Below, in pieces: positions 1-64,000 of a DNA stretch of 64,000 nt; position 1 is the first letter of the stretch; every line of letters begins with the position of its first letter. The notes beneath the pieces were generated by a model that was given only the letters and a program-made list of their open reading frames with translations, was not told where the DNA came from and made no database searches. Source of the DNA: Haladaptatus sp. R4 (GTDB lineage Archaea > Halobacteriota > Halobacteria > Halobacteriales > Haladaptataceae); assembly GCF_001625445.1 (NCBI RefSeq), contig NZ_LWHG01000003.1, positions 1-64,000 of the forward strand, in the 5' to 3' direction. The position numbers were made by a program, and so were the translations under genes.

Positions 1-2
1 CG

Positions 3-341
3 AACCACCCGTACACCTCGGTGCTGCGCTGGGCGACGCCGGATTTGGGCATGGACATGTCGGTGACGGGCGACTTCCCGATGCGGAAAATCGACATTCC
101 GGACCCGGTGAACCCGCCGAGCGGGTGTCGGTTCCACACGCGGTGTCCCGAGGCGCGTGAGGTGTGCACGCGTGAGACGCCAGAACCGATGGACGTCGGC
201 GACGCGTCGGTCTGTGCCTGTTTCCGCGTCGAGGAGCACCACGAGTACTGGAACAGTCCGCCAATCGAAGAAATGGAAAATGACGATTCGGATGCCGACT
301 CCGGATTGGAATCGACGAGCGAAGGCGTCGAGTCGGACTAA
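3..341 (+). CDS. Oligopeptide/dipeptide-type ABC transporter ATP-binding protein, C-terminal fragment
   Basis: The reading frame is open from the window edge, so only the C-terminal ~112 residues are present. The first residues read NHPYTSVLRWATP, matching the 'HPYT..L' segment after the ATPase core of OppD/OppF-type ATPases. The Cys-containing tail follows (PPSGCRFHTRCPEAREVC), typical of the oligopeptide/dipeptide ABC-ATPase C-terminal domain. It ends in a long acidic tail, common in haloarchaea. The Walker motifs lie outside the window. The family energises import of peptides and, in haloarchaea, often of sugars. The sugar dehydrogenases and isomerase that follow suggest a sugar substrate here, which is inference. 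It is convergent with the next gene. Confidence 0.88.
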   Translation, partial: NHPYTSVLRWATPDLGMDMSVTGDFPMRKIDIPDPVNPPSGCRFHTRCPEAREVCTRETPEPMDVGDASVCACFRVEEHHEYWNSPPIEEMENDDSDADSGLESTSEGVESD

Positions 342-380
342 CGCTGTTCCCCTCGCCGTCGAAAAAAGCCCGATTTTGTT

Positions 381-1486
381 TTACGCGCCGTCTTCGTCGA
401 CCGGCGGTTTCGGCGTGAGCGCACCCGACTCGACCAGCGACGAGAGCGGGTTGTCGTCGATTTCGAGCGGCAGGTCCACCCGACCGCGACTCCGGACCGA
501 CTCGTAGCCCGCGAACAGGACCTCCGCGGTGTTGAGCCCGATTCGGCCGCTGATGGTGGGTTCCCGTCCCGTTTCGAGCGAGTCGATGATTTCCGCGACT
601 GCGCGGTCGTGGAACTTCGACCCGTACCGTCCTTCCTCCTTGCCCGTGGCGTGCATCGTCTCGCCATCGACGTCGATTTCGGCTCGGGTGCGTCGTGTTC
701 GAGTTCGAGCATCGGGCCGTCGGCGGCGTCGATCCTGATGACGCCGTCGCTTCCGCGGAGGAGGAGCGCCGCGCCGACGAACTCCGATTCGGGTTCCGTG
801 GACGCGAGGCCGTAGACGCCGTTCGTGTAGCGCCACTGTGCCCACATCTGGTTCTCCTGGTGGACGCCGAACCGAACGTCCTCGTCCCGGTAGTCGAGCC
901 CTGCGATGACCCATTCGGCCGACCGGTCGCCGTTGAACATCCCGGCGAGGTCTACCGTGTGTGCGCCGGTGTCGTAGAAGTCGCCCCAGCCGATTTCGAC
1001 GCGCTGAAGCTCGCCGATTTCGCCGTCGTCGAGCAGTCGTTTCGCCTCCGTGAACGGTCGTCCGAAGCGGCGCTGTCGGTTGAACGTGAGTTGGACGTCC
1101 CGCCGATAACACTCCTGTACCATTCGCTGTGCGTCGGCCCATTCGGTCGCCATGGGCTTCTCGCAGTGAATCGCCTCGACGCCGCGTTTGGCACACCCGA
1201 CGACGATGTCCTCGTGTATCGCTGGCGGGACGGTGATGCTGACGATGTCCGGTTCCACGGCTTCCACCATCTCCTCGTACTCCTCGAACACGCCGTCCTC
1301 CGGGATATCGAACGTCTCGGCGAAGGCGGCGGCGTTCTCCGGGACGATGTCGGCACAGCCGACGAGGCGGCAGTCGTCGTCGTTTCGGTACGCTTCGGCG
1401 TGTCGATAGCCCATGGCGAATCCTTTGACCGTTGGATTGGCCGGGTCCGGTCCGGTTCCGATGATAGCGACAGTGTATTCACTCAT
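381..1486 (-). CDS. Gfo/Idh/MocA family NAD(P)-dependent sugar oxidoreductase (frameshift near 682)
   Basis: The N-terminal Rossmann fold begins with MSEYTVAIIGTG. The family EKP motif occurs as HCEKPMATE, and the C-terminal substrate domain has the usual length for a ~365-residue protein. The frame breaks near 682, where one missing base on the coding strand joins ...EHDAPE to AEIDVDGETMHATGKEEG... and the protein then runs to a stop at 381. I start at the ATG ending at 1486; an in-frame Met further upstream would add 30 unlikely residues. The family oxidises or reduces sugars, inositols or their derivatives in the cytoplasm. The specific substrate cannot be read. It is divergent from the Usp gene and sits in a sugar-catabolic neighbourhood with a second Gfo/Idh gene. 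Confidence 0.88.
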
Positions 1487-1587
1487 TGAAACATCTAGCG
1501 TAACACAGAGCAGTGTCATAGTGATTTCCCCCTGATGCGGCGTCGGTTGCCCGATTTTCCGGGCTAAGAGTCGCAACTATCCTCTCG

Positions 1588-1593
1588 TTTTAT
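1588..1593 (+). promoter_or_regulatory. Candidate TATA element for the Usp gene
   Basis: TTTATG lies about 29 nt before the ATG at 1619. Archaeal TATA elements centre about 26-28 nt before the transcription start, so the mRNA would be nearly leaderless. This supports the start at 1619 rather than 1592, which would overlap the element. Based on spacing only. Confidence 0.35.
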
Positions 1594-1618
1594 GTACTTC
1601 CATTCGTCTATCGCTGGT

Positions 1619-2077
1619 ATGGAACGTGGTGTAGTAGCCATCGATACGACGGACACGCACAGGGACCTCCTCCGCGAAGCGGGAACGTACGCCGCCGCGA
1701 GCGACGCCGAACTGGTCGTTCTGGCGTTTCTGGACGAGTCGGAGTACGAAGCCGACGTCGAAACGCTCGAATCCGTCGGGGAAGTCGAGAACGTGAACTA
1801 CGATACCGGGGCCGTGACGGAGGCGGCGGCGAACGAAGCCACCGAGTTCGCGTCCGAAGTTCTCGACGGTATGGACGTCGATTTCAGTACCGTCATCGCC
1901 GTCGTCGATGACAAGGAGCGTGGAACCCGCGTCATCGAAGCCGGGGAGAAGTACGATTGCGACCACGCCTTCGTCGTCGGGAAATCCCGGTCTCCGACCG
2001 GAAAGGCGCTGTTCGGCGACTTCGCCCAGCAGGTCGTCCTCAACTTCGACGGCTACGTGACGCTCACGATGGGATAG
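1619..2077 (+). CDS. Universal stress protein (UspA family)
   Basis: A protein of ~152 residues with the UspA fold pattern: N-terminal VVAIDTTDTH, a central helix-rich part, and near the end the nucleotide-binding signature VGKSRSPTGKALFGDFAQQV, which fits the G-x(2)-G-x(9)-G(S/T) region of ATP-binding Usp proteins in loose form. The start at 1619 is chosen because a TATA-like element lies ~29 nt upstream. Haloarchaea encode many Usp paralogues, usually cytoplasmic and stress-linked, and no partner can be deduced. It is convergent with the isomerase gene that follows. Confidence 0.8.
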   Translation: MERGVVAIDTTDTHRDLLREAGTYAAASDAELVVLAFLDESEYEADVETLESVGEVENVNYDTGAVTEAAANEATEFASEVLDGMDVDFSTVIAVVDDKERGTRVIEAGEKYDCDHAFVVGKSRSPTGKALFGDFAQQVVLNFDGYVTLTMG

Positions 2078-2103
2078 TCGGTCCGAAAACAGAACGGTCT
2101 CGG

Positions 2104-2835
2104 TCAGAACTTTTGCAGCACGTCGCCGCCGTGGGTGAGCGACGCCATCGCGTCCTCGGGTTCGTCGTGTTCGTAAATCGCCCACTCGACGCCCGCTTCG
2201 TCGACCGCCCTCGCACAGGCGTCCACGTCGAGAACCCCGTCACCGACTTCCGTCGGCGACCGCGACTCGTCGGCGTCCGAGACGTGCACGAGCGGAATCC
2301 GGTCGCCCCATCGTTCGAGGAAGCCGGTCGGGTCGACACCCGCTGCCGACGCCCAACCGAGGTCCACTTCGAGCGCGAGCGAGTCCCCGGACGATTCGGC
2401 GAACCGTTCGAACGCCGGACGGCCGTTGACCTCCTCGAACTCGTGGTCGTGGTTGTGGTACCCCAGTTCGACGCCGTGGTCGGCGACTCGGTCCGCGAGC
2501 GACGTGAGTCGATCCGCGGACGCGTCGATGGCGTCCTCGCTCTCGAAATGTTCGGGGTCGAGCCACGGAACGACGAGTCGGTCACAATCGAGCGAATCGT
2601 AGAATTCGACCGTCCCTTCGAGGTCGTCCTCCAGTTCCTCGATACCGACGTGTGCGGCGACCGATTCCATTCCCGCACCGTCGAGGGCGTCCACGACGGC
2701 GTCGGTGTCGGCGTCGCCGATCCGGTTCGCGTATTCGACGCCCTCGAATCCGGCGTCTCCGGCGCTGGTGATCAGTTCGGGGAGCGGTTCATCGACTGCT
2801 CGTAACGAGTACAACTGCACGGCTGGTCGGGCCAT
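2104..2835 (-). CDS. Sugar phosphate isomerase/epimerase (xylose isomerase-like TIM barrel)
   Basis: A 243-residue protein with the AP-endonuclease-2/xylose-isomerase-like TIM-barrel pattern: N-terminal VQLYSLR, then AGFEGVEYA, ELGYHNHDHEF (metal-binding His/Glu strand), ALEVDLGWASAAGVDP, and VHVSDAD. These are the usual metal-ligand strands of the IolE/IolI-like group. Length is near the family norm (~250-280). It probably isomerises or dehydrates a keto sugar in the cytoplasm. It lies between two Gfo/Idh dehydrogenases, a pairing seen in inositol and rare-sugar pathways. The exact substrate is unknown. Confidence 0.86.
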   Translation of the reverse strand: MARPAVQLYSLRAVDEPLPELITSAGDAGFEGVEYANRIGDADTDAVVDALDGAGMESVAAHVGIEELEDDLEGTVEFYDSLDCDRLVVPWLDPEHFESEDAIDASADRLTSLADRVADHGVELGYHNHDHEFEEVNGRPAFERFAESSGDSLALEVDLGWASAAGVDPTGFLERWGDRIPLVHVSDADESRSPTEVGDGVLDVDACARAVDEAGVEWAIYEHDEPEDAMASLTHGGDVLQKF

Positions 2836-2988
2836 GTTCGTACCCGACGAAGAGGAGGGTAAAAACGGTTACTTTCGCGGAACCTCAGTTCGAAACGGCA
2901 TCGGGGGCATCACTCGTCGTGTGACGTCCGCCTACTTTTCGACCGGGGTAAGCCAAAGCTGAATACCGTCGCCTGCGGAGCCACGAGC

Positions 2989-4058
2989 ATGCGCAACGAC
3001 ATCACGCTCGATATCGGGGTGGTCGGCCTCGGGACGCACGGTCTGAACCGCGCCCAGACCCTCGTCGATTTCGACCAGCGGGTGTACGGTTCCGACACGA
3101 GTTCGGAGGCGCGACGTCGGTTCGAGCGCCGGTTCGACGGCGCTCATTTCGAGAGTCCCACGGAACTGTTCGAGGAGGATTTGGACGCGATCGTCATCAC
3201 GACGCCGAACAAGTTCCACGAACCCGTGGCGACGACGGCGATGGAGCGGGGGATCGACGTGTTCACGGAAAAGCCGCTCGCCCATACCCTGAAGAGCGCG
3301 GAACGTATCGCGGCAACCGCCGAGGAGACGGGACAAACCTGCATGGTCGGCTTCCAGAGCCGGTTTCTGAACGTCTGTAAGATCCTCAAATGGTACATCG
3401 AGAGGGGATTTTTCGGCGAAATCACACACGTTCAGGCGGCGTACATGCGTCGCCGTGGCGTCCCCGGCCGGGGTCGTGGTACACGTCGAAGGAACTCGCG
3501 GGCGGCGGTGCGCTCATCGACATCGGAATCCACGTGATGGACCTGCTGTTTTACTTCCTCGACGAACCGGACATCGTCGACGTGAAATCCGCGACGCGAT
3601 GCGATTTCGGGAACCGGGACTCCTACGCCTACCTCAAGATGTGGGGAGAGGACGACGATGCGAACATGTTCGACGTCGAGGATTCGGCGTCGGCGTTTCT
3701 GGAGTTCGACGGCGGGCGAACGGCGACGATGGAAACCGCGTGGGCGGTCAACGCCGATTCGGTCCACTCCTACCGGATTCACGGGACCGAGGCCGGTGCG
3801 CTGTTGGACATCACGGACATTCGGGACACCGACGCGGACGTCTCCCAGATGCTCAAATTCTTCGAGACCCGGAGCGGCGGCGTGGACCACTACCTCGATA
3901 CGTCCGTCACCGCGAACCACAACGACCCGTATCGCGAGCAGATACGGGCGTTCATCGACGCCGTCGCACACGACGAACCGCCGACCACCAACACCGTCGA
4001 GCAGGCGCTCGCCGTCCAGCGTCTCGTAAACAGAATCTACGCCGACAACGACCGATAA
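2989..4058 (+). CDS. Gfo/Idh/MocA family sugar dehydrogenase, second copy (frameshift near 3470)
   Basis: Rossmann start VVGLGTHGLNRAQT, family motif TEKPLAHTLKSAE, then VGFQSRF. The frame breaks at about 3470 inside a C/G-rich run. Restoring one G links ...RRRGVPG to RGSWYTSKELAGGGALIDIG, which is the canonical 'GGGALxDxGxHxxD' segment of the C-terminal domain. Total length ~356 residues is normal for the family. It is divergent from the TIM-barrel gene and is followed, after a palindrome, by an IclR regulator gene, which suggests substrate-controlled expression. The substrate is unknown. Confidence 0.87.
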
Positions 4059-4078
4059 ACCCGAGGCGACGAAGGGGT

Positions 4079-4093
4079 TTTGATAACATCAAA
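4079..4093. promoter_or_regulatory. Perfect inverted repeat TTTGAT-AAC-ATCAAA upstream of the IclR gene
   Basis: A perfect 6-3-6 palindrome lies 14 nt upstream of a TATA-like TTCTTATG (4106-4113), itself about 27 nt before the IclR ATG at 4137. IclR-family dimers bind short palindromes and commonly autoregulate. The position just upstream of the TATA/BRE is suitable for an operator. No second copy was seen by eye. Confidence 0.35.
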
Positions 4094-4136
4094 CGATTGG
4101 GGCAGATTCTTATGGTTTCGCGACCCACGTCGGCCC

Positions 4137-4919
4137 ATGGCACGAGACGGGAACGGGAGCAAGACCATCAAATCGGTCGGCAACGCGTTTCGGGTGTTGG
4201 ACGCGCTGGACGAACACGAGCGGATGGGTGTGACGGCCCTCGCCGACGAAGTCGGACTCTCGAAGGGAACGGTGCACCACTATCTTGCGACGCTTCTCGA
4301 ACACGATTTCGTGGAGCGGGCGGACGGCGAGTACCAACTCGGACTTCGTCCGCTCACGTACGGTGGTGCGGTACGGGAGCGCGAGACGGTCTTCCAAATC
4401 GGCAAGGAGAGCGTCGACAGGCTCGCGAAGACGACCGGCGAAACCGCTCGACTCGTGGTCGAGCGACACGGGTACGGGATCACGCTGTATCAGTCCACCC
4501 GCCACGACCGCGCGGACATCAACACTCATCTCGGAACGCAGGAGGACCTTCACAGCACGGCGGCCGGAAAGGCGATGCTCGCGGCGATGGACGGAACGAG
4601 AATCGACGAGGTTCTCGACTGGGGAGCGTTGCACCGATACACCGACGGGACCATCGTCGAGGAGTCGTCGCTTCGCGCGGAACTCGACGACATTCGGTCG
4701 CGCGGCATCGCCTTCGACGACGAGGAGCAGTTCGAGGGCGTCCGATGCGTCGCCACCGCGCTCGTGACGGAAACGGACGAACTCCTCGGCGCGATCAGCG
4801 TGAGCGGTCCCGTCGAGCGTATCGACGACGACACGTTCCGCAGGGAGATTCCACAGGAGATCCGAAACGTAGCTGGCGTCATCGAAGTCAACACGGCGTA
4901 TCTCGATTGGATGGAGTAG
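4137..4919 (+). CDS. IclR family transcriptional regulator
   Basis: A 260-residue protein with an N-terminal winged helix-turn-helix (VTALADEVGLSKGTVHHYLA, roughly residues 32-52) and a C-terminal IclR effector domain with the typical DLHSTAAGKAMLA, GIAFDDEEQFEGVRCVA and VSGP segments. Haloarchaeal IclR proteins commonly control sugar catabolism. With two Gfo/Idh genes, an isomerase and an ABC transporter next door, this is the likely local regulator. I start at 4137 because a TATA-like TTCTTATG sits ~27 nt upstream, giving a leaderless mRNA; an upstream in-frame start at 4080 would run through the palindrome. Confidence 0.93.
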   Translation: MARDGNGSKTIKSVGNAFRVLDALDEHERMGVTALADEVGLSKGTVHHYLATLLEHDFVERADGEYQLGLRPLTYGGAVRERETVFQIGKESVDRLAKTTGETARLVVERHGYGITLYQSTRHDRADINTHLGTQEDLHSTAAGKAMLAAMDGTRIDEVLDWGALHRYTDGTIVEESSLRAELDDIRSRGIAFDDEEQFEGVRCVATALVTETDELLGAISVSGPVERIDDDTFRREIPQEIRNVAGVIEVNTAYLDWME

Positions 4920-5185
4920 TCGCTGCTCGTCTCCGGCATCCACATTCACGTCAAAATCGAACACGTTTCTTTTTCGCGGATACTCGTCCCTCCGTGAGGG
5001 AGACTATGGTAACACGACGTGATCACGGAATGGTTTATGTGCTTTCGCTGAGGACCATTGATTATGAGTCTCTAGTTTATCCAAATTGGAGAACCATCGC
5101 CGCGGATTGGAACGACTTCCGCGTTTTTACCCATCGTCGAACCGTGTTACTGACACTCATTTCTCAACATTATTCAAAAATTTTC

Positions 5186-5191
5186 TTTATA
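5186..5191 (+). promoter_or_regulatory. TATA element of the LolA-like gene
   Basis: TTTATA in an A/T-rich stretch, centred 27 nt before the ATG at 5215. This is the spacing expected for a leaderless haloarchaeal transcript. The rest of the ~295-nt gap from 4920 holds only a short hairpin (TCCCTC-CGT-GAGGGA near 4987) and no gene. Confidence 0.45.
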
Positions 5192-5214
5192 GAACACTGA
5201 TAACATAAGGGCGC

Positions 5215-6299
5215 ATGGTTGCACGAAAGTCCCTGCTTGCAGTTGGTCTCCTCACCCTCGTCGTTGCCGTCTCGTTCGGCAGCTACGCCAGCGTTGGGAA
5301 CCAAGTCTCTGCAAAGGAGGATACGACACCATCGGAAGCGACGATCGAACAGCACGCCCTCGGCAACAACACGACCGTCGATAGCGTCTCCGGGACGGTC
5401 ACGATCACGACGGACGGGCCGGACGGGAATCAGACCGTCGAAGCCGACATCTGGCAGCGAACGCCGAACGACGTCCGCTACGAGTACACGGACGGTCCGC
5501 AGGCCGGAACCGTGATGGTCTCGAACGGTTCGGACCTGTGGATGTACAACGACACCACGAACACCGCACGACACCTGCGTCTCGACGGCGAGAACGCCGG
5601 ACTCATCCAAAACATGAGCAAAGCCCTCCAGGGGATTTCGGACGGGTTCGAGGCGAACTACCAGGGAACCGCGACGGTCTCCGGCCACGAGACGTACGTC
5701 GTCTCGCTCCAGCCGAAAAACGAATCGATGCAGAATATGATGGGTAACGCGACGGTGTGGCTCGACCAGAAGAACTGGTTCCCGGTCAAAGAGCGCATCA
5801 CGACGAACGTTGGCAACGAGTCCACGACGACGACGATGACGTACTCCAACCTGACGTACAACGCGTCGATTCCGGACGACCGGTTCACGTTCACGCCGCC
5901 GGAGGACGCACACGTCATCGACGTCACCCTCCCGCAGACCACGACGTACTCGTCGGTCGATGCGGCACAGAAAGCGGTGGACTACACCATCCGTGAACCG
6001 TCGTCGGTCCCCGACGGCTACTCGCTCGAAAACGTGACGGTGACGACCTCGAACGGAAACGGCTCCGTGTCCCTGGAGTACACGAACGGTTCGGATACGT
6101 TGACCGTCTCCCAGACGCCCGCGACCCGCACGGTTGACGGCGACGAGGCCGTCTCGATTGCCGGGCACGACGGAAGCTACTCCAGCGTCGGCGACCGAGG
6201 AGTCGTCCAGTGGTCCGACGGGGAACACGGCTACTCGGTCGTCGGGTCGTGCTCTCCGAGGAGGAACTCGTCGACTTCGCGGAATCGCTCTACTGCTAA
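5215..6299 (+). CDS. LolA-like / DUF4367-type secreted lipoprotein-carrier-fold protein (frameshift near 6248)
   Basis: An N-terminal hydrophobic segment (residues ~5-25, LLAVGLLTLVVAVSF) acts as a signal or anchor. Then comes a ~200-residue region resembling LolA/RseB-fold proteins (repeated GTVT, YEYTDGP, VWLDQKNWFPVKER, FTFTPPEDAHV) and a C-terminal DUF4367-like part (TIREPSSVPDGYSLENVTV ... VSIAGHDGSY). The frame shifts near 6248; with one base restored it ends ...VLSEEELVDFAESLYC at 6299, a typical DUF4367 end. The protein is rich in Asn/Thr sequons, as expected for a glycosylated surface protein. Archaea have no Lol outer-membrane pathway, so the role is unknown. Confidence 0.82.
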
Positions 6300-6452
6300 C
6301 TACCCGATAGCCGCCGCGGTTACGACGGCTCGATTTTTTCACTGGCTTCGTGAAGTCCGAGAGTGCGCTCGTGATTTCCGAATCGACTTCCCGAATCGAC
6401 TTTCGTATCGAAACGCTCTCCGCGGTTCGTCTCGAACGCTTCGCTAGCAAGA

Positions 6453-7647
6453 ATGAAACGCCTCCAAGCTATTCGAGACTCCCCGATGACGGCCGTCATC
6501 TTCGCCAGTACGCTCGTCGCCGTCATGGGTGTCTCCCTGATAAGTCCCGCCCTCCCCGCGGTCCAGGAAGCGTGGGGTATCTCCGAAACGCAAGCGAGTC
6601 TGTTGCTCTCCGCGTTCACGCTTCCCGGCGTCGTTCTCACGGTTCCGATCGGACTGCTCGCCGACCGAATCGGTCGCAAACGTATCCTCCCTCTCGCTCA
6701 TCGTCTTCGGCCTGAGCGGGTCCGCGGTCGTCCTGTTCAAGGGCCACTTCACCGCTATCCTCCTCCTCCGCGCGATACAGGGCGCGGCCAGCAGCGCGAT
6801 AGCGACCATGACGGTCACGCTCATCGGCGACTGCTTCGCCGGGGAGAAACGACGCACGCTCATCGGGATGAACGCCGCAATCCTCGCGGTCGGTGCAGCG
6901 GGGTACCCGCTCCTCGGCGGGGCGCTCGCGACGCTCTCGTGGACGGCTCCGTTCCTCTGTTTCCTGCTCGGGGTCGTCGTCGCGCCGTTCGGCCTCGCGT
7001 TCCTCGAAGAACCGCCCCGTCACGACGCGAACTCCGGCGGGACGATTCGAGAGTTCGTCACCGGGCCGACCTCCATGCGTCCGTTCGCCGTGCTGTACGT
7101 CGCCATCTTCGGCATCTTCGTGCTCCTGTACGGTGCCCAACTCACCGTCGTTCCGTTCATCCTCGACGGCTCGTACGGACTCTCGTCGGGCGGAATCGGG
7201 TTACTGCTCGGCCTCCCGGCGGTGGCGATGGGGACCACGGCGATGCAGGGGGACCGGCTGTTGGGGTGGCTCTCCAGTTTCCAATCCATCGCGCTCGGGT
7301 TCACGAGTTACGGCGTCGGCCTCGTCCTCCTCGCCCTCACCGACTCGCTCGCGGTCGTCGCCGTGGCGCTACTGCTGTTCGGCCTCGGACAGGGCCTCGC
7401 CGAACCCATCACCGACACGGCGCTCAACGAACTCGCGCCGGACGAGTTCCGCGGCAGTATCATGAGCGTCCGGACCACCGTTCTCCGACTCGGGACGACC
7501 GTCGGCCCGCCGCTCTGTGTCGGTCTTTCGGCCGTCTTCGACTACGGGGAAACGCTCCTCGTCTGCGGTATCGCCGCGTTGGGCATCGGCCTCGGATGGC
7601 TGTTGCTCCGGAGCACGCGAACCGAACGAGCGGTGGTTTCCGATTGA
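6453..7647 (+). CDS. MFS transporter, probable exporter (frameshift near 6690)
   Basis: About 400 residues with ~12 hydrophobic helices. MFS motif A is present as GLLADRIGRKR after TM2. The frame breaks near 6690; adding one C to CTCCCTC gives ...KRILPLSLIVFGLSGSAVV, joining the two halves, and translation then continues unbroken to 7647. The presence of an AIQGAASSA segment after TM4 fits drug:H+ antiporter-like MFS proteins. The start at 6453 gives a short N-terminus before TM1 (MTAVIFASTLVAVMG). The substrate is not deducible. It is convergent with the small membrane protein gene that follows. Confidence 0.88.
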
Positions 7648-7656
7648 AAAGGTGCT

Positions 7657-8040
7657 TCAGAACGGGTACCAGTCGGGTGCCGGGGCTTCCTCGCGCTGTC
7701 GGCGGAGCGACGGCACCGGTCGCACGACACCGAATAGGAACCGATTGACCCCCGTTCCGGCACCCATTCCGATCATCACGAACGGGAGAACGGCGATGGG
7801 AATCGTTCGAGTCACGATGAGCGCCATCGCGAGGAGTCCGATGGCCACCAACGCCCGGAGACCGGCGCGGCTTCTGTCCGCTGCGAACGTCAGGACGAAC
7901 GTGACGAACACCGCGACGATACCGACCCACCATCGTTCGACCGCAGCGAAACCAACCCCTACCATCGATACGCCAACCGTAATGCTCGACAGTGCGGACA
8001 ATAGCCCGAACGCGACGATTTTACGATTACTTTCGCCCAT
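7657..8040 (-). CDS. Small multi-pass membrane protein of unknown function
   Basis: 127 residues with about four predicted helices (around residues 9-29, 34-52, 62-82 and 85-105) followed by a basic, cytoplasmic-looking tail with RRQREEAPAPDWYPF at the end. No motif that I recognise. Composition and codon use match the neighbours, so it is likely a real haloarchaeal gene. It is convergent with the MFS gene, 9 nt apart. Confidence 0.65.
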   Translation of the reverse strand: MGESNRKIVAFGLLSALSSITVGVSMVGVGFAAVERWWVGIVAVFVTFVLTFAADRSRAGLRALVAIGLLAMALIVTRTIPIAVLPFVMIGMGAGTGVNRFLFGVVRPVPSLRRQREEAPAPDWYPF

Positions 8041-8138
8041 TTCGTATAACTATTCTACCACGAAGGCATAACTATTGTGCGCGTCAACAGCCACGACGTC
8101 GCTCATGGGACGACTGGCAGTCGAGAAGGAATCGCCCG

Positions 8139-9938
8139 CTACTCGACCGTGACGCTCTTTGCGAGGTTTCGCGGTTTGTCGATATCGCGGCCGAGGAGTC
8201 GTGCCGTGTGATACGCGAGTAGTTGATACTGGACGTTGACGAGTATCGGCGCGAGCGTCGGATTCGTCGTCGGGACGGACAGTATCTCGTCGGCGACCTC
8301 CTCGACGGACGATTGGCCATCGGTGACGACGACGAGTGGCGCATCGCGCGCCTTTACCTCCTCCGCGTTCGAGACGGTTTTCCGGGCGATTTCGTCGTCC
8401 CCGACGATCGAGACGAACACCGGCGTTTCCTCCGTCACCAGCGCGAGCGGACCGTGTTTGAGTTCACCCGCCGCGAACCCTTCCGCGTGTTCGTAGGTTA
8501 TCTCCTTCATCTTGAGCGCGCCTTCCAACGCGACGGGGTACTGCATCCCTCGCCCGATGAAGAAGTTGCCGGAACTGTCCACGAACCGACGCGCAACCGC
8601 CTCGGCGTTGCTCGTATCGAGTACTGTTTGTACTCGTTCGGGCAATTCGGTCAGCGCCGAAACGAGTCGTCGCGTTTCGTCGCGCGACGACTCGTCCGCC
8701 GATAGCTGAAGGACGAACAGTACGAGTGTAACGAGTTGGCTCGCGAACGTCTTGGTCGCAGCGACGCTGATTTCGGGCCCCGACCGGATGTACAGCGCAT
8801 CGTCGCATTCCCGTGTCGCGGTGCTCCCGATGACGTTCGTCAGCGCCAGCGTGTGCGCATCGCGTTCGTTGGCGACCCGAAGCGCCGAGAGGGTGTCCGC
8901 CGTCTCGCCGCTCTGGGTGACGCCGACGACGAGCGTTCCGTCCCGAATCGGTGGCGGGGACATCGCGTACTCGCTCGCCAGAAAGGTCTGTGCCGGAATC
9001 CCACGCTCGCACAACAGGTTCGCGCCGTAGAGCGCCGCGTGATAGCTGGTTCCACAGGCGACGAGGTGGACGGAATCCACGGATCGGTAATCGGCGGCAG
9101 CGTCTAGCGAGACGAACTCCCCGGCGAATCGGTCACGCAGACACTCGCGGAGCGCGCTCGACTGTTCGTAAATCTCTTTTATCATGTAGTGGTCGTGGTT
9201 ACCTTTGGCCATCGCTTCCGCGTCCCACTCGATCGTCGTCCCCGTCTTCGACTGTGGGGTTCCGCTTCTATCGACGATGGTGTATCCGTCCTCCGAGAGA
9301 TAGGCGAACTCTCCGTCGTGGAGATGAACGACGGTGTCGGTTCGCTCGACCAGCGCGGTCACGTCGCTCGCGATGTACACCCCGTCGCCGACGCCGAGGA
9401 CGAGCGACGAATCCTTCCGCGTCGCCATCACTTCGTCACACGACTCGAACACCGCTGCGATGGCGTAGCTCCCCTCCAGTTTTTCGACCGCGAGTCGAAA
9501 CGCCTCCTTCGGTGTCGCCCCTCTATCGAGATAGTTGCCGATGAGGTGCGGAATGACTTCAGTGTCAGTCTCGCTCTCGAATTCGTGGCCCAACCCGTGC
9601 AGTTCGTCGCGCAGGGAATGATTGTTTTCGATGATGCCGTTGTGGACGACCGCAACCCTGTTCTCACAGTCCGTATGCGGATGTGCGTTCTCGTCCGACG
9701 GCTTGCCGTGCGTGCTCCAGCGGGTATGGCCGATTCCAACGGTCCCACCGATGTTTTCTTCGTCTCGAACCGCTCCGACCAGTTCGTCCAGTTCCCCTTC
9801 ACGCTTGAGAACGTGAATCCGGGAGTTGCTGACGGCCACCCCTGCCGAATCGTAACCACGATATTCCAACTTCGCCAACCCGTTCAGCAGTGTCGGAACG
9901 AGATCCGTTCCGCCCGTACACCCGATGATACCACACAT
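8139..9938 (-). CDS. glmS: Glutamine--fructose-6-phosphate aminotransferase (isomerizing)
   Basis: 599 residues, full length. It begins MCGIIGCTGG, so Cys2 is the N-terminal amidotransferase nucleophile. GHTRWSTHG, the glutaminase loop, and NGIIENN follow. The C-terminal half has two SIS domains (VACGTSYHAAL, GVTQSGETADT, GRGMQYPVALEGALKMKEI, HAEGFAAGELKHGPLAL) and ends KSVTVE, the conserved GlmS C-terminus. It makes glucosamine-6-phosphate, the entry to UDP-GlcNAc and the amino sugars needed by the glycan genes that begin 8 kb further on. A 19-nt direct repeat lies just upstream. Confidence 0.97.
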   Translation of the reverse strand: MCGIIGCTGGTDLVPTLLNGLAKLEYRGYDSAGVAVSNSRIHVLKREGELDELVGAVRDEENIGGTVGIGHTRWSTHGKPSDENAHPHTDCENRVAVVHNGIIENNHSLRDELHGLGHEFESETDTEVIPHLIGNYLDRGATPKEAFRLAVEKLEGSYAIAAVFESCDEVMATRKDSSLVLGVGDGVYIASDVTALVERTDTVVHLHDGEFAYLSEDGYTIVDRSGTPQSKTGTTIEWDAEAMAKGNHDHYMIKEIYEQSSALRECLRDRFAGEFVSLDAAADYRSVDSVHLVACGTSYHAALYGANLLCERGIPAQTFLASEYAMSPPPIRDGTLVVGVTQSGETADTLSALRVANERDAHTLALTNVIGSTATRECDDALYIRSGPEISVAATKTFASQLVTLVLFVLQLSADESSRDETRRLVSALTELPERVQTVLDTSNAEAVARRFVDSSGNFFIGRGMQYPVALEGALKMKEITYEHAEGFAAGELKHGPLALVTEETPVFVSIVGDDEIARKTVSNAEEVKARDAPLVVVTDGQSSVEEVADEILSVPTTNPTLAPILVNVQYQLLAYHTARLLGRDIDKPRNLAKSVTVE

Positions 9939-9961
9939 GAGAAATTATTCTCCGGTGCTCC

Positions 9962-10007
9962 CGGAGCAGTTGGTCGCTCCAGAACTCTCGGAGCAGTTGG
10001 TCGTTCC
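9962..10007. repeat. Two 19-nt near-identical direct repeats upstream of glmS
   Basis: CGGAGCAGTTGGTCGCTCC (9962-9980) and the same with one change (9989-10007) are spaced 27 nt. Each unit can fold on itself (GGAGC...GCTCC), and TGCTCC-C-GGAGCA overlaps the first copy at 9957-9969. They lie 24-69 nt upstream of the glmS start on the minus strand, so they could be an operator pair or a 5'-UTR structure. Confidence 0.6.
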
Positions 10008-10602
10008 GCGTGCCGTTCTCTTGGTCCCCCACACGTTTTTGCTTCGTTTTCTACGCTCCCCATTTCGAGTACTGCCATGGGTTACGACCCCGCTTTCGAT
10101 CAATAGCGCTGACATAATTCTCACGCATCTGCTATGATACCACCTATATTTGTTATTTAGGATCTTACTGGGTGCTAATCCAGATTTTTTGCTAGTATTC
10201 CAAAAGAATCTCAGGTACTCCAACAACAACTAGTGACGATGACAGACACGCTATCGACGGATGAGTAAGCGGCCGGTTGGTGCTGTGAGTGCCCCTGTTG
10301 GATCAGGAAAAACTCACGGAATCGAAGTAGACCGCTCCTATCGACATTATTCGGTATCAAACTGATCCAGTTCGAACCGTTATCATGTCTTTGAAAATAA
10401 GTTACTGGATGGAAATCATCACTTACAACTAGTTTAAATGTCTCCATTTATGGTAGTGGTGTACTACTCTACTATTCCTATAAATCTATACTAACCCGAG
10501 AATATTCTACCAAGACAAGAGTCAGACCGGGACCGGACGGAGCGAATTCATCATCCGTTGACCCGTCACGACAGCCGATAGATTTGTAACGAACATCGTC
10601 GC
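10008..10602. other. Long AT-rich non-coding gap
   Basis: About 600 nt between glmS and the DUF4350 gene. The part from about 10130 to 10510 is clearly richer in A/T than the flanks. A 78-codon frame on the minus strand (10211-10447) has no recognisable similarity and atypical composition. I see no tRNA, no intact transposase and no convincing terminal repeats. It may be an old mobile-element scar or a long promoter region. Confidence 0.4.
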
Positions 10603-11783
10603 ATGCCCAGTGATGACCGGAGCGTTGCACTCGTTCGTGGGACGCGGGGGGAGCCACTGTGCCCGACCGGGGTAAAATCGAACAGCGTCGGCGAACCGAG
10701 GACGACGGTGACGCGGTCAGCGCCATTTCGTTCGCCGACCGTTCTCGTCCTCGCCCTGGCGACGCTCGTCCTCGTCACGATTGCCGTCGGCAGCGTCACA
10801 TCGACGACCGATTTCGGTGCGTACAATCCCACGTGGACGGTACCTCCACCCTCAGAGGGTGGATAACCGATGCGGGCGGCGGTCCGAATGTCGTGCTCGA
10901 TTCGGCGACGTACCGCACGCTCCCTGCGAACCGGACGGTGGTGTTCGTCGTCGCACCCCGTTCGTCGAAATCGAGCGCGTCCCTACGGAACTTCGTGCAT
11001 CGCGGCGGCACCGTCGTCGTGATGGACGACCGTACGAACACGAGCAACGCGCTCCTCGCGTCGCTCGGCGCGCGCGCTCGATTCGACGGAAACGTCCTCC
11101 GTGACGAACGCCACAACTACCACTCACCAGCCATGCCAATCGCAACCAACGTCTCGAACGGTCCGCTCACGCGGAACGTCCATCGACTGACCCTCAACTA
11201 CGGAACCGCCGTCAGACCGCACGGAGCGACCCCGCTCGTCTCCACCTCGGACTTCGCCTATCGGGATTCCAACGACAACGGTACGCTCGACTCGGACGAA
11301 AGCCTCGACAGCTATCCCGTGGTGACCGCCGAAAACGTCAGCAAGGGTCGCGTCGTCGTCGTCGGCGACCCGAGCGTGGCCATCAACTCGATGCTATCCC
11401 GTCCCGGAAACGAGCGGTTCGTTCGCGGCCTCATCGCCGCACACGACCGCGCCGTCTTCGATTACACGCACGTCGAGGGACCGCCGCCGTTCGCGCTCGC
11501 GCTCATCGTCGTCCGCCGCTCGCTCGCCGCCCAACTCGCGCTCGTCGGCGTGCTCGTGCTCGTGGCACTCGGAATCCGTCACCCTGAGACGGTTTCGCCC
11601 GCCGTTCGCCGACTGTCCGAACGATTCGGCGTGGACTCCGAGGAACCCACACATCCGACCCTCGACACCGACGAACTCGTCGTCGCCATCGAGAAACGGT
11701 ACCCCTCGTGGTCCCACGAACGCATCGAGCGCCTCGTCGCCGATATCCAAGCCGCGCGGGAGGGAGGTGACGCCGATGACTGA
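10603..11783 (+). CDS. DUF4350 domain membrane protein of the MoxR cluster (frameshift near 10835)
   Basis: An N-terminal TM helix (VLVLALATLVLVTIAVGSV) is followed by FGAYNPTW. After a frameshift near 10835, repaired by one G in ACGTGGACGG, it continues DGTSTLRGWITDAGG. A Rossmann-like DUF4350 domain with VVFVVAP and GGTVVVMDD comes next, then a second TM (AQLALVGVLVLVALGIR) and a cytoplasmic helical tail. This matches haloarchaeal DUF4350 proteins encoded beside MoxR. The true start is uncertain; the first ~35 residues look poor and the gene could start later. The stop overlaps the MoxR ATG by 8 nt, so the two are co-transcribed. Confidence 0.75.
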
Positions 11784-12788
11784 CGCCGAAGCCCTGTACG
11801 AGTCCATCCGGACTGAAATCGCCCGCGTGCTCATCGGCAAGGAAACCCTCGTGGAGCATCTCACGATTTCGCTGTTGACCGACGGACACGTCCTGCTCGA
11901 AGGTGTCCCCGGTATCGCAAAGACGACGGTCGCGAACCTCTTTGCAGGCGCGACGGCCTCTCGCACAACCGAATTCAGATGACTCCCGATCTGCTCCCGG
12001 CCGACATCACCGGGACACACGTCTACCGCGAGAACACCGGCGAGTTCACGCTTCAGGAGGGATCCATCTTCGCCAACCTCGTCGTCGCCGACGAGATCAA
12101 TCGCGCGACGCCGAAGACCCAAAGCGCCTTCCTCGAAGCGATGGAGGAGGACAACGTGAGCATCAACGGGGAGACGCTCTCGCTGCCCGACCCGTTCATG
12201 GTCATCGCCACGCAGAACCCAATCGACATGGAGGGGACCTATCAACTGCCGGAAGCCCAGCGCGACCGTTTCCAGCAGAAAATCGTGGTCGAACTCCCGT
12301 CCGGGGCCGAAGAGCGCGAACTGCTCGATAGGATCGACGTGAACCCGAACCTGGGTCCGGACGACGTCGAACAGGTCGTGACGACCGACGCCATCGACGA
12401 GGCGCGCCAGCAGGTCACGACGGTCCACGTCGCACCCGAGATAAAGGAGTACATCCAGCGACTGGTGGAGGCGGTTCGCGCCCACGAGGCGGTCGAATAC
12501 GGTGGCTCGCCCCGTGCCTCCATCGCGTTCCTTCAGACCGCGAAGGCGCGGGCGGCGATTCACGGTCGTTCCTACGTGGTTCCCGACGACGTGAAGTTCC
12601 ACCTCCGTCCGGTACTCGTCCACCGACTCGTGCTCGACGCCGATGCGGCGCTGAGCGACACGACCGTGGAGGACGTGCTCGTGGCCATCGAAACCGCGAC
12701 GAATCCACCCGGCAGTACGACGGACGAATTCGCGGCGACGGCCGACGGCGGTCACCGCGAGGACGAGGACAAAGACGACTTCGAGTGA
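11776..12788 (+). CDS. MoxR family AAA+ ATPase (frameshift near 11955)
   Basis: About 337 residues. Walker A reads GVPGIAKTTVA and Walker B VVADEINRA. Sensor-1/IATQNPIDMEGTY and the lid with GGSPRASIAFLQTAKARA are classic for MoxR. The frame breaks near 11955; restoring a G in GACGGCCTC gives ATGLSHNRIQMTPDLLPADITG, the expected family text. MoxR ATPases act as chaperones, usually with DUF58/von Willebrand-type partners. A DUF58 gene lies 1.3 kb away on the other strand and DUF4129 beyond it, so all known partner types are within 8 kb. The gene is translationally coupled to DUF4350. Confidence 0.93.
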
Positions 12789-12789
12789 C

Positions 12790-13658
12790 CTATTCGCCCC
12801 ACCGATAGTCGATGACCGCGGTCGGCGCGGTCGGACGGTTCGATGCTCTCGACGCGAACCGGTTCGTCCATCGCGGCCGCCAGTCCGACCGCGAACACGG
12901 AGACGACCGGATGGTCGAATCGGTCGAGGGAACCGTACGCGTAGTCCGACACGCCGACGGTCAGGCGATTTTCGTCGGCGACGACCGTGGCCGATGCCGC
13001 TTCCACGACGTCGAGGGCTTCGGCCGCGTCCGACAGACTCCCGGCGAGGTCCTCCGGCGTCTCGCCGAACCCGTCGGGCATCGATTCCCGAACCGAATCG
13101 AGGAGCGACATCCCCGTCGGGGAGAGCGCGACGCCGTGGCCGTCCGTCCCGTTCGAAATCACGAGGAGCGAGGAGGAATCCGGGAGCGACGGGCCGTCAT
13201 CGTTCGCCGTGACGAACAACACGACCGATGGCGTTCCCGAGGCGTCCGTCGGAACGTACCGGCTGGATTTCATACCGAGTTCGGACGCGAGCGCCGATTC
13301 GTTTTCGGCCAACGCGTCGTAGACGGCTTCGCTGGCGCTCACGGGGAGCACTCGCGTCGGCTCCAGCGAGTAGACCAGCGTCGCGGTAAACAGCCCCGTT
13401 GCGCCGAGCACGAGTAGGACCGTCCGCACTGACGGCAGGAGTGCCGCGCCACCGAGGGCGACGAGACCGACGGCGGCGAGACCGAGCGCCGCGTTTCGGT
13501 TTCTGACGTGGCGGACGCGTGCGTACTCGTGACGCAGGTTTTCGTTCTCCTCGCGGAGGATTTCTACTTCGGCTTTCAGTCGAAACCGGTCGTCCGTTTC
13601 GGACGAAGGGTCGGACTCCTTCGGTTCGGATTCCGTGCGTCGTGACGTCTCGCTCATC
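12790..13658 (-). CDS. Coiled-coil, two-helix membrane protein of the MoxR/DUF58 cluster (frameshift near 12817)
   Basis: About 290 residues. The charged N-terminus leads into a coiled coil (LKAEVEILREENENLRHEYA), then two TM helices (ALGLAAVGLVALGGAALLP and TVLLVLGATGLFTATLVYS), then a soluble domain with SASEAVYDALAENE and a VVLFVTANDD strand. Near 12817 a one-base indel hides the natural end ADAVIDYRWGE at 12790. Its start overlaps the stop of the next gene upstream by 5 nt, so it is the last gene of a DUF58 operon. Proteins of this type are widespread beside haloarchaeal DUF58/MoxR, but I cannot assign a role. Confidence 0.72.
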
Positions 13659-14099
13659 GGAACGCACCTCCGACGACACCACGCCCGTACTGGGTTGCGA
13701 TCATCGCTATCGCGCCCGTCACGAACACGAGCACTGCGACGACCACGAGCATCCCGAATTCGAGCAGTCCGAGCCACGTCAAGGCGAGACAGCACGCCAC
13801 GAGCGACACGACCGCCAGTCGTTCCCGACTCCTCGACGCCTGTATCGACGGCGACAGCAGAACGACCGCCAATCCGAACTCGGCGACGAGAGCCGTCCAC
13901 CCGAGCGCGTGTGGCGGAAAGAGGGCGACGACGGCGGCCTGTCCGCGTCGAACGCGTACACTGCGGGGAGGAATGCCCAGAGAGCGAACAGCGTGAGACC
14001 GGCGAGCAATCCGAGTCCCCGCTGGGCGAACACCAGCGCACCCGCCGTCACGACGACACCGACGCCGCCCAACGGCGTTCTGACCGTGGATTCGAGCAT
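13654..14099 (-). CDS. Multi-pass membrane protein of the MoxR/DUF58 cluster (frameshift near 13939)
   Basis: About 148 residues with five or so hydrophobic helices. Start MLESTVRTPLGGVGVVVTAG. The frame breaks near 13939; one extra G gives ...FDADRAAVVALFPPHALGWT, and the protein then runs to ...QYGRGVVGGAFR. The start overlaps the DUF58 stop (ATGA-type) and the end overlaps the next gene's start, so translation is coupled across three genes. No enzymatic motif. Confidence 0.7.
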
Positions 14100-15539
14100 C
14101 AGACGCGCACCTCCCGTTCGGAGGAGAGGACGGTTTCGATACGGTCCCCCGGACCGACCTCGAACGCCGAAACGCGCGGATATGCCCCTATCTTCCGCCG
14201 GAATCGCTCGAACGAGACGTACTTCCCGTACGTCTCGTCTATCTCCGCGAGCCCTTTCGGATCGAACAACGCGTGCGGCGCGAGAAATGCCCGTGTTCCG
14301 GCGGTGTGGCCGCTCGCGTAACGAACGCAGTTTTCCACCTCGGACCGATGGGCGTCCGACGTGAGCAGGGCGACGTGAACGTTTTCCGTATGGCGGTCGA
14401 GTCGAGTTCGAACCGCGGCGTCCAGCGGGTCGGCCGCTGCCACACTTGCGGTCGCCCCCGCGCTCGCCGGATTCGAGAGGAACGGCCGGATTCGCGCCGC
14501 GAACCGTGAATCGTCCGTTTGGAGGTTCGCGCGCCGGTTTCGCCTCGCCGATGAGACGAATCCGGCGTTCGGGTGGGTGAATTCGCCGTTTTCCTCCACC
14601 GACAGCGAATACAGCGTCTCACGGATCGAAGCGTAGTGTGTCGGCGTCGAGCGGAACGGGTGCCGGACGGTCACGCCGTCGCGCCCGACAGCGTACAGCG
14701 CCATCGCGTCGGAGCGCTCGCTGGCTTCCGAGACGAGCGTGAGCGCCACTTCACGGAGGTACGCGAACTGGGTCTCCCCCTCCCGTCCGTTTCCGACCGA
14801 CGGGCGACAGTCGATGAAGACCGCGAGTCGGCGGTCGGCGGTCGTTCTCGTACTCGCGGACGTGCGGGTAGTCGAACCGCGCCGTCGCGTTCCAATCGAC
14901 GCGGCGGAGGCTGTCGCCGGTCGTGTACTCGCGAATCTCGACCGTCGGCAGTCCGCTGGTGTTTCGTTTCGCGAACTGACTGCCGTACCGCGTCTGTGCT
15001 CGCTGTCCGCCTCGCCCGACGTGAACGTCGTCCGGGGTTCGCTGGGTGACGGTAACGCTCGGTTCGTCGCCGTTCTCACAGCGGGCGGTGAACAACCCGA
15101 GTCGGTCGTCGATGGTGAGTTTCGGCTTCTCGAACGCGACGGATCCGGCCGTCGGGAACTCGACGGAGTACGTCGTTTTTCCGCTGTTCTCGTCCGCATC
15201 GAGGACGACGGTTCGATTCGCCGCCGTCGTTCCACGCCCCGAGAGCGGCGGCCGTGATTCGACCGTCAGGTCGAGCGTCGAGGAATGCGGCCGCTCGACG
15301 GCCAGCGTTACCGTCAGCGCGCTTCCCGTGGGGAGTCGAGCGCGCGATATCGACTGTGAGACGGACGTTTCCGTCACGACTCGCCGGAGTTCCGAGGTGA
15401 ACGTGGCGTACTGATACAGCAACCAGCACGCGACGCCGACCGTCCCGAAGACGAGCGCCGGTCGGTCGAGAAGTATCGCCAACGCCGAAAAGGAGAGTCC
15501 GAAGGTGACGACGGCCCAGTGACGACGAGTCGCATGCAT
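14099..15539 (-). CDS. DUF58 domain protein (frameshift near 14840)
   Basis: About 480 residues. Two TM helices at the N-terminus (VVTFGLSFSALAILL and ALVFGTVGVACWLLYQY) and a beta-rich middle region. The DUF58 signature REYTTGDSLRRVDWNATAR is present, followed by a von Willebrand-like segment with LAVFIDCRPS, where a MIDAS-type Asp is expected. The frame shifts near 14840 inside a GGCGGTCGGCGGTCG repeat-like run. DUF58 proteins are partners of MoxR ATPases and are linked to cell-envelope stress and assembly in bacteria. It is first of three overlapping genes. Confidence 0.88.
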
Positions 15540-15876
15540 CGGTGGGAAAAGCCGACGATGGCAGTTAACAGGAAGGGATCGTTTCGGCGGTAATCCCCCG
15601 TTTCGATCGGGTGGTGGTAGCCTGCCCCGCTTCCGGCGGGAATCGCCAGTTGACGGCTTCGTCCGACTGACCCCGCGACGGGATAGTTCGACCGTACTTC
15701 GCTCAACGGTCGGTCGGTTTTAACTCCCGATCCGGCTTACTCCGCGTCCAGTGTAGCGGTCGGATGGCTCGGTCCCCGCCGTCGAACCGTCGCCGCTGGT
15801 TGGCCGAATTGCCGCCGTTCGTTGGCCGAGCCGTCGCGGTAATTGGCCGCTGCCGCCGCAAACCGCTCGATATTCC
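15540..15876. other. Divergent intergenic region between DUF58 and DUF4129 operons
   Basis: About 337 nt, GC-rich and without a supported gene. It must hold both promoters. I see no strong TATA box or long repeat in it. Confidence 0.4.
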
Positions 15877-18061
15877 ATGACCAGTTCGAGAAACACGCTG
15901 TTCGTCGTGCTAGTCGCCACACTCCTCGTGGCGTCGGCCGTGGTCGGCACGGGACCGACCACGGCCCAGTCCGAACAGCGCGGCGGTTCTACCGTTTCCG
16001 CCGCGAACAGTTCGAATGCGAACGCGAACTCGACGAACGTCACCGTTCCGCGCCACGAAAACCCGAAGCGGGTTCGACAGAAGGGGAACTCCGAGGCGGT
16101 AAAACGGTGGCTCAGAGCGCGTCTGGCGCGGCGATTGGGCGGGAGCATGGTTCGGGTCAAGCGGGGGCAGTACGAGAAGGCACGCGGCATCGTCGGCGAC
16201 CGGTTCTCGAAGCAACTCGGACAGTATGTCGAGGTTCAGCAATCGACGCGCTCGAACGGGAGCGAAAACGATACCGACCAGTTCCGGCGCGGGGCGAAGA
16301 GCCAACGCGAATTCATCGGCGCGGTTCGGGAGTATCGGAAGACCTACCGTCAGTATCGGAAAGCACGAAAGAACGGCAACACCAAGCGTGCGCGACAGCG
16401 CGCGCGCAAACTCAATCAGTTGGCCGAACGGACGAATCAGTCCAGCGTGTCGCTGAAATCGACGTATCGGAACGTCTCGCGGACGACACCGGTCGATCTG
16501 AATCGGTCGTCGCGGCAGGTGACGGCTATCTCCCGTAACGTCAGTCGGACACAGGAACACGTCGAGGAGACGGTGTTCGAGCGGACGAAACTGGACGTCC
16601 ACGCGGCATCGAAGACGGTCTCGTTTCTCGACCCGATGACGCTGACCGGCGTGCTGACGACCGAAAACGGGAGTGCCGTCTCGAACCGGAACGTCACGCT
16701 CGACGTCGGAAACCGAACGATCCACACCCGAACGAACGACGCCGGACGGTTCCGCGCAACGTATCGTCCGACGATGATTCCGCTCGACACGACGAAGATT
16801 CCGGTCGAGTACCGACCGTTGAACCAGTCCTCGTATCTCGGCGCGACCGACACCGTGAACGCCGAGATACGGCAGGTCGATTCGCGGGTACGACTGCGAC
16901 GCATCCCGAATCGGACGGGATTCGGACAGTCGGTGACCGTCTCGGGCGTCGTCGGTGCGGGCGACAGGACGGCGGGGAACGTCCCGGTCGTCGTCAGTAT
17001 CGGCAACCGGCGAATCGGCACCGCCACCACGGGACCCGGCGGGAGATTCAAATTCCAGACACGGCTTCCGTCGGCGGTTCCGTCCGGGAAACAGCGACTC
17101 CAGGCGACGGTCGCGCTCTCACATCGGGCGCTGTCGAGTTCGAACGCGTCCCGGAGCGTGTTCGTCGAGCGGACGAACACGTCGCTGTCGGTTCACGCGA
17201 CGCGAAACGGCAGTCGCGTCGCGGTTCACGGCCGACTGCATGCCAACAACAGCACGGCGGGGAAGGGTCGCGTGGTTGCGCTCCGGGTGAACGGCAACCG
17301 CGTCGCGCACACGAAGACGAAACCGAACGGCAGTTACGAGACGACGATGCGTCTCCCGTCGTCGGTGAAACGAGACGACGACGCCACCGTCGTCGCGGTG
17401 TTCAACGCGAACGCGTCGAACCTCGACGGGGCACGGGCGAGTGCCCGAATCGAAGGAACGTCGAGTTCGGCCGGGTTGCTCGACTGGGTCTCACTGCCGT
17501 GGGTGGGAGCGGCGCTGCTGACGCTCGTCCTCCTGTTCGGAACCGTTCTGGTCCGGGAGCGATGGATGGGCGACGGTGGCAGAGACGATGACGGAGGAAT
17601 CGGTTCCCGAAGCGGAGGACCGGGACGGGACGGACGAGGCGGACGTGGGTGACGAGACGGATACGGATGACGAACGAACCGTACAGGACGAACTCGACGC
17701 CGCACGGTCGCGCCTCGCGTCCGGCGAACACGAACCGGCGGTCGAGATGGGGTACGCAACGGTTCGGACGTCCCTCCTTCGTCGGTACGACCTCGACCCG
17801 TCGGCGACGCCGCGCGAGTTCCGACGGGAGGCGAGGGCGACCGTTTCCGACCGCGAATATCGAGTACTGGACGACCTGACTGCGTACTACGAGCGTGTCG
17901 TCTTCGCCTCGGAAACGGCTTCGGCGAACTCCGTTTCGGGGCTGCTCGACGACGTTGGCGATGTCGTTCCGCGCGAGCACGACGAGGATACCGACGATGA
18001 CGAAACGGATACCGACGATGACGAAGGGGGGACGCAGAACGATGGACGAACAGGGGACTGA
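15877..18061 (+). CDS. DUF4129-type membrane protein with extracellular Ig-like repeats (probable frameshift near 17575)
   Basis: Signal peptide (LFVVLVATLLVASAVVGTG), then a basic helical region and several Ig/CarboxypepD-like repeats (LTGVLTTENGSAV, VTVSGVVGAGDRTAG, VAVHGRLHANNSTAG), each with Asn-x-Ser/Thr sequons. A single TM follows (LPWVGAALLTLVLLFGTVLV). The frame that opens near 17576 holds an acidic linker and a DUF4129-like helical domain (AARSRLASGEHEPAVEMGY ... TPREFRREARATV). I treat both as one gene because DUF4129 proteins normally have this domain just after the TM. The alternative is two overlapping genes. The acidic tail carries an 18-nt tandem repeat. It is the fourth component of the MoxR module. 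Confidence 0.75.
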
Positions 18062-18258
18062 CGGTTCGACGAACTACGACCGGTATCGGCCCCGTACCTA
18101 GCACGGTCGCAAGGACGCCCCGGTCGAGTATACCTCGATTGCGTGACGATCGATATCGAGAAACGAATTTCTGCGCTTCGTACTGTTCCATTTCGACGTT
18201 TCCGGATCCATTACGCCCGAAATGTTGAAGTCAAAAGGAATAGTGGACTGACATTCTG

Positions 18259-18414
18259 ATGAGAGACTCGAACGATTACGTTGACCATCTCAGTGACATC
18301 GGGGACGGCATCGGGTGTACCGAGATCTGGGAGCATCTGAGTGACCGCCGGGCGGAGGCGGACGCGGAAGCAAACGAAGAGACGGACGAGACCGAGAAGG
18401 GAGTCGAGCGATGA
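18259..18414 (+). CDS. Small acidic protein translationally coupled to the UDP-sulfoquinovose synthase-like gene
   Basis: 51 residues, too short for most gene callers. It starts MRDSNDYVDHLSDIGDGIGC, continues TEIWEHLSDRR and ends in an acidic, disordered tail. Its TGA overlaps the next ATG (ATGA at 18411-18414). Composition, start context and coupling to a conserved gene suggest that it is real. I do not recognise a family. A TATA-like A/T stretch (about 18230-18243) precedes it. Confidence 0.65.
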   Translation: MRDSNDYVDHLSDIGDGIGCTEIWEHLSDRRAEADAEANEETDETEKGVER

Positions 18415-19633
18415 CGATTCTCGTCACCGGAGGCGACGGCTACATCGGGTGGCCGACGGCGCTCCGAATCGCCGACCGAACTGACGAGCGCGTCATCAGC
18501 GTCGACAACTGCGGGCGGCGTCGTTGGTCGAAGAGATCGGTAGCCAGAGCGCGGTTCCGATCGCGACCCCGGAGGAGCGCGTGGCCGCCGCGAGCGACCA
18601 GTTGGGGATCACGAACCTCTCGTTCGTCCGTGGCGACCTCGTGGACCGTTCGTTCGTGGACGAACTCCTGTCCATCCACGAACCCGAGACGGTCGTCCAC
18701 GCGGCCGCACAGCCATCCGCACCCTACTCGCAGATCAACGGCGACCGGGCGAACTACACGCAGCACAACAACCTGCAATCGACGCGAAACCTCCTGTGGG
18801 GGTTGAAAGAACACGGGATGACCGACACCCACTTCATCGAGACGACGACGACCGGCGTCTACGGCGCGCCCGACTTCCCGATTCCGGAGGGGGGCGCGAC
18901 GATGGAGAACGAGGGGGAGCGCGACGACGTTCCGTTCCCGGCGATGGCGGGGAGTTGGTACCACCTGACCAAATCGCACGACGCGGCCAACCTGCGGCTT
19001 GCGCACAAGCAGTTCGGGGTTCCGATCAGCGACGTTCGGACGGCCATCATCTACGGCACCGAAACCGAGGAGACGAAGGCGTCAGACGCGTTGAAGACGC
19101 GGTTCGACTTCGACTACTACTTCGGCACCGTCGTCCACCGCTTCTGTGCACAAGCGGCCGCGGGCTACCCGCTGACGGTGTACGGGAAGGGCGAGCAACG
19201 GAAACCGTTCGCCAGCCTCGAAGACACCGTGGAGGGACTCGCGCGCCTCGCGCTCGCCGACCCTGCCGACCGGGGCGACGATTTCGCGGTGTACAACCAA
19301 GTGACGCGAGCCATCAGCATCGTGGAAATCGCCGAAACCATCGATTCGGTCGCCGCGGAGTTCGACTTCGATACGTCCGTCGAACACTTCGAAAACCCGC
19401 GCGAGGAGGACGAAACGCACGCGATGGAGATCGAAAACGACCGCTATATGAGTCTCATTGGCGACCAGCGACAGACGTTCGAGGAGGGAGTTCGGGACGT
19501 GCTGGGGACGCTCGCTCGCCACAGCGACCGGATCGAATCGCACGAGGACCGCTTCGTCCCCGACGTGCTGTTGGGTGACGGGACGACGGAAGCGAACGCC
19601 GAATCGGACTCGGTCTCGGCCGAGTCGGACTGA
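18411..19633 (+). CDS. UDP-sulfoquinovose synthase-like NAD-dependent sugar epimerase (SQD1/Agl3 family; frameshift near 18522)
   Basis: The NAD motif is TGGDGYIGWPTA, close to the GGDGY(C/I)GW of plant SQD1 and archaeal Agl3. Further SQD1-type segments are APYSQINGDRANYTQHNN, SWYHLTKSHDAANL with the catalytic Tyr-x3-Lys, DYYFGTVVHRFCAQAAAGYP and LTVYGKGEQ. A frameshift near 18522 interrupts VISVDNxGRRRLVEEIG, itself an SQD1-like segment. SQD1 and Agl3 add sulfite to UDP-glucose to make UDP-sulfoquinovose, for sulfolipid or N-glycan respectively. The reaction here is inferred by family. The acidic C-terminus extends beyond the family norm. Confidence 0.85.
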
Positions 19634-19727
19634 ATTACCGTTTGGACTGGATTACCGTTTTTATCGTTTCCCTGATTGCCCACGAGAGCCGACAGAGTTG
19701 TACGTGCCACCGTCGAGTGTCGTCCCG

Positions 19728-19988
19728 ATGACGCTCGACCATCGACGGCAGTTCATCTACGGGCAACTCGGATTGATGCTCATCGCGGCGGCCTGTCTGT
19801 CGATTCTCGGGCTACTCGCGGTCGAGACGTTTTTCCTCGTCTCGTTCGTCGGCCTGTTGATGTTGCTGGAACTCACGTCACCCGCACACGTCCGGCCGCG
19901 GTGGCAGTTACGACTTCGCTGGATACTGCTCGCGGGACTGGTGGCGTTCGGGTACGTCGTCGCCGTGCACGTTCTGAACGCGTTTTAA
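19728..19988 (+). CDS. Small three-helix membrane protein
   Basis: 86 residues with three strongly hydrophobic segments: QLGLMLIAAACLSILGLLAV, FLVSFVGLLMLLEL and WILLAGLVAFGYVVAVHVL. A basic loop PRWQLRLR lies before the last helix. It follows the sulfoquinovose-synthase-like gene by 94 nt in the same direction and is convergent with a glycosyltransferase. No family recognised. Confidence 0.6.
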   Translation: MTLDHRRQFIYGQLGLMLIAAACLSILGLLAVETFFLVSFVGLLMLLELTSPAHVRPRWQLRLRWILLAGLVAFGYVVAVHVLNAF

Positions 19989-20002
19989 CGTTCGTTCGGC
20001 TA

Positions 20003-21107
20003 TCAGTGATCCCCGTCGAGAATCGCCGTGTACCCCGCCATCATCGACTCGATATCGAACCCGTCGATCATGTACTCCCGAGCGATTCGTCCCCGCTCGG
20101 CGAGGTCGGTCCCGGCCAACGATTCGATACCGTCCGCGAGTGCGGTCGGGTCGTTCGGCCGAACGACCCGACGCCGCGAACCAGATCCGAGACGCCGCCC
20201 ACGTCGGTGCTCACGACCGGCGTCTCGCACGCTTGTGCCTCCCGTATCACCGCCGGTGGTCCCTCCGCCGACCGCGAGGACGAACACGTCCGCCGCGATC
20301 AGGAACGGACGCACGTCGTCCTGGTAGCCCGCGAACGTGACGTTCCCCGCGATTCCCCGTTCCGCGACGAACCGCTCGTAGTCGCCTCGTTTCGTGCCGT
20401 CGCCGACGAGCGTGAGGTGGTAGGTTCGCCCCTCCCTCGCGTCCAGTTCGGCCACGGCTTCCAGCAGGTTATCGACGCCTTTCACCGGGTCGAGGCGACC
20501 GACGTAGACGAGTTCGACGACATCCTCGCGGTCGAAATCGGCCGGTTCCGTCGCGTCCGGCGAATAGTGATCGAGGTCGATTCCCGTCGGGATGACCGAC
20601 GTCTTTCCCTCGGACGCGAACCGAACCAGTCCGTCGCGGACGTACTCACCCTGTCCGACGACGTGATCCGCGGCCGCGAACGTCAGTCGCCCGACCGAAT
20701 GGGTGTACAGTTTCGCCACCCAGTCCACGAACCAATTTCCGTAGAACCACTTGACGCCGACGAGGTTGCTCACGACGACGGTGGTATCGACGCCGAATCG
20801 ACGGCCAAGAAGCGCGCCAACCGAACAGACCGGGTAGAGATAATCGCCGATGACGAGTTCGTCCAGCGTCTGGAATATCCTCCTTCAGCAGGCGATAGAA
20901 TCCCGGCGTCGGAAGGGTGTAGCGCAGTTCCGGGACGAACCGCGCCGGATAGTATTTCACCGTGATGTTTGGTCCCTCGGGCGGGTTTCCGCGACCCTTC
21001 TCCGGATGGTAGAACACCACGTCGTGTCCCGCCGCCGCCAACCGCGGCGCGAGCAGTTGCGGGTCCGGTCTGACCAGCACCGTCGGATTCAGCAGTCCGA
21101 TCTTCAT
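20003..21107 (-). CDS. Glycosyltransferase family 4 (three frameshifts near 20167, 20273, 20877)
   Basis: Reading through three breaks gives a normal GT4 of ~367 residues. N-terminus MKIGLLNPTVLVRPDP, then HDVVFYHPEKG. Middle: VIPTGIDLDHY, the nucleotide-proximal strand, and LVYVGRLDPVKGVDNLL. C-terminus: PPAVIREAQACETPVVSTDV with the Glu of the E-x7-E region, then VRPNDPTALADGI. Each break is repaired by one or two bases in G/C-rich runs. GT-B fold enzymes of this type transfer sugars from nucleotide or lipid donors on the cytoplasmic face. It resembles the GT4 at 24144-25449 and probably adds a sugar to the same lipid-linked glycan. Confidence 0.85.
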
Positions 21108-21303
21108 CTGTCTCCCTAATCGGCGTATCGATAGTCAAATAGGTTCGCTGAAAGTTTCACTGTCCGGATGAATCGAAAATGCTTGCGGTGGGTGCGTGTC
21201 GTGCCGAATTTTTCCGATCCGAACACGTCTCGAACCCACACGAATTCCCCGTGCGGGCCGATAGATTCGTAAGTGTCTCCGTCGCGTACTGAACGGACTG
21301 TCG

Positions 21304-22985
21304 ATGAATCCTCGTTCCGCCGTTGCCCGTCACCCAGGAGACGTGCTCAAAGTCGTCGTCATCGTCGCGTGCTGGGTGCTGTTGGTCGGCGACGCTCGTG
21401 TCGTATTTCGGCGGCCGACTGTCACCGTACCTCCAAGCCGGTGTCGGAATCGTCGTTCTGTCGTTGGCCGCGTACGCGGTTTGGGCCCCGTCACGGCCGT
21501 CGTTCCCGGCGATCCGGCCCCTTCTCGCGGCGATAGTTGCTCTGGGCGTGTACTACCGCGCCTCCATCGTTTCGTTTCCCAGTAGCTACCTCGGGATGGA
21601 CCCAGACAAGTTCGCCACGGTCATGGTCTCCCTGATGGAGACGGGGCGGGTTGCAGGGCTCGACTTTCAGTTCTACGGGAAAGCGCCCACGTTTCTGCTG
21701 TCGGGTGCGCTGACCGGGAAGATACTGGGCGTGGGGGACCTCCGAATTTTGGACGTGTACGCCTACGTCTTCGGGATTTTCTTCCCGCTCCTCGCCTACG
21801 TCATCGCGCGCCGACTGTGGACCGACCGCGCCGGAATCTACGCAGCGCTGTTGGTCACGGTCGGTGCGACTTCCGTCATGTACGCCGTGATCACTGGCAC
21901 AGACGCTCGCCGTCGGGTTGTGGCTCCCGTTCCTCTACGTCCTCGGGCAGTATCTCCAGCACAAGCGCGGACGCGACCTCGCGCTGGCGTTCCTCTTCGC
22001 CGTCACGCTGGTGTACACGCACAAGATCACGACGCTCCTCGTCTTCGGAGCGGTCGTCGGCAGCGGCGCGCTCATCCTGCTCAAATCGGGTGATTGGCGG
22101 GACCGGCCGGTTCGTCGGGCGACGACGCCCTCGACCCTGTTCGTCCTCACGCTCCTCTCGGGCGTGCTCGTCCTCGTCCAACTCACCGTCATCACGGACT
22201 TCATCACGGGCGTCATCGGCCGACTGTTGTTGGCACTCCAAGTCGCGTCCGTGACGACGGTTCACGCCGTTCCGAAGGCGGCGAGACCGGTCGCGGCCGG
22301 GCCGCTGTACTTCCTGCTTCGTCGGGCGTACGGGCTGTCGTTGGTTCCCCTCGCCGGAATCGCTTGGCTCCTGCTGGCCCGCAAAGCGGAGTCGGACGAC
22401 GAGTGGACGCTGCTGGCCGGTATCGCGGTCTGTATCGTACTCACCGGAGTCGGTTCCGTGAGCGTCTCCGCAGTGAACCCGTCACGGATGTACTTCTACG
22501 TGGAACTGTTGTTGTGCGTCCTCGTCTCGATAACCCTCCTCACGCGATACGCAACCGGGCGGCGACGACGAACGCTCGCGGCCGCCGTCCTCGTGTTGTT
22601 GCTGATGTCACAGCTCGTTTCGCCGCTGGTCGTCCCCGACAGTCCGCAGAGCGACCGACAGTATCTCACGGCCGAGGAGGTCGCCGCGAAGCGCTTCAGT
22701 TCGCACGTCCCCGCACAAATCGCCACCGATCAGTACTACGCACAGGAGACCGTGAACCTACGAAATCCGGGCGACCAACGGGTGTACGTGGCCGCGGACG
22801 AGAACTTGATGAACGACACGGCGTTTCCCGACAGGGACTACGTCGCCTACCGTGAGAAGGCTCGCGTGTATCGACTGTACGGCAAGATGAAAGGCAGGTG
22901 GTCGCTCACGTACGATCCCGAGGTCGGGTTGGACCGCCACCGCGACCGCGTGTATGCGAACGGCGGCGTCGTCATCTACGATTGA
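21304..22985 (+). CDS. GT-C-like multi-pass membrane glycosyltransferase (frameshifts near 21389 and 21898)
   Basis: About 560 residues with ~11-13 hydrophobic helices and a C-terminal soluble domain. After the first TM a loop contains SYLGMDPDKFAT, with acidic residues where GT-C enzymes have their catalytic Asp. YVIARRLWTDRAGIYAA fits the GT39/PMT-like pattern. The C-terminal ~100 residues end DRVYANGGVVIYD, a common ending in archaeal membrane glycosyltransferases of this type. Two breaks are each repaired by a small indel. Likely role: transfer of a sugar from a polyprenyl-phosphate sugar on the outer face. Confidence 0.75.
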
Positions 22986-23019
22986 ACGGGCGTCTCGGAT
23001 AGAAATACGCCGTCGATAC

Positions 23020-24060
23020 TTACGACCGACGTTCCACGGGTGCTCCGACCGTCTGTAGCTTTCCATCCATCCCGTCGAGCATCGCCAGCAGTTCCGTTTT
23101 CGAGAGCTCTCGCGCGTCCTCGGACGTGTACTCGCCCGCGAGCGAACGTCCCGCGTCATCGTCGGGCATCGATCCCTCGTTCGGGTAGAGGACGAAGCGG
23201 GTGTCCTCCTCGACCGCGTGTTTCACCTCGTCCTCCGAGACGAGTTTCTCGTGGTAGCGCTCGGTCGGCCCGGAACCGACGATTCTCGTCGGGATTTCCT
23301 CCGGTCGATGACCGAATTGGGTCGCGTACTTCTCCCGAAGCGCATCTGCCAACGTCCCCAGTTTGAACGCGGGCATCTTGCGGACGGCGACTTCGCCGCC
23401 GTCGGTCGCTCCGTAGGTTTCCACGACGAACTCGGCCGCGTCCTCCGGTCGCATGACGAACCGCGTCATTTCGGCGTCGGTGACGGTGATCGGTCCGCCC
23501 GCCCGAATCTGTTCGATGAACACCGGGACCACCGAGCCACGTGTCCCGAGCACGTTTCCGAACCGGACACAGCCGAATCGGGTGTCTCGACTGTTCTCGT
23601 TCGCTGCGACGGTCAGTCGTTCGGAGAGCAACTTCGTCGCGCCCATCGCCGAGACGGGGTTCGATGCCTTGTCCGTACTGACGGCGATGACGGCTTCCAC
23701 ATCCGTTTCCATCGCGGCGTGAACCACGTTCTCGGTTCCCTCTACGTTCGTCTTGACCGCCTGAAACGGGTCCCGTTCCACGATTCCGACGTGTTTGAGC
23801 GCCGCGGTGTGAAAGACGACGTCGATACCGTCCATCGCTTCCACCATCTCGTGGAACTCACGCACGTCCTTGTACGACGTTTTCAGTTGGCGTGGATACT
23901 GACGTCCGAGTTTCGTCTCCATCCAGTGGAGTCGTCCCTCGTCGTTGTCGATGACACGAACCAGTTCCGGGCCATCCTGCAACACCCGTCGAACCAGTGC
24001 CGAACCGATCGAACCACACCCACCGGTAATGAGCACTCGCTTGCTACTCAGTGTTGTCAT
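23020..24060 (-). CDS. CapD/FlaA1-type nucleotide-sugar 4,6-dehydratase/epimerase
   Basis: 346 residues, intact. NAD motif ITGGCGSIGSALV. Family signatures are VVFHTAALKHV, AVKTNVEGTENVV, VSTDKASNPVSAMGATK (Met-x3-Lys replaces the usual Tyr-x3-Lys, as in FlaA1/CapD/PseB) and GNVLGTRGSVVPVF. These enzymes remove water from UDP-GlcNAc to give a 4-keto-6-deoxy sugar. With the DegT aminotransferase and acyltransferase at 27.7-29.4 kb this suggests a diamino- or acylamino-deoxy sugar. I start at the ATG ending at 24060, directly before TTLSSKRVLI. Confidence 0.9.
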   Translation of the reverse strand: MTTLSSKRVLITGGCGSIGSALVRRVLQDGPELVRVIDNDEGRLHWMETKLGRQYPRQLKTSYKDVREFHEMVEAMDGIDVVFHTAALKHVGIVERDPFQAVKTNVEGTENVVHAAMETDVEAVIAVSTDKASNPVSAMGATKLLSERLTVAANENSRDTRFGCVRFGNVLGTRGSVVPVFIEQIRAGGPITVTDAEMTRFVMRPEDAAEFVVETYGATDGGEVAVRKMPAFKLGTLADALREKYATQFGHRPEEIPTRIVGSGPTERYHEKLVSEDEVKHAVEEDTRFVLYPNEGSMPDDDAGRSLAGEYTSEDARELSKTELLAMLDGMDGKLQTVGAPVERRS

Positions 24061-24143
24061 ATTTTCTCTCCCGATTGTCAAACCACTCACACTAACTTAT
24101 CGGTTGTGCCCATGCCCGAGACCGCGTTCAGGCTCCGATTTAT

Positions 24144-25449
24144 CTAATTACTACCGATCTGTTCTTGAAATATGTCTCTGTATCGAACATACAATTCCGT
24201 CTGCGAGTACTGCTGTTCGACGTGTCGTCTCGCCGTCGATCGAAGTTCCTCGGAATCGCTGGTGACGACGGACGTGATCGCTTCGGCGACTTCACCCGGT
24301 TCGTCCCGCGAGACGACGCTTCCGGCGGCGACGATTTCGCGTGCGCCGCCGACATCGGTGGTGACGACGGGCAGTCCACAGGCCTGTGCTTCCATCAATA
24401 CCGTCGGAAACCCCTCCGAAACCGACGTGAGCACGAGCACGTCGGCCTCGCGGTAGTACTCCCGGACGTTCGACCGAAAGCCCTCGAATCGGACGACGTC
24501 GCTCAACTCCAACTCCTCCGCCAGCGTCTCGTATCGTTCGCGCTCCTCGCCGCCACCGACGATGGTGAGGTCGTAGTCGGTACCCGTCTCGTCCCGTAAT
24601 CGCTTCACGCTTCGAAGGAGCAGCGGGATGTTTTTCACGGGGGCCAACCGTCCGACGAACAGCAGGTTTACCCGTTCGTCCGCGTGCGTTCGTCCACTCA
24701 CCTTCGTTCGGTTGCGTCCACGTTCCCACCCCTGTTCGCTCGCCCATCCGCATCCTGTTCGTTCACGCCTGCTCGCCTGCCCGCATCCTCCCGTTCGCCC
24801 ACGCTCGCTCGCTTCCGCTCGCGGCCGTCGGCCGCATCCTCGGTGGCCGTGAAATGGTCCACGTCGATGCCGTTCGGAATCACGGTGATCTTTTCGGCCG
24901 GTGCGAACCGCGTCAGTCCCGTTCGCATGTACTCGCCCGGGACGACGAGGTGGTCGCTGAGTGCGAACGTACACCGTCCGACGGTGTGGGTGTATATCGC
25001 CGCGATGGAATCGACGACGGACTGTCCGTACGACCAGCGAACACCGACGAGCACGTCCACGCTGACGATACAGGGAGTGCGGAGCAGGGCGGCGAAGAGT
25101 GTCGTGACGAGACACGGCAGGTAGATGTAGCTGGTCACGAACGCCACGTCGGCCCGGCCGATCAGCGAGAACAGTTGGGTGAAAAACGACGGCAACGGGA
25201 TCGGATACCGGACGCCAGGAACGAACCACGCGTCGTAGAACACGTAGTCCGCGTCGTCCACCGTCTCCATCCTGTCCTCGGCTTCCTTCGGGATGACGAC
25301 GGAGACCCGGTTGCGTCGTCGGCCAACTGCTGGGTCAGCATCTTCGTCTCCGGCCGCGGCGTCTTCGCCGGATTGACGAGCACGAATTCGTTTCCGCCGT
25401 CACTATCGCCGTCGATTTCACTACCGCCGTCCTCCCCCCACTGAACCAT
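24144..25449 (-). CDS. Glycosyltransferase family 4 with a low-complexity insertion (frameshifts near 25308 and in 24700-24850)
   Basis: The N-terminal domain includes NEFVLVNPAKTPRPETKML; after a break near 25308 it continues RVSVVIPKEAEDRMETV, then DADYVFYDAWFVPGVRYP. IPNGIDVDHFT marks the domain boundary. The C-terminal GT4 domain has LLFVGRLAPVKNIPLLL, FEGFRSNVREYY and EGFPTVLMEAQACGLPV with the E-x7-E motif. Between the domains lie ~60-70 residues of charged low-complexity sequence (ERKRASVGEREDAGRR) encoded by short repeats; one frame change falls in it. The insertion sits just where the two Rossmann domains meet, which is unusual. Confidence 0.8.
24735..24850. repeat. Short imperfect CGCTCGC / CCGCATCCT repeats inside the GT4 gene
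   Basis: The plus strand carries three copies of CCGCATCCT (about 24747, 24781 and 24832) separated by runs of CGCTCGC, TTCGCTCGC and similar. They encode the charged linker of the GT4 protein. This looks like slippage-prone expansion inside a gene. Confidence 0.55.
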
Positions 25450-25513
25450 ACCACGGACGACGACGGTTCGGTACAAAACGCTAGGGCGTCGGTACACGCT
25501 CGTTTCCGTTGGA

Positions 25514-26555
25514 TTAGACGCTCACGTCCGAGTGGATAACGTAATTCGCGTAGACGTAGAGGAGCACGAGCGGCAAGTAGGCGGCGAAAATCCTGTTCGT
25601 GGACGACGACGCTCGCGGCCACCCCGGGTGGAACTCCCAACGCCACGAGTACCGTCGTCCCTGTCACCTCCGTGATTCCGATGCCGCCGATCGAGATGGG
25701 GAGCACGGTGACGGAGTACACCAGCGTCGGAATGAGCAGGTAGAGCAGCGGCGACAGTTCCAACCCCTGACTCGTGCTGATGACGCCGAACCGAATTCCC
25801 GAGAGCACGACGAACGACAGAAACAGCAACCCCGCCGACTTGACCTTGTTCGGCGAAAGGATGTCGTGTTGCATCTCGGCGGCCGACGACAACAGTTTCG
25901 GCGCGCGGTCGGAGATGAACGACGGGAGGTCGACCCACGCCAGCAGGAACACGCCGACGGGAATCGAGAGGTACGCCCCGGCGCTGACGAGCAAGACGAG
26001 GGCCAGTCCGCGTTCGAGGTACTGAACCAGCAGGAACAACCCGGCCAGTGCGACGAGGCCGTTTATCGCGGCGATCATCTGCAGTTGGACGCCCTTGATG
26101 ACGAACGCCCGCCGTAGTTTGATTCCTGTGTACTTGTTCAGGATGAGCGGCGTCGTGGCGAGCGTCCCGAGTCGCGTCGGCAGAAACGAGTTGACGACGA
26201 AATCCACCGTATCGACCTTGAATATCGGTAGGAACCGTATCTTCTCGTACTCCTCGTACAGCAACTGCAACGACCGAGACGTGAGGAAGACGGGGAGCAC
26301 GACGACCGGGACGAGCAACACGAGATAGATTGCTTTCATCTGGAACATCGTTTCGAAGGCCTGTTCGACGGGGAACTTCCACAGCAGGTACCCGAACGAC
26401 CCGACGGACACCAGCACCTTCAGGACCGTGACGACGGCGCTCCACCGCGAATCCGTGTCGTCGGCGGATTCATCGGTATCCCTCTCCTCGTCGCGGTGCT
26501 CGTCGCTGTGTCTTCCCTCGTCGAGTTCTCTCGCGTCGGGTTCTTCCTCGTTCAT
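25514..26555 (-). CDS. Lysylphosphatidylglycerol-synthase-TM/UPF0104-like membrane protein, AglD-C-terminus type (frameshift near 25593)
   Basis: About 347 residues. An acidic, disordered N-terminal ~35 residues precedes seven to eight TM helices. Segments LVPVVVLPVFLTSRSLQLLY, PTRLGTLATTPLILNKY and YSVTVLPISIGGIGITEVTG match the LPG-synthase TM/UPF0104 family. The frame breaks near 25593, after which the restored frame reads IFAAYLPLVLLYVYANYVIH and ends at 25514. In haloarchaeal AglD, a domain of this kind is the C-terminal half fused to GT2. Here the GT2 is the separate gene directly upstream. Possible lipid-carrier flippase role, inferred. Confidence 0.82.
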
Positions 26556-26575
26556 GAATCACGTTCCTCCGGAAA

Positions 26576-27577
26576 TCATCGGAGATACGACCCCACGAGC
26601 GTTCGGGCGATGCCGATGCCGTACCCGAGTTTCGGTTTCTTCGTCGTGCTCGCCTGCCGCCGTTCGACAGTCACCGGTACCTCCTCCAATCGAAACCCGT
26701 TTTTCCGTACTTCGACCAACAACTCTACCGCACAGAAGCGCTCTTCGACCCACGAAATCCGGTCGAGGGTATCGATGGTGACCGCCCGAAAGCCGTTGGT
26801 TGAGTCGGTGATGGAGGACTTCGTGAGGACGTTGATGAGCGTCGTGAACGCCCAGATGCCGCCGCGACGAACCGGCCCGTTTTCGGAGGAGTCGGTTCCG
26901 AGATAGCGTGATCCGATGACGTAATCCGCCTCGTCGGCGAGGACGGGAGCGACGAGGCGTTCCACCTCGTCGCCGCGGTGCTGACCGTCCGCGTCCATCC
27001 CGACGACGATGTCCGCCCGTCGTCGTCTGGCGATTTCGAAGCCGGTTTTCAGCGCGCCACACTGTCCCGTGTTGACCGTGTGTTCGACCACCAACGCGCC
27101 CGCGCTGCGGGCCGCGCGGGCGGTGCCGTCCATCGACCCGTCCGAAACGACGAGCGGGACGATGTCGTGGTCGAAGAGCGATTCGGGAAGCGATTCGACC
27201 ACCGCGCCGACCGTTTCCGCCTCGTTGTAGGCCGGAATGACGACGTAGATCGAATTCTCGTCCGGGTCGTCGGAAACGTCCCGAATCGCCCGCTCTCGAA
27301 TCAGCGAGTTGAACTTCCGCTCGGTCCGGACGCTCCTGCGCCGAAGCAGGACGGCGAAACCGAGCGTGACGACTAGGGCGAGAACGGCCACCAGTTCCGC
27401 GGCACCCACACCGCGCAGGAGCGTACCGATTTGCGGTGCGACTGCGACGACGAGGATGACGAACGCGCCGAGCAGCGCCGCTCCGAGTTCGTATCGCTCG
27501 AAGCGGGTTCGGTAGCGTTCAAAACCCACACCGAGCACCCCGACGAAGAGGACGAGATAGACTACCCGAGGAATCAT
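26576..27577 (-). CDS. GT2 glycosyltransferase (dolichyl-phosphate sugar synthase-like) with N-terminal DUF2304-like membrane region
   Basis: 333 residues, intact. Residues ~1-95 carry three TM helices followed by SVRTERKFNSLIRERAI, a pattern like stand-alone DUF2304 proteins (helices, then a basic amphipathic segment). The GT2 domain starts at ~105: VVIPAYNEAETVGAVVESL, VSDGSMDGTARAA, GMDADGQH (DxD-like metal site) and VIGSRYLGTDSSENGPVRR. The closest functional families are DPM1/AglJ/AglD N-terminal domains, which charge polyprenyl phosphate with a sugar. It lies 20 nt upstream of the AglD-like TM gene, so both may act as a split AglD. Confidence 0.85.
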   Translation of the reverse strand: MIPRVVYLVLFVGVLGVGFERYRTRFERYELGAALLGAFVILVVAVAPQIGTLLRGVGAAELVAVLALVVTLGFAVLLRRRSVRTERKFNSLIRERAIRDVSDDPDENSIYVVIPAYNEAETVGAVVESLPESLFDHDIVPLVVSDGSMDGTARAARSAGALVVEHTVNTGQCGALKTGFEIARRRRADIVVGMDADGQHRGDEVERLVAPVLADEADYVIGSRYLGTDSSENGPVRRGGIWAFTTLINVLTKSSITDSTNGFRAVTIDTLDRISWVEERFCAVELLVEVRKNGFRLEEVPVTVERRQASTTKKPKLGYGIGIARTLVGSYLR

Positions 27578-27719
27578 CGTTCACCACCAACCACGCACCG
27601 GCCCATAACCATTGACAATTATCTAACTATTTCGGTGCGGTAATTCCAAAATTCACGCCCGACAGAAAGATCCGGAATCTGCCAAACCGTTAAGCGACGA
27701 ACCGTCGTAGCGGGCGGAG

Positions 27720-28205
27720 ATGGCCGACGACATCGAATCACGTGACAAGGTGTTCGAGTGGGCGCGACTCGTCAACACCGACAATCTCGAACTGGGGGAG
27801 AACGTGGAGATAGACGACTTCGTGCTGGTGAACGCCGGTGACGGGACGTACATCGGCGACAACTCGTGTCTCCACTCCGGGACGAAACTCATCGGCGGCG
27901 GAGAGTTCTACATGGGGAGGAACTCCGTCGTCACGTACAACTGCGTCCTCGTGACCGGGTACCCGAAGTTCACCTCGCACATGAGTTCCGGTGTCCCGGC
28001 CGACGAAAAGGACCGGGTTCAAGGGACGATACGCATCGAGGACGAGGTGTTCGTCGGTTCGGGGTCGGTCGTCATGCCCGACGTGACGCTCGGCGAGGGG
28101 GCCGTCGTGGGCGCACTGTCGTACGTGGACGAGGACGTGCCGCCGTGGACGATTCGCTATCCGGACGGTACCGAGATGGCTCGTCCGCAGTTCGAACCGT
28201 ACTGA
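27720..28205 (+). CDS. Hexapeptide-repeat (LpxA-like) acyltransferase
   Basis: 161 residues, intact. Left-handed beta-helix repeats are visible as ENVEIDDFVLVNAGDGTYIG, NSCLHSGTKL, GRNSVVTYNCVL, VFVGSGSVVMPDVTLGEGAVV and GALSYVDEDVPPWTI. The family (WbbJ/NeuD-like) transfers acetyl or other acyl groups to sugars. It precedes the DegT aminotransferase by 60 nt in the same direction, a common pairing: the aminotransferase makes the amino sugar and this enzyme acylates it. Confidence 0.88.
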   Translation: MADDIESRDKVFEWARLVNTDNLELGENVEIDDFVLVNAGDGTYIGDNSCLHSGTKLIGGGEFYMGRNSVVTYNCVLVTGYPKFTSHMSSGVPADEKDRVQGTIRIEDEVFVGSGSVVMPDVTLGEGAVVGALSYVDEDVPPWTIRYPDGTEMARPQFEPY

Positions 28206-28265
28206 CCGCCGGATAGCTGTTCCGCCGCAAGGGTAATGTTCATCGTCGTTGACAACTGACGCAGA

Positions 28266-29436
28266 ATGGGGGGGAAGATTTCGGTTGCGGAGCCAATCCT
28301 GGGGGAGAAAGAACGGGAGAACATCGAACAGGTGCTCGAATCCGGTCGGTTTCTACAAGGGCCGTTCGTAGCATCTTTCGAGGAAGCGTGGGCCGACTAC
28401 GTCGGAACCGACCACGCGGTCGCGATGAACAGCGGGACCGCCGCGATTCAATTGACGCTGAACGCGCTCGGACTGGAACCCGGTGACGAGGTCGTCGTGC
28501 CGAGTTTGACGTTCGGTTCCACGGCGACGGCCGTAGTCCACCAAGGCGGAGTGCCCGTGTTTGCCGACATCGAGCGTGACATCTACACGCTGGACCCGGC
28601 GGACGTGGAACGCCACATCAGCGACCGAACGCGGGCACTGCTTCCGGTCCACCTGTACGGCCATCCGGCGGAGATGGACGACCTGCTCGAACTCGCCGAG
28701 GAGTACGACCTCGCAGTGGTCGAGGACGCCGCGCAGGCACACGGCGCTCGCTACAAGGGGGACGTCGTGGGCAGTATCGGTGACGCGGGCTGTTTCTCGT
28801 TCTACGCGACGAAGAACATCACGACCGGCGAGGGTGGGGTCGTCACGACCGACGACGCCGACCTCGCGGAACGGCTTCGTCTGCTGCGAAGTCACGGGAT
28901 GCAGTCGCGGGACGAACACGAGATGCTCGGCTACAACTATCGGATGAGCGAACTCAACGGCGCGCTCGGCGTCGCACAGGTCGAGCGCCTGCCCGAACTC
29001 AACGCCCGACGCACTCGAATTTCGGAGCGCCTGCGCGACGAACTCGCGGCTGGAATGGCTCCGCCCGGCGACGATTCGGGAATACGTGGACCACGCGTAC
29101 TTCTGGGCACCGTTCGAGGTGCAGACGGATGATATCGACATGTCGGGAAAGGATGTCTGGCGGGAATTGAGGGCGGCGGGCGTCGAAACGCGCCATCGAT
29201 ACACGAAACCGCTGTACGAACAACCCGTGTTCCGCGAACATCGCGGGTTCAACGGTGAGTTTCCGTGGTCGGAAAACGAACACGAACACGAGTACGACCA
29301 GTCGCTTCCGGCCGTCGAAGCGGTCGCCGGGAACGTCATCGGCCTGCCGAACCACCCGAACCTGACCGACGACGAAATAGACCGCGTGGTCGAAACCGTC
29401 CGGAACTTCCCCGAGGACTACGCGGTGGGACGATGA
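28266..29436 (+). CDS. DegT/DnrJ/EryC1-type sugar aminotransferase (frameshift near 29055)
   Basis: About 390 residues. PLP-fold signatures: NSGTAAIQLTLNALGLEPGD, PVHLYGHPAEMD, VVEDAAQAHGA and SFYATKNITTGEGG, where the Lys forms the aldimine. The frame shifts near 29055; the second part reads RPATIREYVDHAYFW and ends FPEDYAVGR. It transfers an amino group to a keto sugar, using Glu as donor. Its likely substrate comes from the CapD-like dehydratase at 23020-24060. The stop overlaps the next gene's ATG (ATGA). Confidence 0.93.
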
Positions 29437-30429
29437 GCGCGGACGCCGGAAAGTCGGACTCCGAGGGGAATCCGACGGTCAGCATCACGGGCGCGGGTGG
29501 CTACGTCGGCAGTCGCGTCGTGACGACGCTTCGGGACCATCATCCCGAGTGGGAACTCCGCGCGTTCGACAACTTCTATCGCGGCGAGGTTCATCGAATC
29601 GGGGATATCGAGGTGGAGTATCTCGACGTTCGACACCGGGAGCGACTCGAATCGGCGTTGGCCGGGTCGGACGTCGTGATCCATCTCGCCGTCCGAGCGA
29701 CGTGGACTCGTGCCGGGACGACGCCGAGTTCGCGCTGGAGTCGAACGTTCACGGGACGACCAACGTCGCGTGGTTCTGCCACGACTCGGGTGCCGGACTG
29801 GTGTTCCCGTTCAGTATGGCCGTCCTCGGCGACCCCGAGGAGTTCCCGATAACCGTGGACGCGACGCGGCGGCCGATGAACTGGTACGGCGAGACGAAAC
29901 TGGTCGGGGAACGAACCATCGAATCGCTCGCGGCCGGATCGTTTCCCGCACACCTCTTCCTCAAAGCCAACGTGTACGGCGAGCACGCGGTGGGGGGCCG
30001 TCGTATCTCACGCGGGATGGTCGTCGATTTCTTCGTCGGGCGCGCGTTCGCCGACGAACCGCTGACGGTCTACGAACCGGGGACCCAAGCGCGAAACTTC
30101 GTCCACGTGATGGACGTGGCGGAAGCGTATCGGCGGAGCACCGAGCGGTTGTTGACCGACCTCGAAAACGGGGGAACCGGGGTTTCGAAGTACGAGATAG
30201 CGAGCGACGAGGAGTGGACGGTGATGGAACTGGCCGAATTGGTTCGGGAGTCGGTCGCGGACGAGACCGAGAGGGACCCGACATCGAACTGATCGAGAAT
30301 CCGTCGCGCGACGAGACGCTCGTCGCGGAGGTCTCGGTGGACATTTCCGCCGCGGAGCGGGAACTGGGATGGGAACCGAGCCATTCGATGCGGGACACCG
30401 TTCGAACCCTCGTTCGGCGGGGCGAGTGA
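29433..30429 (+). CDS. NAD-dependent sugar epimerase/dehydratase, copy 1 of a tandem pair (frameshifts near 29692 and 30278)
   Basis: Extended-SDR fold with ITGAGGYVGSRVVTTL, a disrupted HLA(A) strand at the first break, catalytic NWYGETKLVGE (Tyr-x3-Lys), LFLKANVYGEHAVGG and YEPGTQARNFVHVMDVA. The second break (one C lost from GACCCGAC) hides the end PDIELIENPSRDETL ... LVRRGE. It is highly similar to the next gene along its full length. It probably modifies the nucleotide sugar handled by the DegT/acyltransferase pair. Translational coupling to degT by an ATGA overlap. Confidence 0.85.
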
Positions 30430-30435
30430 AAGCCG

Positions 30436-31419
30436 ATGACCGAGAATCACGAGTCGGCGACGGTTGCGGTCACCGGCGCTGCAGGGTACGTCGGGAGCCG
30501 GGTGGTCGAAACGCTCCGAACGGCCCATCCGGGATGGGAGGTTCGCGCGCTCACGTACCACGGGTGGGACGGGTACGGCGTCGATACGAACGGCGTCGAT
30601 ACGACCGTCGATGTCCGGGACAGATCACAAGTGGATACGGCCCTCGACGGTGCCGACGTGGTCGTCCACCTCGCGGCGGTAAGCGGCGTACAAAACTGCG
30701 AGGAGAATCCGACGCTCGCCTACGAGGTCAACGTACAGGGGACGAACCACGTCGCGTGGTTCTGCCGACGGCACGAAACGGCGCTCGTCTTTCCGTTCAG
30801 TATGGCCGTGCTCGGAACGCCGGAGGAGTTCCCGATAACCGTCGAGTCGCCACGGACGCCGATGAACTGGTACGGCAGAACGAAGGTTATCGGGGTGCGT
30901 GCCGTCGAGACGTTCGCTCCGGACGCGTTTCCGGCCCACCTCTTCCTGAAATCGAACGTGTACGGTGAACACGTGGTTGACGGAAACCGAATCTCCAAAC
31001 CGACGGTCATCAATTTCTTCGTGGATCGGGCGATCTCCGGCGACTCGATTCCCGTCTACGAACCCGGAACGCAAGCGCGAGATTACGTTCACGTCCACGA
31101 CGTCGGGGACGCGTACCGCCGGAGCGTGGAGCGGTTGCTGGCGGAGCGTGCGACGGGACGAACAGGCACGGAAGGGTACGAAATCGCGAGTGGAGAACAG
31201 ATGGGGGTGCACGAAATAGCCGAACTCGTGCAGGAGACGGTCGCGGACGAAACGGGTACCGCCCCCGACATCGAACTGGTCGAGAACCCGCGCGGCAACG
31301 AGACGCTTGCCACGGAATTCCCCGTGGATACGTCCACCGCCGAAGCGGAACTGGGATGGAGGCCGACCCGTTCGGTTCGGGACGCCGTCGAATCCCTCGT
31401 CCGTCGAAAAACGTCGTAG
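30436..31419 (+). CDS. NAD-dependent sugar epimerase/dehydratase, copy 2 of a tandem pair
   Basis: 327 residues, intact. VTGAAGYVGSRVVETL, HLAAVSGVQNCEENPTLAYE, NWYGRTKVIGVR with the Tyr-x3-Lys, YEPGTQARDYVHVHDVGDAY. It begins 6 nt after its paralogue. Residues 45-60 are encoded by a 13-nt tandem repeat (GGCGTCGATACGA, twice near 30577-30603), giving GVDTNGVDTTVD. The pair suggests a duplication followed by divergence, or two consecutive steps. Substrate unknown. Confidence 0.88.
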   Translation: MTENHESATVAVTGAAGYVGSRVVETLRTAHPGWEVRALTYHGWDGYGVDTNGVDTTVDVRDRSQVDTALDGADVVVHLAAVSGVQNCEENPTLAYEVNVQGTNHVAWFCRRHETALVFPFSMAVLGTPEEFPITVESPRTPMNWYGRTKVIGVRAVETFAPDAFPAHLFLKSNVYGEHVVDGNRISKPTVINFFVDRAISGDSIPVYEPGTQARDYVHVHDVGDAYRRSVERLLAERATGRTGTEGYEIASGEQMGVHEIAELVQETVADETGTAPDIELVENPRGNETLATEFPVDTSTAEAELGWRPTRSVRDAVESLVRRKTS

Positions 31420-31427
31420 GAGCGTGA

Positions 31428-32426
31428 TCAACCGGTGACGTTTATCCAGAGATGCGTCCGTCGGTAGGCGTTCTTCGGCGCTGGTGACGCTGGCGGCGCA
31501 CCGCGATACAGGAGGAACTGGAGTCGCAATCGCTCGCCGGTCATCGTCGGCGAGATGGTGCGGTTTTCCACGTCCGTTTTCCCGCCCGCGACGGAGACGT
31601 GAAACCGGTCGAGTTGCCGTTGGGCGATGACGCGTGACCCACCGCCGCGCGCTCCCTCGTTACCGTTCACCCGCTGTAGCAGGACGACGACCGTGTAGTT
31701 CGTCCGTTCGTACTCGTGGTTCCCGATACCGACTCGGAGAGATTGTGACTCCCCCGCGGTGAAGTTCCGCGGATACGCGTCCGTGACTGTCTCGTTCGTC
31801 CCATTTTTCGTGCCGATGTAGAGTTCGGTGAACCGCTCGTCGGGGCGGGGCGTCGTCGTCGTATAGACGATTCCCGCCGAGGCGACGAGGAGGCTCACGA
31901 CGAGAACGAGGTTCAACGGTCGCGTCCACGTTCTCCCGGTCGAGACCGTTTCGTAGACCGTTCCGAACGGCACCGAGAACCGCTCGGATTTCGGAACCGA
32001 CCGGCGACGAACGGCGGCGACGATGGCACAACCGACCGTGAACCCGCCGATGCTCACGAGGCCGGGCACGACGTCCAGTCCCCACGGCGAATAGCTGACG
32101 AGGTAACCGATGAGCGGGACGACGGCCAAACTGGCCGCGATGGACAGGACGAAGCGCTCGACGCCATCGATTCGCCGTGGGATGATACCGTCGCTCGAAT
32201 CGTCGTCGCTCCCGGTGGATTCCGGAAACAGGGCCGCAATCACGGCGTATCCCGGCAGGAAAAACAGGAAGCAAAAGCCGATTCCCCACCGTGCGAGCGT
32301 CCAGAACCCGCGTCCGGCGAGGACCACGACGGCGGTGAGGAACACGAGCGCCACGACGACCGCGAGGTCGGCGGGAACGCGCCGTATTCGCCGTGGAACG
32401 AGCAGTCTGAGGTCGGACCTGTCCAT
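31428..32426 (-). CDS. DUF1616 family membrane protein
   Basis: 332 residues. Four TM helices in the N-terminal half (DLAVVVALVFLTAVVVLAG, FCFLFFLPGYAVIAALFP, FVLSIAASLAVVPLIGYLV, VSIGGFTVGCAIVAAV), one more at ~183 (VLVVSLLVASAGIVY), and a C-terminal beta-rich domain with GTKNGTNETVTDAYPRNFT and LRVGIGNHEYE. This is the haloarchaeal DUF1616 layout. These genes recur in archaeal surface-glycan loci but have no proven activity. I start at the Met ending at 32426, nearest to the first helix. Confidence 0.85.
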   Translation of the reverse strand: MDRSDLRLLVPRRIRRVPADLAVVVALVFLTAVVVLAGRGFWTLARWGIGFCFLFFLPGYAVIAALFPESTGSDDDSSDGIIPRRIDGVERFVLSIAASLAVVPLIGYLVSYSPWGLDVVPGLVSIGGFTVGCAIVAAVRRRSVPKSERFSVPFGTVYETVSTGRTWTRPLNLVLVVSLLVASAGIVYTTTTPRPDERFTELYIGTKNGTNETVTDAYPRNFTAGESQSLRVGIGNHEYERTNYTVVVLLQRVNGNEGARGGGSRVIAQRQLDRFHVSVAGGKTDVENRTISPTMTGERLRLQFLLYRGAPPASPAPKNAYRRTHLWINVTG

Positions 32427-32561
32427 TATTGGCTCCGTTCGTATCGAGTCGTCGCGTCGATTTCGCACCGTGAACGTCGCTCGACGGTTCGTTCCCGGCG
32501 ACGTTCGTCCGTGGAAGAACGATGTACTACGACGAGGTAACTAAAGATTTGGGTCGACGGA

Positions 32562-33098
32562 CTACTGCTCACGGTGCAGGCTCACGGTGGACGGGAGGAA
32601 CTGGTTGACGCCGGGAGCACCGTCCGCCAGCCACAGGGCGATGGCGGCGACGACGAACGGCAGTTCGAGCACGAAGTCGCTGGACACGCCACCCGTCGAA
32701 AGTGCCACGGGGTGTGCCTGCGGGAGCGAGAGTGCTGGCCACAGGAGGAACGAGGCCTGTCCGTACTGACCCGCCAGTACGGGTTGGAGCACGTCGGCGA
32801 ACGGGTGTGAGAGGTAGCCGACGGCGAACGCCGCCCAGAGGTTCCGGGTTTTCGTCCGGCGACAGACCCAGTATGCGACGGCGAGCACCAGACTCGCGGT
32901 CACCAGCGAGTGTGCGAGCGACCGCCCGGTCGGGAGGACGCCGAACCACCACGCGAGCGGTTTGTCCACGATGTCAGGAAACTGCGTTCCGACGGCGAGC
33001 ACGACCACTTCGAGGCCGGTCGGTGGACGGTCCGTCCGCATCCGTCGGACCCCCGAGTAGGCCAGATACCCCACCGCCAGATGTCCCCACGGCCACAT
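32562..33098 (-). CDS. DUF457/YdjM-like metal-dependent membrane hydrolase
   Basis: 178 residues with four or five TM helices. Conserved His/Asp positions of the family are visible: GHLAVGYLAY near the start, GTQFPDIVDKPLAW, RSLAHSLV and GYLSHPFADVLQP. YdjM/DUF457 proteins are predicted metal-dependent inner-membrane hydrolases of unknown substrate. No operon partner is obvious; genes on both sides are on the same strand. Confidence 0.85.
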   Translation of the reverse strand: MWPWGHLAVGYLAYSGVRRMRTDRPPTGLEVVVLAVGTQFPDIVDKPLAWWFGVLPTGRSLAHSLVTASLVLAVAYWVCRRTKTRNLWAAFAVGYLSHPFADVLQPVLAGQYGQASFLLWPALSLPQAHPVALSTGGVSSDFVLELPFVVAAIALWLADGAPGVNQFLPSTVSLHREQ

Positions 33099-33167
33099 AC
33101 TGGGTGACTCGGCGGGGAGTCGCTTAACCGCTCTGGGGTGGGTGTGAATCCGGAAAAACGGAGTCGT

Positions 33168-33470
33168 CTAACAACCTTTCTTGAAGCTGTACATCTTGTG
33201 GAGCGTCGTCGCCCGCTGTTCGAGGCTCTGCTTTTTCTGGGACGGTAGGTCGCTCGATTTGATCCGGTCCAGGCTTCGCTCGTAGGTCGAGTCAAGTTCG
33301 CTACAGGACATCGAATCGAGTTGCGACCCCGAAAGCTGTCCGGTCTGCATGAACGTTCCCGTCTGTGCTCCGTTCGCCGACGGTGCCTGTCCGACGGTCG
33401 TTCCAGCCATCCCGGCGACGAGTAGGCCGGTAGCGAGCAGGACGACGAGCGTGTGTTTCAGTGCTTTCAT
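33168..33470 (-). CDS. Small secreted protein with two cysteines
   Basis: 100 residues. A clear Sec signal peptide (HTLVVLLATGLLVAGMAGT) is followed by a short linker and a helical domain SQLDSMSCSELDSTYERSL, ending KMYSFKKGC. The two Cys residues could pair. No family recognised. It is alone on the minus strand, with a 280-nt gap upstream (33471-33750) that shows no gene. Confidence 0.7.
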   Translation of the reverse strand: MKALKHTLVVLLATGLLVAGMAGTTVGQAPSANGAQTGTFMQTGQLSGSQLDSMSCSELDSTYERSLDRIKSSDLPSQKKQSLEQRATTLHKMYSFKKGC

Positions 33471-33750
33471 GATGTTACGGGAGTCGGAACTCCCTCACGG
33501 GGGCGTCACGGAATCCGTACATCAACCCACGCCATCGTTCGTTCGCAGCCATTCCGTTTTTATCGACGTAACGAGGGTTTCGCCCGACGACGCCGACCGG
33601 TCACTTCTCGGAAACGAAACAAACGCGAACGTACGGAGAACAACTGCGACGAAGCGTCGGATATCGGATTCGAAACGGGGGAAACGCGCCGAAACGTCGC
33701 GGCGGTTCCGCCGGTTCAGCAAGCGGGTATCGATATTCGGGTGGGATAGG

Positions 33751-34674
33751 CTATCGATACTGCTCGCAGACGGATTGCACCCCTTCGGCGAGATCGGTTT
33801 CCGGCTCCCAGCCCGTTTCCGCGTGAATTTCGGAGTAGTCCGCCATCGTATCGTGGACGTACACCGAATCCGGGATCGGATTCTCGACGTACTCGGGTTC
33901 GATATCGGTTCCGAGCGCATCGTTGAGCAGTTCGACGAGGTCGTTGAACGAGACCTGCTCGCCGGTTCCGAGGTTGTAGACGCCGGTGAGTTGGTTCTCC
34001 GCCGCGAGGACGAGGCCGCGGACGATGTCGTCCACGTGAGTGAAGTCGCGCGTCTGCGTCCCGTCTCCGAACAGAACGGGGCGCTCGCCGTCCGCCATGT
34101 CGTCGGCAAACTGCGCGATGACGTTCGCGTAGTTCTCCTTGTGTTCTTCCGCACCGCCGTAACCCTGGTACACGGAAAAGAACCGCATTCCGGCCATGTT
34201 CATGTCGTAGTGGTTCGCGAAGTACTCCGCGTACTTCTCGCGCGCGAGTTTGGACGCTTCGTAGCCAGTGTTGACGGTCACGTCCATGGTGACGGGCGAC
34301 GGTTCCGTCCTGTTCCCGTAGATGGACGAGGTGGAGGCGTACACGACCGTGTCACACCCGTCGTCCCGCGCCTGTTCGACGGTATTGACGAAGCCCTCGA
34401 CGTTCACCCGCGCGCCTTTCGTCGGGTTCTCCTCGTGCATCTTGTACGAGGAGAGGGCGGCGATGTGGAACACCACGTCCACGTCCGTCGGAAGGTCGTC
34501 TTCGAGGACGCTCCGTTCGTGGAATTCGACACCGTCGTCGAGGTTTTCGGGCGTTCCGAGGTAGCCGTCGTCGACGACGACGACGTCGTTTTCTTCAGCG
34601 AGGCTGTTTGCGAGGTTCGAACCGATGAATCCCGCACCTCCGGTAACGAGGACGCGTTTATCAGTAAGTTGCAT
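33751..34674 (-). CDS. NAD-dependent nucleotide-sugar epimerase/dehydratase
   Basis: 307 residues, intact. VTGGAGFIGSNLANSL, VFHIAALSSYKMHEENPTKG, YASTSSIYGNR, catalytic GYEASKLARE (Tyr-x3-Lys), FFSVYQGYGG and QTRDFTHVDDIVRG. It belongs to the UDP-glucose 4-epimerase-like group (GalE/WbpP). I start at MQLTDKRVLVTGG; an upstream Met would add 8 residues. It likely supplies a nucleotide sugar to the locus. Confidence 0.88.
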   Translation of the reverse strand: MQLTDKRVLVTGGAGFIGSNLANSLAEENDVVVVDDGYLGTPENLDDGVEFHERSVLEDDLPTDVDVVFHIAALSSYKMHEENPTKGARVNVEGFVNTVEQARDDGCDTVVYASTSSIYGNRTEPSPVTMDVTVNTGYEASKLAREKYAEYFANHYDMNMAGMRFFSVYQGYGGAEEHKENYANVIAQFADDMADGERPVLFGDGTQTRDFTHVDDIVRGLVLAAENQLTGVYNLGTGEQVSFNDLVELLNDALGTDIEPEYVENPIPDSVYVHDTMADYSEIHAETGWEPETDLAEGVQSVCEQYR

Positions 34675-34781
34675 TTGTGGAGTGCTATTTTTAGTCACCG
34701 TAAAGTATGGTCTTATATCGTTCGGTTAGCGGAGAAGAGTGAGGAGGGTGGAAACCGAGGAGTTCGGATGCCGACGCGGGG

Positions 34782-36227
34782 TCAAATCTTATCGAAGACG
34801 ACAAGGTCGCCCTCCTCGAAGCCGAGGAGCCAAATCACCGCGAAGAAGACGGGAAGCGCGATGATTCCGCCGGTGAAAATCCGTCCGAGTTCCAGCACCG
34901 GAAGGCGACTTCCGAAGACGAGGATCGGAACCGTGCAGACGAGTGCGACGGCACCCTTCCAGTACTTGAGGGAGTACGGTTGGACGCCGAGGAAGTGGTA
35001 AATCTCCGAGATCCGGAGGATGTTCAACAGGACGAACGAGGTGGTCGTGGCGAGCGCCGCACCGACGATTCCGAACTGGTTGATGAGGAAGTAGTTCAGT
35101 ACGAAGTTCAGCAGGGCAACGACGGTCGTGTTGTAGAGTTGGAGGCGTTCGTGGTTCGTCATGATGAGTAGATATCCCGATGGACCGGTACTCGCGGCGG
35201 CGGTCTGACCGATACAGAGTACGATGAGCGCCATCTGTGCCTCGTGCGACGAGACGCCGAACAGTCCGAGGATTTCCTTCGCGTAGATGGCGACGAAGAG
35301 ACACCCGAGGACCGTGATGTACGTTATCCACTTGGTGATCGATTCGAAAATCTGTTGGAGGTGTTCCCACCGGTCCCGTTCGTACAGGTCCGAAATCATC
35401 GACGGGAAGATGGAGTTGACCGCCTGCAACACGACGAGCAACAGCACGGACGTCTGATACGCGGCCTGATACGCGCCGACGTCGCTCGGCGGCAGAAAGA
35501 CGCCGAGCATCAGGATGTCGGTCCACGTGAGGAGGTACTGGATGACCGCGGCCAAGGTGAGCGGCAGGGCGAACCCGAGCACCCGCTTCCCGTCGACGCT
35601 CGGTCGCGTGGCGAACGAGATGACGTCCTCGTCCACCAGAAAGTAGAGGACGAGTGCGGTACCGACGACGAACGAGAACACGTAGCCGTAGATGACGGCG
35701 GTGAGATCGTGGACGACGTACGCGCCGAATCCGACGAGGAGTATCGCGACGACCGACTGGCCGATATCGCGGATGTACACCTGATACTTCGTCTCCTTCA
35801 ATCCCTTCGTCAGCGCGATTCCGACCATCATCGTCCCGAAGAACGGGATTCCGAGGGTGAACAGGCTCGTCGGTTCGAGCGCCACCCCGAAGAGATGGTC
35901 GAACCGATAGTCGAGCAAAAACACGCCTCCGGCGAGAACCCCGCCGACGAGAAACGGCAGCGCGAGACAGAACAGGGCGGTGCCCGAGAGCGCGCTATCG
36001 TCTCCGTCCGTGACGTACTTCGGGACGAACTTCTGTGCCGCATTGTCCAATCCCAACCGGGCGAGGACGCCACCGGCCTTCATCACGACCATTCCGAAGG
36101 CGAAGTATCCGAGCGCCCCGGTCCCGAGGCCGTTCGCGATGACGATGTTGAGGGCGTAGCGAAGACCGCGTCCGAACAGACCGCCGACGAACGCGACCGA
36201 TGCGAGTCCAGTGAGTGATTTACGCAT
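34782..36227 (-). CDS. Wzx-type polysaccharide flippase (MOP superfamily)
   Basis: 481 residues with ~12-14 TM helices, intact. Start MRKSLTGLASVAFVGGLFGR, then IVIANGLGTGALGYFAFGMVV, ARLGLDNAAQKFVPKYV and later DILMLGVFLPPSDVGAYQAA, the family's 'D..mlg.fls...vG.Y..A' segment. Members export lipid-linked oligosaccharides across the membrane; AglR of Haloferax is proposed for dolichol-linked glycan. With initiator, polymerase and pyrophosphatase genes nearby this is the likely flippase for the same product. Confidence 0.92.
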   Translation of the reverse strand: MRKSLTGLASVAFVGGLFGRGLRYALNIVIANGLGTGALGYFAFGMVVMKAGGVLARLGLDNAAQKFVPKYVTDGDDSALSGTALFCLALPFLVGGVLAGGVFLLDYRFDHLFGVALEPTSLFTLGIPFFGTMMVGIALTKGLKETKYQVYIRDIGQSVVAILLVGFGAYVVHDLTAVIYGYVFSFVVGTALVLYFLVDEDVISFATRPSVDGKRVLGFALPLTLAAVIQYLLTWTDILMLGVFLPPSDVGAYQAAYQTSVLLLVVLQAVNSIFPSMISDLYERDRWEHLQQIFESITKWITYITVLGCLFVAIYAKEILGLFGVSSHEAQMALIVLCIGQTAAASTGPSGYLLIMTNHERLQLYNTTVVALLNFVLNYFLINQFGIVGAALATTTSFVLLNILRISEIYHFLGVQPYSLKYWKGAVALVCTVPILVFGSRLPVLELGRIFTGGIIALPVFFAVIWLLGFEEGDLVVFDKI

Positions 36228-36339
36228 GTTGGTGTTGATTGATATTACTGGCTACCCGGCGGGAGCGGTTCTCATCGGGCGTGTGTGTTCGATTTCGGCG
36301 GACGGTGGTCGTAACTCGCCATGCGTTCCCACTGTTGAT

Positions 36340-37266
36340 TTACTCCACGTATCCGAGTTGCTCAAGACGGTCCGAGACGACATCGTCGTCGACGTCTTCC
36401 ATCCCCTGTTCCGACCCGTCAGCGGTGATCTCCTTTCGAGGCCCGTTCTCGTGGACTAACCATGGGACTTTGACCAGTTCTTCGGTATAGATTCCACGCG
36501 GGTGTCCCCATTCTCGTATCGGGAACGGGAACGCGCGTTCTCCCACCATGTTGCCGTGGTCCGCCGTCACGACCGTTTTCCCGGCGAGAGCGTCCATCAG
36601 TCGGGAGACGTGAGGGAGAGAGCGAAGCAGATTACCGGTGTAGGCGTGCCAGATCGACCCTTTCGAGACGTCCAACTCGGATTCCATCTTTCGGCCCCAA
36701 AAGTCCCTCGTGTCCGAGTCGGGATTGTCGAGATATCCCTTATCGAACGACGTGGCGTCGGTGATGAACGGGTAATGCGGTTGGATATAGTGGACGATCA
36801 AGCGTTTGTCGGGGTACTTCTCCGCGGCTTCCAGCGCATACTCGGTCGTCGTTTCGGGGAGCACAGTTTGGAACTCGTCGTCCCATCCGGATTCCAACCA
36901 GATGTTCTCCACTGCATGGAAGTTCGGATTCACGTCCTCGTAGTTCCGGTACAATTGCGGATTGGCAGTCACGTACACGGTGTCCTCCATCTCTCGATCA
37001 GAGAAGTTCGCTCGTAGGAATTCGACCGTCGTCGATCCGCGGGAGTATCGGGATTCCAGTCGTCCAGGGAGGGTCGAACCGTCCTCGAACATATCGTATC
37101 GGCACGCGTCGAGAATCAGTAGGTTATCCCAGTCCTCGTCGATCACGTCCACTCCGTCCGTATTGTACTCCCGCTTGTTCAGTCGTCGGTGATATTGTCG
37201 ATTCGCCTCGCGGAGGAATAGGTTGGGACTCTTTAGTCCCCGCCAAAGCTGAGAAGGGCTATACAT
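36340..37266 (-). CDS. Alkaline-phosphatase-superfamily (sulfatase-like) hydrolase
   Basis: 308 residues, intact and shorter than standard sulfatases. Metal-ligand segments: NLLILDACRYDMFED, then RGSTTVEFLRANF where Ser/Thr may be the nucleophile, HYIQPHYPF and VVTADHGNMVGE. It ends in VSDRLEQLGYVE, the typical sulfatase C-terminal 'RLExLGY'. No Cys-x-Pro-x-Arg formylglycine site is seen. It lies beside the flippase and is divergent from a GT4, so it probably acts on the glycan or its lipid carrier. Could be a phosphotransferase rather than a sulfatase. Confidence 0.82.
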   Translation of the reverse strand: MYSPSQLWRGLKSPNLFLREANRQYHRRLNKREYNTDGVDVIDEDWDNLLILDACRYDMFEDGSTLPGRLESRYSRGSTTVEFLRANFSDREMEDTVYVTANPQLYRNYEDVNPNFHAVENIWLESGWDDEFQTVLPETTTEYALEAAEKYPDKRLIVHYIQPHYPFITDATSFDKGYLDNPDSDTRDFWGRKMESELDVSKGSIWHAYTGNLLRSLPHVSRLMDALAGKTVVTADHGNMVGERAFPFPIREWGHPRGIYTEELVKVPWLVHENGPRKEITADGSEQGMEDVDDDVVSDRLEQLGYVE

Positions 37267-37541
37267 GATTGTCTCTATTCAGCCATGCCATATATCGTTT
37301 AATGCTTTGAGTGGTATTGAAAACAATTATATTTAGTCTAGTACACGTAACAATCAGATATCCTCTCCGATATTACCATCATATATTTTATTATAACATA
37401 AACGGAGGTGAAAAGACAAAAGAGCTAAGACTGGATGGTTTGAGTAATCCACCGTGAACGGAAAAATCGCCGCTATCGATCCCCGACATCTCGTCGAGTT
37501 CCACCGAACGGCTCCTCCCATCGGAGAAACAACGAACTAAC

Positions 37542-38774
37542 ATGAATATTTTAGTGCTTTCGGATTATTTCTGGCCGGATCGCACAGGTGGTATCGCTAA
37601 GTCCCTCCTGACCGAGGTGGAGGGGCTCTCGGAACGAGGACACAACGTCGTCGTTCTCAGTAGACGGTTGGACGACGAATCTCCTGAACACGAGAGCAGG
37701 GACGGCTACGAACTGTATCGATACGACAGTCCACCGAAAGACTCCTCCATTTATCAACTGTATCCGCTCTTCACGTTCGCTCGGGTTCCGAAAACGATCG
37801 GAAACTTGGACGAGAGATACGACTTCGACGTCGCATACATCCACAATTCCTTCCAAGCCGTCGGATTCCGGATGTCGTCGCTCGATATCCCGTTCGTCAA
37901 CGTATTTCACGCGCCGATTCCTCGGGAGATCGAGGTCGAAGCGGAACGGGGAAAGTACGGATGGAAAACGCCACTGGTTCGAGTGGCGAACCAAGGGTTC
38001 AAACTGCTCGAAAACGTCGCCGTTCAGAATTCCGACGATCTGATTACCCGGAGTCAGTTCATGACGAAGGAGATGTACGACCTCTACGACAACCCCGGAT
38101 CTGTACGTGAGATTCCGCTGGCCGTGGACACCGACAGATTCGAATTCGCCCCGGACCCGACGCCCGCCCGCGAGGAGTTGGGCCTCCCCCTCGACCGGCC
38201 GATTCTGTTGACGGTTCGCCGGTTGGTGGCAAGAATGGGATTGGAAAACCTCGTGCGAGCGATGGAAACCGTCGTCGAGGACCACCCGGACGCACTGCTC
38301 CTGATCGGCGGGAAGGGGTATCTGAAGGACAAACTCGAACGGATGGTCGAAGAGAAAGGACTCACGGACAACGTTCGGTTGCTCGGGTTCGTTGCGGAGG
38401 ATGAACTCCCGAAATACTACCAAGCAGCAAACTACTTCGTGATGCCGACGTTGGAGTTGGAGGGATTCGGACTGTCGAGTCTCGAAGCGCTTAGCTCTGG
38501 AACGCCCGTGATCGGAACGCCTGTCGGCGGAACCCCGGAAGTCATCGGTCCGCTCGACGAAGAACTCCTCTGTGATAGTCCGTCCCCGGACGACCTCGCC
38601 GAAAGTATCTCCACGTGGCTGGAAAAGGACGGCCGGGACGAGATGCGACAGAAGAGTCGGGAGTACTGCGAGTCACGGTTTTCCGTCGCTCAGGTGACGA
38701 GTTCTCTGGAGAGTACGTTCAACGACGTGACCGGGGACGGATCGTCTACCTCACGCGTATCCCAGTCGCTCTAA
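37542..38774 (+). CDS. Glycosyltransferase family 4
   Basis: 410 residues, intact. N-terminal LVLSDYFWPDRTGGIAKSL, boundary REIPLAVDTDRFEF, C-terminal TVRRLVARMGLENLVRAM, VRLLGFVAEDELPKYY, and LEGFGLSSLEALSSGTPVI with the E-x7-E motif. The usual GT4 retaining enzymes elongate a lipid-linked oligosaccharide in the cytoplasm. The upstream 275-nt gap (37267-37541) is markedly AT-rich and should hold divergent promoters. Its 3' end overlaps the sulfatase gene on the other strand by 24 nt. Confidence 0.93.
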   Translation: MNILVLSDYFWPDRTGGIAKSLLTEVEGLSERGHNVVVLSRRLDDESPEHESRDGYELYRYDSPPKDSSIYQLYPLFTFARVPKTIGNLDERYDFDVAYIHNSFQAVGFRMSSLDIPFVNVFHAPIPREIEVEAERGKYGWKTPLVRVANQGFKLLENVAVQNSDDLITRSQFMTKEMYDLYDNPGSVREIPLAVDTDRFEFAPDPTPAREELGLPLDRPILLTVRRLVARMGLENLVRAMETVVEDHPDALLLIGGKGYLKDKLERMVEEKGLTDNVRLLGFVAEDELPKYYQAANYFVMPTLELEGFGLSSLEALSSGTPVIGTPVGGTPEVIGPLDEELLCDSPSPDDLAESISTWLEKDGRDEMRQKSREYCESRFSVAQVTSSLESTFNDVTGDGSSTSRVSQSL

Positions 38775-40055
38775 TCGCTCTTGGACATCGTCAGTGACGT
38801 CCAGGGAACTGTTTTCGACCGATCGAACCTCTCGGTGATCAAGTAATTCCGCCAATAGCGCTTCGGGGTCGTCTCGATCCGCAGTACCGTGGGATTGGAA
38901 CCCGTCCATCGTTTGATATCCGTAAAAACCGGACTTCGTGGCGACGCCGTTCAGGGGCGTGTCGTGTTCGTCGAAGACCTCTGTCGAGACGCCCTTTCGC
39001 TCGAACTGTTCCCGGTGACGGTCCAGAAATCCGTGGTACTCGGTCAGATAGTCCCGTGAGCGAAGGTCATCCAGCAACGATTGTCCCCGTGAATCAGCGT
39101 CACAACCAGCCAACTCGACGATGGTTTGGTAGACATCCAACAGGCTAACCGTTGCGTCTTCGACGCGTGATTCCACGTCTTCACCGCTTATGACGATTGG
39201 AACGTGAACGAGTTCCTCGTACAATCCGTAGCCGTGATTCCACATCCCTTGTTCGCCCAACATCTCGCCGTGGTCCGACACGGTGATCACGTAATCGAAC
39301 TCGTCCATCAACTCGTCGAATATCTGCTCGTAGATTTCCGATAGGTAGGCGGCAGATGTGTCGTACGCTTTCCGAATCTCGTTCGGATTCGTCACGGAAT
39401 CGGCGAACGCATCCCCGATAACCACGTTTATCGGTGCTTCCGAGGATTCGGGCGGATGATACGGTGCATGCGCTTCCATGAGGTTGATGAACGCGAATTC
39501 TTTGCTCCCGATATCGGTCTCCCGAATTCGCTCCAGAACGTCCCGTCCACCGCCATCGGCATCCGACTTCGTCATTCGTCGATATCCTTGCTCGAAGGCT
39601 GCAACCGTCGAACAGTCCGCTTGAATGGCGTGCCAGACCGCTTTCGGATACTTCGTCCAACTGTGTGTCTCCACGCTGTTGAGGAACTCGGTCCAGTCGA
39701 TGACGTCCGTGTGGTTCGGATTGAGGGTTCCCGGGTCGACCACTTCGTCGAATCCACGCTCCCATCCCTCCCAAAACATCATGTTCGGGTTCGCGCTCCA
39801 CATCCGTGTTTTGTACCCTTCGTCCGCCAATCGCTCAGCGAGGACGGTCTCGGGACAGTCGAGAGAGGGTGACTTGCTGTGAACGCCTATCTCGCTCGGA
39901 TATTTACCAGTAAACAGCGATCCGTGTGCTGGAATCGTCCAATGAGACGTGGAGTAACCGTTCGAGAACCGCAGTCCGTCGAGCCAATCGAAATGGTCTT
40001 CGAATGCGTCCAATCGGAGAGTATCCAGAGTGACGAGAGCAACGCTTGGGGGCAT
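38751..40055 (-). CDS. Sulfatase-family (alkaline phosphatase superfamily) hydrolase
   Basis: 434 residues, intact. VALVTLDTLRLDAF supplies the first metal ligand (Asp). STSHWTIPAHGSLFTGKYP replaces the CxPSR of true sulfatases, so the nucleophile would be Thr or Ser rather than formylglycine. NLMEAHAPYHPP, ITVSDHGEMLGEQG and WNHGYGLYEELVHVP give the other ligands. It ends VQERLERLGYA. This matches Ser/Thr-type arylsulfatase-like or phosphoglycerol-transferase-like enzymes. It probably trims or adds charged groups on the polysaccharide. Convergent with the GT4. Confidence 0.87.
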   Translation of the reverse strand: MPPSVALVTLDTLRLDAFEDHFDWLDGLRFSNGYSTSHWTIPAHGSLFTGKYPSEIGVHSKSPSLDCPETVLAERLADEGYKTRMWSANPNMMFWEGWERGFDEVVDPGTLNPNHTDVIDWTEFLNSVETHSWTKYPKAVWHAIQADCSTVAAFEQGYRRMTKSDADGGGRDVLERIRETDIGSKEFAFINLMEAHAPYHPPESSEAPINVVIGDAFADSVTNPNEIRKAYDTSAAYLSEIYEQIFDELMDEFDYVITVSDHGEMLGEQGMWNHGYGLYEELVHVPIVISGEDVESRVEDATVSLLDVYQTIVELAGCDADSRGQSLLDDLRSRDYLTEYHGFLDRHREQFERKGVSTEVFDEHDTPLNGVATKSGFYGYQTMDGFQSHGTADRDDPEALLAELLDHREVRSVENSSLDVTDDVQERLERLGYA

Positions 40056-40136
40056 ACTGTACTTTATTCGAGCCGCATATCTTCATACTATTTCACGAGA
40101 ATTAAAATATCCAAACGGGAAAATATTATTGTCTGT

Positions 40137-41311
40137 CTAGTCCGCGCTCCGTTCGACCGTCTCCCACGTGATGATATTCTCCCCGAACAGGAAGTTGGAG
40201 AGACCCAATAGCATGCCGTAATTGGAGACGAGGAAGTAGTAGGGAACGTGAAAGAGAACTGGCATACTAACATCGGTGCTCTCACCGACCATTCCGACGA
40301 GCGCGAACAGGTAAAACAGGACTTGGAGGAACAGGAGTGCGGGAAAGAGCACGCTCGACGAGAGCAGCACCAACGCTACGTTCGACACGAAGACGAACAG
40401 CAGCAGTACCGGGGAGAGCCAGCGGAGAATCTTGTGTGACACCAGTTGGAACGAGAACATCGGATAGCGGATGGGGTTCAGCAGGTTCAAATAATCGGAA
40501 ACGGTGTTCCAGCACCGCGTCACGATCCGAACACGACGCGAACGTTCGCTCTCGACGGAATCTCCCGTCTTCTCCCATGCTACCGCGCCCGTGGCGTACT
40601 TCACACTCTCATCGTTGCTGATGACGGCTAGCGGTTCCGCGAAATCGCTGATCGCATCCCGTGGGAGTGGTACGTACGAGGATCGACGAACGGCGTAAAT
40701 CGATCCGTTGCCCGTCACGAGGGTGTTGACCTTCGATTCGAGCTTTTTGATGATCTGTTCGTAGCGCCAGTAGAAGGACTCGCCTTCGACACCACCTTCG
40801 TCTTGGTATCGAAGTTCACCGACGACACACCCGACGCCGGGTTCGAACCCACGAATCAGGTTCTTGATCGCGTCCGGTTCGTACATGCTGTTCGCGTCGG
40901 AGTACACGACGATATCCGACTCGACGTCGGCGGTGACCTGGTTCTGACACTCGGTTTTCCCAACTCGGCCTTCGATCCGTTGCAGTTCGATGCCGTCGTC
41001 TTCGTAGGAACGACGATTTCGTCCGTTCGGTCGGACGACTCGTCCGAAAAAACGACGATTCGGAACTTGTCGGCGGGGTACTCTAGCTTCAAACTGTTCT
41101 CGATCTTCTCTTCGATGACGTCCTCCTCGTTGTACGCCGCGACCACGAGCGTGACGGACGGCCACTCCGACCGCGCGTCATCCCGAACGCTGTTCGACTT
41201 GCGAACAGCCAGCAGGGACAGGAGGGCGGGGTAGAGAAAGTACGTGTGCAATAGTCCCAGTAGCGATACAGCAAACACGACCACCACGAGGGAGCTCAGT
41301 GCAACCATCAC
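40137..41311 (-). CDS. Membrane GT2 glycosyltransferase (frameshift near 41008)
   Basis: About 390 residues. An N-terminal TM (LVVVVFAVSLLGLLHTYFLYP) precedes the GT2 core: VTLVVAAYNEEDVIEEKIEN and VFSDESSDRTDEIV. After the break near 41008 come ESDIVVYSDANSMYEPDAI (the D-x-N/S metal site) and TGNGSIYAVRRSSY. Two to four C-terminal TM helices follow (LSPVLLLFVFVSNVALVLL, FLQVLFYLFALVGMVG). The topology resembles processive or exported-glycan GT2 enzymes such as cellulose/hyaluronan-synthase-like proteins. It lies at the edge of the AT-rich island. Confidence 0.87.
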
Positions 41312-41561
41312 TGGCCGTTGACTTGCATTCTATAAATATCCCAGTCTCACGGATCCGGAATATAGCGAGAATTTTCTGTGAGAATTATCCATCGAGAGGT
41401 TATCTTATACATATGGAGTCGTCTAGCTATTCGGCTATAGTCTTCCTTTGCACCGTTGATCGATATTGTTACTTAGGAAGAATATTATGGTATGGAGTCA
41501 CAAACACAATAGAGTAATACATGGAAGACTTAATGATTCCCCCTCATAGAATGTTCTTCAG

Positions 41562-42773
41562 ATGCTGATTGAGAAAATGCGGCCATTCCGAACGTCAATT
41601 CAAATGACGCTGCTCGCATTTATTTTTCGTCTCTTTGCTATTCCAGTGTCCCTATTCGGACTGAATACCTATAGCAAGCACGACGCAGTCGGGTTTAGGA
41701 TCACAGCCCACCGCATCGCCGATGGACGGATTCCCCTCACGCACATAGATTTAACGAACGTATACCACTACTGGGGATCGATGCTTTCGTTATTTTATTG
41801 GCTCCCCGGTCCATCTGACGTATATTCGCATCTTTTCGTCGCAGCCATTGGATGCCTCCCCGTCTGGTTTGTTTACGAGATCGCAACGGAACTTTACGAC
41901 AGGCGCGCAGCAGTTTATGCAACCCTTCCCATCGCGGTCTTCCCAACATTCCTCTTAGTCCAAACTAGCTTGATACGGGAGGGTCCGGTACTGCTGCTGA
42001 TCACTGCTATCGTGTATCTCTTTGTCGTCCCGACTGACGCTTCCCGTGGTGACCCACGATATCTCATCATGCTGTGCTTTGTGCTGGTCACACTTTTCCG
42101 ACCAGAGAATCTATTCGTCTATGCCTTCGCCATTTTCATTGCATGGGGAATTAAAATCTATTCCTATATAGAAACATATTATGACGTAGGCGTCAGTTTT
42201 AAACATGAGCGTCTAGCATCCGCACTCTTCGGTTCGTTGTCTACCGGTATTGCCCTTATCGCCGGTCAAAAGATCCTTTCCTTTGCGATCGCTCCTAGAC
42301 GCGCTAAGCGGGCTCGCGGAGGAAGCGCATATCTCGTCGGGATTATCCCCAGCGATCTGTTCACTGCCGCGTGGTTTGCTCCAATCGGAATTGCGTATTT
42401 TCTTTTTAGCCCGTTCCCGTGGATGGTCAAATCGTGGACCTACCTAGCTCCGATGGCGGTTGGGATTCTCAATCTCGGGTTATTCATCGCTGGACTTGTC
42501 GGCGCGAAGACGTTGATAAAGGCACGTCCTCAGGTAGCGATCCCACTTATCGCTGCATTCGCACTCCTCACCCTCTTTTACGGGTTAATGGAAGGAAACG
42601 TCGGTGCCGCGATCCGCCACCGTCAGATGGTGATTTGGGTAATGTATCTTTGTGCGGGTGTTGGGCTTGCTGAGCGCTTCGGAGTTGACGTGTCGGTTCG
42701 AGATATGCATATTCGGCTGGTTCGTAGAGCTAAACATGAGATATCGAAACCGATAGCTGTCCAATCTAATTGA
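41562..42773 (+). CDS. GT-C-like multi-pass membrane protein
   Basis: 403 residues, intact, ~10 TM helices. Loop after TM1: NTYSKHDAVGFRITAHRIAD, with acidic residues positioned as in GT39/PMT. NVYHYWGSMLSLFYWLPGPS and YEIATELYDRRAAVYA fit that superfamily. It lies in the AT-richer island, with codon use visibly unlike the flanks (more A/T-ending codons such as tta, ata and ttt). Possibly a polyprenyl-linked sugar transferase or a polymerase. Alternative start at 41577. Confidence 0.7.
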   Translation: MLIEKMRPFRTSIQMTLLAFIFRLFAIPVSLFGLNTYSKHDAVGFRITAHRIADGRIPLTHIDLTNVYHYWGSMLSLFYWLPGPSDVYSHLFVAAIGCLPVWFVYEIATELYDRRAAVYATLPIAVFPTFLLVQTSLIREGPVLLLITAIVYLFVVPTDASRGDPRYLIMLCFVLVTLFRPENLFVYAFAIFIAWGIKIYSYIETYYDVGVSFKHERLASALFGSLSTGIALIAGQKILSFAIAPRRAKRARGGSAYLVGIIPSDLFTAAWFAPIGIAYFLFSPFPWMVKSWTYLAPMAVGILNLGLFIAGLVGAKTLIKARPQVAIPLIAAFALLTLFYGLMEGNVGAAIRHRQMVIWVMYLCAGVGLAERFGVDVSVRDMHIRLVRRAKHEISKPIAVQSN

Positions 42774-42782
42774 CACCATACG

Positions 42783-43037
42783 CTATGGCGTTTCGCTTAA
42801 TTGAGGAATCCAGTATCCCACTACGGAGAGTATAACTATAAGTAATAGAATCAGGACAAGGAATGGCTTTATTAGATCCATAGAAAACTTCTCGACAGCG
42901 ATGATACCGAGGCAAAAAATAGCGATCAAGCCGGTTGTTACGTTTTGTAGACGCGATTTTGATTTGATTTCCTTTAGTAGGAGATAGGCTTGCGAAACAA
43001 ATCCTAGTGCTGCAGCGGCGATCAGGAGGGTACCCAT
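42783..43037 (-). CDS. Small multi-pass membrane protein in the AT-rich island
   Basis: 84 residues with three helices: LLIAAAALGFVSQAYLLL, VTTGLIAIFCLGIIAVE and PFLVLILLLIVILSVVGYW. It is on the opposite strand between a GT-C-like gene and a Wzy-like gene. Base composition is as AT-rich as its neighbours. The DUF2304-like helix arrangement (helix, basic loop, two helices) is suggestive but not convincing. Confidence 0.55.
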   Translation of the reverse strand: MGTLLIAAAALGFVSQAYLLLKEIKSKSRLQNVTTGLIAIFCLGIIAVEKFSMDLIKPFLVLILLLIVILSVVGYWIPQLSETP

Positions 43038-43143
43038 TACGTACCACGTATAAACTAATGTGGTATAGTTGTGACGTTAGGGATGTAACAGTCGAAGTAA
43101 GCCGTGGAAGTTATGTGGTTCTCCTCAAAATCATCTTCTATCA

Positions 43144-44433
43144 ATGATCTCCCTCCGAGCAAAGGAATCTAATAACACAATTGTCATTCTCTTCTCACTA
43201 CTTGTTGTGTCGAGCGTGCTCACCCATACTGTTCGAATCCCGAGGCTAATAGGATATATTGCAGTAACGATCCCCACTGCGGGGATTATTCTTCGGTATC
43301 TCTTAGCTCACCCTGACTGGAAATCAATAGATCGTGTCTCCCTTGGATTTTTGGGGGCAATCTGGCTCGCATTTATCGCAGCGTTCGCACTTAATCCGAG
43401 CTTCTGGAGTGGTATTCGAACGGCGGTCTTTATCGGATTCTCTTTTTTGGTTGTCTGTGTACTCCCCACAATTATTGATCAGAGGTCATTCGAATACGTG
43501 TTGTCAGTAATTTCGGCAGTCTTGTGTCTTGTAGCCATCGTGATCTGGGCGACAGGAACCTACTTCACGATCGCAGGACATCATCCCGGATGGTATTTCC
43601 CAACTCCCCTGCCAATTATTGGCAAAATCGACCCAATCGCAGGAATATTAGATGGTTCAAATCTGATGGGTGCGGTCTGTGTGATTGGAGCTTTTATTTC
43701 TATCGCACACTATTTCCGTACTCGTAATGCATGGTTCTCATTAATTACTGGTCTCCTTGTTATCGGATCTATCTTATCTGCGTCTCGGACTGCGATTCTC
43801 TCGCTTGCAGCAGGACTTGGTATTCTTGCTGCGTACTACGTCGGTGGACGCCGTTTAATGACGCTTTGTACCCTCGTGGGCCTCGCTTGTCTCGCGACAG
43901 TGCTCTTATCGGAGTTTGGATTTATCCCATCTGTCGGTCCGCTTGGATCGATTCGGTTCACCGGAAGAATCGAACTGTGGCGTTCGACGTGGCGCGCAGT
44001 TAGTGACTCTCCTTTCGTTGGATGGGGGGCAGTAAACACAAAAGAGTTGATTCAACCCTATATGACAAGCTCTCGCACCGCAGGGCGTGGAATCCACAAT
44101 TCATATCTTCGGATGTTCGCAATGACGGGATTCATCGGGGGGGTGTCGTACTTGGGATTGACAATCGTTGCAGGTATCCGGAGTTGGAAGGCGGCCGTAA
44201 CACCAGTCCAGGCAACCTATTTCGCGTTATTTATTGCTATTGTGGTCATGCAGGTATTCAATGCAGGCACGATTTTCGGATACGGGCTTCGCTCATTTCT
44301 TTATGCAGTCGTGACTGGATTTGCATTGACCGCTTACCGGACCGAATCTACCCGCCTCGCTTCCACGAGCGGATCTGACTATTATTCCTACGCAATCACC
44401 GTTTTTCGGACAGTGATCCGGGACAATCCATAG
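43144..44433 (+). CDS. O-antigen ligase/polymerase-like (Wzy/WaaL) membrane protein 1
   Basis: 429 residues, intact, ~11 TM helices. A large periplasmic-type loop contains GWGAVNTKELIQPYMTSSRTAGRGIHNSYLRMF, where the 'HNSYL' resembles the conserved H(N)xxL of WaaL-like ligases and polymerases. SRTAILSLAAGLGI is the common SRxxxL motif. It shares this plan with the genes at 44751 and 54692. In an archaeon it would polymerise or ligate lipid-linked repeat units on the outer face. Part of the AT-rich island. Confidence 0.85.
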   Translation: MISLRAKESNNTIVILFSLLVVSSVLTHTVRIPRLIGYIAVTIPTAGIILRYLLAHPDWKSIDRVSLGFLGAIWLAFIAAFALNPSFWSGIRTAVFIGFSFLVVCVLPTIIDQRSFEYVLSVISAVLCLVAIVIWATGTYFTIAGHHPGWYFPTPLPIIGKIDPIAGILDGSNLMGAVCVIGAFISIAHYFRTRNAWFSLITGLLVIGSILSASRTAILSLAAGLGILAAYYVGGRRLMTLCTLVGLACLATVLLSEFGFIPSVGPLGSIRFTGRIELWRSTWRAVSDSPFVGWGAVNTKELIQPYMTSSRTAGRGIHNSYLRMFAMTGFIGGVSYLGLTIVAGIRSWKAAVTPVQATYFALFIAIVVMQVFNAGTIFGYGLRSFLYAVVTGFALTAYRTESTRLASTSGSDYYSYAITVFRTVIRDNP

Positions 44434-44750
44434 TGAGCGGAAGAACTTGATAAAATAGATTAAATACCAATATATTGTTGTTATTCGGAGATCATAGTTA
44501 CTAATGTTATGTCAATATATGAATATCAACCGATCGTCTTTGAGGGCTGCCACTTATGTAAATTTTTGGTCAGCACATACGAGATCTACCGTATAGACAC
44601 AGTAGGATAGTAATAATTTGCAATATTATTGCGGAAGATTACGGCCTCAACTACTATAATAGTGACTTGAGTGTTCGGATATGAAGGACGGCCTAAGGCA
44701 CCTGCTTGAGAATAAATGCAAACAACTCATCGCCAAATATATAACACAAT
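44434..44750. other. AT-rich intergenic region
   Basis: 317 nt, the most AT-rich stretch of comparable size in the window. It has no supported ORF. A TATA-like CCAAATATATAACAC lies about 20 nt before the ATG at 44751. I see no terminal inverted repeats. Confidence 0.5.
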
Positions 44751-46061
44751 ATGAAATACAAAACTCCAAATAACTCTCCAAATACGATACCTCCTCAGAA
44801 AAGGTCAAAAAGTATTGGAATAGGCAAATATATCAAAATAATATTGTTTCTATCCCTCCTCAGTACGCAGGTCAATGGTATTCCGACGTTGGTCGGTTAT
44901 CTAGCTGTCATCGGTAGTATCGCTGTTATCGTGGTTGTTGCGGTGAAAAATGAGATGGTGAATTTCCAATACGATCGATACGCTCTGGGAACTATCTTAC
45001 TTTTCAGCGTTTTCTTCATCGCCGATCTCATAATCACGCCGACGGTAACGGAATTCATCCGAACGTGTGCATACCTCAGTGGAACGATCAGTTTGCTCTT
45101 CATCATCCCCAATCTCGTTCATGTCCGTGACGCGAGATACATCGTTACTCGGATCACCGCGCTATTGGTGATGATCGGTCTTCCGACGATGCTCGTTGGA
45201 GATATCGGTCTTCTCGGCACACACGTCCTCGCATGGCCGATGACGTTTGCACTGATCCCGGGTTCCGCTGGCAGCAAGGTCCACGTGATGCAAAGCATCT
45301 TCGCGAATCCGAGAATGCTTAGCTTCCTTACGACGATAGCACTTCCGCTGTCGCTAGGGGAAACTATAGACGATTACCGTCAGGGCTCCCTCGCAGTCCT
45401 CGCGGTGAACGCGTTCGGCGTCTACGTGACGCAGTCACGCGCCGCCTGGCTTGGGCTTGCTGGCGCTGCCGCCGTGTATTTCTGTTACCGGGTGACAGGA
45501 GAAAAGCTGGCTACGCTCTCCGTTGTCTCTGGGATTACGGTCGTCGCAGTCGGGTTCCCACTGGCCGTTCTCATCCACTGGACGCCGATAACGGCGGTCA
45601 TCAACCTCACCGGACGTGGAGAAATCTGGCAGACGGTGGCGAACTTGGTTGTCCAGCATCCTCTCCGTGGGTACGGAGCGGTTGATACGGTGCAACTCCT
45701 CGCACCCCATCTCCCGTCCGAGCACGTTGGAAAGGGAACGCACAACTCCTACCTCCGCGCAGCGTTGATGGGTGGTATCGTCGGATACATCTCGTACCTC
45801 GGCCTGTGTCTCTATGCGGCAGCACAGTCGGTGAGGGCGGGACACAACGGATGGTGGTCGGTTGGGGGTGCTGTAATCACCATTCTCATCATGCAGGCCT
45901 TTGCGTCCTTCAGTTTGTTCGGAATCGGATTACGATCGGGAATGTTCGCACTCCTCCTCGGGTATGTGTTCATGGGCGCCCAGAGTCCGGGAACGGTTAT
46001 CGTATCGACTCCAACGCTTACCGCGACGATTCGTCGGGTGAACAACGTGCTTACACGGTAA
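44751..46061 (+). CDS. O-antigen ligase/polymerase-like (Wzy/WaaL) membrane protein 2
   Basis: 436 residues, intact, ~11 TM helices. The basic N-terminal 28 residues precede TM1. SRAAWLGLAGAAAVY is the SRxxxL motif; GYGAVDTVQLLAPHLPSEHV and GTHNSYLRAALMGGIVGY form the external loop with the His-Asn-Ser. It is a diverged paralogue of the gene at 43144. The 5' half is AT-rich and the 3' half approaches the surrounding GC, so the island boundary lies within or just after it. Possibly specific for a different repeat unit. Confidence 0.83.
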   Translation: MKYKTPNNSPNTIPPQKRSKSIGIGKYIKIILFLSLLSTQVNGIPTLVGYLAVIGSIAVIVVVAVKNEMVNFQYDRYALGTILLFSVFFIADLIITPTVTEFIRTCAYLSGTISLLFIIPNLVHVRDARYIVTRITALLVMIGLPTMLVGDIGLLGTHVLAWPMTFALIPGSAGSKVHVMQSIFANPRMLSFLTTIALPLSLGETIDDYRQGSLAVLAVNAFGVYVTQSRAAWLGLAGAAAVYFCYRVTGEKLATLSVVSGITVVAVGFPLAVLIHWTPITAVINLTGRGEIWQTVANLVVQHPLRGYGAVDTVQLLAPHLPSEHVGKGTHNSYLRAALMGGIVGYISYLGLCLYAAAQSVRAGHNGWWSVGGAVITILIMQAFASFSLFGIGLRSGMFALLLGYVFMGAQSPGTVIVSTPTLTATIRRVNNVLTR

Positions 46062-46166
46062 AACGATACGAGAACATCCGAGACACGGAATTTTCGGTTG
46101 AGAACGAATCGATAGCGGCACCAAATAAAGAAAAACAAACCGGTAGCTTAGCGCACGTCCCCGACT

Positions 46167-47078
46167 TCAGAGCAAGGACGATATCCCTTCGTCCAGCGGA
46201 ATCGTCGGTTCGTAGCCGAGTTTATCTCTCGCCTTCGAAATATCCGCTTTGCTCTCCTCTATGTCCCCCTGTCGGGGGTCCGTGTGGACGACGTCGGACG
46301 ACGACCCGGAGACGTCCCGAATCGTCTCGGCGAGTTCCTTTATCGTGACGCTCGCGCCGGTGCCGACGTTGTACGCTTCGCCGACGTGGTCGGTCGTCGC
46401 GGCCAGCAGGTTGGCTCGTACGACGTCGTCCACGTGGACGAAATCGCGCGTTTGCTCGCCGTCTCCGTCGACGGTGATCGGTTCGCCGTTCGTCGCTTGG
46501 CGCTTGAAAATGCTGATGACGCCGCTGTAATCCCCGCTCGATTGGCGAGGGCCGTAGATGTTGAAATACCTGAGCGCGACGGTCTCCAACCCGTACAGTT
46601 CCTCGTAGAGGCGGGCGTAGTGGTCGAGCGCGGATTTCTGCAAGCCGTAGGGTGACGAGGGGGAGAACGGTTCGTCCTCCGAAACCGGAATCTCGGTCGG
46701 TTGTCCGTAAATCGCACAACTCGAAGCAAGGACGACGCGGGCGTCGAGTTCGCGCGCGCGTTCGAGCAGCGCGAGCGTCGCGTCGAGTTCGACTTCGTTC
46801 GCCTGTATCGGATTCTCGACGGACTGCTGGACGCTCACGACACCCGCTTCGTGGAATATCAGGTCGACATCTTCCGTTGCACGTCGGAGGGTCTCGGAAT
46901 CGCGGATATCGCCTTCGATGAGCGTCGCATCGTCGTTTACGTTGGAGCGCTTCCCGGTGCTGAAGTCATCGAGGATTCGGACCTCGTTCTCCCGAACGAG
47001 CGCATCGACGAGATGGCTGCCGACGAATCCCGCACCGCCGGTGACGAGGACGGTTTTCGAGGCTGGTGTTTGGACCAT
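46167..47078 (-). CDS. NAD-dependent UDP-sugar epimerase (GalE/WbpP-like)
   Basis: 303 residues, intact. VTGGAGFVGSHLVDALV, IFHEAGVVSVQQSVENP, ASSCAIYGQP, the catalytic SPYGLQKSALDHY (Tyr-x3-Lys), YFNIYGPRQSSGDYSGVISI and QTRDFVHVDDVVRANL. With aglF-like and aglM-like genes next to it, a role with UDP-glucose or UDP-glucuronate (4-epimerisation) is likely but not proven by the sequence. Confidence 0.88.
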   Translation of the reverse strand: MVQTPASKTVLVTGGAGFVGSHLVDALVRENEVRILDDFSTGKRSNVNDDATLIEGDIRDSETLRRATEDVDLIFHEAGVVSVQQSVENPIQANEVELDATLALLERARELDARVVLASSCAIYGQPTEIPVSEDEPFSPSSPYGLQKSALDHYARLYEELYGLETVALRYFNIYGPRQSSGDYSGVISIFKRQATNGEPITVDGDGEQTRDFVHVDDVVRANLLAATTDHVGEAYNVGTGASVTIKELAETIRDVSGSSSDVVHTDPRQGDIEESKADISKARDKLGYEPTIPLDEGISSLL

Positions 47079-47204
47079 TCACCTTTGTATGAAGGTCCCT
47101 GTTTTAAATCCGTTTCTACTGTCGGATGGGTTTCATAATTGTGTCACGGTGCCGATTCCACGGACCGAAGGCTGGTTACTGTAGCGACGACGGTACGAAG
47201 CGAC

Positions 47205-47939
47205 CTACGCGGACGAACTGACCACTTCTTCGTCCGAGAGGCGCTTTTCCGCCTCGTCGCGGTCCTCGGGATAGCCGACGTCGATGCGCCATCCATCCAT
47301 GCGAATCGCATCGATGGTGCGACCACTCTGAATCAGCAAATCGATGGCCTCGCTGATCTCGTACTCGCCGCGGTTCGACGGCTGTACGAGATGGCAGGCG
47401 TGGAAAATCGCCGGGGTGAACGTGTAGAACCCGGTCATCACGAGGTTCGACGGTGGGTCTTCGGGCTTCTCCACGACGTCCGTGATTTCGCCGTAGTCGT
47501 TGGTGTCACAGACGCCGAATCGGCTGGCGTCCTCGTACGGCACTTCTTCGGTGAGGAACGCGGCATCCGCTCGGTCCTCCTGCTGCCGACGAACCACGTC
47601 TTCGAGGTTCGCTTCGAAGATGTTGTCGCCCAGAATCAGCATGAAGTCGTCGTCGATGTGTTCCTCGACGGTCAACAACGCGTGGGCGAGACCCTTCTGT
47701 TCCCGCTGATGGGTGTAGGTGATCGGAATCCCTTCGAACTCGTCGTCGTAGTAGCTGATGATGTCTTCTTTGCGATAGCCGACGACGACGATGAACTCCT
47801 CGGCGCCGAGTTCGGCGAGTCGCTCGAAACAGTGAGTGACGATTGGCTTGCCGTTCACCTCGACCAAGCCCTTCGGCTTGTCGTTCGTGAGGGGTCGAAG
47901 ACGGGTACCCTTGCCAGCTGCCAGGACTACAGCTTTCAT
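47205..47939 (-). CDS. aglF: Glucose-1-phosphate nucleotidyltransferase (AglF type)
   Basis: 244 residues, intact. The nucleotidyltransferase signature VLAAGKGTRLRPLTNDKPKG begins at residue 5. LILGDNIFEANL supplies the metal-binding Asp, and VVEKPEDPPSN and WRIDVGYPED close the active site. Haloferax AglF makes UDP-glucose from UTP and glucose-1-phosphate for N-glycan synthesis. The gene is divergent from the aglM-like gene, as a matched pair providing UDP-glucuronate. The symbol is by similarity. Confidence 0.88.
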   Translation of the reverse strand: MKAVVLAAGKGTRLRPLTNDKPKGLVEVNGKPIVTHCFERLAELGAEEFIVVVGYRKEDIISYYDDEFEGIPITYTHQREQKGLAHALLTVEEHIDDDFMLILGDNIFEANLEDVVRRQQEDRADAAFLTEEVPYEDASRFGVCDTNDYGEITDVVEKPEDPPSNLVMTGFYTFTPAIFHACHLVQPSNRGEYEISEAIDLLIQSGRTIDAIRMDGWRIDVGYPEDRDEAEKRLSDEEVVSSSA

Positions 47940-47961
47940 ACTTTTGAAGCGGGATTCCAGG

Positions 47962-47993
47962 CTTAAATACTTTCAGACTGATTCGTATACGAA
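47962..47993. promoter_or_regulatory. Shared aglF-aglM intergenic promoter region with palindrome
   Basis: CTTAAATA (47962-47969) read on the minus strand gives TATTTAAG, 27 nt before the aglF start, so a leaderless mRNA is likely. The perfect palindrome TTCGTATACGAA (47982-47993), overlapping GAAGCTTC, lies between the two divergent genes and contains a TATA-like GTATAC. It could serve as an operator for both. Confidence 0.35.
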
Positions 47994-48026
47994 GCTTCAA
48001 GGGTGCAGGGATTAGTAACGCTTCTA

Positions 48027-49320
48027 ATGAAACTTAGCATCGTCGGGAGTGGCTACGTGGGAACGACCGTCGCCGCCTGTTTCGCCGACCTCGGACACTC
48101 GGTCACCAACATCGACATCGACGAGGACATCGTCGAACAACTCAACGAGGGACAGGCCCCCATCCACGAACCCGGATTGGACGACCTCGTCGCCGAGCAC
48201 GGTGGAACCCGACTCACGGCGACGACGGACTACGGTGCAGTCCGCGAAACCGACGCGACGTTCCTCGCGCTACCGACCCCGTCCCGTCCGGACGGTAGTA
48301 TCGACACGTCGATCATCGAGGCGGGAGCGCGTTCGCTCGGCGAGGCGTTGGAGTCGAAAGAGGACTACCACCTCGTCCTCCCGTCAAGAGTACCGTCGTT
48401 CCCGGAACGACCGAGGACGTACTCGGGTCCATCATCGAGGACGCTCGGGCAAGACCCGAGGGAAGGACTTCGACGTGGCGATGAACCCCGAATTCCTCCG
48501 TGAGGGAAGTGCGGTGGATGATTTCCTCGCCCCGGACAAAGTGGTTCTCGGAACGGAGAACGAACGTGCGAACGAACGGTTGTCGGCGGTTTTCGAACCC
48601 CTTATCGAATCGTCCGAACCCGCCGTGGTCGAGACCGGCATCCGCGAGGCGGAGATGATCAAGTACGCGAACAACGCGTTCCTCGCCACGAAGGTCAGCC
48701 TCGTCAACGAACTCGGAAACATCTGCAAGGAGTACGACGTCGACGCCTACGAGGTCATGGACGCCATCGGTTTGGACGACCGTATCGGCGAGCGATTCCT
48801 TCGCAGCGGCGTCGGATGGGGTGGAAGCTGTTTCCCGAAGGACACGGCCGCGTTGGTCGCCGCCGCTCACGAGAAGGGATACGAACCGTCCCTCGTCGAA
48901 GCGGCCATCGAAGTGAACGAGAAACAGCCCAAGCGGTTGCTCGAACTGCTCGAAGACCACGTCCCGCTTCAGGGCAAGCAGATTGCGGTGCTCGGACTCG
49001 CGTTCAAGCCGGGAACCGACGACGTTCGTAACTCCCGTGCGATTCCGATCATCGAAGGGTTACAGGACGGTGGCGCGACAGTCGTGGCGTACGACCCCGT
49101 GGCGACCGAAAACATGCGCGAACACTTCCCCGACATCGAGTACGTCGATTCCGCACGGACGGCGCTCGATGGGGCCGACGGGGCGCTCGTCGTTACCGAT
49201 TGGGACGAGTTCGCCGCGTTGGACGACGAGTTCGATTCGATGCGGGATCAGGTCGTCGTGGACGGCCGTCGTATCGTTCAGCGCCGCGAGGGTATCGTCT
49301 ACGAGGGTCTCACCTGGTGA
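48027..49320 (+). CDS. aglM: UDP-glucose 6-dehydrogenase (AglM type; frameshifts near 48381 and 48451)
   Basis: About 430 residues. Start [20 protein letters not shown] (NAD motif). Between the two breaks the frame reads [18 protein letters not shown], then [36 protein letters not shown] holds the catalytic Cys. [18 protein letters not shown] and [13 protein letters not shown] complete the C-terminal domain. It oxidises UDP-glucose to UDP-glucuronate. One base restored at each break (for example AAG from CAAG in GGGCAAGACC) makes a normal family sequence. Pairs with the aglF-like gene. Confidence 0.93.
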
Positions 49321-49546
49321 TCCCGAACGGGGTTCGTTTCGCTGTCGGAATCAGTTACTGACGAACGCTTTTTTCGAATCTCGGACGTTCAGCGTCGTCA
49401 CCGTTATTGCGGGGGAACCGTCTCTCCCGATTCTATATTCCAGTCTCAATTTAATTATCCGATATTGTGTCTCGTGACACGCATGTTTAACACAATTCCA
49501 GTTTTCTTGGAGAAAACTACTTCAATCGGTGTTGTAATGAATACCC

Positions 49547-51180
49547 ATGAGATCGTACGGGATGCCAGTCTCAACGAAAAATACGCTTCGTATCGTCGCC
49601 GTTCTGTTGATCGTCGCCCTCTTGGTCCCGGTTGCGTTTACGGCCCTCACGACGAACAAGGCGCTCGCAACGGACGGGGAGTTACGGAAGAACGCACAGA
49701 ACGTCACGTTCATTTCCACGCAGGGAGGGTCGACGCACGTCTACAAACACGCCGGTAAACTCGTGGCCGTCCAAACAGATACGAAACGGCTCATCTGGAA
49801 GCACGACAAGTATCGCCGATACATGGATATCGATCCGATCGGACGGGATCGAATTCTGTTCGTCGCGGGTGAACAAACCGGCCCGAACGAGTTCCAGCGC
49901 GTTGCCGTACTGATGAATTGGCGTAACGGCACCGAACTGGAAAAGTTCGACGTGCCGCACGATACGCACGATATCGACTATCTGGGTGGCCACCGCTATG
50001 CGATCGCTGATAAGTATAACAACCGTGCGTATATCTACAATTCCCGGACGAACCGGACGACCTGGGAGTACAAATTCGCGAATCACTACCCGAAGAGCGC
50101 GGGTGGCGGCAAGACCCACTTGAACAACATCGCGCTGGGTAACAACGGTACGTCGTCGTTCTCAGCCCTCGCAACTACGACCGAGTCATTCAGGTCGATA
50201 AAAAAACGAAGAAGACGGACTGGACGCTGGGACACGAGGACGATTACGACATTCTCTACGAGCAACACAATCCGCTCGTCCTCACGCGTGACCCGCTGAC
50301 GGTGCTCGTCGCGGACAGCGAGAACAACCGGATCGTCGAGTACCAGCGGTCGGACGGCGAGTGGAAGCTTACTTGGGGGTATCGAGGCGACCTCCTCTGG
50401 CCGCGCGATGCGGACCGACTTCCGAACGGAAACACGCTCATCGGCGACACGCTCAACGACCGAGCCATCGAGGTCACCCCGGACCGAAAGATAGTCTGGG
50501 AGTATCACGTCGAACGGTCCGTCTACGACGTGGAACGACTCCAGTACGGTGACGAACCGACCGGGCCGACCATGGCGAGCCAGCGTGACCGATTTGACGA
50601 GGTCATGCCGTCGAAGGCGGATTCCGAGTTGGCCTTCTTGTCGTCGTTCGAAAAATCGTATCGAAAGTCGTTCCAAATACTCACGTGGGTGCTCCCGGAC
50701 TGGGTGACCATGCGCGAGTACGGGTTCCTCCTCTCCGCGACGATGTTGGCCCTCGGATGGGTCGCCACCGAATCGCTGTACGTCGTTCCGCTATCGCGAC
50801 TTCGGGACGCCACGGTCGTCGATCGATTCGCTGCGAGTACAACCCGGCTTCCGACCGCTCGACTCGCGACGGGTGTCGCGGCCGCTGCGGTATTGATGGG
50901 TCTCTGTCTGATCGTCCTCCTTCCGGTTTCCGGCGGGCAGACGACCCTCTATCTCGGTCTCGGACTGCTGTTGCTGACACGGGGAATCGGAACGCCGACA
51001 CTGTTGGACGAGGTAATTCCCCGAAGGATCCGGGCGGCGGTAACAGTCGGCGTGTATCTGTGTTCCCTCCTCGGTGTGGTCGGGTTCATCGCGCTCGCGG
51101 TCACCCGCCCCGATTCCGGCTTGGTGTATGCGGGCTTCGCGGCGCTCCTCCTGTTGGCGACTGTGAACCGAGCGAGATAA
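49547..51180 (+). CDS. Arylsulfotransferase-like (ASST family) membrane protein (frameshift near 50155)
   Basis: About 545 residues. An N-terminal TM (LRIVAVLLIVALLVPVAFTA) is followed by a beta-propeller domain with repeated blades: THVYKHAGKLVAVQTDTKRL, DTHDIDYLGGHRYAIADKYN, LNNIALGNN, NYDRVIQVDKKTKKTDWTLG, HNPLVL and LVADSENNRIVEYQ. The C-terminal third has about five TM helices (LLSATMLALGWVATESLY, GVAAAAVLMGLCLIVLLPV). The break near 50155 is repaired by one base. ASST enzymes move sulfate between phenols without PAPS; the group's function in haloarchaea is unproven. An in-frame Met at 49562 is an alternative start. Confidence 0.82.
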
Positions 51181-51468
51181 CCAACAACCCTTTTCGACCC
51201 GTCTTTTTCGAGATACGCTTCCTTCGTCCACTGAATCGTGCGTTCCTCCATCCGGAAAACGAGCGCGTGCCGCGCCCGGAGGGACGGGGAGTCATCGACG
51301 AACGACGAGCGACCTGCGACGAACGAGAAGGGGGTGACGCCGTCGTAACCGTGCGGAGTTCACGCAAACAGTGCCGATGCGGAGTTCACGCGAAAAAGAC
51401 TGCACTGGACAAGGACCGGTGAAAAACACTCGTGGAAACGACACGAGAAGTGACGACGTGTCGTCGAA

Positions 51469-52913
51469 CTACTGTTCGTCTTCGCCACTGACGAGGTCTC
51501 CGACGTCCCTGACCACTCCCCATAGCTGTCGAACCACGATTTGTACGTCGAACCAGAACGACTGCCGACGGATGTACTCGATGTCGTATCGGAGTTTCTT
51601 GGCCGGTTCGTGTCCAGTGGCATCGCTGATCTGTGCGAGACCGGTCAAACCGGGCTTGATGAACCATCGTTTTCTCCATTCGACGACGCCCGTTTCGATG
51701 TCGGAGTCCAGTTCAGGTCGCTCCGGACGTGGACCGACGACACTCATATCTCCCGCCAGAATCGACCACAGTTGTGGAATCTCGTCCAAGTGAGTCCGTC
51801 GGAGGATTTTCCCCACACGCGTGACGCGAGGGTCGACTTCCCCCTTGTCCTCTTCGCTTAATTTGGCCCCCGTTCCGGCTTCCGCGTCGGTAACCATACT
51901 CCGGAACTTGTACACCTGGAACGTGCCGCCGAACTCCGCGGTTCGTGCTTGGCTGTAGAACACGGGACCGGAACTGTCGAGTTTGACCGCCAGCGCGATG
52001 AGGCCGAGGAGCGGCGCGAACAGGAGGAGACTGCTGGCTGCGAACAGCACGTCGAACGACCGCTTCAGGAGGTAATCCTGCCAGTCCCACGGTTCGAGCG
52101 CGATTTCGATGAGTTCGTCGTCTTCCGTCGCCTCCGCCTTGGTGAGAACGCTGTCTATCTGTCTACGGGGTGCCTTCGCGGTGACGCCGTGTTTGTAACA
52201 CGTGTCGAGCGCGCCGAAGAACTCGGCTCGGTCGGTGGTCGAGAACGCCAGGATGGCGGTATCGACGCTGTTTTCGAGCAGGACGTCCTCCAACCGGGAG
52301 AGTCCGCCGAGGCGTTCCACGCCCGCCAACGGTTGTTCCGTGCCGCCGTCCGGGGCGACTTGCTCACGTTCCCGGTCCGTGATTTCGGCCCCGCTCAACG
52401 GCGAAACGTACCCCAACACGGGTGTGTTGATAACGGTGAGAACGTCCCGAATGTAGCGGATGTCGTCCCCGATGACGATGGGACAGTCGGTTTTGATGGC
52501 CGGTCGGCGGCGGATGGTAACGAACAGAAGCGGGAGGAGAACGCAGAGAAACGCGGCGACGATGATGAGCGTCGAGCGCGGGAGTCGGTACGTATAGTCG
52601 AAGTACCCTATCGTCGCGAGTCCGAGAACCGCGATGAGGAGCCGTTTTTCGGTGACGAACAGGGTGTCGAGTATTCGCCGCGGACGCGGCTTGTACATCG
52701 GGGCAAGGCACGCCTAACGACGAAGACCGTGAGAAGCCCGGCGATACCGATCTGCCTCGGCGGCAGTTGTACCGCCTGAAGCTGGTCGATTATCGGGAAC
52801 GTAGTCGTTACGAACCCCTGTATCGAGGAGCTATTGGCGACGATGACCGCAGCAGAGACGAAGAGGATCGTTCCCGTGATACTCGTGAAACGATAACGAA
52901 ATCCGGAGGGCAT
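51469..52913 (-). CDS. Polyprenyl-phosphate sugar-1-phosphate transferase initiating polysaccharide synthesis (WbaP/WcaJ type; frameshift near 52705)
   Basis: About 480 residues. Four to five N-terminal TM helices (two before the break near 52705) are followed by a Rossmann-like middle domain (CPIVIGDDIRYIRDVL). The C-terminal phosphoglycosyltransferase domain has KRSFDVLFAASSLLLFAPLL (re-entrant helix), YKFRSMVTDAE, RRTHLDEIPQLWSILAGDM, VVGPRPERPE and GLTGLAQISD. This enzyme loads the first sugar-phosphate onto the lipid carrier, a hallmark of bacterial EPS loci. Its presence implies a pathway separate from AglB-type dolichol initiation. Confidence 0.93.
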
Positions 52914-53175
52914 TATTTAACTGACGTAGGTATTACAAAGTCATAAATGCTACGTCCAATTAACGCTTGTAATCATTTTTGAATCTATTATAATAAATAA
53001 GGTAATAGTTTGATAGATATTCATATGTTATTCTTCGTTACGGTTGGGCGGTTCGCCTCCCGACGGTTTTGTCAGCGTCACGAAACGAGAGGCGGATGGA
53101 CTCGGTAATCTTTCCCTACACATTCGTAGAGGAATCATTACAATAGTGATCGTCACCGTTCCTCGTAATTAAGAC
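52914..53175. other. AT-rich intergenic region
   Basis: 262 nt upstream of both the initiating transferase gene (minus strand) and a tiny membrane protein gene (plus strand). The 52950-53030 part is very AT-rich. It must hold at least one promoter. No other gene seen. Confidence 0.4.
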
Positions 53176-53298
53176 ATGAACGCGAACGTGGATACCACTC
53201 GGTCGTCGGAGTGTTACCCGTTCTGGAAGGGGTACCTCCTCGCAGTGGCCTTGTCGATCGTTTTGTGGGTTCTCTTCATTGGTCTCCTCGTTTTCTAG
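53176..53298 (+). CDS. 40-residue single-helix membrane microprotein A
   Basis: Starts MNANVDTTRSSECYP, then one hydrophobic helix from residue ~15 to 40, ending IGLLVF. Its helix pattern F-W-x2-[YF]-L-L-x-V-x2-S-x2-L-W-V is shared with the 38-residue protein encoded at 54502-54618. This indicates common descent and purifying selection, so both are likely real genes. It lies between the initiating transferase and the uppP-like gene. No family recognised. Confidence 0.6.
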   Translation: MNANVDTTRSSECYPFWKGYLLAVALSIVLWVLFIGLLVF

Positions 53299-53392
53299 GG
53301 ACGTGGAAACGAGTGGACCGTCGGACGACCCATCGTGATCTGAATATTACATAAATGCTATCTTGGATGAACCGATATACTACAACGAAACG

Positions 53393-53473
53393 ATGACGAG
53401 GGATGAAGCGTTGATAGCCATCGGAATCATTCTCGGCGTGTGCGGACTCGGATATACGATAATCGGAATTTGA
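53393..53473 (+). CDS. 26-residue hydrophobic microprotein
   Basis: Starts MTRDEALIAIGIILG and carries a single glycine-rich hydrophobic stretch to the end (GYTIIGI). It ends 3 nt before the stop of the convergent uppP-like gene. It is short enough to be chance, but the start, charge pattern and location beside microprotein A make it worth recording. Confidence 0.35.
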   Translation: MTRDEALIAIGIILGVCGLGYTIIGI

Positions 53474-53476
53474 GAA

Positions 53477-54300
53477 TCACAGGGTAAAGAGGAACACGCC
53501 ACCGAGGACCGCGAGCGTTCCGATACCGACGCACACGGCCCAGAAGGACACCCGTTGACGACCCGTAGCAGGGCGTCGATGGTAATATACCCGATAACGG
53601 CGCTGGTTCCGATGGCGATGACCGCCGCTTTCAGTGAAACGGTCGGGAGTGCTCCCGTTTTGAGGACGACCAACATCCCGGCACCCGCCGCCGCCGGAAT
53701 GCTCAGCAGAAACGAGAGGCGAAACGCGTTCACGCCGTCGTATCCCCGGAAGAGGAGCGTTCCGGCGGTCGTCCCCGACCGGGAAACGCCCGGAAGGATG
53801 GACAGGCCTTGCATACTCCCGACGAGCACCGCATCCTGCAGCGTTGGCGTTTCCCGGTTCCCCAGTTCGAACTGGTCGGCGGTTCGAAGCAGGATACCAG
53901 TTCCAATCAGCAGGACGCCGATGAGCGCCACAAATCCGCCGCCAGCGAGGTCAGAGACGACCGCATCGAGGGTTACGTACGCGAGGATACCGACGATACC
54001 CGACGCGAGCATCGCGACGACGATGAACGACAGTTCGGCTTGTTGCTCATCGAACGCCGAACGAGGACGCCACGTCGGAAGCGATTCGAGAACGCGTTGA
54101 ACCTCGTCGCGATAGTACACGGTCGCCGCGATAGCCGTTCCGAGGTGCAGAAAGAGCGAAAACTGAACGGCCGCTTTCGGCTGTTTTCCCATCGCACGGA
54201 GGAACAGCGTGATGTTGCCCTCGCTCGATATCGGCAGCCATTCGAAAATTCCCTGCAGAATACCAGTTACAAATGCGATTACGAGGGAGGTATCGACCAT
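53477..54300 (-). CDS. UppP/BacA-like undecaprenyl-diphosphatase (frameshift near 53551)
   Basis: About 274 residues, eight TM helices. Signature 1 is GIFEWLPISSEGN, where bacterial enzymes have E-G-x-T-E-[WF]-L-P-[IV]-S-S-T-G-H; signature 2 is PGVSRSGTTAGTLLFRGY with the catalytic Ser/Arg. Near 53551 one lost G (AACGGGTGTCC) hides the true end WAVCVGIGTLAVLGGVFLFTL. It recycles the polyprenyl-diphosphate carrier released by polymerases or ligases. I start at MVDTSLVIAFVTGI, ending at 54300. Confidence 0.9.
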
Positions 54301-54501
54301 TAACGGTGGGATATTTCGCAAAGAACATAGGCGATTCGGTTTCTGTCGTTTCCCGTTAGTTCGACGACGATACACAATGATATACTGATTACGTGTTCGA
54401 TTAAAACTCCGGTGTGGATCGAACGTGCCGTCTGTCTACTTAATGACTGTCCATGTTAACCCCACAATAAATGGATCTACAGACGTGAAGTGATACTATA
54501 G

Positions 54502-54618
54502 ATGGCGATCGCAGACCCCAAGTTAGAACTCCCAGAATTCGCTGGCTTCTGGACCGCATTCCTACTTTCGGTACTCGTCTCCCTGTTCCTGTGGGTCGCA
54601 ATATTCCGGCTATTCTAA
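54502..54618 (+). CDS. 38-residue single-helix membrane microprotein B
   Basis: Starts MAIADPKLELPEFAG; the helix runs from residue ~16 to 38 and ends WVAIFRLF. It shares the FWxx[YF]LLxVxxSxxLWV pattern with microprotein A 1.3 kb away, on the same strand. The two flank the uppP-like gene. It is convergent with the third O-antigen-ligase-like gene, 73 nt from its stop. Function unknown; a small subunit of a polymerase or pyrophosphatase is one possibility. Confidence 0.6.
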   Translation: MAIADPKLELPEFAGFWTAFLLSVLVSLFLWVAIFRLF

Positions 54619-54691
54619 TATTTTTGCCAATCCGAATTTGCTGTGGATTTCGAAGAAGTATCGGATAAACAATGTCGTAGTTTGAATTCGA

Positions 54692-56119
54692 TCAGTCGAG
54701 GTAGCCGCAGATGAGATAGCCGAACACGAGCGCCGAGAGTATCGAGCCAATCGCGACGTTGAACAGCGAATATGCTTCGAACATCTGATGGACCGCGAAT
54801 CCGAACGCGAACGCGAGCATCGCAACGTCGACGCTGTCCCGACGGACGATTCCTTCGAGGATACTTCCCCCGACGAGTGTGAGGTACGCGAGGCCGCCAA
54901 CCACACCGACCTGGAGGAATATCTCGACGTAGGAGTTGTGCGGCGAGTGTCCGCGAATCCTCTCGACGGAGATGAACGGGGCAATGACGTCGTGCGTGTT
55001 GACGACCCCGTATCCGAACGCTGATGGAGCGTGGTAGACGGCCTGAACGCCCGCTTTCCAGAGGACGAATCGACCGTTCGTGTCTATCGGCACTATCGAC
55101 AGGAAGATTCCACCGATGAACAGGACCGTCATCGCTCCCAAACCGACGACGGTGAACGGGAGACTCCGACGGTCGAAAGCCAGGTATCCGACGTAGATGA
55201 CCGATGCCAGGCCGAACGCGAGCCACGACGACCGGGAGTAAGAGAGGACGAGGGCGAGGACGTTCAACACCAATAGCGGTATCGCCATCGAGGCCGCGAC
55301 GTACCGCCTTTGTCGTACGGAATCGCTCGCCAACACGAGCGCTCCGAACGCACCCGCGAAGGCGACGATTCCGGTGGTGTTCGGGTTCGAGAATATCGAC
55401 TGGAGGAAATGGGTTTGCCCGAAGAGCGGGAGGTCGAACGTCGCGTGATACAGTTGGATTTGCAGCCACGACAGTTGGTAGTTCCCGACCACGTACGCCG
55501 GAAGACCCACCAAGGCGACGAATCCGGAGATGAGCGATACGGCCCACAGGAAGACGTCACGATTGACGTATCTCGGCAGGAAAAAGAGGCTCAGTCCGAA
55601 GACGAGCGCCACGTACACGACGAACGATGCCTTCGTCGACCCGGCACTCATCTCGTTGACGTGATAGAAATACACCCCGAGCAACACCGAATACGCGCCG
55701 ATGAACAGCGCCCGACTTCGGACGAACTCCACGAAGCGATGGCCGAGAATCGGGTACAGAACGTACAGTATGTAGACGAACGCGACCTGGAAGGTCCGCC
55801 CATCCGGCGGAATGTACTTGTTGTGTTGTCGCAGGAGGACGAACGTCAGCAGTATCAGTACGGACACTTGTGCGACGTGTAGCCACAAGTTCCGGTCCCG
55901 GTTGTAATAACTGTACATGAGCAACAAAACCGGAGCGAGGTAGAGATAGAGCATGTCGATATGAAACGATCCGTACTGTTCGGGTGCGTTCGGCACGCGA
56001 AGAAGAACCGCGACGAAGAGGAGCGGTATCAAAAGCAGTTGGAGTAAGGCTATCGGCTGAAACTCGCCGGTAAGGGGATTCAGGGATACGGAGGTCGTTC
56101 GTTGGTCACGGATACTCAT
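54692..56119 (-). CDS. O-antigen ligase/polymerase-like (Wzy/WaaL) membrane protein 3
   Basis: 475 residues, intact, ~12 TM helices. SYSRSSWLAFGLASVIY is the SRxxxL motif. The external loop has GYGVVNTHDVIAPFISVERI and GHSPHNSYVEIFLQVGVVGG with His-Asn-Ser. It is GC-rich like the host genome, unlike the two similar proteins in the AT-rich island. Its position next to uppP and the initiating transferase suggests it is the resident polymerase, while the island copies were added later. That ordering is inference. Confidence 0.87.
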   Translation of the reverse strand: MSIRDQRTTSVSLNPLTGEFQPIALLQLLLIPLLFVAVLLRVPNAPEQYGSFHIDMLYLYLAPVLLLMYSYYNRDRNLWLHVAQVSVLILLTFVLLRQHNKYIPPDGRTFQVAFVYILYVLYPILGHRFVEFVRSRALFIGAYSVLLGVYFYHVNEMSAGSTKASFVVYVALVFGLSLFFLPRYVNRDVFLWAVSLISGFVALVGLPAYVVGNYQLSWLQIQLYHATFDLPLFGQTHFLQSIFSNPNTTGIVAFAGAFGALVLASDSVRQRRYVAASMAIPLLVLNVLALVLSYSRSSWLAFGLASVIYVGYLAFDRRSLPFTVVGLGAMTVLFIGGIFLSIVPIDTNGRFVLWKAGVQAVYHAPSAFGYGVVNTHDVIAPFISVERIRGHSPHNSYVEIFLQVGVVGGLAYLTLVGGSILEGIVRRDSVDVAMLAFAFGFAVHQMFEAYSLFNVAIGSILSALVFGYLICGYLD

Positions 56120-56377
56120 TGGTTTGGTCCTCTCTATCGGTACTACCGTTGAACCATAGCATAAAAAGAGTATTTCTTTGTCTTTTTGTATAACTTAGGA
56201 AGAACTAAACATGACACATCCCAAATAGATGATTGCGAATACGGGAGTCGAGGCGTCCACTCGGAAGTGTAGATCGTCGTGGATAATCCCTGTCTTCGCT
56301 CGCTGAAGTGAGTGAACGTCGATGGAGACGTATATTCCACACAAAGTTAATCCGGTTTGTCGTCCTGTTTTCACACG

Positions 56378-57145
56378 ATGCCGAACGAACTATTCGATTT
56401 GGAAGGGGAAGTCGCGGTCGTGACCGGCGGAACGCGGGGTATCGGACTCGCCATCGCGCAGGCGTTCGCCGACGCCGGTGCGGCCGTCGTCCCCACGTCC
56501 CGTAGTGAGGACGCCGTCGATGCCGCCGTCGAGGACGTTCGAGACCGTGGCGCGGATTCGCTGGCATCGCCCGTCGATGTCGCCGACGAGGACGACATTA
56601 CGACACTGTTCGACCGCGTGGAGTCGGAACTCGGCGGTGCCGATATCGTCGTGAACAACGCCGGGTTCAATCCGGACGACGCGCTCGGAAAGCCGGAGGA
56701 CGTCTCTGCAGACGCCTTCGATTCGGTGATGGACGTCAACCTCCGCGGTGCGTTCCTCTGTTCGAAACACGCTGCGGAACGGTTACACGAGTCGGGCGGG
56801 AGCGTCATCAACGTCGCCAGCGTCGGCGGGATGGTCGGCCTCCCGCGCCAGCATCCGTACGTCGCGTCGAAGCACGGCCTCGTCGGACTCACGCGAAGCC
56901 TCGCGCTCGACTGGGCACCGACCGTCCGAGTGAACGCCGTCGCCCCGGGCTACGTCAGCACCGACCTCACCGAGGGACTCGAAGCGAACGACCGACTCCG
57001 CCAGTCGATCATCGACCGAACCCCGATCGACCGCTTCGCGGAACCCGAGGAAATCGCCGCACCGGTCCTCTTTCTCGCCAGCGACGCCGCCTCGTTCGTC
57101 ACCGGAAGCTGTCTCACCGTGGACGGCGGATGGACGGCGCAGTGA
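56378..57145 (+). CDS. Short-chain dehydrogenase/reductase (SDR family)
   Basis: 255 residues, intact. Cofactor motif VTGGTRGIGLAIAQAF, VNNAGFNPDD, catalytic Ser in VINVASVGGM, catalytic YVASKHG (Tyr-x3-Lys) and VNAVAPGYVSTDLTEGL. It ends SCLTVDGGWTAQ, the classic C-terminus. It is probably a 3-oxoacyl or sugar/alcohol dehydrogenase, with NADP preference unresolved. I start at MPNELFDLEGEV because the seven residues before it look untranslated. It opens the housekeeping part after the glycan locus. Confidence 0.93.
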   Translation: MPNELFDLEGEVAVVTGGTRGIGLAIAQAFADAGAAVVPTSRSEDAVDAAVEDVRDRGADSLASPVDVADEDDITTLFDRVESELGGADIVVNNAGFNPDDALGKPEDVSADAFDSVMDVNLRGAFLCSKHAAERLHESGGSVINVASVGGMVGLPRQHPYVASKHGLVGLTRSLALDWAPTVRVNAVAPGYVSTDLTEGLEANDRLRQSIIDRTPIDRFAEPEEIAAPVLFLASDAASFVTGSCLTVDGGWTAQ

Positions 57146-57200
57146 TGGGGGCAGGCGTTCCGCCACAACTCCTATCCGCTGGTCGCTGGTATCCGACGAT

Positions 57201-57335
57201 ATGGTTCGACTCTCTTCGACGGTGATCCTCGCCGGTATCGTCCTGTTGCTCATCCCGATTCCCCCCATCGCGACGATTCTCGGGATACTCACCCTCGCCC
57301 TCGGGGCCGTGCTTCGATTCATATTCGACATGTAG
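57201..57335 (+). CDS. 44-residue two-helix membrane protein
   Basis: Starts MVRLSSTVILAGIVLLLIP, a proline kink (IPIPPIA) follows, then a second helix TILGILTLALGAVLRFIF. The Pro-rich turn between two helices is typical of small hairpin proteins. It lies 55 nt after the SDR gene in the same direction. Probably real, since the reading frame has haloarchaeal codon bias and a good start. Unknown function. Confidence 0.6.
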   Translation: MVRLSSTVILAGIVLLLIPIPPIATILGILTLALGAVLRFIFDM

Positions 57336-57382
57336 TGGGGCGAGCCGCGATTTACCCGATTTTCGTGAGCCGCGTTTCACGG

Positions 57383-58416
57383 TTATCGCGGTGTCAACCC
57401 GACCGCGTCCGCGAGCAGTTCGTGTGACCGGAGTTCGTCCTCCGGGTTCGCGAACTGGTTCTGCACGATGACTTCCTCGACGCCGGTTTGGCCGGTCATC
57501 TGGTCCAACAGATCGCGGACGGTATCGGGACTGCCGGAGATTTGACGCGGCCATTCGTGCGGAACGATGGTATCTGGCGTCGGATCGGGGACGCGCCGTG
57601 TTCGTCGATAGCCGTCTCGACCGAGTAGATCGGGTCCTCGTTCACGCGGCCCTGCTGTAGCCGCTGTCGGGTTGCCTCCGGCACCGCGCGAAGCCGTGCC
57701 GCCTCCTCGTCCGTCTCGGCACAGGTGACGTTCACCGCGATCATGCCGTACGGTTCGTCCGGCCCCGCACCGTTCGGCGACGGCTGGAAGTGGTCCCGAT
57801 ACACCTCGAACGCCCGGACTGCGGGTTTGGGTCTGATGAACGACGCAAAGCAGTAGCGAAGCCCCAATTCGCCCGCGATTGCCGCGCTCGACGGGCTGGA
57901 GCCGAGCACCCAGACGTCCGGAATTCCGTCGCGTGAGCGCGCGACGGACAACTGTTTGAAGGGATTATCGTCGTCGAATCCGCCGTAGAGGAACTTCGTC
58001 ACCTCGTCTATCTTTTCGGCGTGGTCGTTGGGGTTTCGCTGCTGGCTCCGCTCGTTCTGGAGCGCGAAGTCCGAGACCGGGTTCCCCGTCGCGCGTCCGA
58101 GTCCGAGGTCGATGCGGTCCGGGGCGAGCGCGTCGAGGACGCGAATGCTTTCGGCCACTTTGTACGGGCTGTAGTGATTCAGAAGCACCGTCCCGGAGCC
58201 GACGCGGATATCGGACGTTTGGGCGGCCAGATGGGAGATCAGCACTTCGGGCGACGTGCTGGCGAGTCGGTCGGTGAAGTCGTGGTGTTCGGCCACCCAG
58301 AATCGTGAGTATCCGAGCCGTTCGGCGTGCTGTGCGCGTTCGAGCGTGTTTTCGAACGCCTCCGTCGCCGTGCCGTCCTCCGGAATCGGTGCGAGGTCCA
58401 CGAGCGATAGTTCCAT
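57383..58416 (-). CDS. Luciferase-like monooxygenase (LLM class flavin oxidoreductase; frameshift near 57595)
   Basis: About 345 residues. MELSLVDLAPIPEDGTATEA, RFWVAEHHDF, the flavin-binding TSDIRVGSGTVLLNHYSP, APDRIDLGLGRATG and VWVLGSSPSSAAIAGELG are typical of the MsnO8-type LLM group. Near 57595 one base is missing; the restored end reads EWPRQISGSPDTVRDLLDQM ... VGLTPR. These enzymes use F420 or FMN; F420 is common in haloarchaea. Substrate unknown. Confidence 0.88.
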
Positions 58417-58489
58417 ACTCGGGATTACCACGCGAAACGGATAACCGTGACTTCCCCGGAAGTTTCGGTGTCGTATTTCGGCTCTCGGA

Positions 58490-58846
58490 TTAGCGGGAGA
58501 ACAACTGCCGGAGGCGGTCCAGTAATCCGGTCGATATCGACAGTTCGCGGGCGATTTCGTTCACCTCTTCGTCGGAGAACTGCGAGTCCCGGCGCGCATC
58601 CGCGACCCATCGTTCCCACTCCGAGTCCGAGAGGGTCCCCCGCGAATCGCTTTCCCACTGGTCTTCGAGCGCTTCCCGGTCGGCGAAGGGAATGTCCATT
58701 CCGCTGTCGCCCCAGTAGAGCGGTGCGAGTTCGAACTCGTATTCCTCGTCGTCCACGAAGCGAACCCGATACGGGTAGCCGTTGTAGAGGATGAGGTCGT
58801 CCTCCGTGACCGTCTCCCCGTTCGGAAGCCGTAGCGTGCGTGTCAT
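58490..58846 (-). CDS. Conserved haloarchaeal-type hypothetical protein
   Basis: 118 residues, soluble and acidic. N-terminal half with strands: LRLPNGETVTEDDLILYNGY, then VDDEEYEFELAPLYWGDSG. C-terminal half is helical with LSDSEWERWVADARRD and ISTGLLDRLRQLFS. No motif I recognise. Regular codon use supports a real gene. Confidence 0.65.
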   Translation of the reverse strand: MTRTLRLPNGETVTEDDLILYNGYPYRVRFVDDEEYEFELAPLYWGDSGMDIPFADREALEDQWESDSRGTLSDSEWERWVADARRDSQFSDEEVNEIARELSISTGLLDRLRQLFSR

Positions 58847-59453
58847 CTACTTGCCGTCGAGTACGTGAGCGAGACTTTTGTTCGTTCGCATGCGTGACCC
58901 GACCACAACTCGGTACGATCCGTCCCCGGAAACCCGCCGATCGTCCGTCTGACCGGAACGCATCCATCGGATGGCGTTGCCACCAGCGACAGAATTCGGT
59001 AAATATATTCTTGACATCATATATTCGAAAGCGATTCGTTCCGGGATGGATATTCCTCGTGTCACGTTTTTATACCGTGTATGGATTTGGGAATTATTTC
59101 CCCCACGAGATGAGAATTTCACACTACGTACGGCCGTTACTACTCGTTTCCGCAGACACCGACCGACGCAACTCGAACCGGATTCGAGCGTTCGGTCCAT
59201 CGAGTCCGATCAATTCCCGACAAAAGCGGTGGAGGATGAGAATTTCGTCGAAATTCGCCCTGACGGAACGATACGATCGGTTCGATCAGTAACGTACCAA
59301 ATTTTTGTTTGTTTACAGCTCAGCTAATATTTTTGATGATATGGTCGGTGACCGCTGACGGAACCGGAAATCGCGTGCAGTCGTCGACGGGTCGTGAGTC
59401 GGTTTCACATGCAAGCCCAGGCCTTAGACGAGTTCGACCGCTGCTAGAAAACG
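58847..59453. other. Long non-coding region
   Basis: About 600 nt with alternating GC-rich and AT-rich stretches (AT-rich around 58990-59110 and 59300-59340). Short frames exist, but none has haloarchaeal protein character. No tRNA-like or repeat structure noticed. Confidence 0.4.
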
Positions 59454-59888
59454 ATGTTCGGACCACTCACCGTCGGGAAGAAGGCAGCAAAGTTCGGCTA
59501 CAAACGATACGGGATTCCGGGTGCGGTCGCCGCAGGTGGTACCGGCGTCCTCGGATACATCGCGGTACGACGCGCCGTCAAATCGGTCGTGAAGCGGAAG
59601 GACGTCGGCGGGGCCGTCGATGCGGGAACGATACAGTCGGCGGTCGAGGAAGACGGACTCGACGCCGTCACCGACCGTGAGACGCTCGAATCCGCGATCG
59701 ACGAGGAAAAGCTCGGTTCGGCCATCGACATCGAGGACGTCCAGACGGCGGCGGAGGAGGAGACGGACGGAATGAACGAAGGACAGGCGGACGAGGGAGA
59801 GGCGGACAAGAGAGGGGCTGACGATGGAGGGGGGAACGAAGGTGACGACGACTCGAACACGGACGCCAAATCCGCCGACGAATCGTGA
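59454..59888 (+). CDS. Small protein with basic/hydrophobic N-terminus and acidic disordered tail
   Basis: 144 residues. N-terminal ~50 residues are basic and Gly-rich with a weak helix (AVAAGGTGVLGYIAVRRAV); the middle carries repeated acidic helices (VEEDGLDAVTDRETLESAI); the last 45 residues are almost wholly Asp, Glu, Gly and Asn. It could be a membrane-associated adaptor. It is followed in 73 nt by the RdfA-like gene, so the two might be co-expressed. Family unknown. Confidence 0.6.
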   Translation: MFGPLTVGKKAAKFGYKRYGIPGAVAAGGTGVLGYIAVRRAVKSVVKRKDVGGAVDAGTIQSAVEEDGLDAVTDRETLESAIDEEKLGSAIDIEDVQTAAEEETDGMNEGQADEGEADKRGADDGGGNEGDDDSNTDAKSADES

Positions 59889-59961
59889 ACGCGACCTTCG
59901 GCCGACGGTTGACTCGCTCAGTCGGTACGCTTTTGCGCTTCTATCGTCCTACTGTCTACTA

Positions 59962-60603
59962 ATGACCGACGGCGGAACCAAAGCCGAGGAAAAGGTGCCG
60001 AACAGCAAGGTTGCGCGGGTACTCCGCGAGTACGATCTATCGGGCTTCGACGAGGAACTGGTGCATCGTTGGACCGCGGAGGGAGAGGAACGGCGTAGCC
60101 TTCGACAGTTGGCCGACGACGTGAACCGGGAACTGGTTCGAGTCGCGATGGAGAACGCCGGAATGACGATACTCGACGGCGACGTGCCGAACACATATCG
60201 ACTCCTCACCGACGACGACGTGAGCGCGGGGATGCGAACCGAGGCCGAAACCACACTCCAGCGCGAGGGTGTGGACGTCGAGCGCCTCCGTTCCGACTTC
60301 GTCTCACATCAGGCCGTCCACACCTACCTCACGAAACGTCGAGGCGCGGAGAGTCCCGACACGCCGTCCGACGAGGAATCGGTGGAGCGCGGCGCGGAAA
60401 CGATCCGACGACTCCGAAGTCGGACGGCGGCCGTCAGCGAGAAGACGCTCAGGACGCTTCGGGACACCGACCGCATCTCGCTCGGTTCGTTCGACGTACT
60501 GGTCGACGTTCGCCTGTTCTGTGAGGACTGCGGGAAACAGTACGATGCGGTCGAACTGATAGAGTCGGGCGGCTGTGACTGCGGAAACGACGAAGAGGCG
60601 TAG
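59962..60603 (+). CDS. RdfA-like protein (rod-determining factor family)
   Basis: 213 residues. Sequence features match what I remember of the haloarchaeal RdfA family: KVARVLREYDLSGFDEELVH, SLRQLADDVNRELVRVAMEN, NTYRLLTDDDVSAGMRTEAE, DFVSHQAVHTYLTKRRGA, and a C-terminal zinc-like CEDCGKQYDAVELI plus CDCG. RdfA is needed for the rod cell type in Haloferax. Haloarchaea have several paralogues, so this one need not control shape. I start at 59962, where MTDGGTKAEE begins. Confidence 0.72.
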   Translation: MTDGGTKAEEKVPNSKVARVLREYDLSGFDEELVHRWTAEGEERRSLRQLADDVNRELVRVAMENAGMTILDGDVPNTYRLLTDDDVSAGMRTEAETTLQREGVDVERLRSDFVSHQAVHTYLTKRRGAESPDTPSDEESVERGAETIRRLRSRTAAVSEKTLRTLRDTDRISLGSFDVLVDVRLFCEDCGKQYDAVELIESGGCDCGNDEEA

Positions 60604-60772
60604 CTCCTTCCGTTTTCCCGATACCGTTCTCCCAACCTTCAGTGGCGCGTCCGTCGGGTTTTATAATTCAGCGGTTTGATTACACGGTTTGATGACCGGT
60701 ACCACACTCCATCGAAGCGAATGCATAGTCCGCACCGAGACTACCGCCGCGGCAATCCCGGAGGTGAACTGA

Positions 60773-61160
60773 ATGGAGGAAATCAGCACCGACGACGCGC
60801 CGCCGAGCATCGGCCCCTTCTCGCAGGCCATCCGCGACGGGAACCGGATTTACGTCTCCGGTCAGGGACCCGTCGACCCCGAGACGGGCGAAATCGTCGA
60901 GGGAACCATCGGCGAGCAGACGGCGCGCACACTCGAAAACATCGATGCCGTCTTGCAAGCCGCCGGGCGTTCGCTGGACGACGTGGTCAAAGCGACCGTG
61001 TTCGTACAGGACATGGACGATTACGACGAGATAAACGAGGTGTACGCCGACTACGTCTCCTCGCCGTATCCGGCCCGAAGCGCCGTCCAAGTCGAGGATC
61101 TGCCCATCGATATCGGCGCTCGAAATCGAAGTCGTCGCGAGCGCTCGCGGGGAAGAGTGA
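60773..61160 (+). CDS. ridA: RidA family protein (enamine/imine deaminase; frameshift near 61118)
   Basis: About 129 residues. ISTDDAPPSIGPFSQAIRDG, YVSGQGPVDPETGEIVEG, TARTLENIDAVLQAAGRSLD, VVKATVFVQDMDDY and PARSAVQVEDLP are RidA signatures. The Arg of PARSAV is the substrate-binding residue. One base restored near 61118 gives the natural end ALEIEVVASARGEE. RidA destroys reactive enamines from PLP enzymes. A gene for one such enzyme (SelA-like) is 2 kb away, but the link is speculative. Confidence 0.93.
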
Positions 61161-61182
61161 TGAAGAGTAAGGAGGTGATGAT

Positions 61183-62250
61183 ATGAGAGCAGTCGCAGTT
61201 CGGCGCGGTGAACCCGGCCCACAACTCATCGACGTTCCGAAACCGTCCCCGGAAGCGGGAGAGGCGCTGGTCCGGACCCTTCGGGTCGGCATCGACGGCA
61301 CCGACCACGAAGTCATTCAGGGAAATCACGGCGGCTATCCGGACGGCGAGGAGTACCAGATCCTCGGCCACGAAGCCGTCGGCGTGGTCGAGGACCCGAA
61401 CGGAACGGCGTTCGACGCGGGTGACCTCGTCGTCCCGACGGTCAGGCGACCGGTAGGCGAACCGAACGAATACTTCGAACGCGGCGAACCGGACGTCGCT
61501 CCCGACGGAACGTACCTCGAACGCGGTATCGTCGGCGCACACGGCTACATGTCCGAGTACTTCACCAGCCCAGAGCAGTACCTCGTCCCCGTTCCCGACG
61601 AGTTCGCGGAGACCGGATTTCTGGTCGAACCGATCAGCAACTCCGAGAAGGCCATCGAGTACGCCTACGCCAGTCGCTCGGCGTTCGAGTGGACGCCCGA
61701 TTCGGGCCTCGTCCTCGGTAACGGCCCGCTCGGATTGCTCACCTTGGCGATGCTCGTGACCCACGACGATTTCGACTGCGCCTACTGTCTCGGCCGCCGG
61801 GACCGACCCGACCCGACCATAGACATCATCGAAAAACTCGGGGCGACGTACGTCGATTCTCGTGAAACGCCGGTGGATGACATCCCCGACGCCCACGAAC
61901 CCGTCGACTTCGTCTACGAGGCCACGGGTTACGCTCCACACGTCTTCCAGACCGTCGATGCCCTCGCGCCGAACGGCGTCGCCGCCCTGCTCGGCATTCC
62001 GGGCGACCACACGTTCGAAATCGACGGCGGTCGCCTCCACCGGGACATCGTGCTCCAGAACAAGGCGCTACTCGGGAGCGTCAACTCGAACGTCCGTCAC
62101 TACGAGATGGCCAAGACATCGCTCGCGGAGTTCCCGGACTGGCTCACCGACGATCTGATAACCGGCGTATACGACCCCGAAGACGCCGAGAAGGCGTTTG
62201 AATCCGGCGACGACGTCATCAAAACGGTCGTGGAGTTCGACACGCTGTAG
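61183..62250 (+). CDS. gdh: Glucose 1-dehydrogenase (haloarchaeal, zinc-dependent MDR family)
   Basis: 355 residues, intact. RTLRVGIDGTDHEVIQGNHG, ILGHEAVGVV with the zinc ligands (His/Glu), NEYFERGEPDVAPDGTYLER, GIVGAHGYMSEYFTSPEQYL, LGNGPLGLLTLAML, and YCLGRRDRPDPTIDIIEKLG closely follow the characterised Haloferax enzyme. It feeds glucose into the semi-phosphorylative Entner-Doudoroff pathway. It starts 22 nt after the RidA stop, so the two may be co-transcribed. Confidence 0.96.
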   Translation: MRAVAVRRGEPGPQLIDVPKPSPEAGEALVRTLRVGIDGTDHEVIQGNHGGYPDGEEYQILGHEAVGVVEDPNGTAFDAGDLVVPTVRRPVGEPNEYFERGEPDVAPDGTYLERGIVGAHGYMSEYFTSPEQYLVPVPDEFAETGFLVEPISNSEKAIEYAYASRSAFEWTPDSGLVLGNGPLGLLTLAMLVTHDDFDCAYCLGRRDRPDPTIDIIEKLGATYVDSRETPVDDIPDAHEPVDFVYEATGYAPHVFQTVDALAPNGVAALLGIPGDHTFEIDGGRLHRDIVLQNKALLGSVNSNVRHYEMAKTSLAEFPDWLTDDLITGVYDPEDAEKAFESGDDVIKTVVEFDTL

Positions 62251-62257
62251 AATTCGC

Positions 62258-62707
62258 CTATTTTCTTTTCACGTCGAGTTCGGATTCCAGTCGATCCGCC
62301 GTCTCGTGCTTCTCGATTTTCCTGTAGGCTCGAACGAGCGAGTCCAGAGGGAGTAACGGCATCGCCGGGTCGTCGCTCGTCTCCAGCGAGACCTCGCTCA
62401 GATCGATCAGCGGTTCCTGCTGTGGCTTCTCGTCCCGGCTGAATATCACTTCGAGTTCCTCGCCGCCCACCTCGTACGTGTCTATCTGTGAGTAGCCGAG
62501 TTCCCGAGTATCGACGAAATCGTCCGCGAACTTCGCACGAAACTCCTCCGCCGCTTCCTCGGTAGCGAGGATGTCGATGTCGTTCGGGTCGTCGTCGAGT
62601 CCTCGAAGCACGGTATCGGTGCTGCCGAAGAGACACCACGTCGCGTGGTCCGAAACCCTCGTACGGATTTCGTCCAGCACCTCGCGTTTGACGGGGGATA
62701 GGGTCAT
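62258..62707 (-). CDS. Nucleotidyltransferase-fold protein
   Basis: 149 residues. WCLFGSTDTVLRGLDDDPND followed by IDILATEEAAEEF is a variant of the G-S-x10-D-x-D nucleotidyltransferase motif, so metal ligands are Asp residues in NDIDIL. The rest is a mixed alpha/beta region ending KHETADRLESELDVKRK. It may be a substrate-binding antitoxin-like or tRNA-modification-type transferase; no partner gene is adjacent. Convergent with the glucose dehydrogenase gene. Confidence 0.72.
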   Translation of the reverse strand: MTLSPVKREVLDEIRTRVSDHATWCLFGSTDTVLRGLDDDPNDIDILATEEAAEEFRAKFADDFVDTRELGYSQIDTYEVGGEELEVIFSRDEKPQQEPLIDLSEVSLETSDDPAMPLLPLDSLVRAYRKIEKHETADRLESELDVKRK

Positions 62708-62882
62708 GCTACTACCGAGGTAGGCCGAACGTAAGAACCCTGCAACTACCGATCTGACTGTACAGACTGCACAGACTGCACAGAAACCCGCAACAACCGA
62801 TGTATCGCTCGGTCGATCGACCGCCGTGTTTCGACCGGACTGAACGAGGGTGACTGGACAGCAGATACCTCCGTTTCTCCCG

Positions 62883-64000
62883 TTATCCCTCGACTTGCGC
62901 GACGATCCGTTCGACGGCGTACTCCGCTTCCTCGTCCGTGAGACACATCGGGTTGACCGTGAACTCACCATCCGTGAGCGCGTCCGCGCCGACGAAGACG
63001 CGTGGTTCCTCGCGTCGCAGGCCGCCGACCACGTCAGTCGCGGTGACGCCCGCGAGTTCGGCATCGACGCTGACGACGACCTCCGGCGCGACGGCGGTTT
63101 TGTCGTCGGCCGTGAGGTGCGTTTCGTATCCCGAAACGGCGTCGAGTTGCTCGGCGATTCGCTCCGAGCGGTCGAGCCATTCCGAGATGCGGGCGTCGTG
63201 GTCGTCCTCCACGAAGAGTTGGAGGGCGCGAATCAGACCGACGAGTTCCTCCTTACCGACCTTCATCGGGCGACCGATTCCCTGTCGCGGGACGCCACCG
63301 AGTTCGCTCGGGTTCACGAGTTCGGGGGCCGGTTCCCACACGTCCTCGGCTGCGTGCATGTCGAGGTGTTGGGCCGCGACGGACTCGACGAGGTCCTTCC
63401 GTCCGGCGAGGATGCCGTCGTCTGTCCGCGAATCGCCTTCCCACCGCTGAACGCGACGAGGTCGGCACGCCTCGATGAAGGCCGAGAGGTTGCTCACGGG
63501 TGGAAGTTCAGCGGCCGCGTCCACGATGACCGGAACGCCGTTATCGTGGGCGATTTCGCAAACGACTTCGAGCGGCGGTTCGGTGTAGGACTTCTCCATG
63601 TACGCGACGGCGGCCGTGTCCTCAGTTATCGCGTCCGCGATCTCCCACGGTTCGACGTTGCGCGATCCCGTGCCGAGGTGGCGGTCGTTCGATCCCACGT
63701 CCACTATCTTCGCACCAGCGGCGCGGAGCGCGTGGTCGTAGCCGGTTCGATGGGTTCGCGGCATGACGATTTCGCTCGGTACGTCGTCCGTCTCCGGCAG
63801 TCGCGCCATCGCCCCGATGTCGTCTCCAGCGATACACGTCGCCGCGCCGAGCGCGAGCGCGCTCGACGCGCCGCAGGTGACGTACCCCGCGTCCGCGCCG
63901 GTCACGTCGGCGATCAACTCGCTCGCCCGGGCCTGTAGGTCCGAGAGGCGGACGAACGCCTCCGATGCTTGTGCCATCGCCTCGACGGCCTCCGGTCGGA
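62883..64000 (-). CDS. SelA-like PLP-dependent enzyme (D-glucosaminate-6-phosphate ammonia-lyase/selenocysteine-synthase-like), 5' end beyond window
   Basis: The frame continues past the window edge (AVEAMAQASEAFVRLSDLQARA), so the N-terminus is missing. VTCGASSALALGAATCIAG, VMPRTHRTGYDHALRAAGA, AVAYMEKSYTEPPLEVVCEI and VIVDAAAELPP are family signatures of the SelA/DgaE group. Two opposite frame changes near 63413 and 63468 garble 15-18 residues; the other frame there reads ADLVAFSGGKAIRGQTTG, which holds the PLP-binding Lys. Archaea use a different selenium enzyme, so a sugar-acid ammonia-lyase or amino-acid lyase is more likely. Confidence 0.83.
   Translation of the reverse strand, partial: RPEAVEAMAQASEAFVRLSDLQARASELIADVTGADAGYVTCGASSALALGAATCIAGDDIGAMARLPETDDVPSEIVMPRTHRTGYDHALRAAGAKIVDVGSNDRHLGTGSRNVEPWEIADAITEDTAAVAYMEKSYTEPPLEVVCEIAHDNGVPVIVDAAAELPPVSNLSAFIEACRPRRVQRWEGDSRTDDGILAGRKDLVESVAAQHLDMHAAEDVWEPAPELVNPSELGGVPRQGIGRPMKVGKEELVGLIRALQLFVEDDHDARISEWLDRSERIAEQLDAVSGYETHLTADDKTAVAPEVVVSVDAELAGVTATDVVGGLRREEPRVFVGADALTDGEFTVNPMCLTDEEAEYAVERIVAQVEG

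Follow-up and report, generated by a model that had tools for sequence, protein, structure and literature searches.

Conserved single-helix microproteins beside wbaP in a Haladaptatus polysaccharide locus are candidate accessory proteins of lipid-carrier glycan assembly

What are proteins of 40 residues or fewer doing among the enzymes of a haloarchaeal locus for a surface polysaccharide? The question arises from a 64,000-nucleotide stretch of Haladaptatus sp. R4 DNA, here called the window, in which an earlier sequence-only reading had noticed two small plus-strand reading frames on either side of a uppP-like gene. Both are as it described them, each with an ATG start: micA (53176..53298, plus strand) encodes a 40-residue single-helix microprotein, MNANVDTTRSSECYPFWKGYLLAVALSIVLWVLFIGLLVF, with the helix pattern FWKGYL...S...W, and micB (54502..54618, plus strand) encodes its 38-residue paralogue, MAIADPKLELPEFAGFWTAFLLSVLVSLFLWVAIFRLF, with the helix pattern MAIA..P.F..FW.AFL...SLF.W. 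The motif proposed for them, F-W-x2-[YF]-L-L-x-V-x2-S-x2-L-W-V, is found in the two proteins, which have F-W-x9-S-x3-W in common. Between them, on the minus strand, lies a gene for a uppP/BacA undecaprenyl-diphosphate phosphatase (53477..54303; PF02673, E = 6e-51), the last ~25 residues of which are read in another frame. The other neighbours that had been named are also present, as a Bac_transf gene for a WbaP-type initiating sugar transferase (51469..52913, minus strand; PF02397, E = 1e-58; N-terminal part in another frame) and a Wzy_C gene for an O-antigen ligase/Wzy-like polymerase that adjoins micB (54692..56119, minus strand; PF04932, E = 9e-13).

The suggestion that the likeness between micA and micB exceeds chance is borne out by profile comparisons and by shuffling. 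A micA profile was built from other genomes, with the window's copies left out, and applied to the window and eight related loci, 5,535 reading frames in all. First came the micA copies, joined by a single relative from a different locus of Haladaptatus sp. DYF46 (G003), then all micB copies, and then, after a gap, noise; the micB profile gave the same outcome in reverse, with micA ranked above unrelated reading frames. When the helix residues were shuffled, the real micA/micB score was reached in one of 5,000 trials in one test and in none of 5,000 in the other, and profile-profile comparison of the two gave P = 1e-9. Taken together, these results identify micA and micB as paralogues, and by sequence both belong to a single family, specific to Haladaptatus, of predicted single-pass membrane microproteins.

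The microproteins of the window are 26-40 residues long and have hydropathy maxima of 2.3-3.0, and AlphaFold2 models micA as one helix, with a pLDDT of 94-95 across its hydrophobic half. They share with single-helix accessory microproteins a length below about 60 residues and one transmembrane helix, predicted here for micA. In micA of G003 and G004 only two or three residues stand ahead of the FW, so that any function has to reside in the helix. On an alpha-helical wheel the invariant residues F, W, S and W are confined to a 100-degree arc; the conservation moment is greatest at the angle of an alpha helix, although this peak is not significant by permutation (p = 0.07). Conservation of one face is therefore no more than suggestive, and the F/W/S/W face looks as a docking face would be expected to look.

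The comparison set comprised nine Haladaptatus genomes, among them G003, H. litoreus (G005) and H. caseinilyticus (G008). Eight of the nine carry the micA/micB family, one of the eight (G001) as a nonsense-broken copy. Five genomes, G003, G004, G005, G006 and G008, have a micA orthologue beside wbaP, and its residues F, W, K, G, Y, S and W do not vary. For micB, G003 and G004 have orthologues, G007 has a relative that has moved and adjoins wbaP, and the G001 copy is interrupted by an in-frame TAG. The sequence-only reading had named a dN/dS near 1 between orthologues as a result that would refute it. In every pair compared pN is below pS, and for the nearest pairs pooled it is far below, with differences at 55.3 of 307.7 non-synonymous sites (pN 0.18) against 42.7 of 97.3 synonymous sites (pS 0.44; Fisher p = 5e-7). 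By this comparative measure the microproteins are real genes under purifying selection at the protein level.

The range of the family is narrow. A search of 394 genomes of the order returned no match at E<0.005 outside Haladaptatus, the best outsider having E = 0.0056 where true family members score 1e-9 or better, and a scan of 84,980 species with the micA pattern confirmed Haladaptatus alone. Neither protein matched anything in the PDB, no Pfam or NCBIfam family was matched beyond one member at E = 0.24, and nothing relevant to Haladaptatus polysaccharide or to such microproteins was among the literature matches listed. More distant relatives were also seen within the genus. Contig C25 of G003 encodes, outside any glycan locus, a longer and weaker micA relative with FWKGLVVGAVFAFLLW (L052, about 9761-9958, minus strand), which has IclR-like and PhzF-like neighbours, and G007 and G001 (L017 / L184, L006) encode a protein of two helices, the first of which resembles micB (FWTALFLSSVFGLFLW), beside a histidine-kinase-like ORF and a UspA-like stretch; the neighbours in both cases were named by reading the sequence.

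Which of the neighbouring enzymes, if any, the microproteins belong with can be judged from the arrangement of the locus across the genus. The order wbaP, micA, micC (a third microprotein gene, described below), uppP, micB, wzy is identical in the window (G000), G003 and G004, with the microproteins opposite in direction to the enzymes. G005, G006 and G008 keep wbaP-micA-uppP-wzy without micB, and the polymerase gene at 54692..56119 has an orthologue in the same place in G003, G004, G005, G006 and G008. In G007, and in the decayed copy of G001, the locus is rearranged, with a wzy-like gene, the microprotein and wbaP consecutive on one strand; uppP of G007 lies ~3 kb from the microprotein. Given this rearrangement, and the presence of uppP without micB in G005, G006 and G008, the constant neighbour is wbaP and not uppP. 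All strong copies of the family (E<1e-8) are inside the wbaP locus, and each Haladaptatus wbaP locus of this type has a family member adjoining wbaP. G002, the sole Haladaptatus genome without wbaP and uppP matches, is also without micA and micB, and in G001 the microprotein, with its in-frame TAG, and the adjoining wbaP copy, with an in-frame TGA, have decayed together. The wbaP copy of this G001 locus (L048, 8100-9960) also has a frameshifted N-terminus.

A second wbaP elsewhere in the G001 genome, read without stops, has no microprotein near it, and the wbaP and uppP neighbourhoods of Halorussus (genus name inferred from the family) contain no short hydrophobic ORF with the motif. Since these enzymes occur without them, the microproteins are not core subunits and are dispensable for the chemistry. 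Paralogy, single-helix architecture, coding status and association with glycan genes, all put forward by the sequence-only reading, are thus supported. Its expectation of homologues beside glycan genes in other haloarchaea held within Haladaptatus only, and its idea of a part in lipid-carrier recycling beside uppP keeps the association with glycan genes, while the link to uppP itself is weakened by G007, by G005, G006 and G008, and by Halorussus. WbaP appears the better candidate partner than UppP.

The microprotein genes also appear to carry control elements of their own. A candidate promoter/operator of micB (54437..54470, plus strand) consists of a TATA-like TACTTAAT followed by an imperfect inverted repeat, GACTGT-N13-ACAAT. 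Aligned micB upstream regions from five genomes, the moved G007 and G001 copies included, have TA(T/C)(T/A)TAA(T/A)GACTGT in common, with an ACA(G/A/C)TA-like sequence 12-13 bases after GACTGT; the inverted repeat ACTGT...ACAGT has exact arms in G003, G007 and G001, whereas those of the window and G004 are imperfect. This element accompanies every micB copy, including the moved one, and is absent from loci with uppP but without micB, and it therefore belongs to micB. When its own genome was scanned, the sole match with 2 mismatches was the micB site; a wider regulon under this operator was rejected, as the remaining matches, with 3 mismatches each, do not exceed the control level. In the divergent wbaP-micA gap, alignment of six genomes reveals two conserved blocks, one close to each gene: GTAGAGGAATCATTACAATA upstream of micA (53126..53145, plus strand), a probable promoter/operator element, and CATAAATGCTACGTC on the wbaP side (52942..52956, unstranded), a probable wbaP promoter. 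By sequence, then, micB has its own conserved upstream promoter-like element and micA probably does too, which would imply separate promoters, that of micB probably under the control of a repressor.

We propose that the helix of micA or micB docks within the membrane on one of the multi-pass enzymes of lipid-carrier glycan assembly, where it would tune the activity or assembly of that enzyme, and that the microproteins would be switched by their own promoters rather than made in a fixed ratio with it. The partner would most likely be WbaP, placed first because of the constancy of the wbaP neighbourhood, followed by Wzy or Wzx, with UppP the least likely. We give this account, of accessory helices acting on a membrane enzyme of the WbaP pathway, an even chance of being correct; a helix docking on a multi-pass enzyme of the locus would be the simplest explanation of what is seen. 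Any function for the microproteins is here read from their position and conservation, and in weighing these the synteny of six genomes was taken as one inherited arrangement and not as six independent facts.

A competing explanation is that these are independent, stress-type small membrane proteins that have been carried along by synteny and act on the membrane itself or on another partner. The conserved promoter-like element of micB with its inverted repeat would suit such proteins, as would the occurrence of the neighbouring enzymes without microproteins in other genomes, and the C25 relative of G003, which lies away from glycan genes, counts for this explanation; that relative and the two-helix one of G007 and G001, with its histidine-kinase-like and UspA-like neighbours, count against an accessory role. 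On the other hand, adjacency to wbaP is kept even in the rearranged G007 locus, which speaks for an accessory role, and the presence of the family tracks wbaP in the nine genomes, with close copies only among glycan enzymes. Overall, we consider the stress-type explanation unlikely, if still a serious contender. Also counted in favour of the accessory role is the recurrence of a helix from the same locus, that of micC, as the C-terminal extension of a polysaccharide flippase.

While the pair of microproteins was confirmed, the sequence-only reading had missed micC, a third conserved microprotein between micA and uppP (53393..53473, plus strand; 26 residues, MTRDEALIAIGIILGVCGLGYTIIGI). It is conserved in G003, G004 and G008, and better so than micA and micB, with 1 non-synonymous versus 5 synonymous changes between G003 and G004. 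An intact micC was not found in G005, G006, G007 or G001, G005 having a degenerate trace, and the public H. caseinilyticus plasmid record, the one annotated record consulted, has no gene at micA or micC in a gene table that is incomplete by its own description. In whole-genome searches with micC, what ranked next after micC itself in most Haladaptatus genomes was the same helix, near the C-terminus of a Polysacc_synt flippase of 736-790 residues with a Thr-rich end, and the reverse search with flippase tails as query recovered micC of G008, G004 and G003. Each is the other's next best profile match after its own family, profile-profile comparison gives P = 5e-9, and the real score was reached in none of 10,000 shuffles. 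The two have a GILL..xGIGYAF core in common, although the haloarchaeal tail helix is fused to a flippase of ~750 residues and followed by a Thr-rich stretch, whereas micC is free-standing. It is likely from these matches that the micC helix is akin to the flippase tail helix, with the doubt that attaches to helices of ~20 residues. Polysacc_synt flippases that carry this additional C-terminal helix together with a long mucin-like tail rich in Thr and Ser occur in all nine Haladaptatus genomes (9/9), and tailed forms occur also in other families with weaker conservation.

This kinship bears on the idea that the microproteins are detached transmembrane segments, micC from the flippase tail and micA and micB from another enzyme, which complete or modulate Wzx or WbaP in trans. 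The reciprocal match that beats 10,000 shuffles speaks for it, and so does the locus's own Wzx-like flippase (34782..36227, minus strand; PF01943, E = 1e-17), the C-terminus of which is without the micC-like tail helix. However, helices of 26 residues hold little information, intact micC is missing from the four genomes named above, and the best match of micA to a larger protein of the locus, this same flippase, is not significant (E = 0.4). We regard such an origin by detachment as decidedly improbable, and we think it improbable that micA, micB and micC are free helices plugged into the Wzx/Wzy/WbaP machinery in trans. If they were, archaeal polysaccharide assembly would be tuned by exchangeable, separately regulated single-helix modules, with micC a detached relative of the flippase tail. 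A related candidate, that the micA helix was copied from the FWKG helix in the local flippase, was rejected (E = 0.4, with a different register).

Small hydrophobic toxins, of a type I toxin-antitoxin system or bacteriocin-like, would have the size, the one helix, the hydrophobic end, the nearby paralogues and the promoter-like element observed here. We nevertheless hold this to be very unlikely: the placement by wbaP is stable, viral contigs and plasmid collections gave no match beyond Haladaptatus, no PHROG was matched below E 0.04, and Rfam detected neither a match in the region nor an antisense antitoxin, in a search that unknown antisense RNAs would escape. It is scarcely credible that these are peptide leaders or regulatory ORFs whose translation, rather than product, controls the neighbouring genes, for although the short ORFs adjoin divergent promoter-like blocks, they are opposite in direction to wbaP and uppP in six genomes and therefore cannot be leaders of either, and it is the amino-acid sequence that is constrained, the helix being conserved and not codon runs.

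The account that we prefer, of helices accessory to an enzyme of the WbaP pathway, would place micA and micB within the general kind of single-helix accessory microproteins to which CydX, KdpF, RmpD and DltX belong. RmpD of Klebsiella, of 58 residues, binds Wzc and sets capsule chain length (PMC7512549, PMC10294653). Like micA and micB it is a tiny single-helix membrane protein, and it tunes a Wzy-type polysaccharide pathway from outside the core chemistry. Its C-terminal half is highly positive (PMC7512549), whereas the chains of micA and micB stop inside the helix or immediately behind it and have no strongly positive C-terminal half; its gene lies in the rmp operon together with its regulator, whereas micA and micB are inside the biosynthetic locus. 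No sequence kinship between RmpD and the microproteins was found, and the host of the latter is an archaeon.

The D-alanylation of teichoic acids requires DltX, a small protein from the dlt operon (PMC5541007), which is similarly encoded with membrane enzymes, in its case ones that modify an envelope polymer. However, dltX heads the dltXABCD operon of these enzymes, whose reaction depends on it, while in most genomes micA and micB have the reverse orientation to wbaP and uppP, and wbaP and uppP persist in relatives that lack the microproteins. No dlt-type gene was seen among the genes inspected, rather than searched by family, around the microproteins. CydX, a 37-residue member of cytochrome bd oxidase (PMC4325964), resembles micA and micB in length, in its single helix and in the lateral docking assumed for them; it accompanies its enzyme widely in bacteria, in contrast to micA and micB, which are confined to one archaeal genus while wbaP and uppP are not.

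By analogy, micA and micB are most likely like RmpD or DltX in role, but they are members of neither family. The microproteins are new by name and confined to one genus, although their general kind is known, and they most probably serve the lipid-carrier polysaccharide machinery as accessory or regulatory helices particular to this lineage, with a partner and action that we infer. Annotating small membrane proteins is difficult, and knowledge of them in archaea is scant. Here, three microprotein genes, in two families by sequence, combine comparative proof of coding with a fixed place in a polysaccharide locus, and they make it possible to test, on a concrete example, whether haloarchaeal lipid-carrier glycan assembly has lineage-specific regulators. 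Kinship between micC and the flippase tail would additionally illustrate how a free microprotein may be related to a helix that is part of a larger protein.

Finally, the window carries signs of its draft assembly. The missing N-terminus of wbaP is read in the ORF at 52608-52913, and the open frame upstream of its ATG spans only 6 residues in the window versus 74-103 in six of seven relatives; the C-terminus of uppP, SFWAVCVGIGTLAVLGGVFLFTL, is found in a second frame at 53477-53551. Draft sequence errors are a likelier explanation of these apparent frameshifts than pseudogenes. Within 48049-51180, an Ugd-like gene has an N-terminal part that is seemingly out of frame, and the ORFs 49547-50299 and 50302-51180 look like one split gene, both further signs of indel errors. 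The locus also contains three O-antigen-ligase/Wzy-like genes, two of them in tandem (43144-44433, 44751-46061 and 54692-56119).
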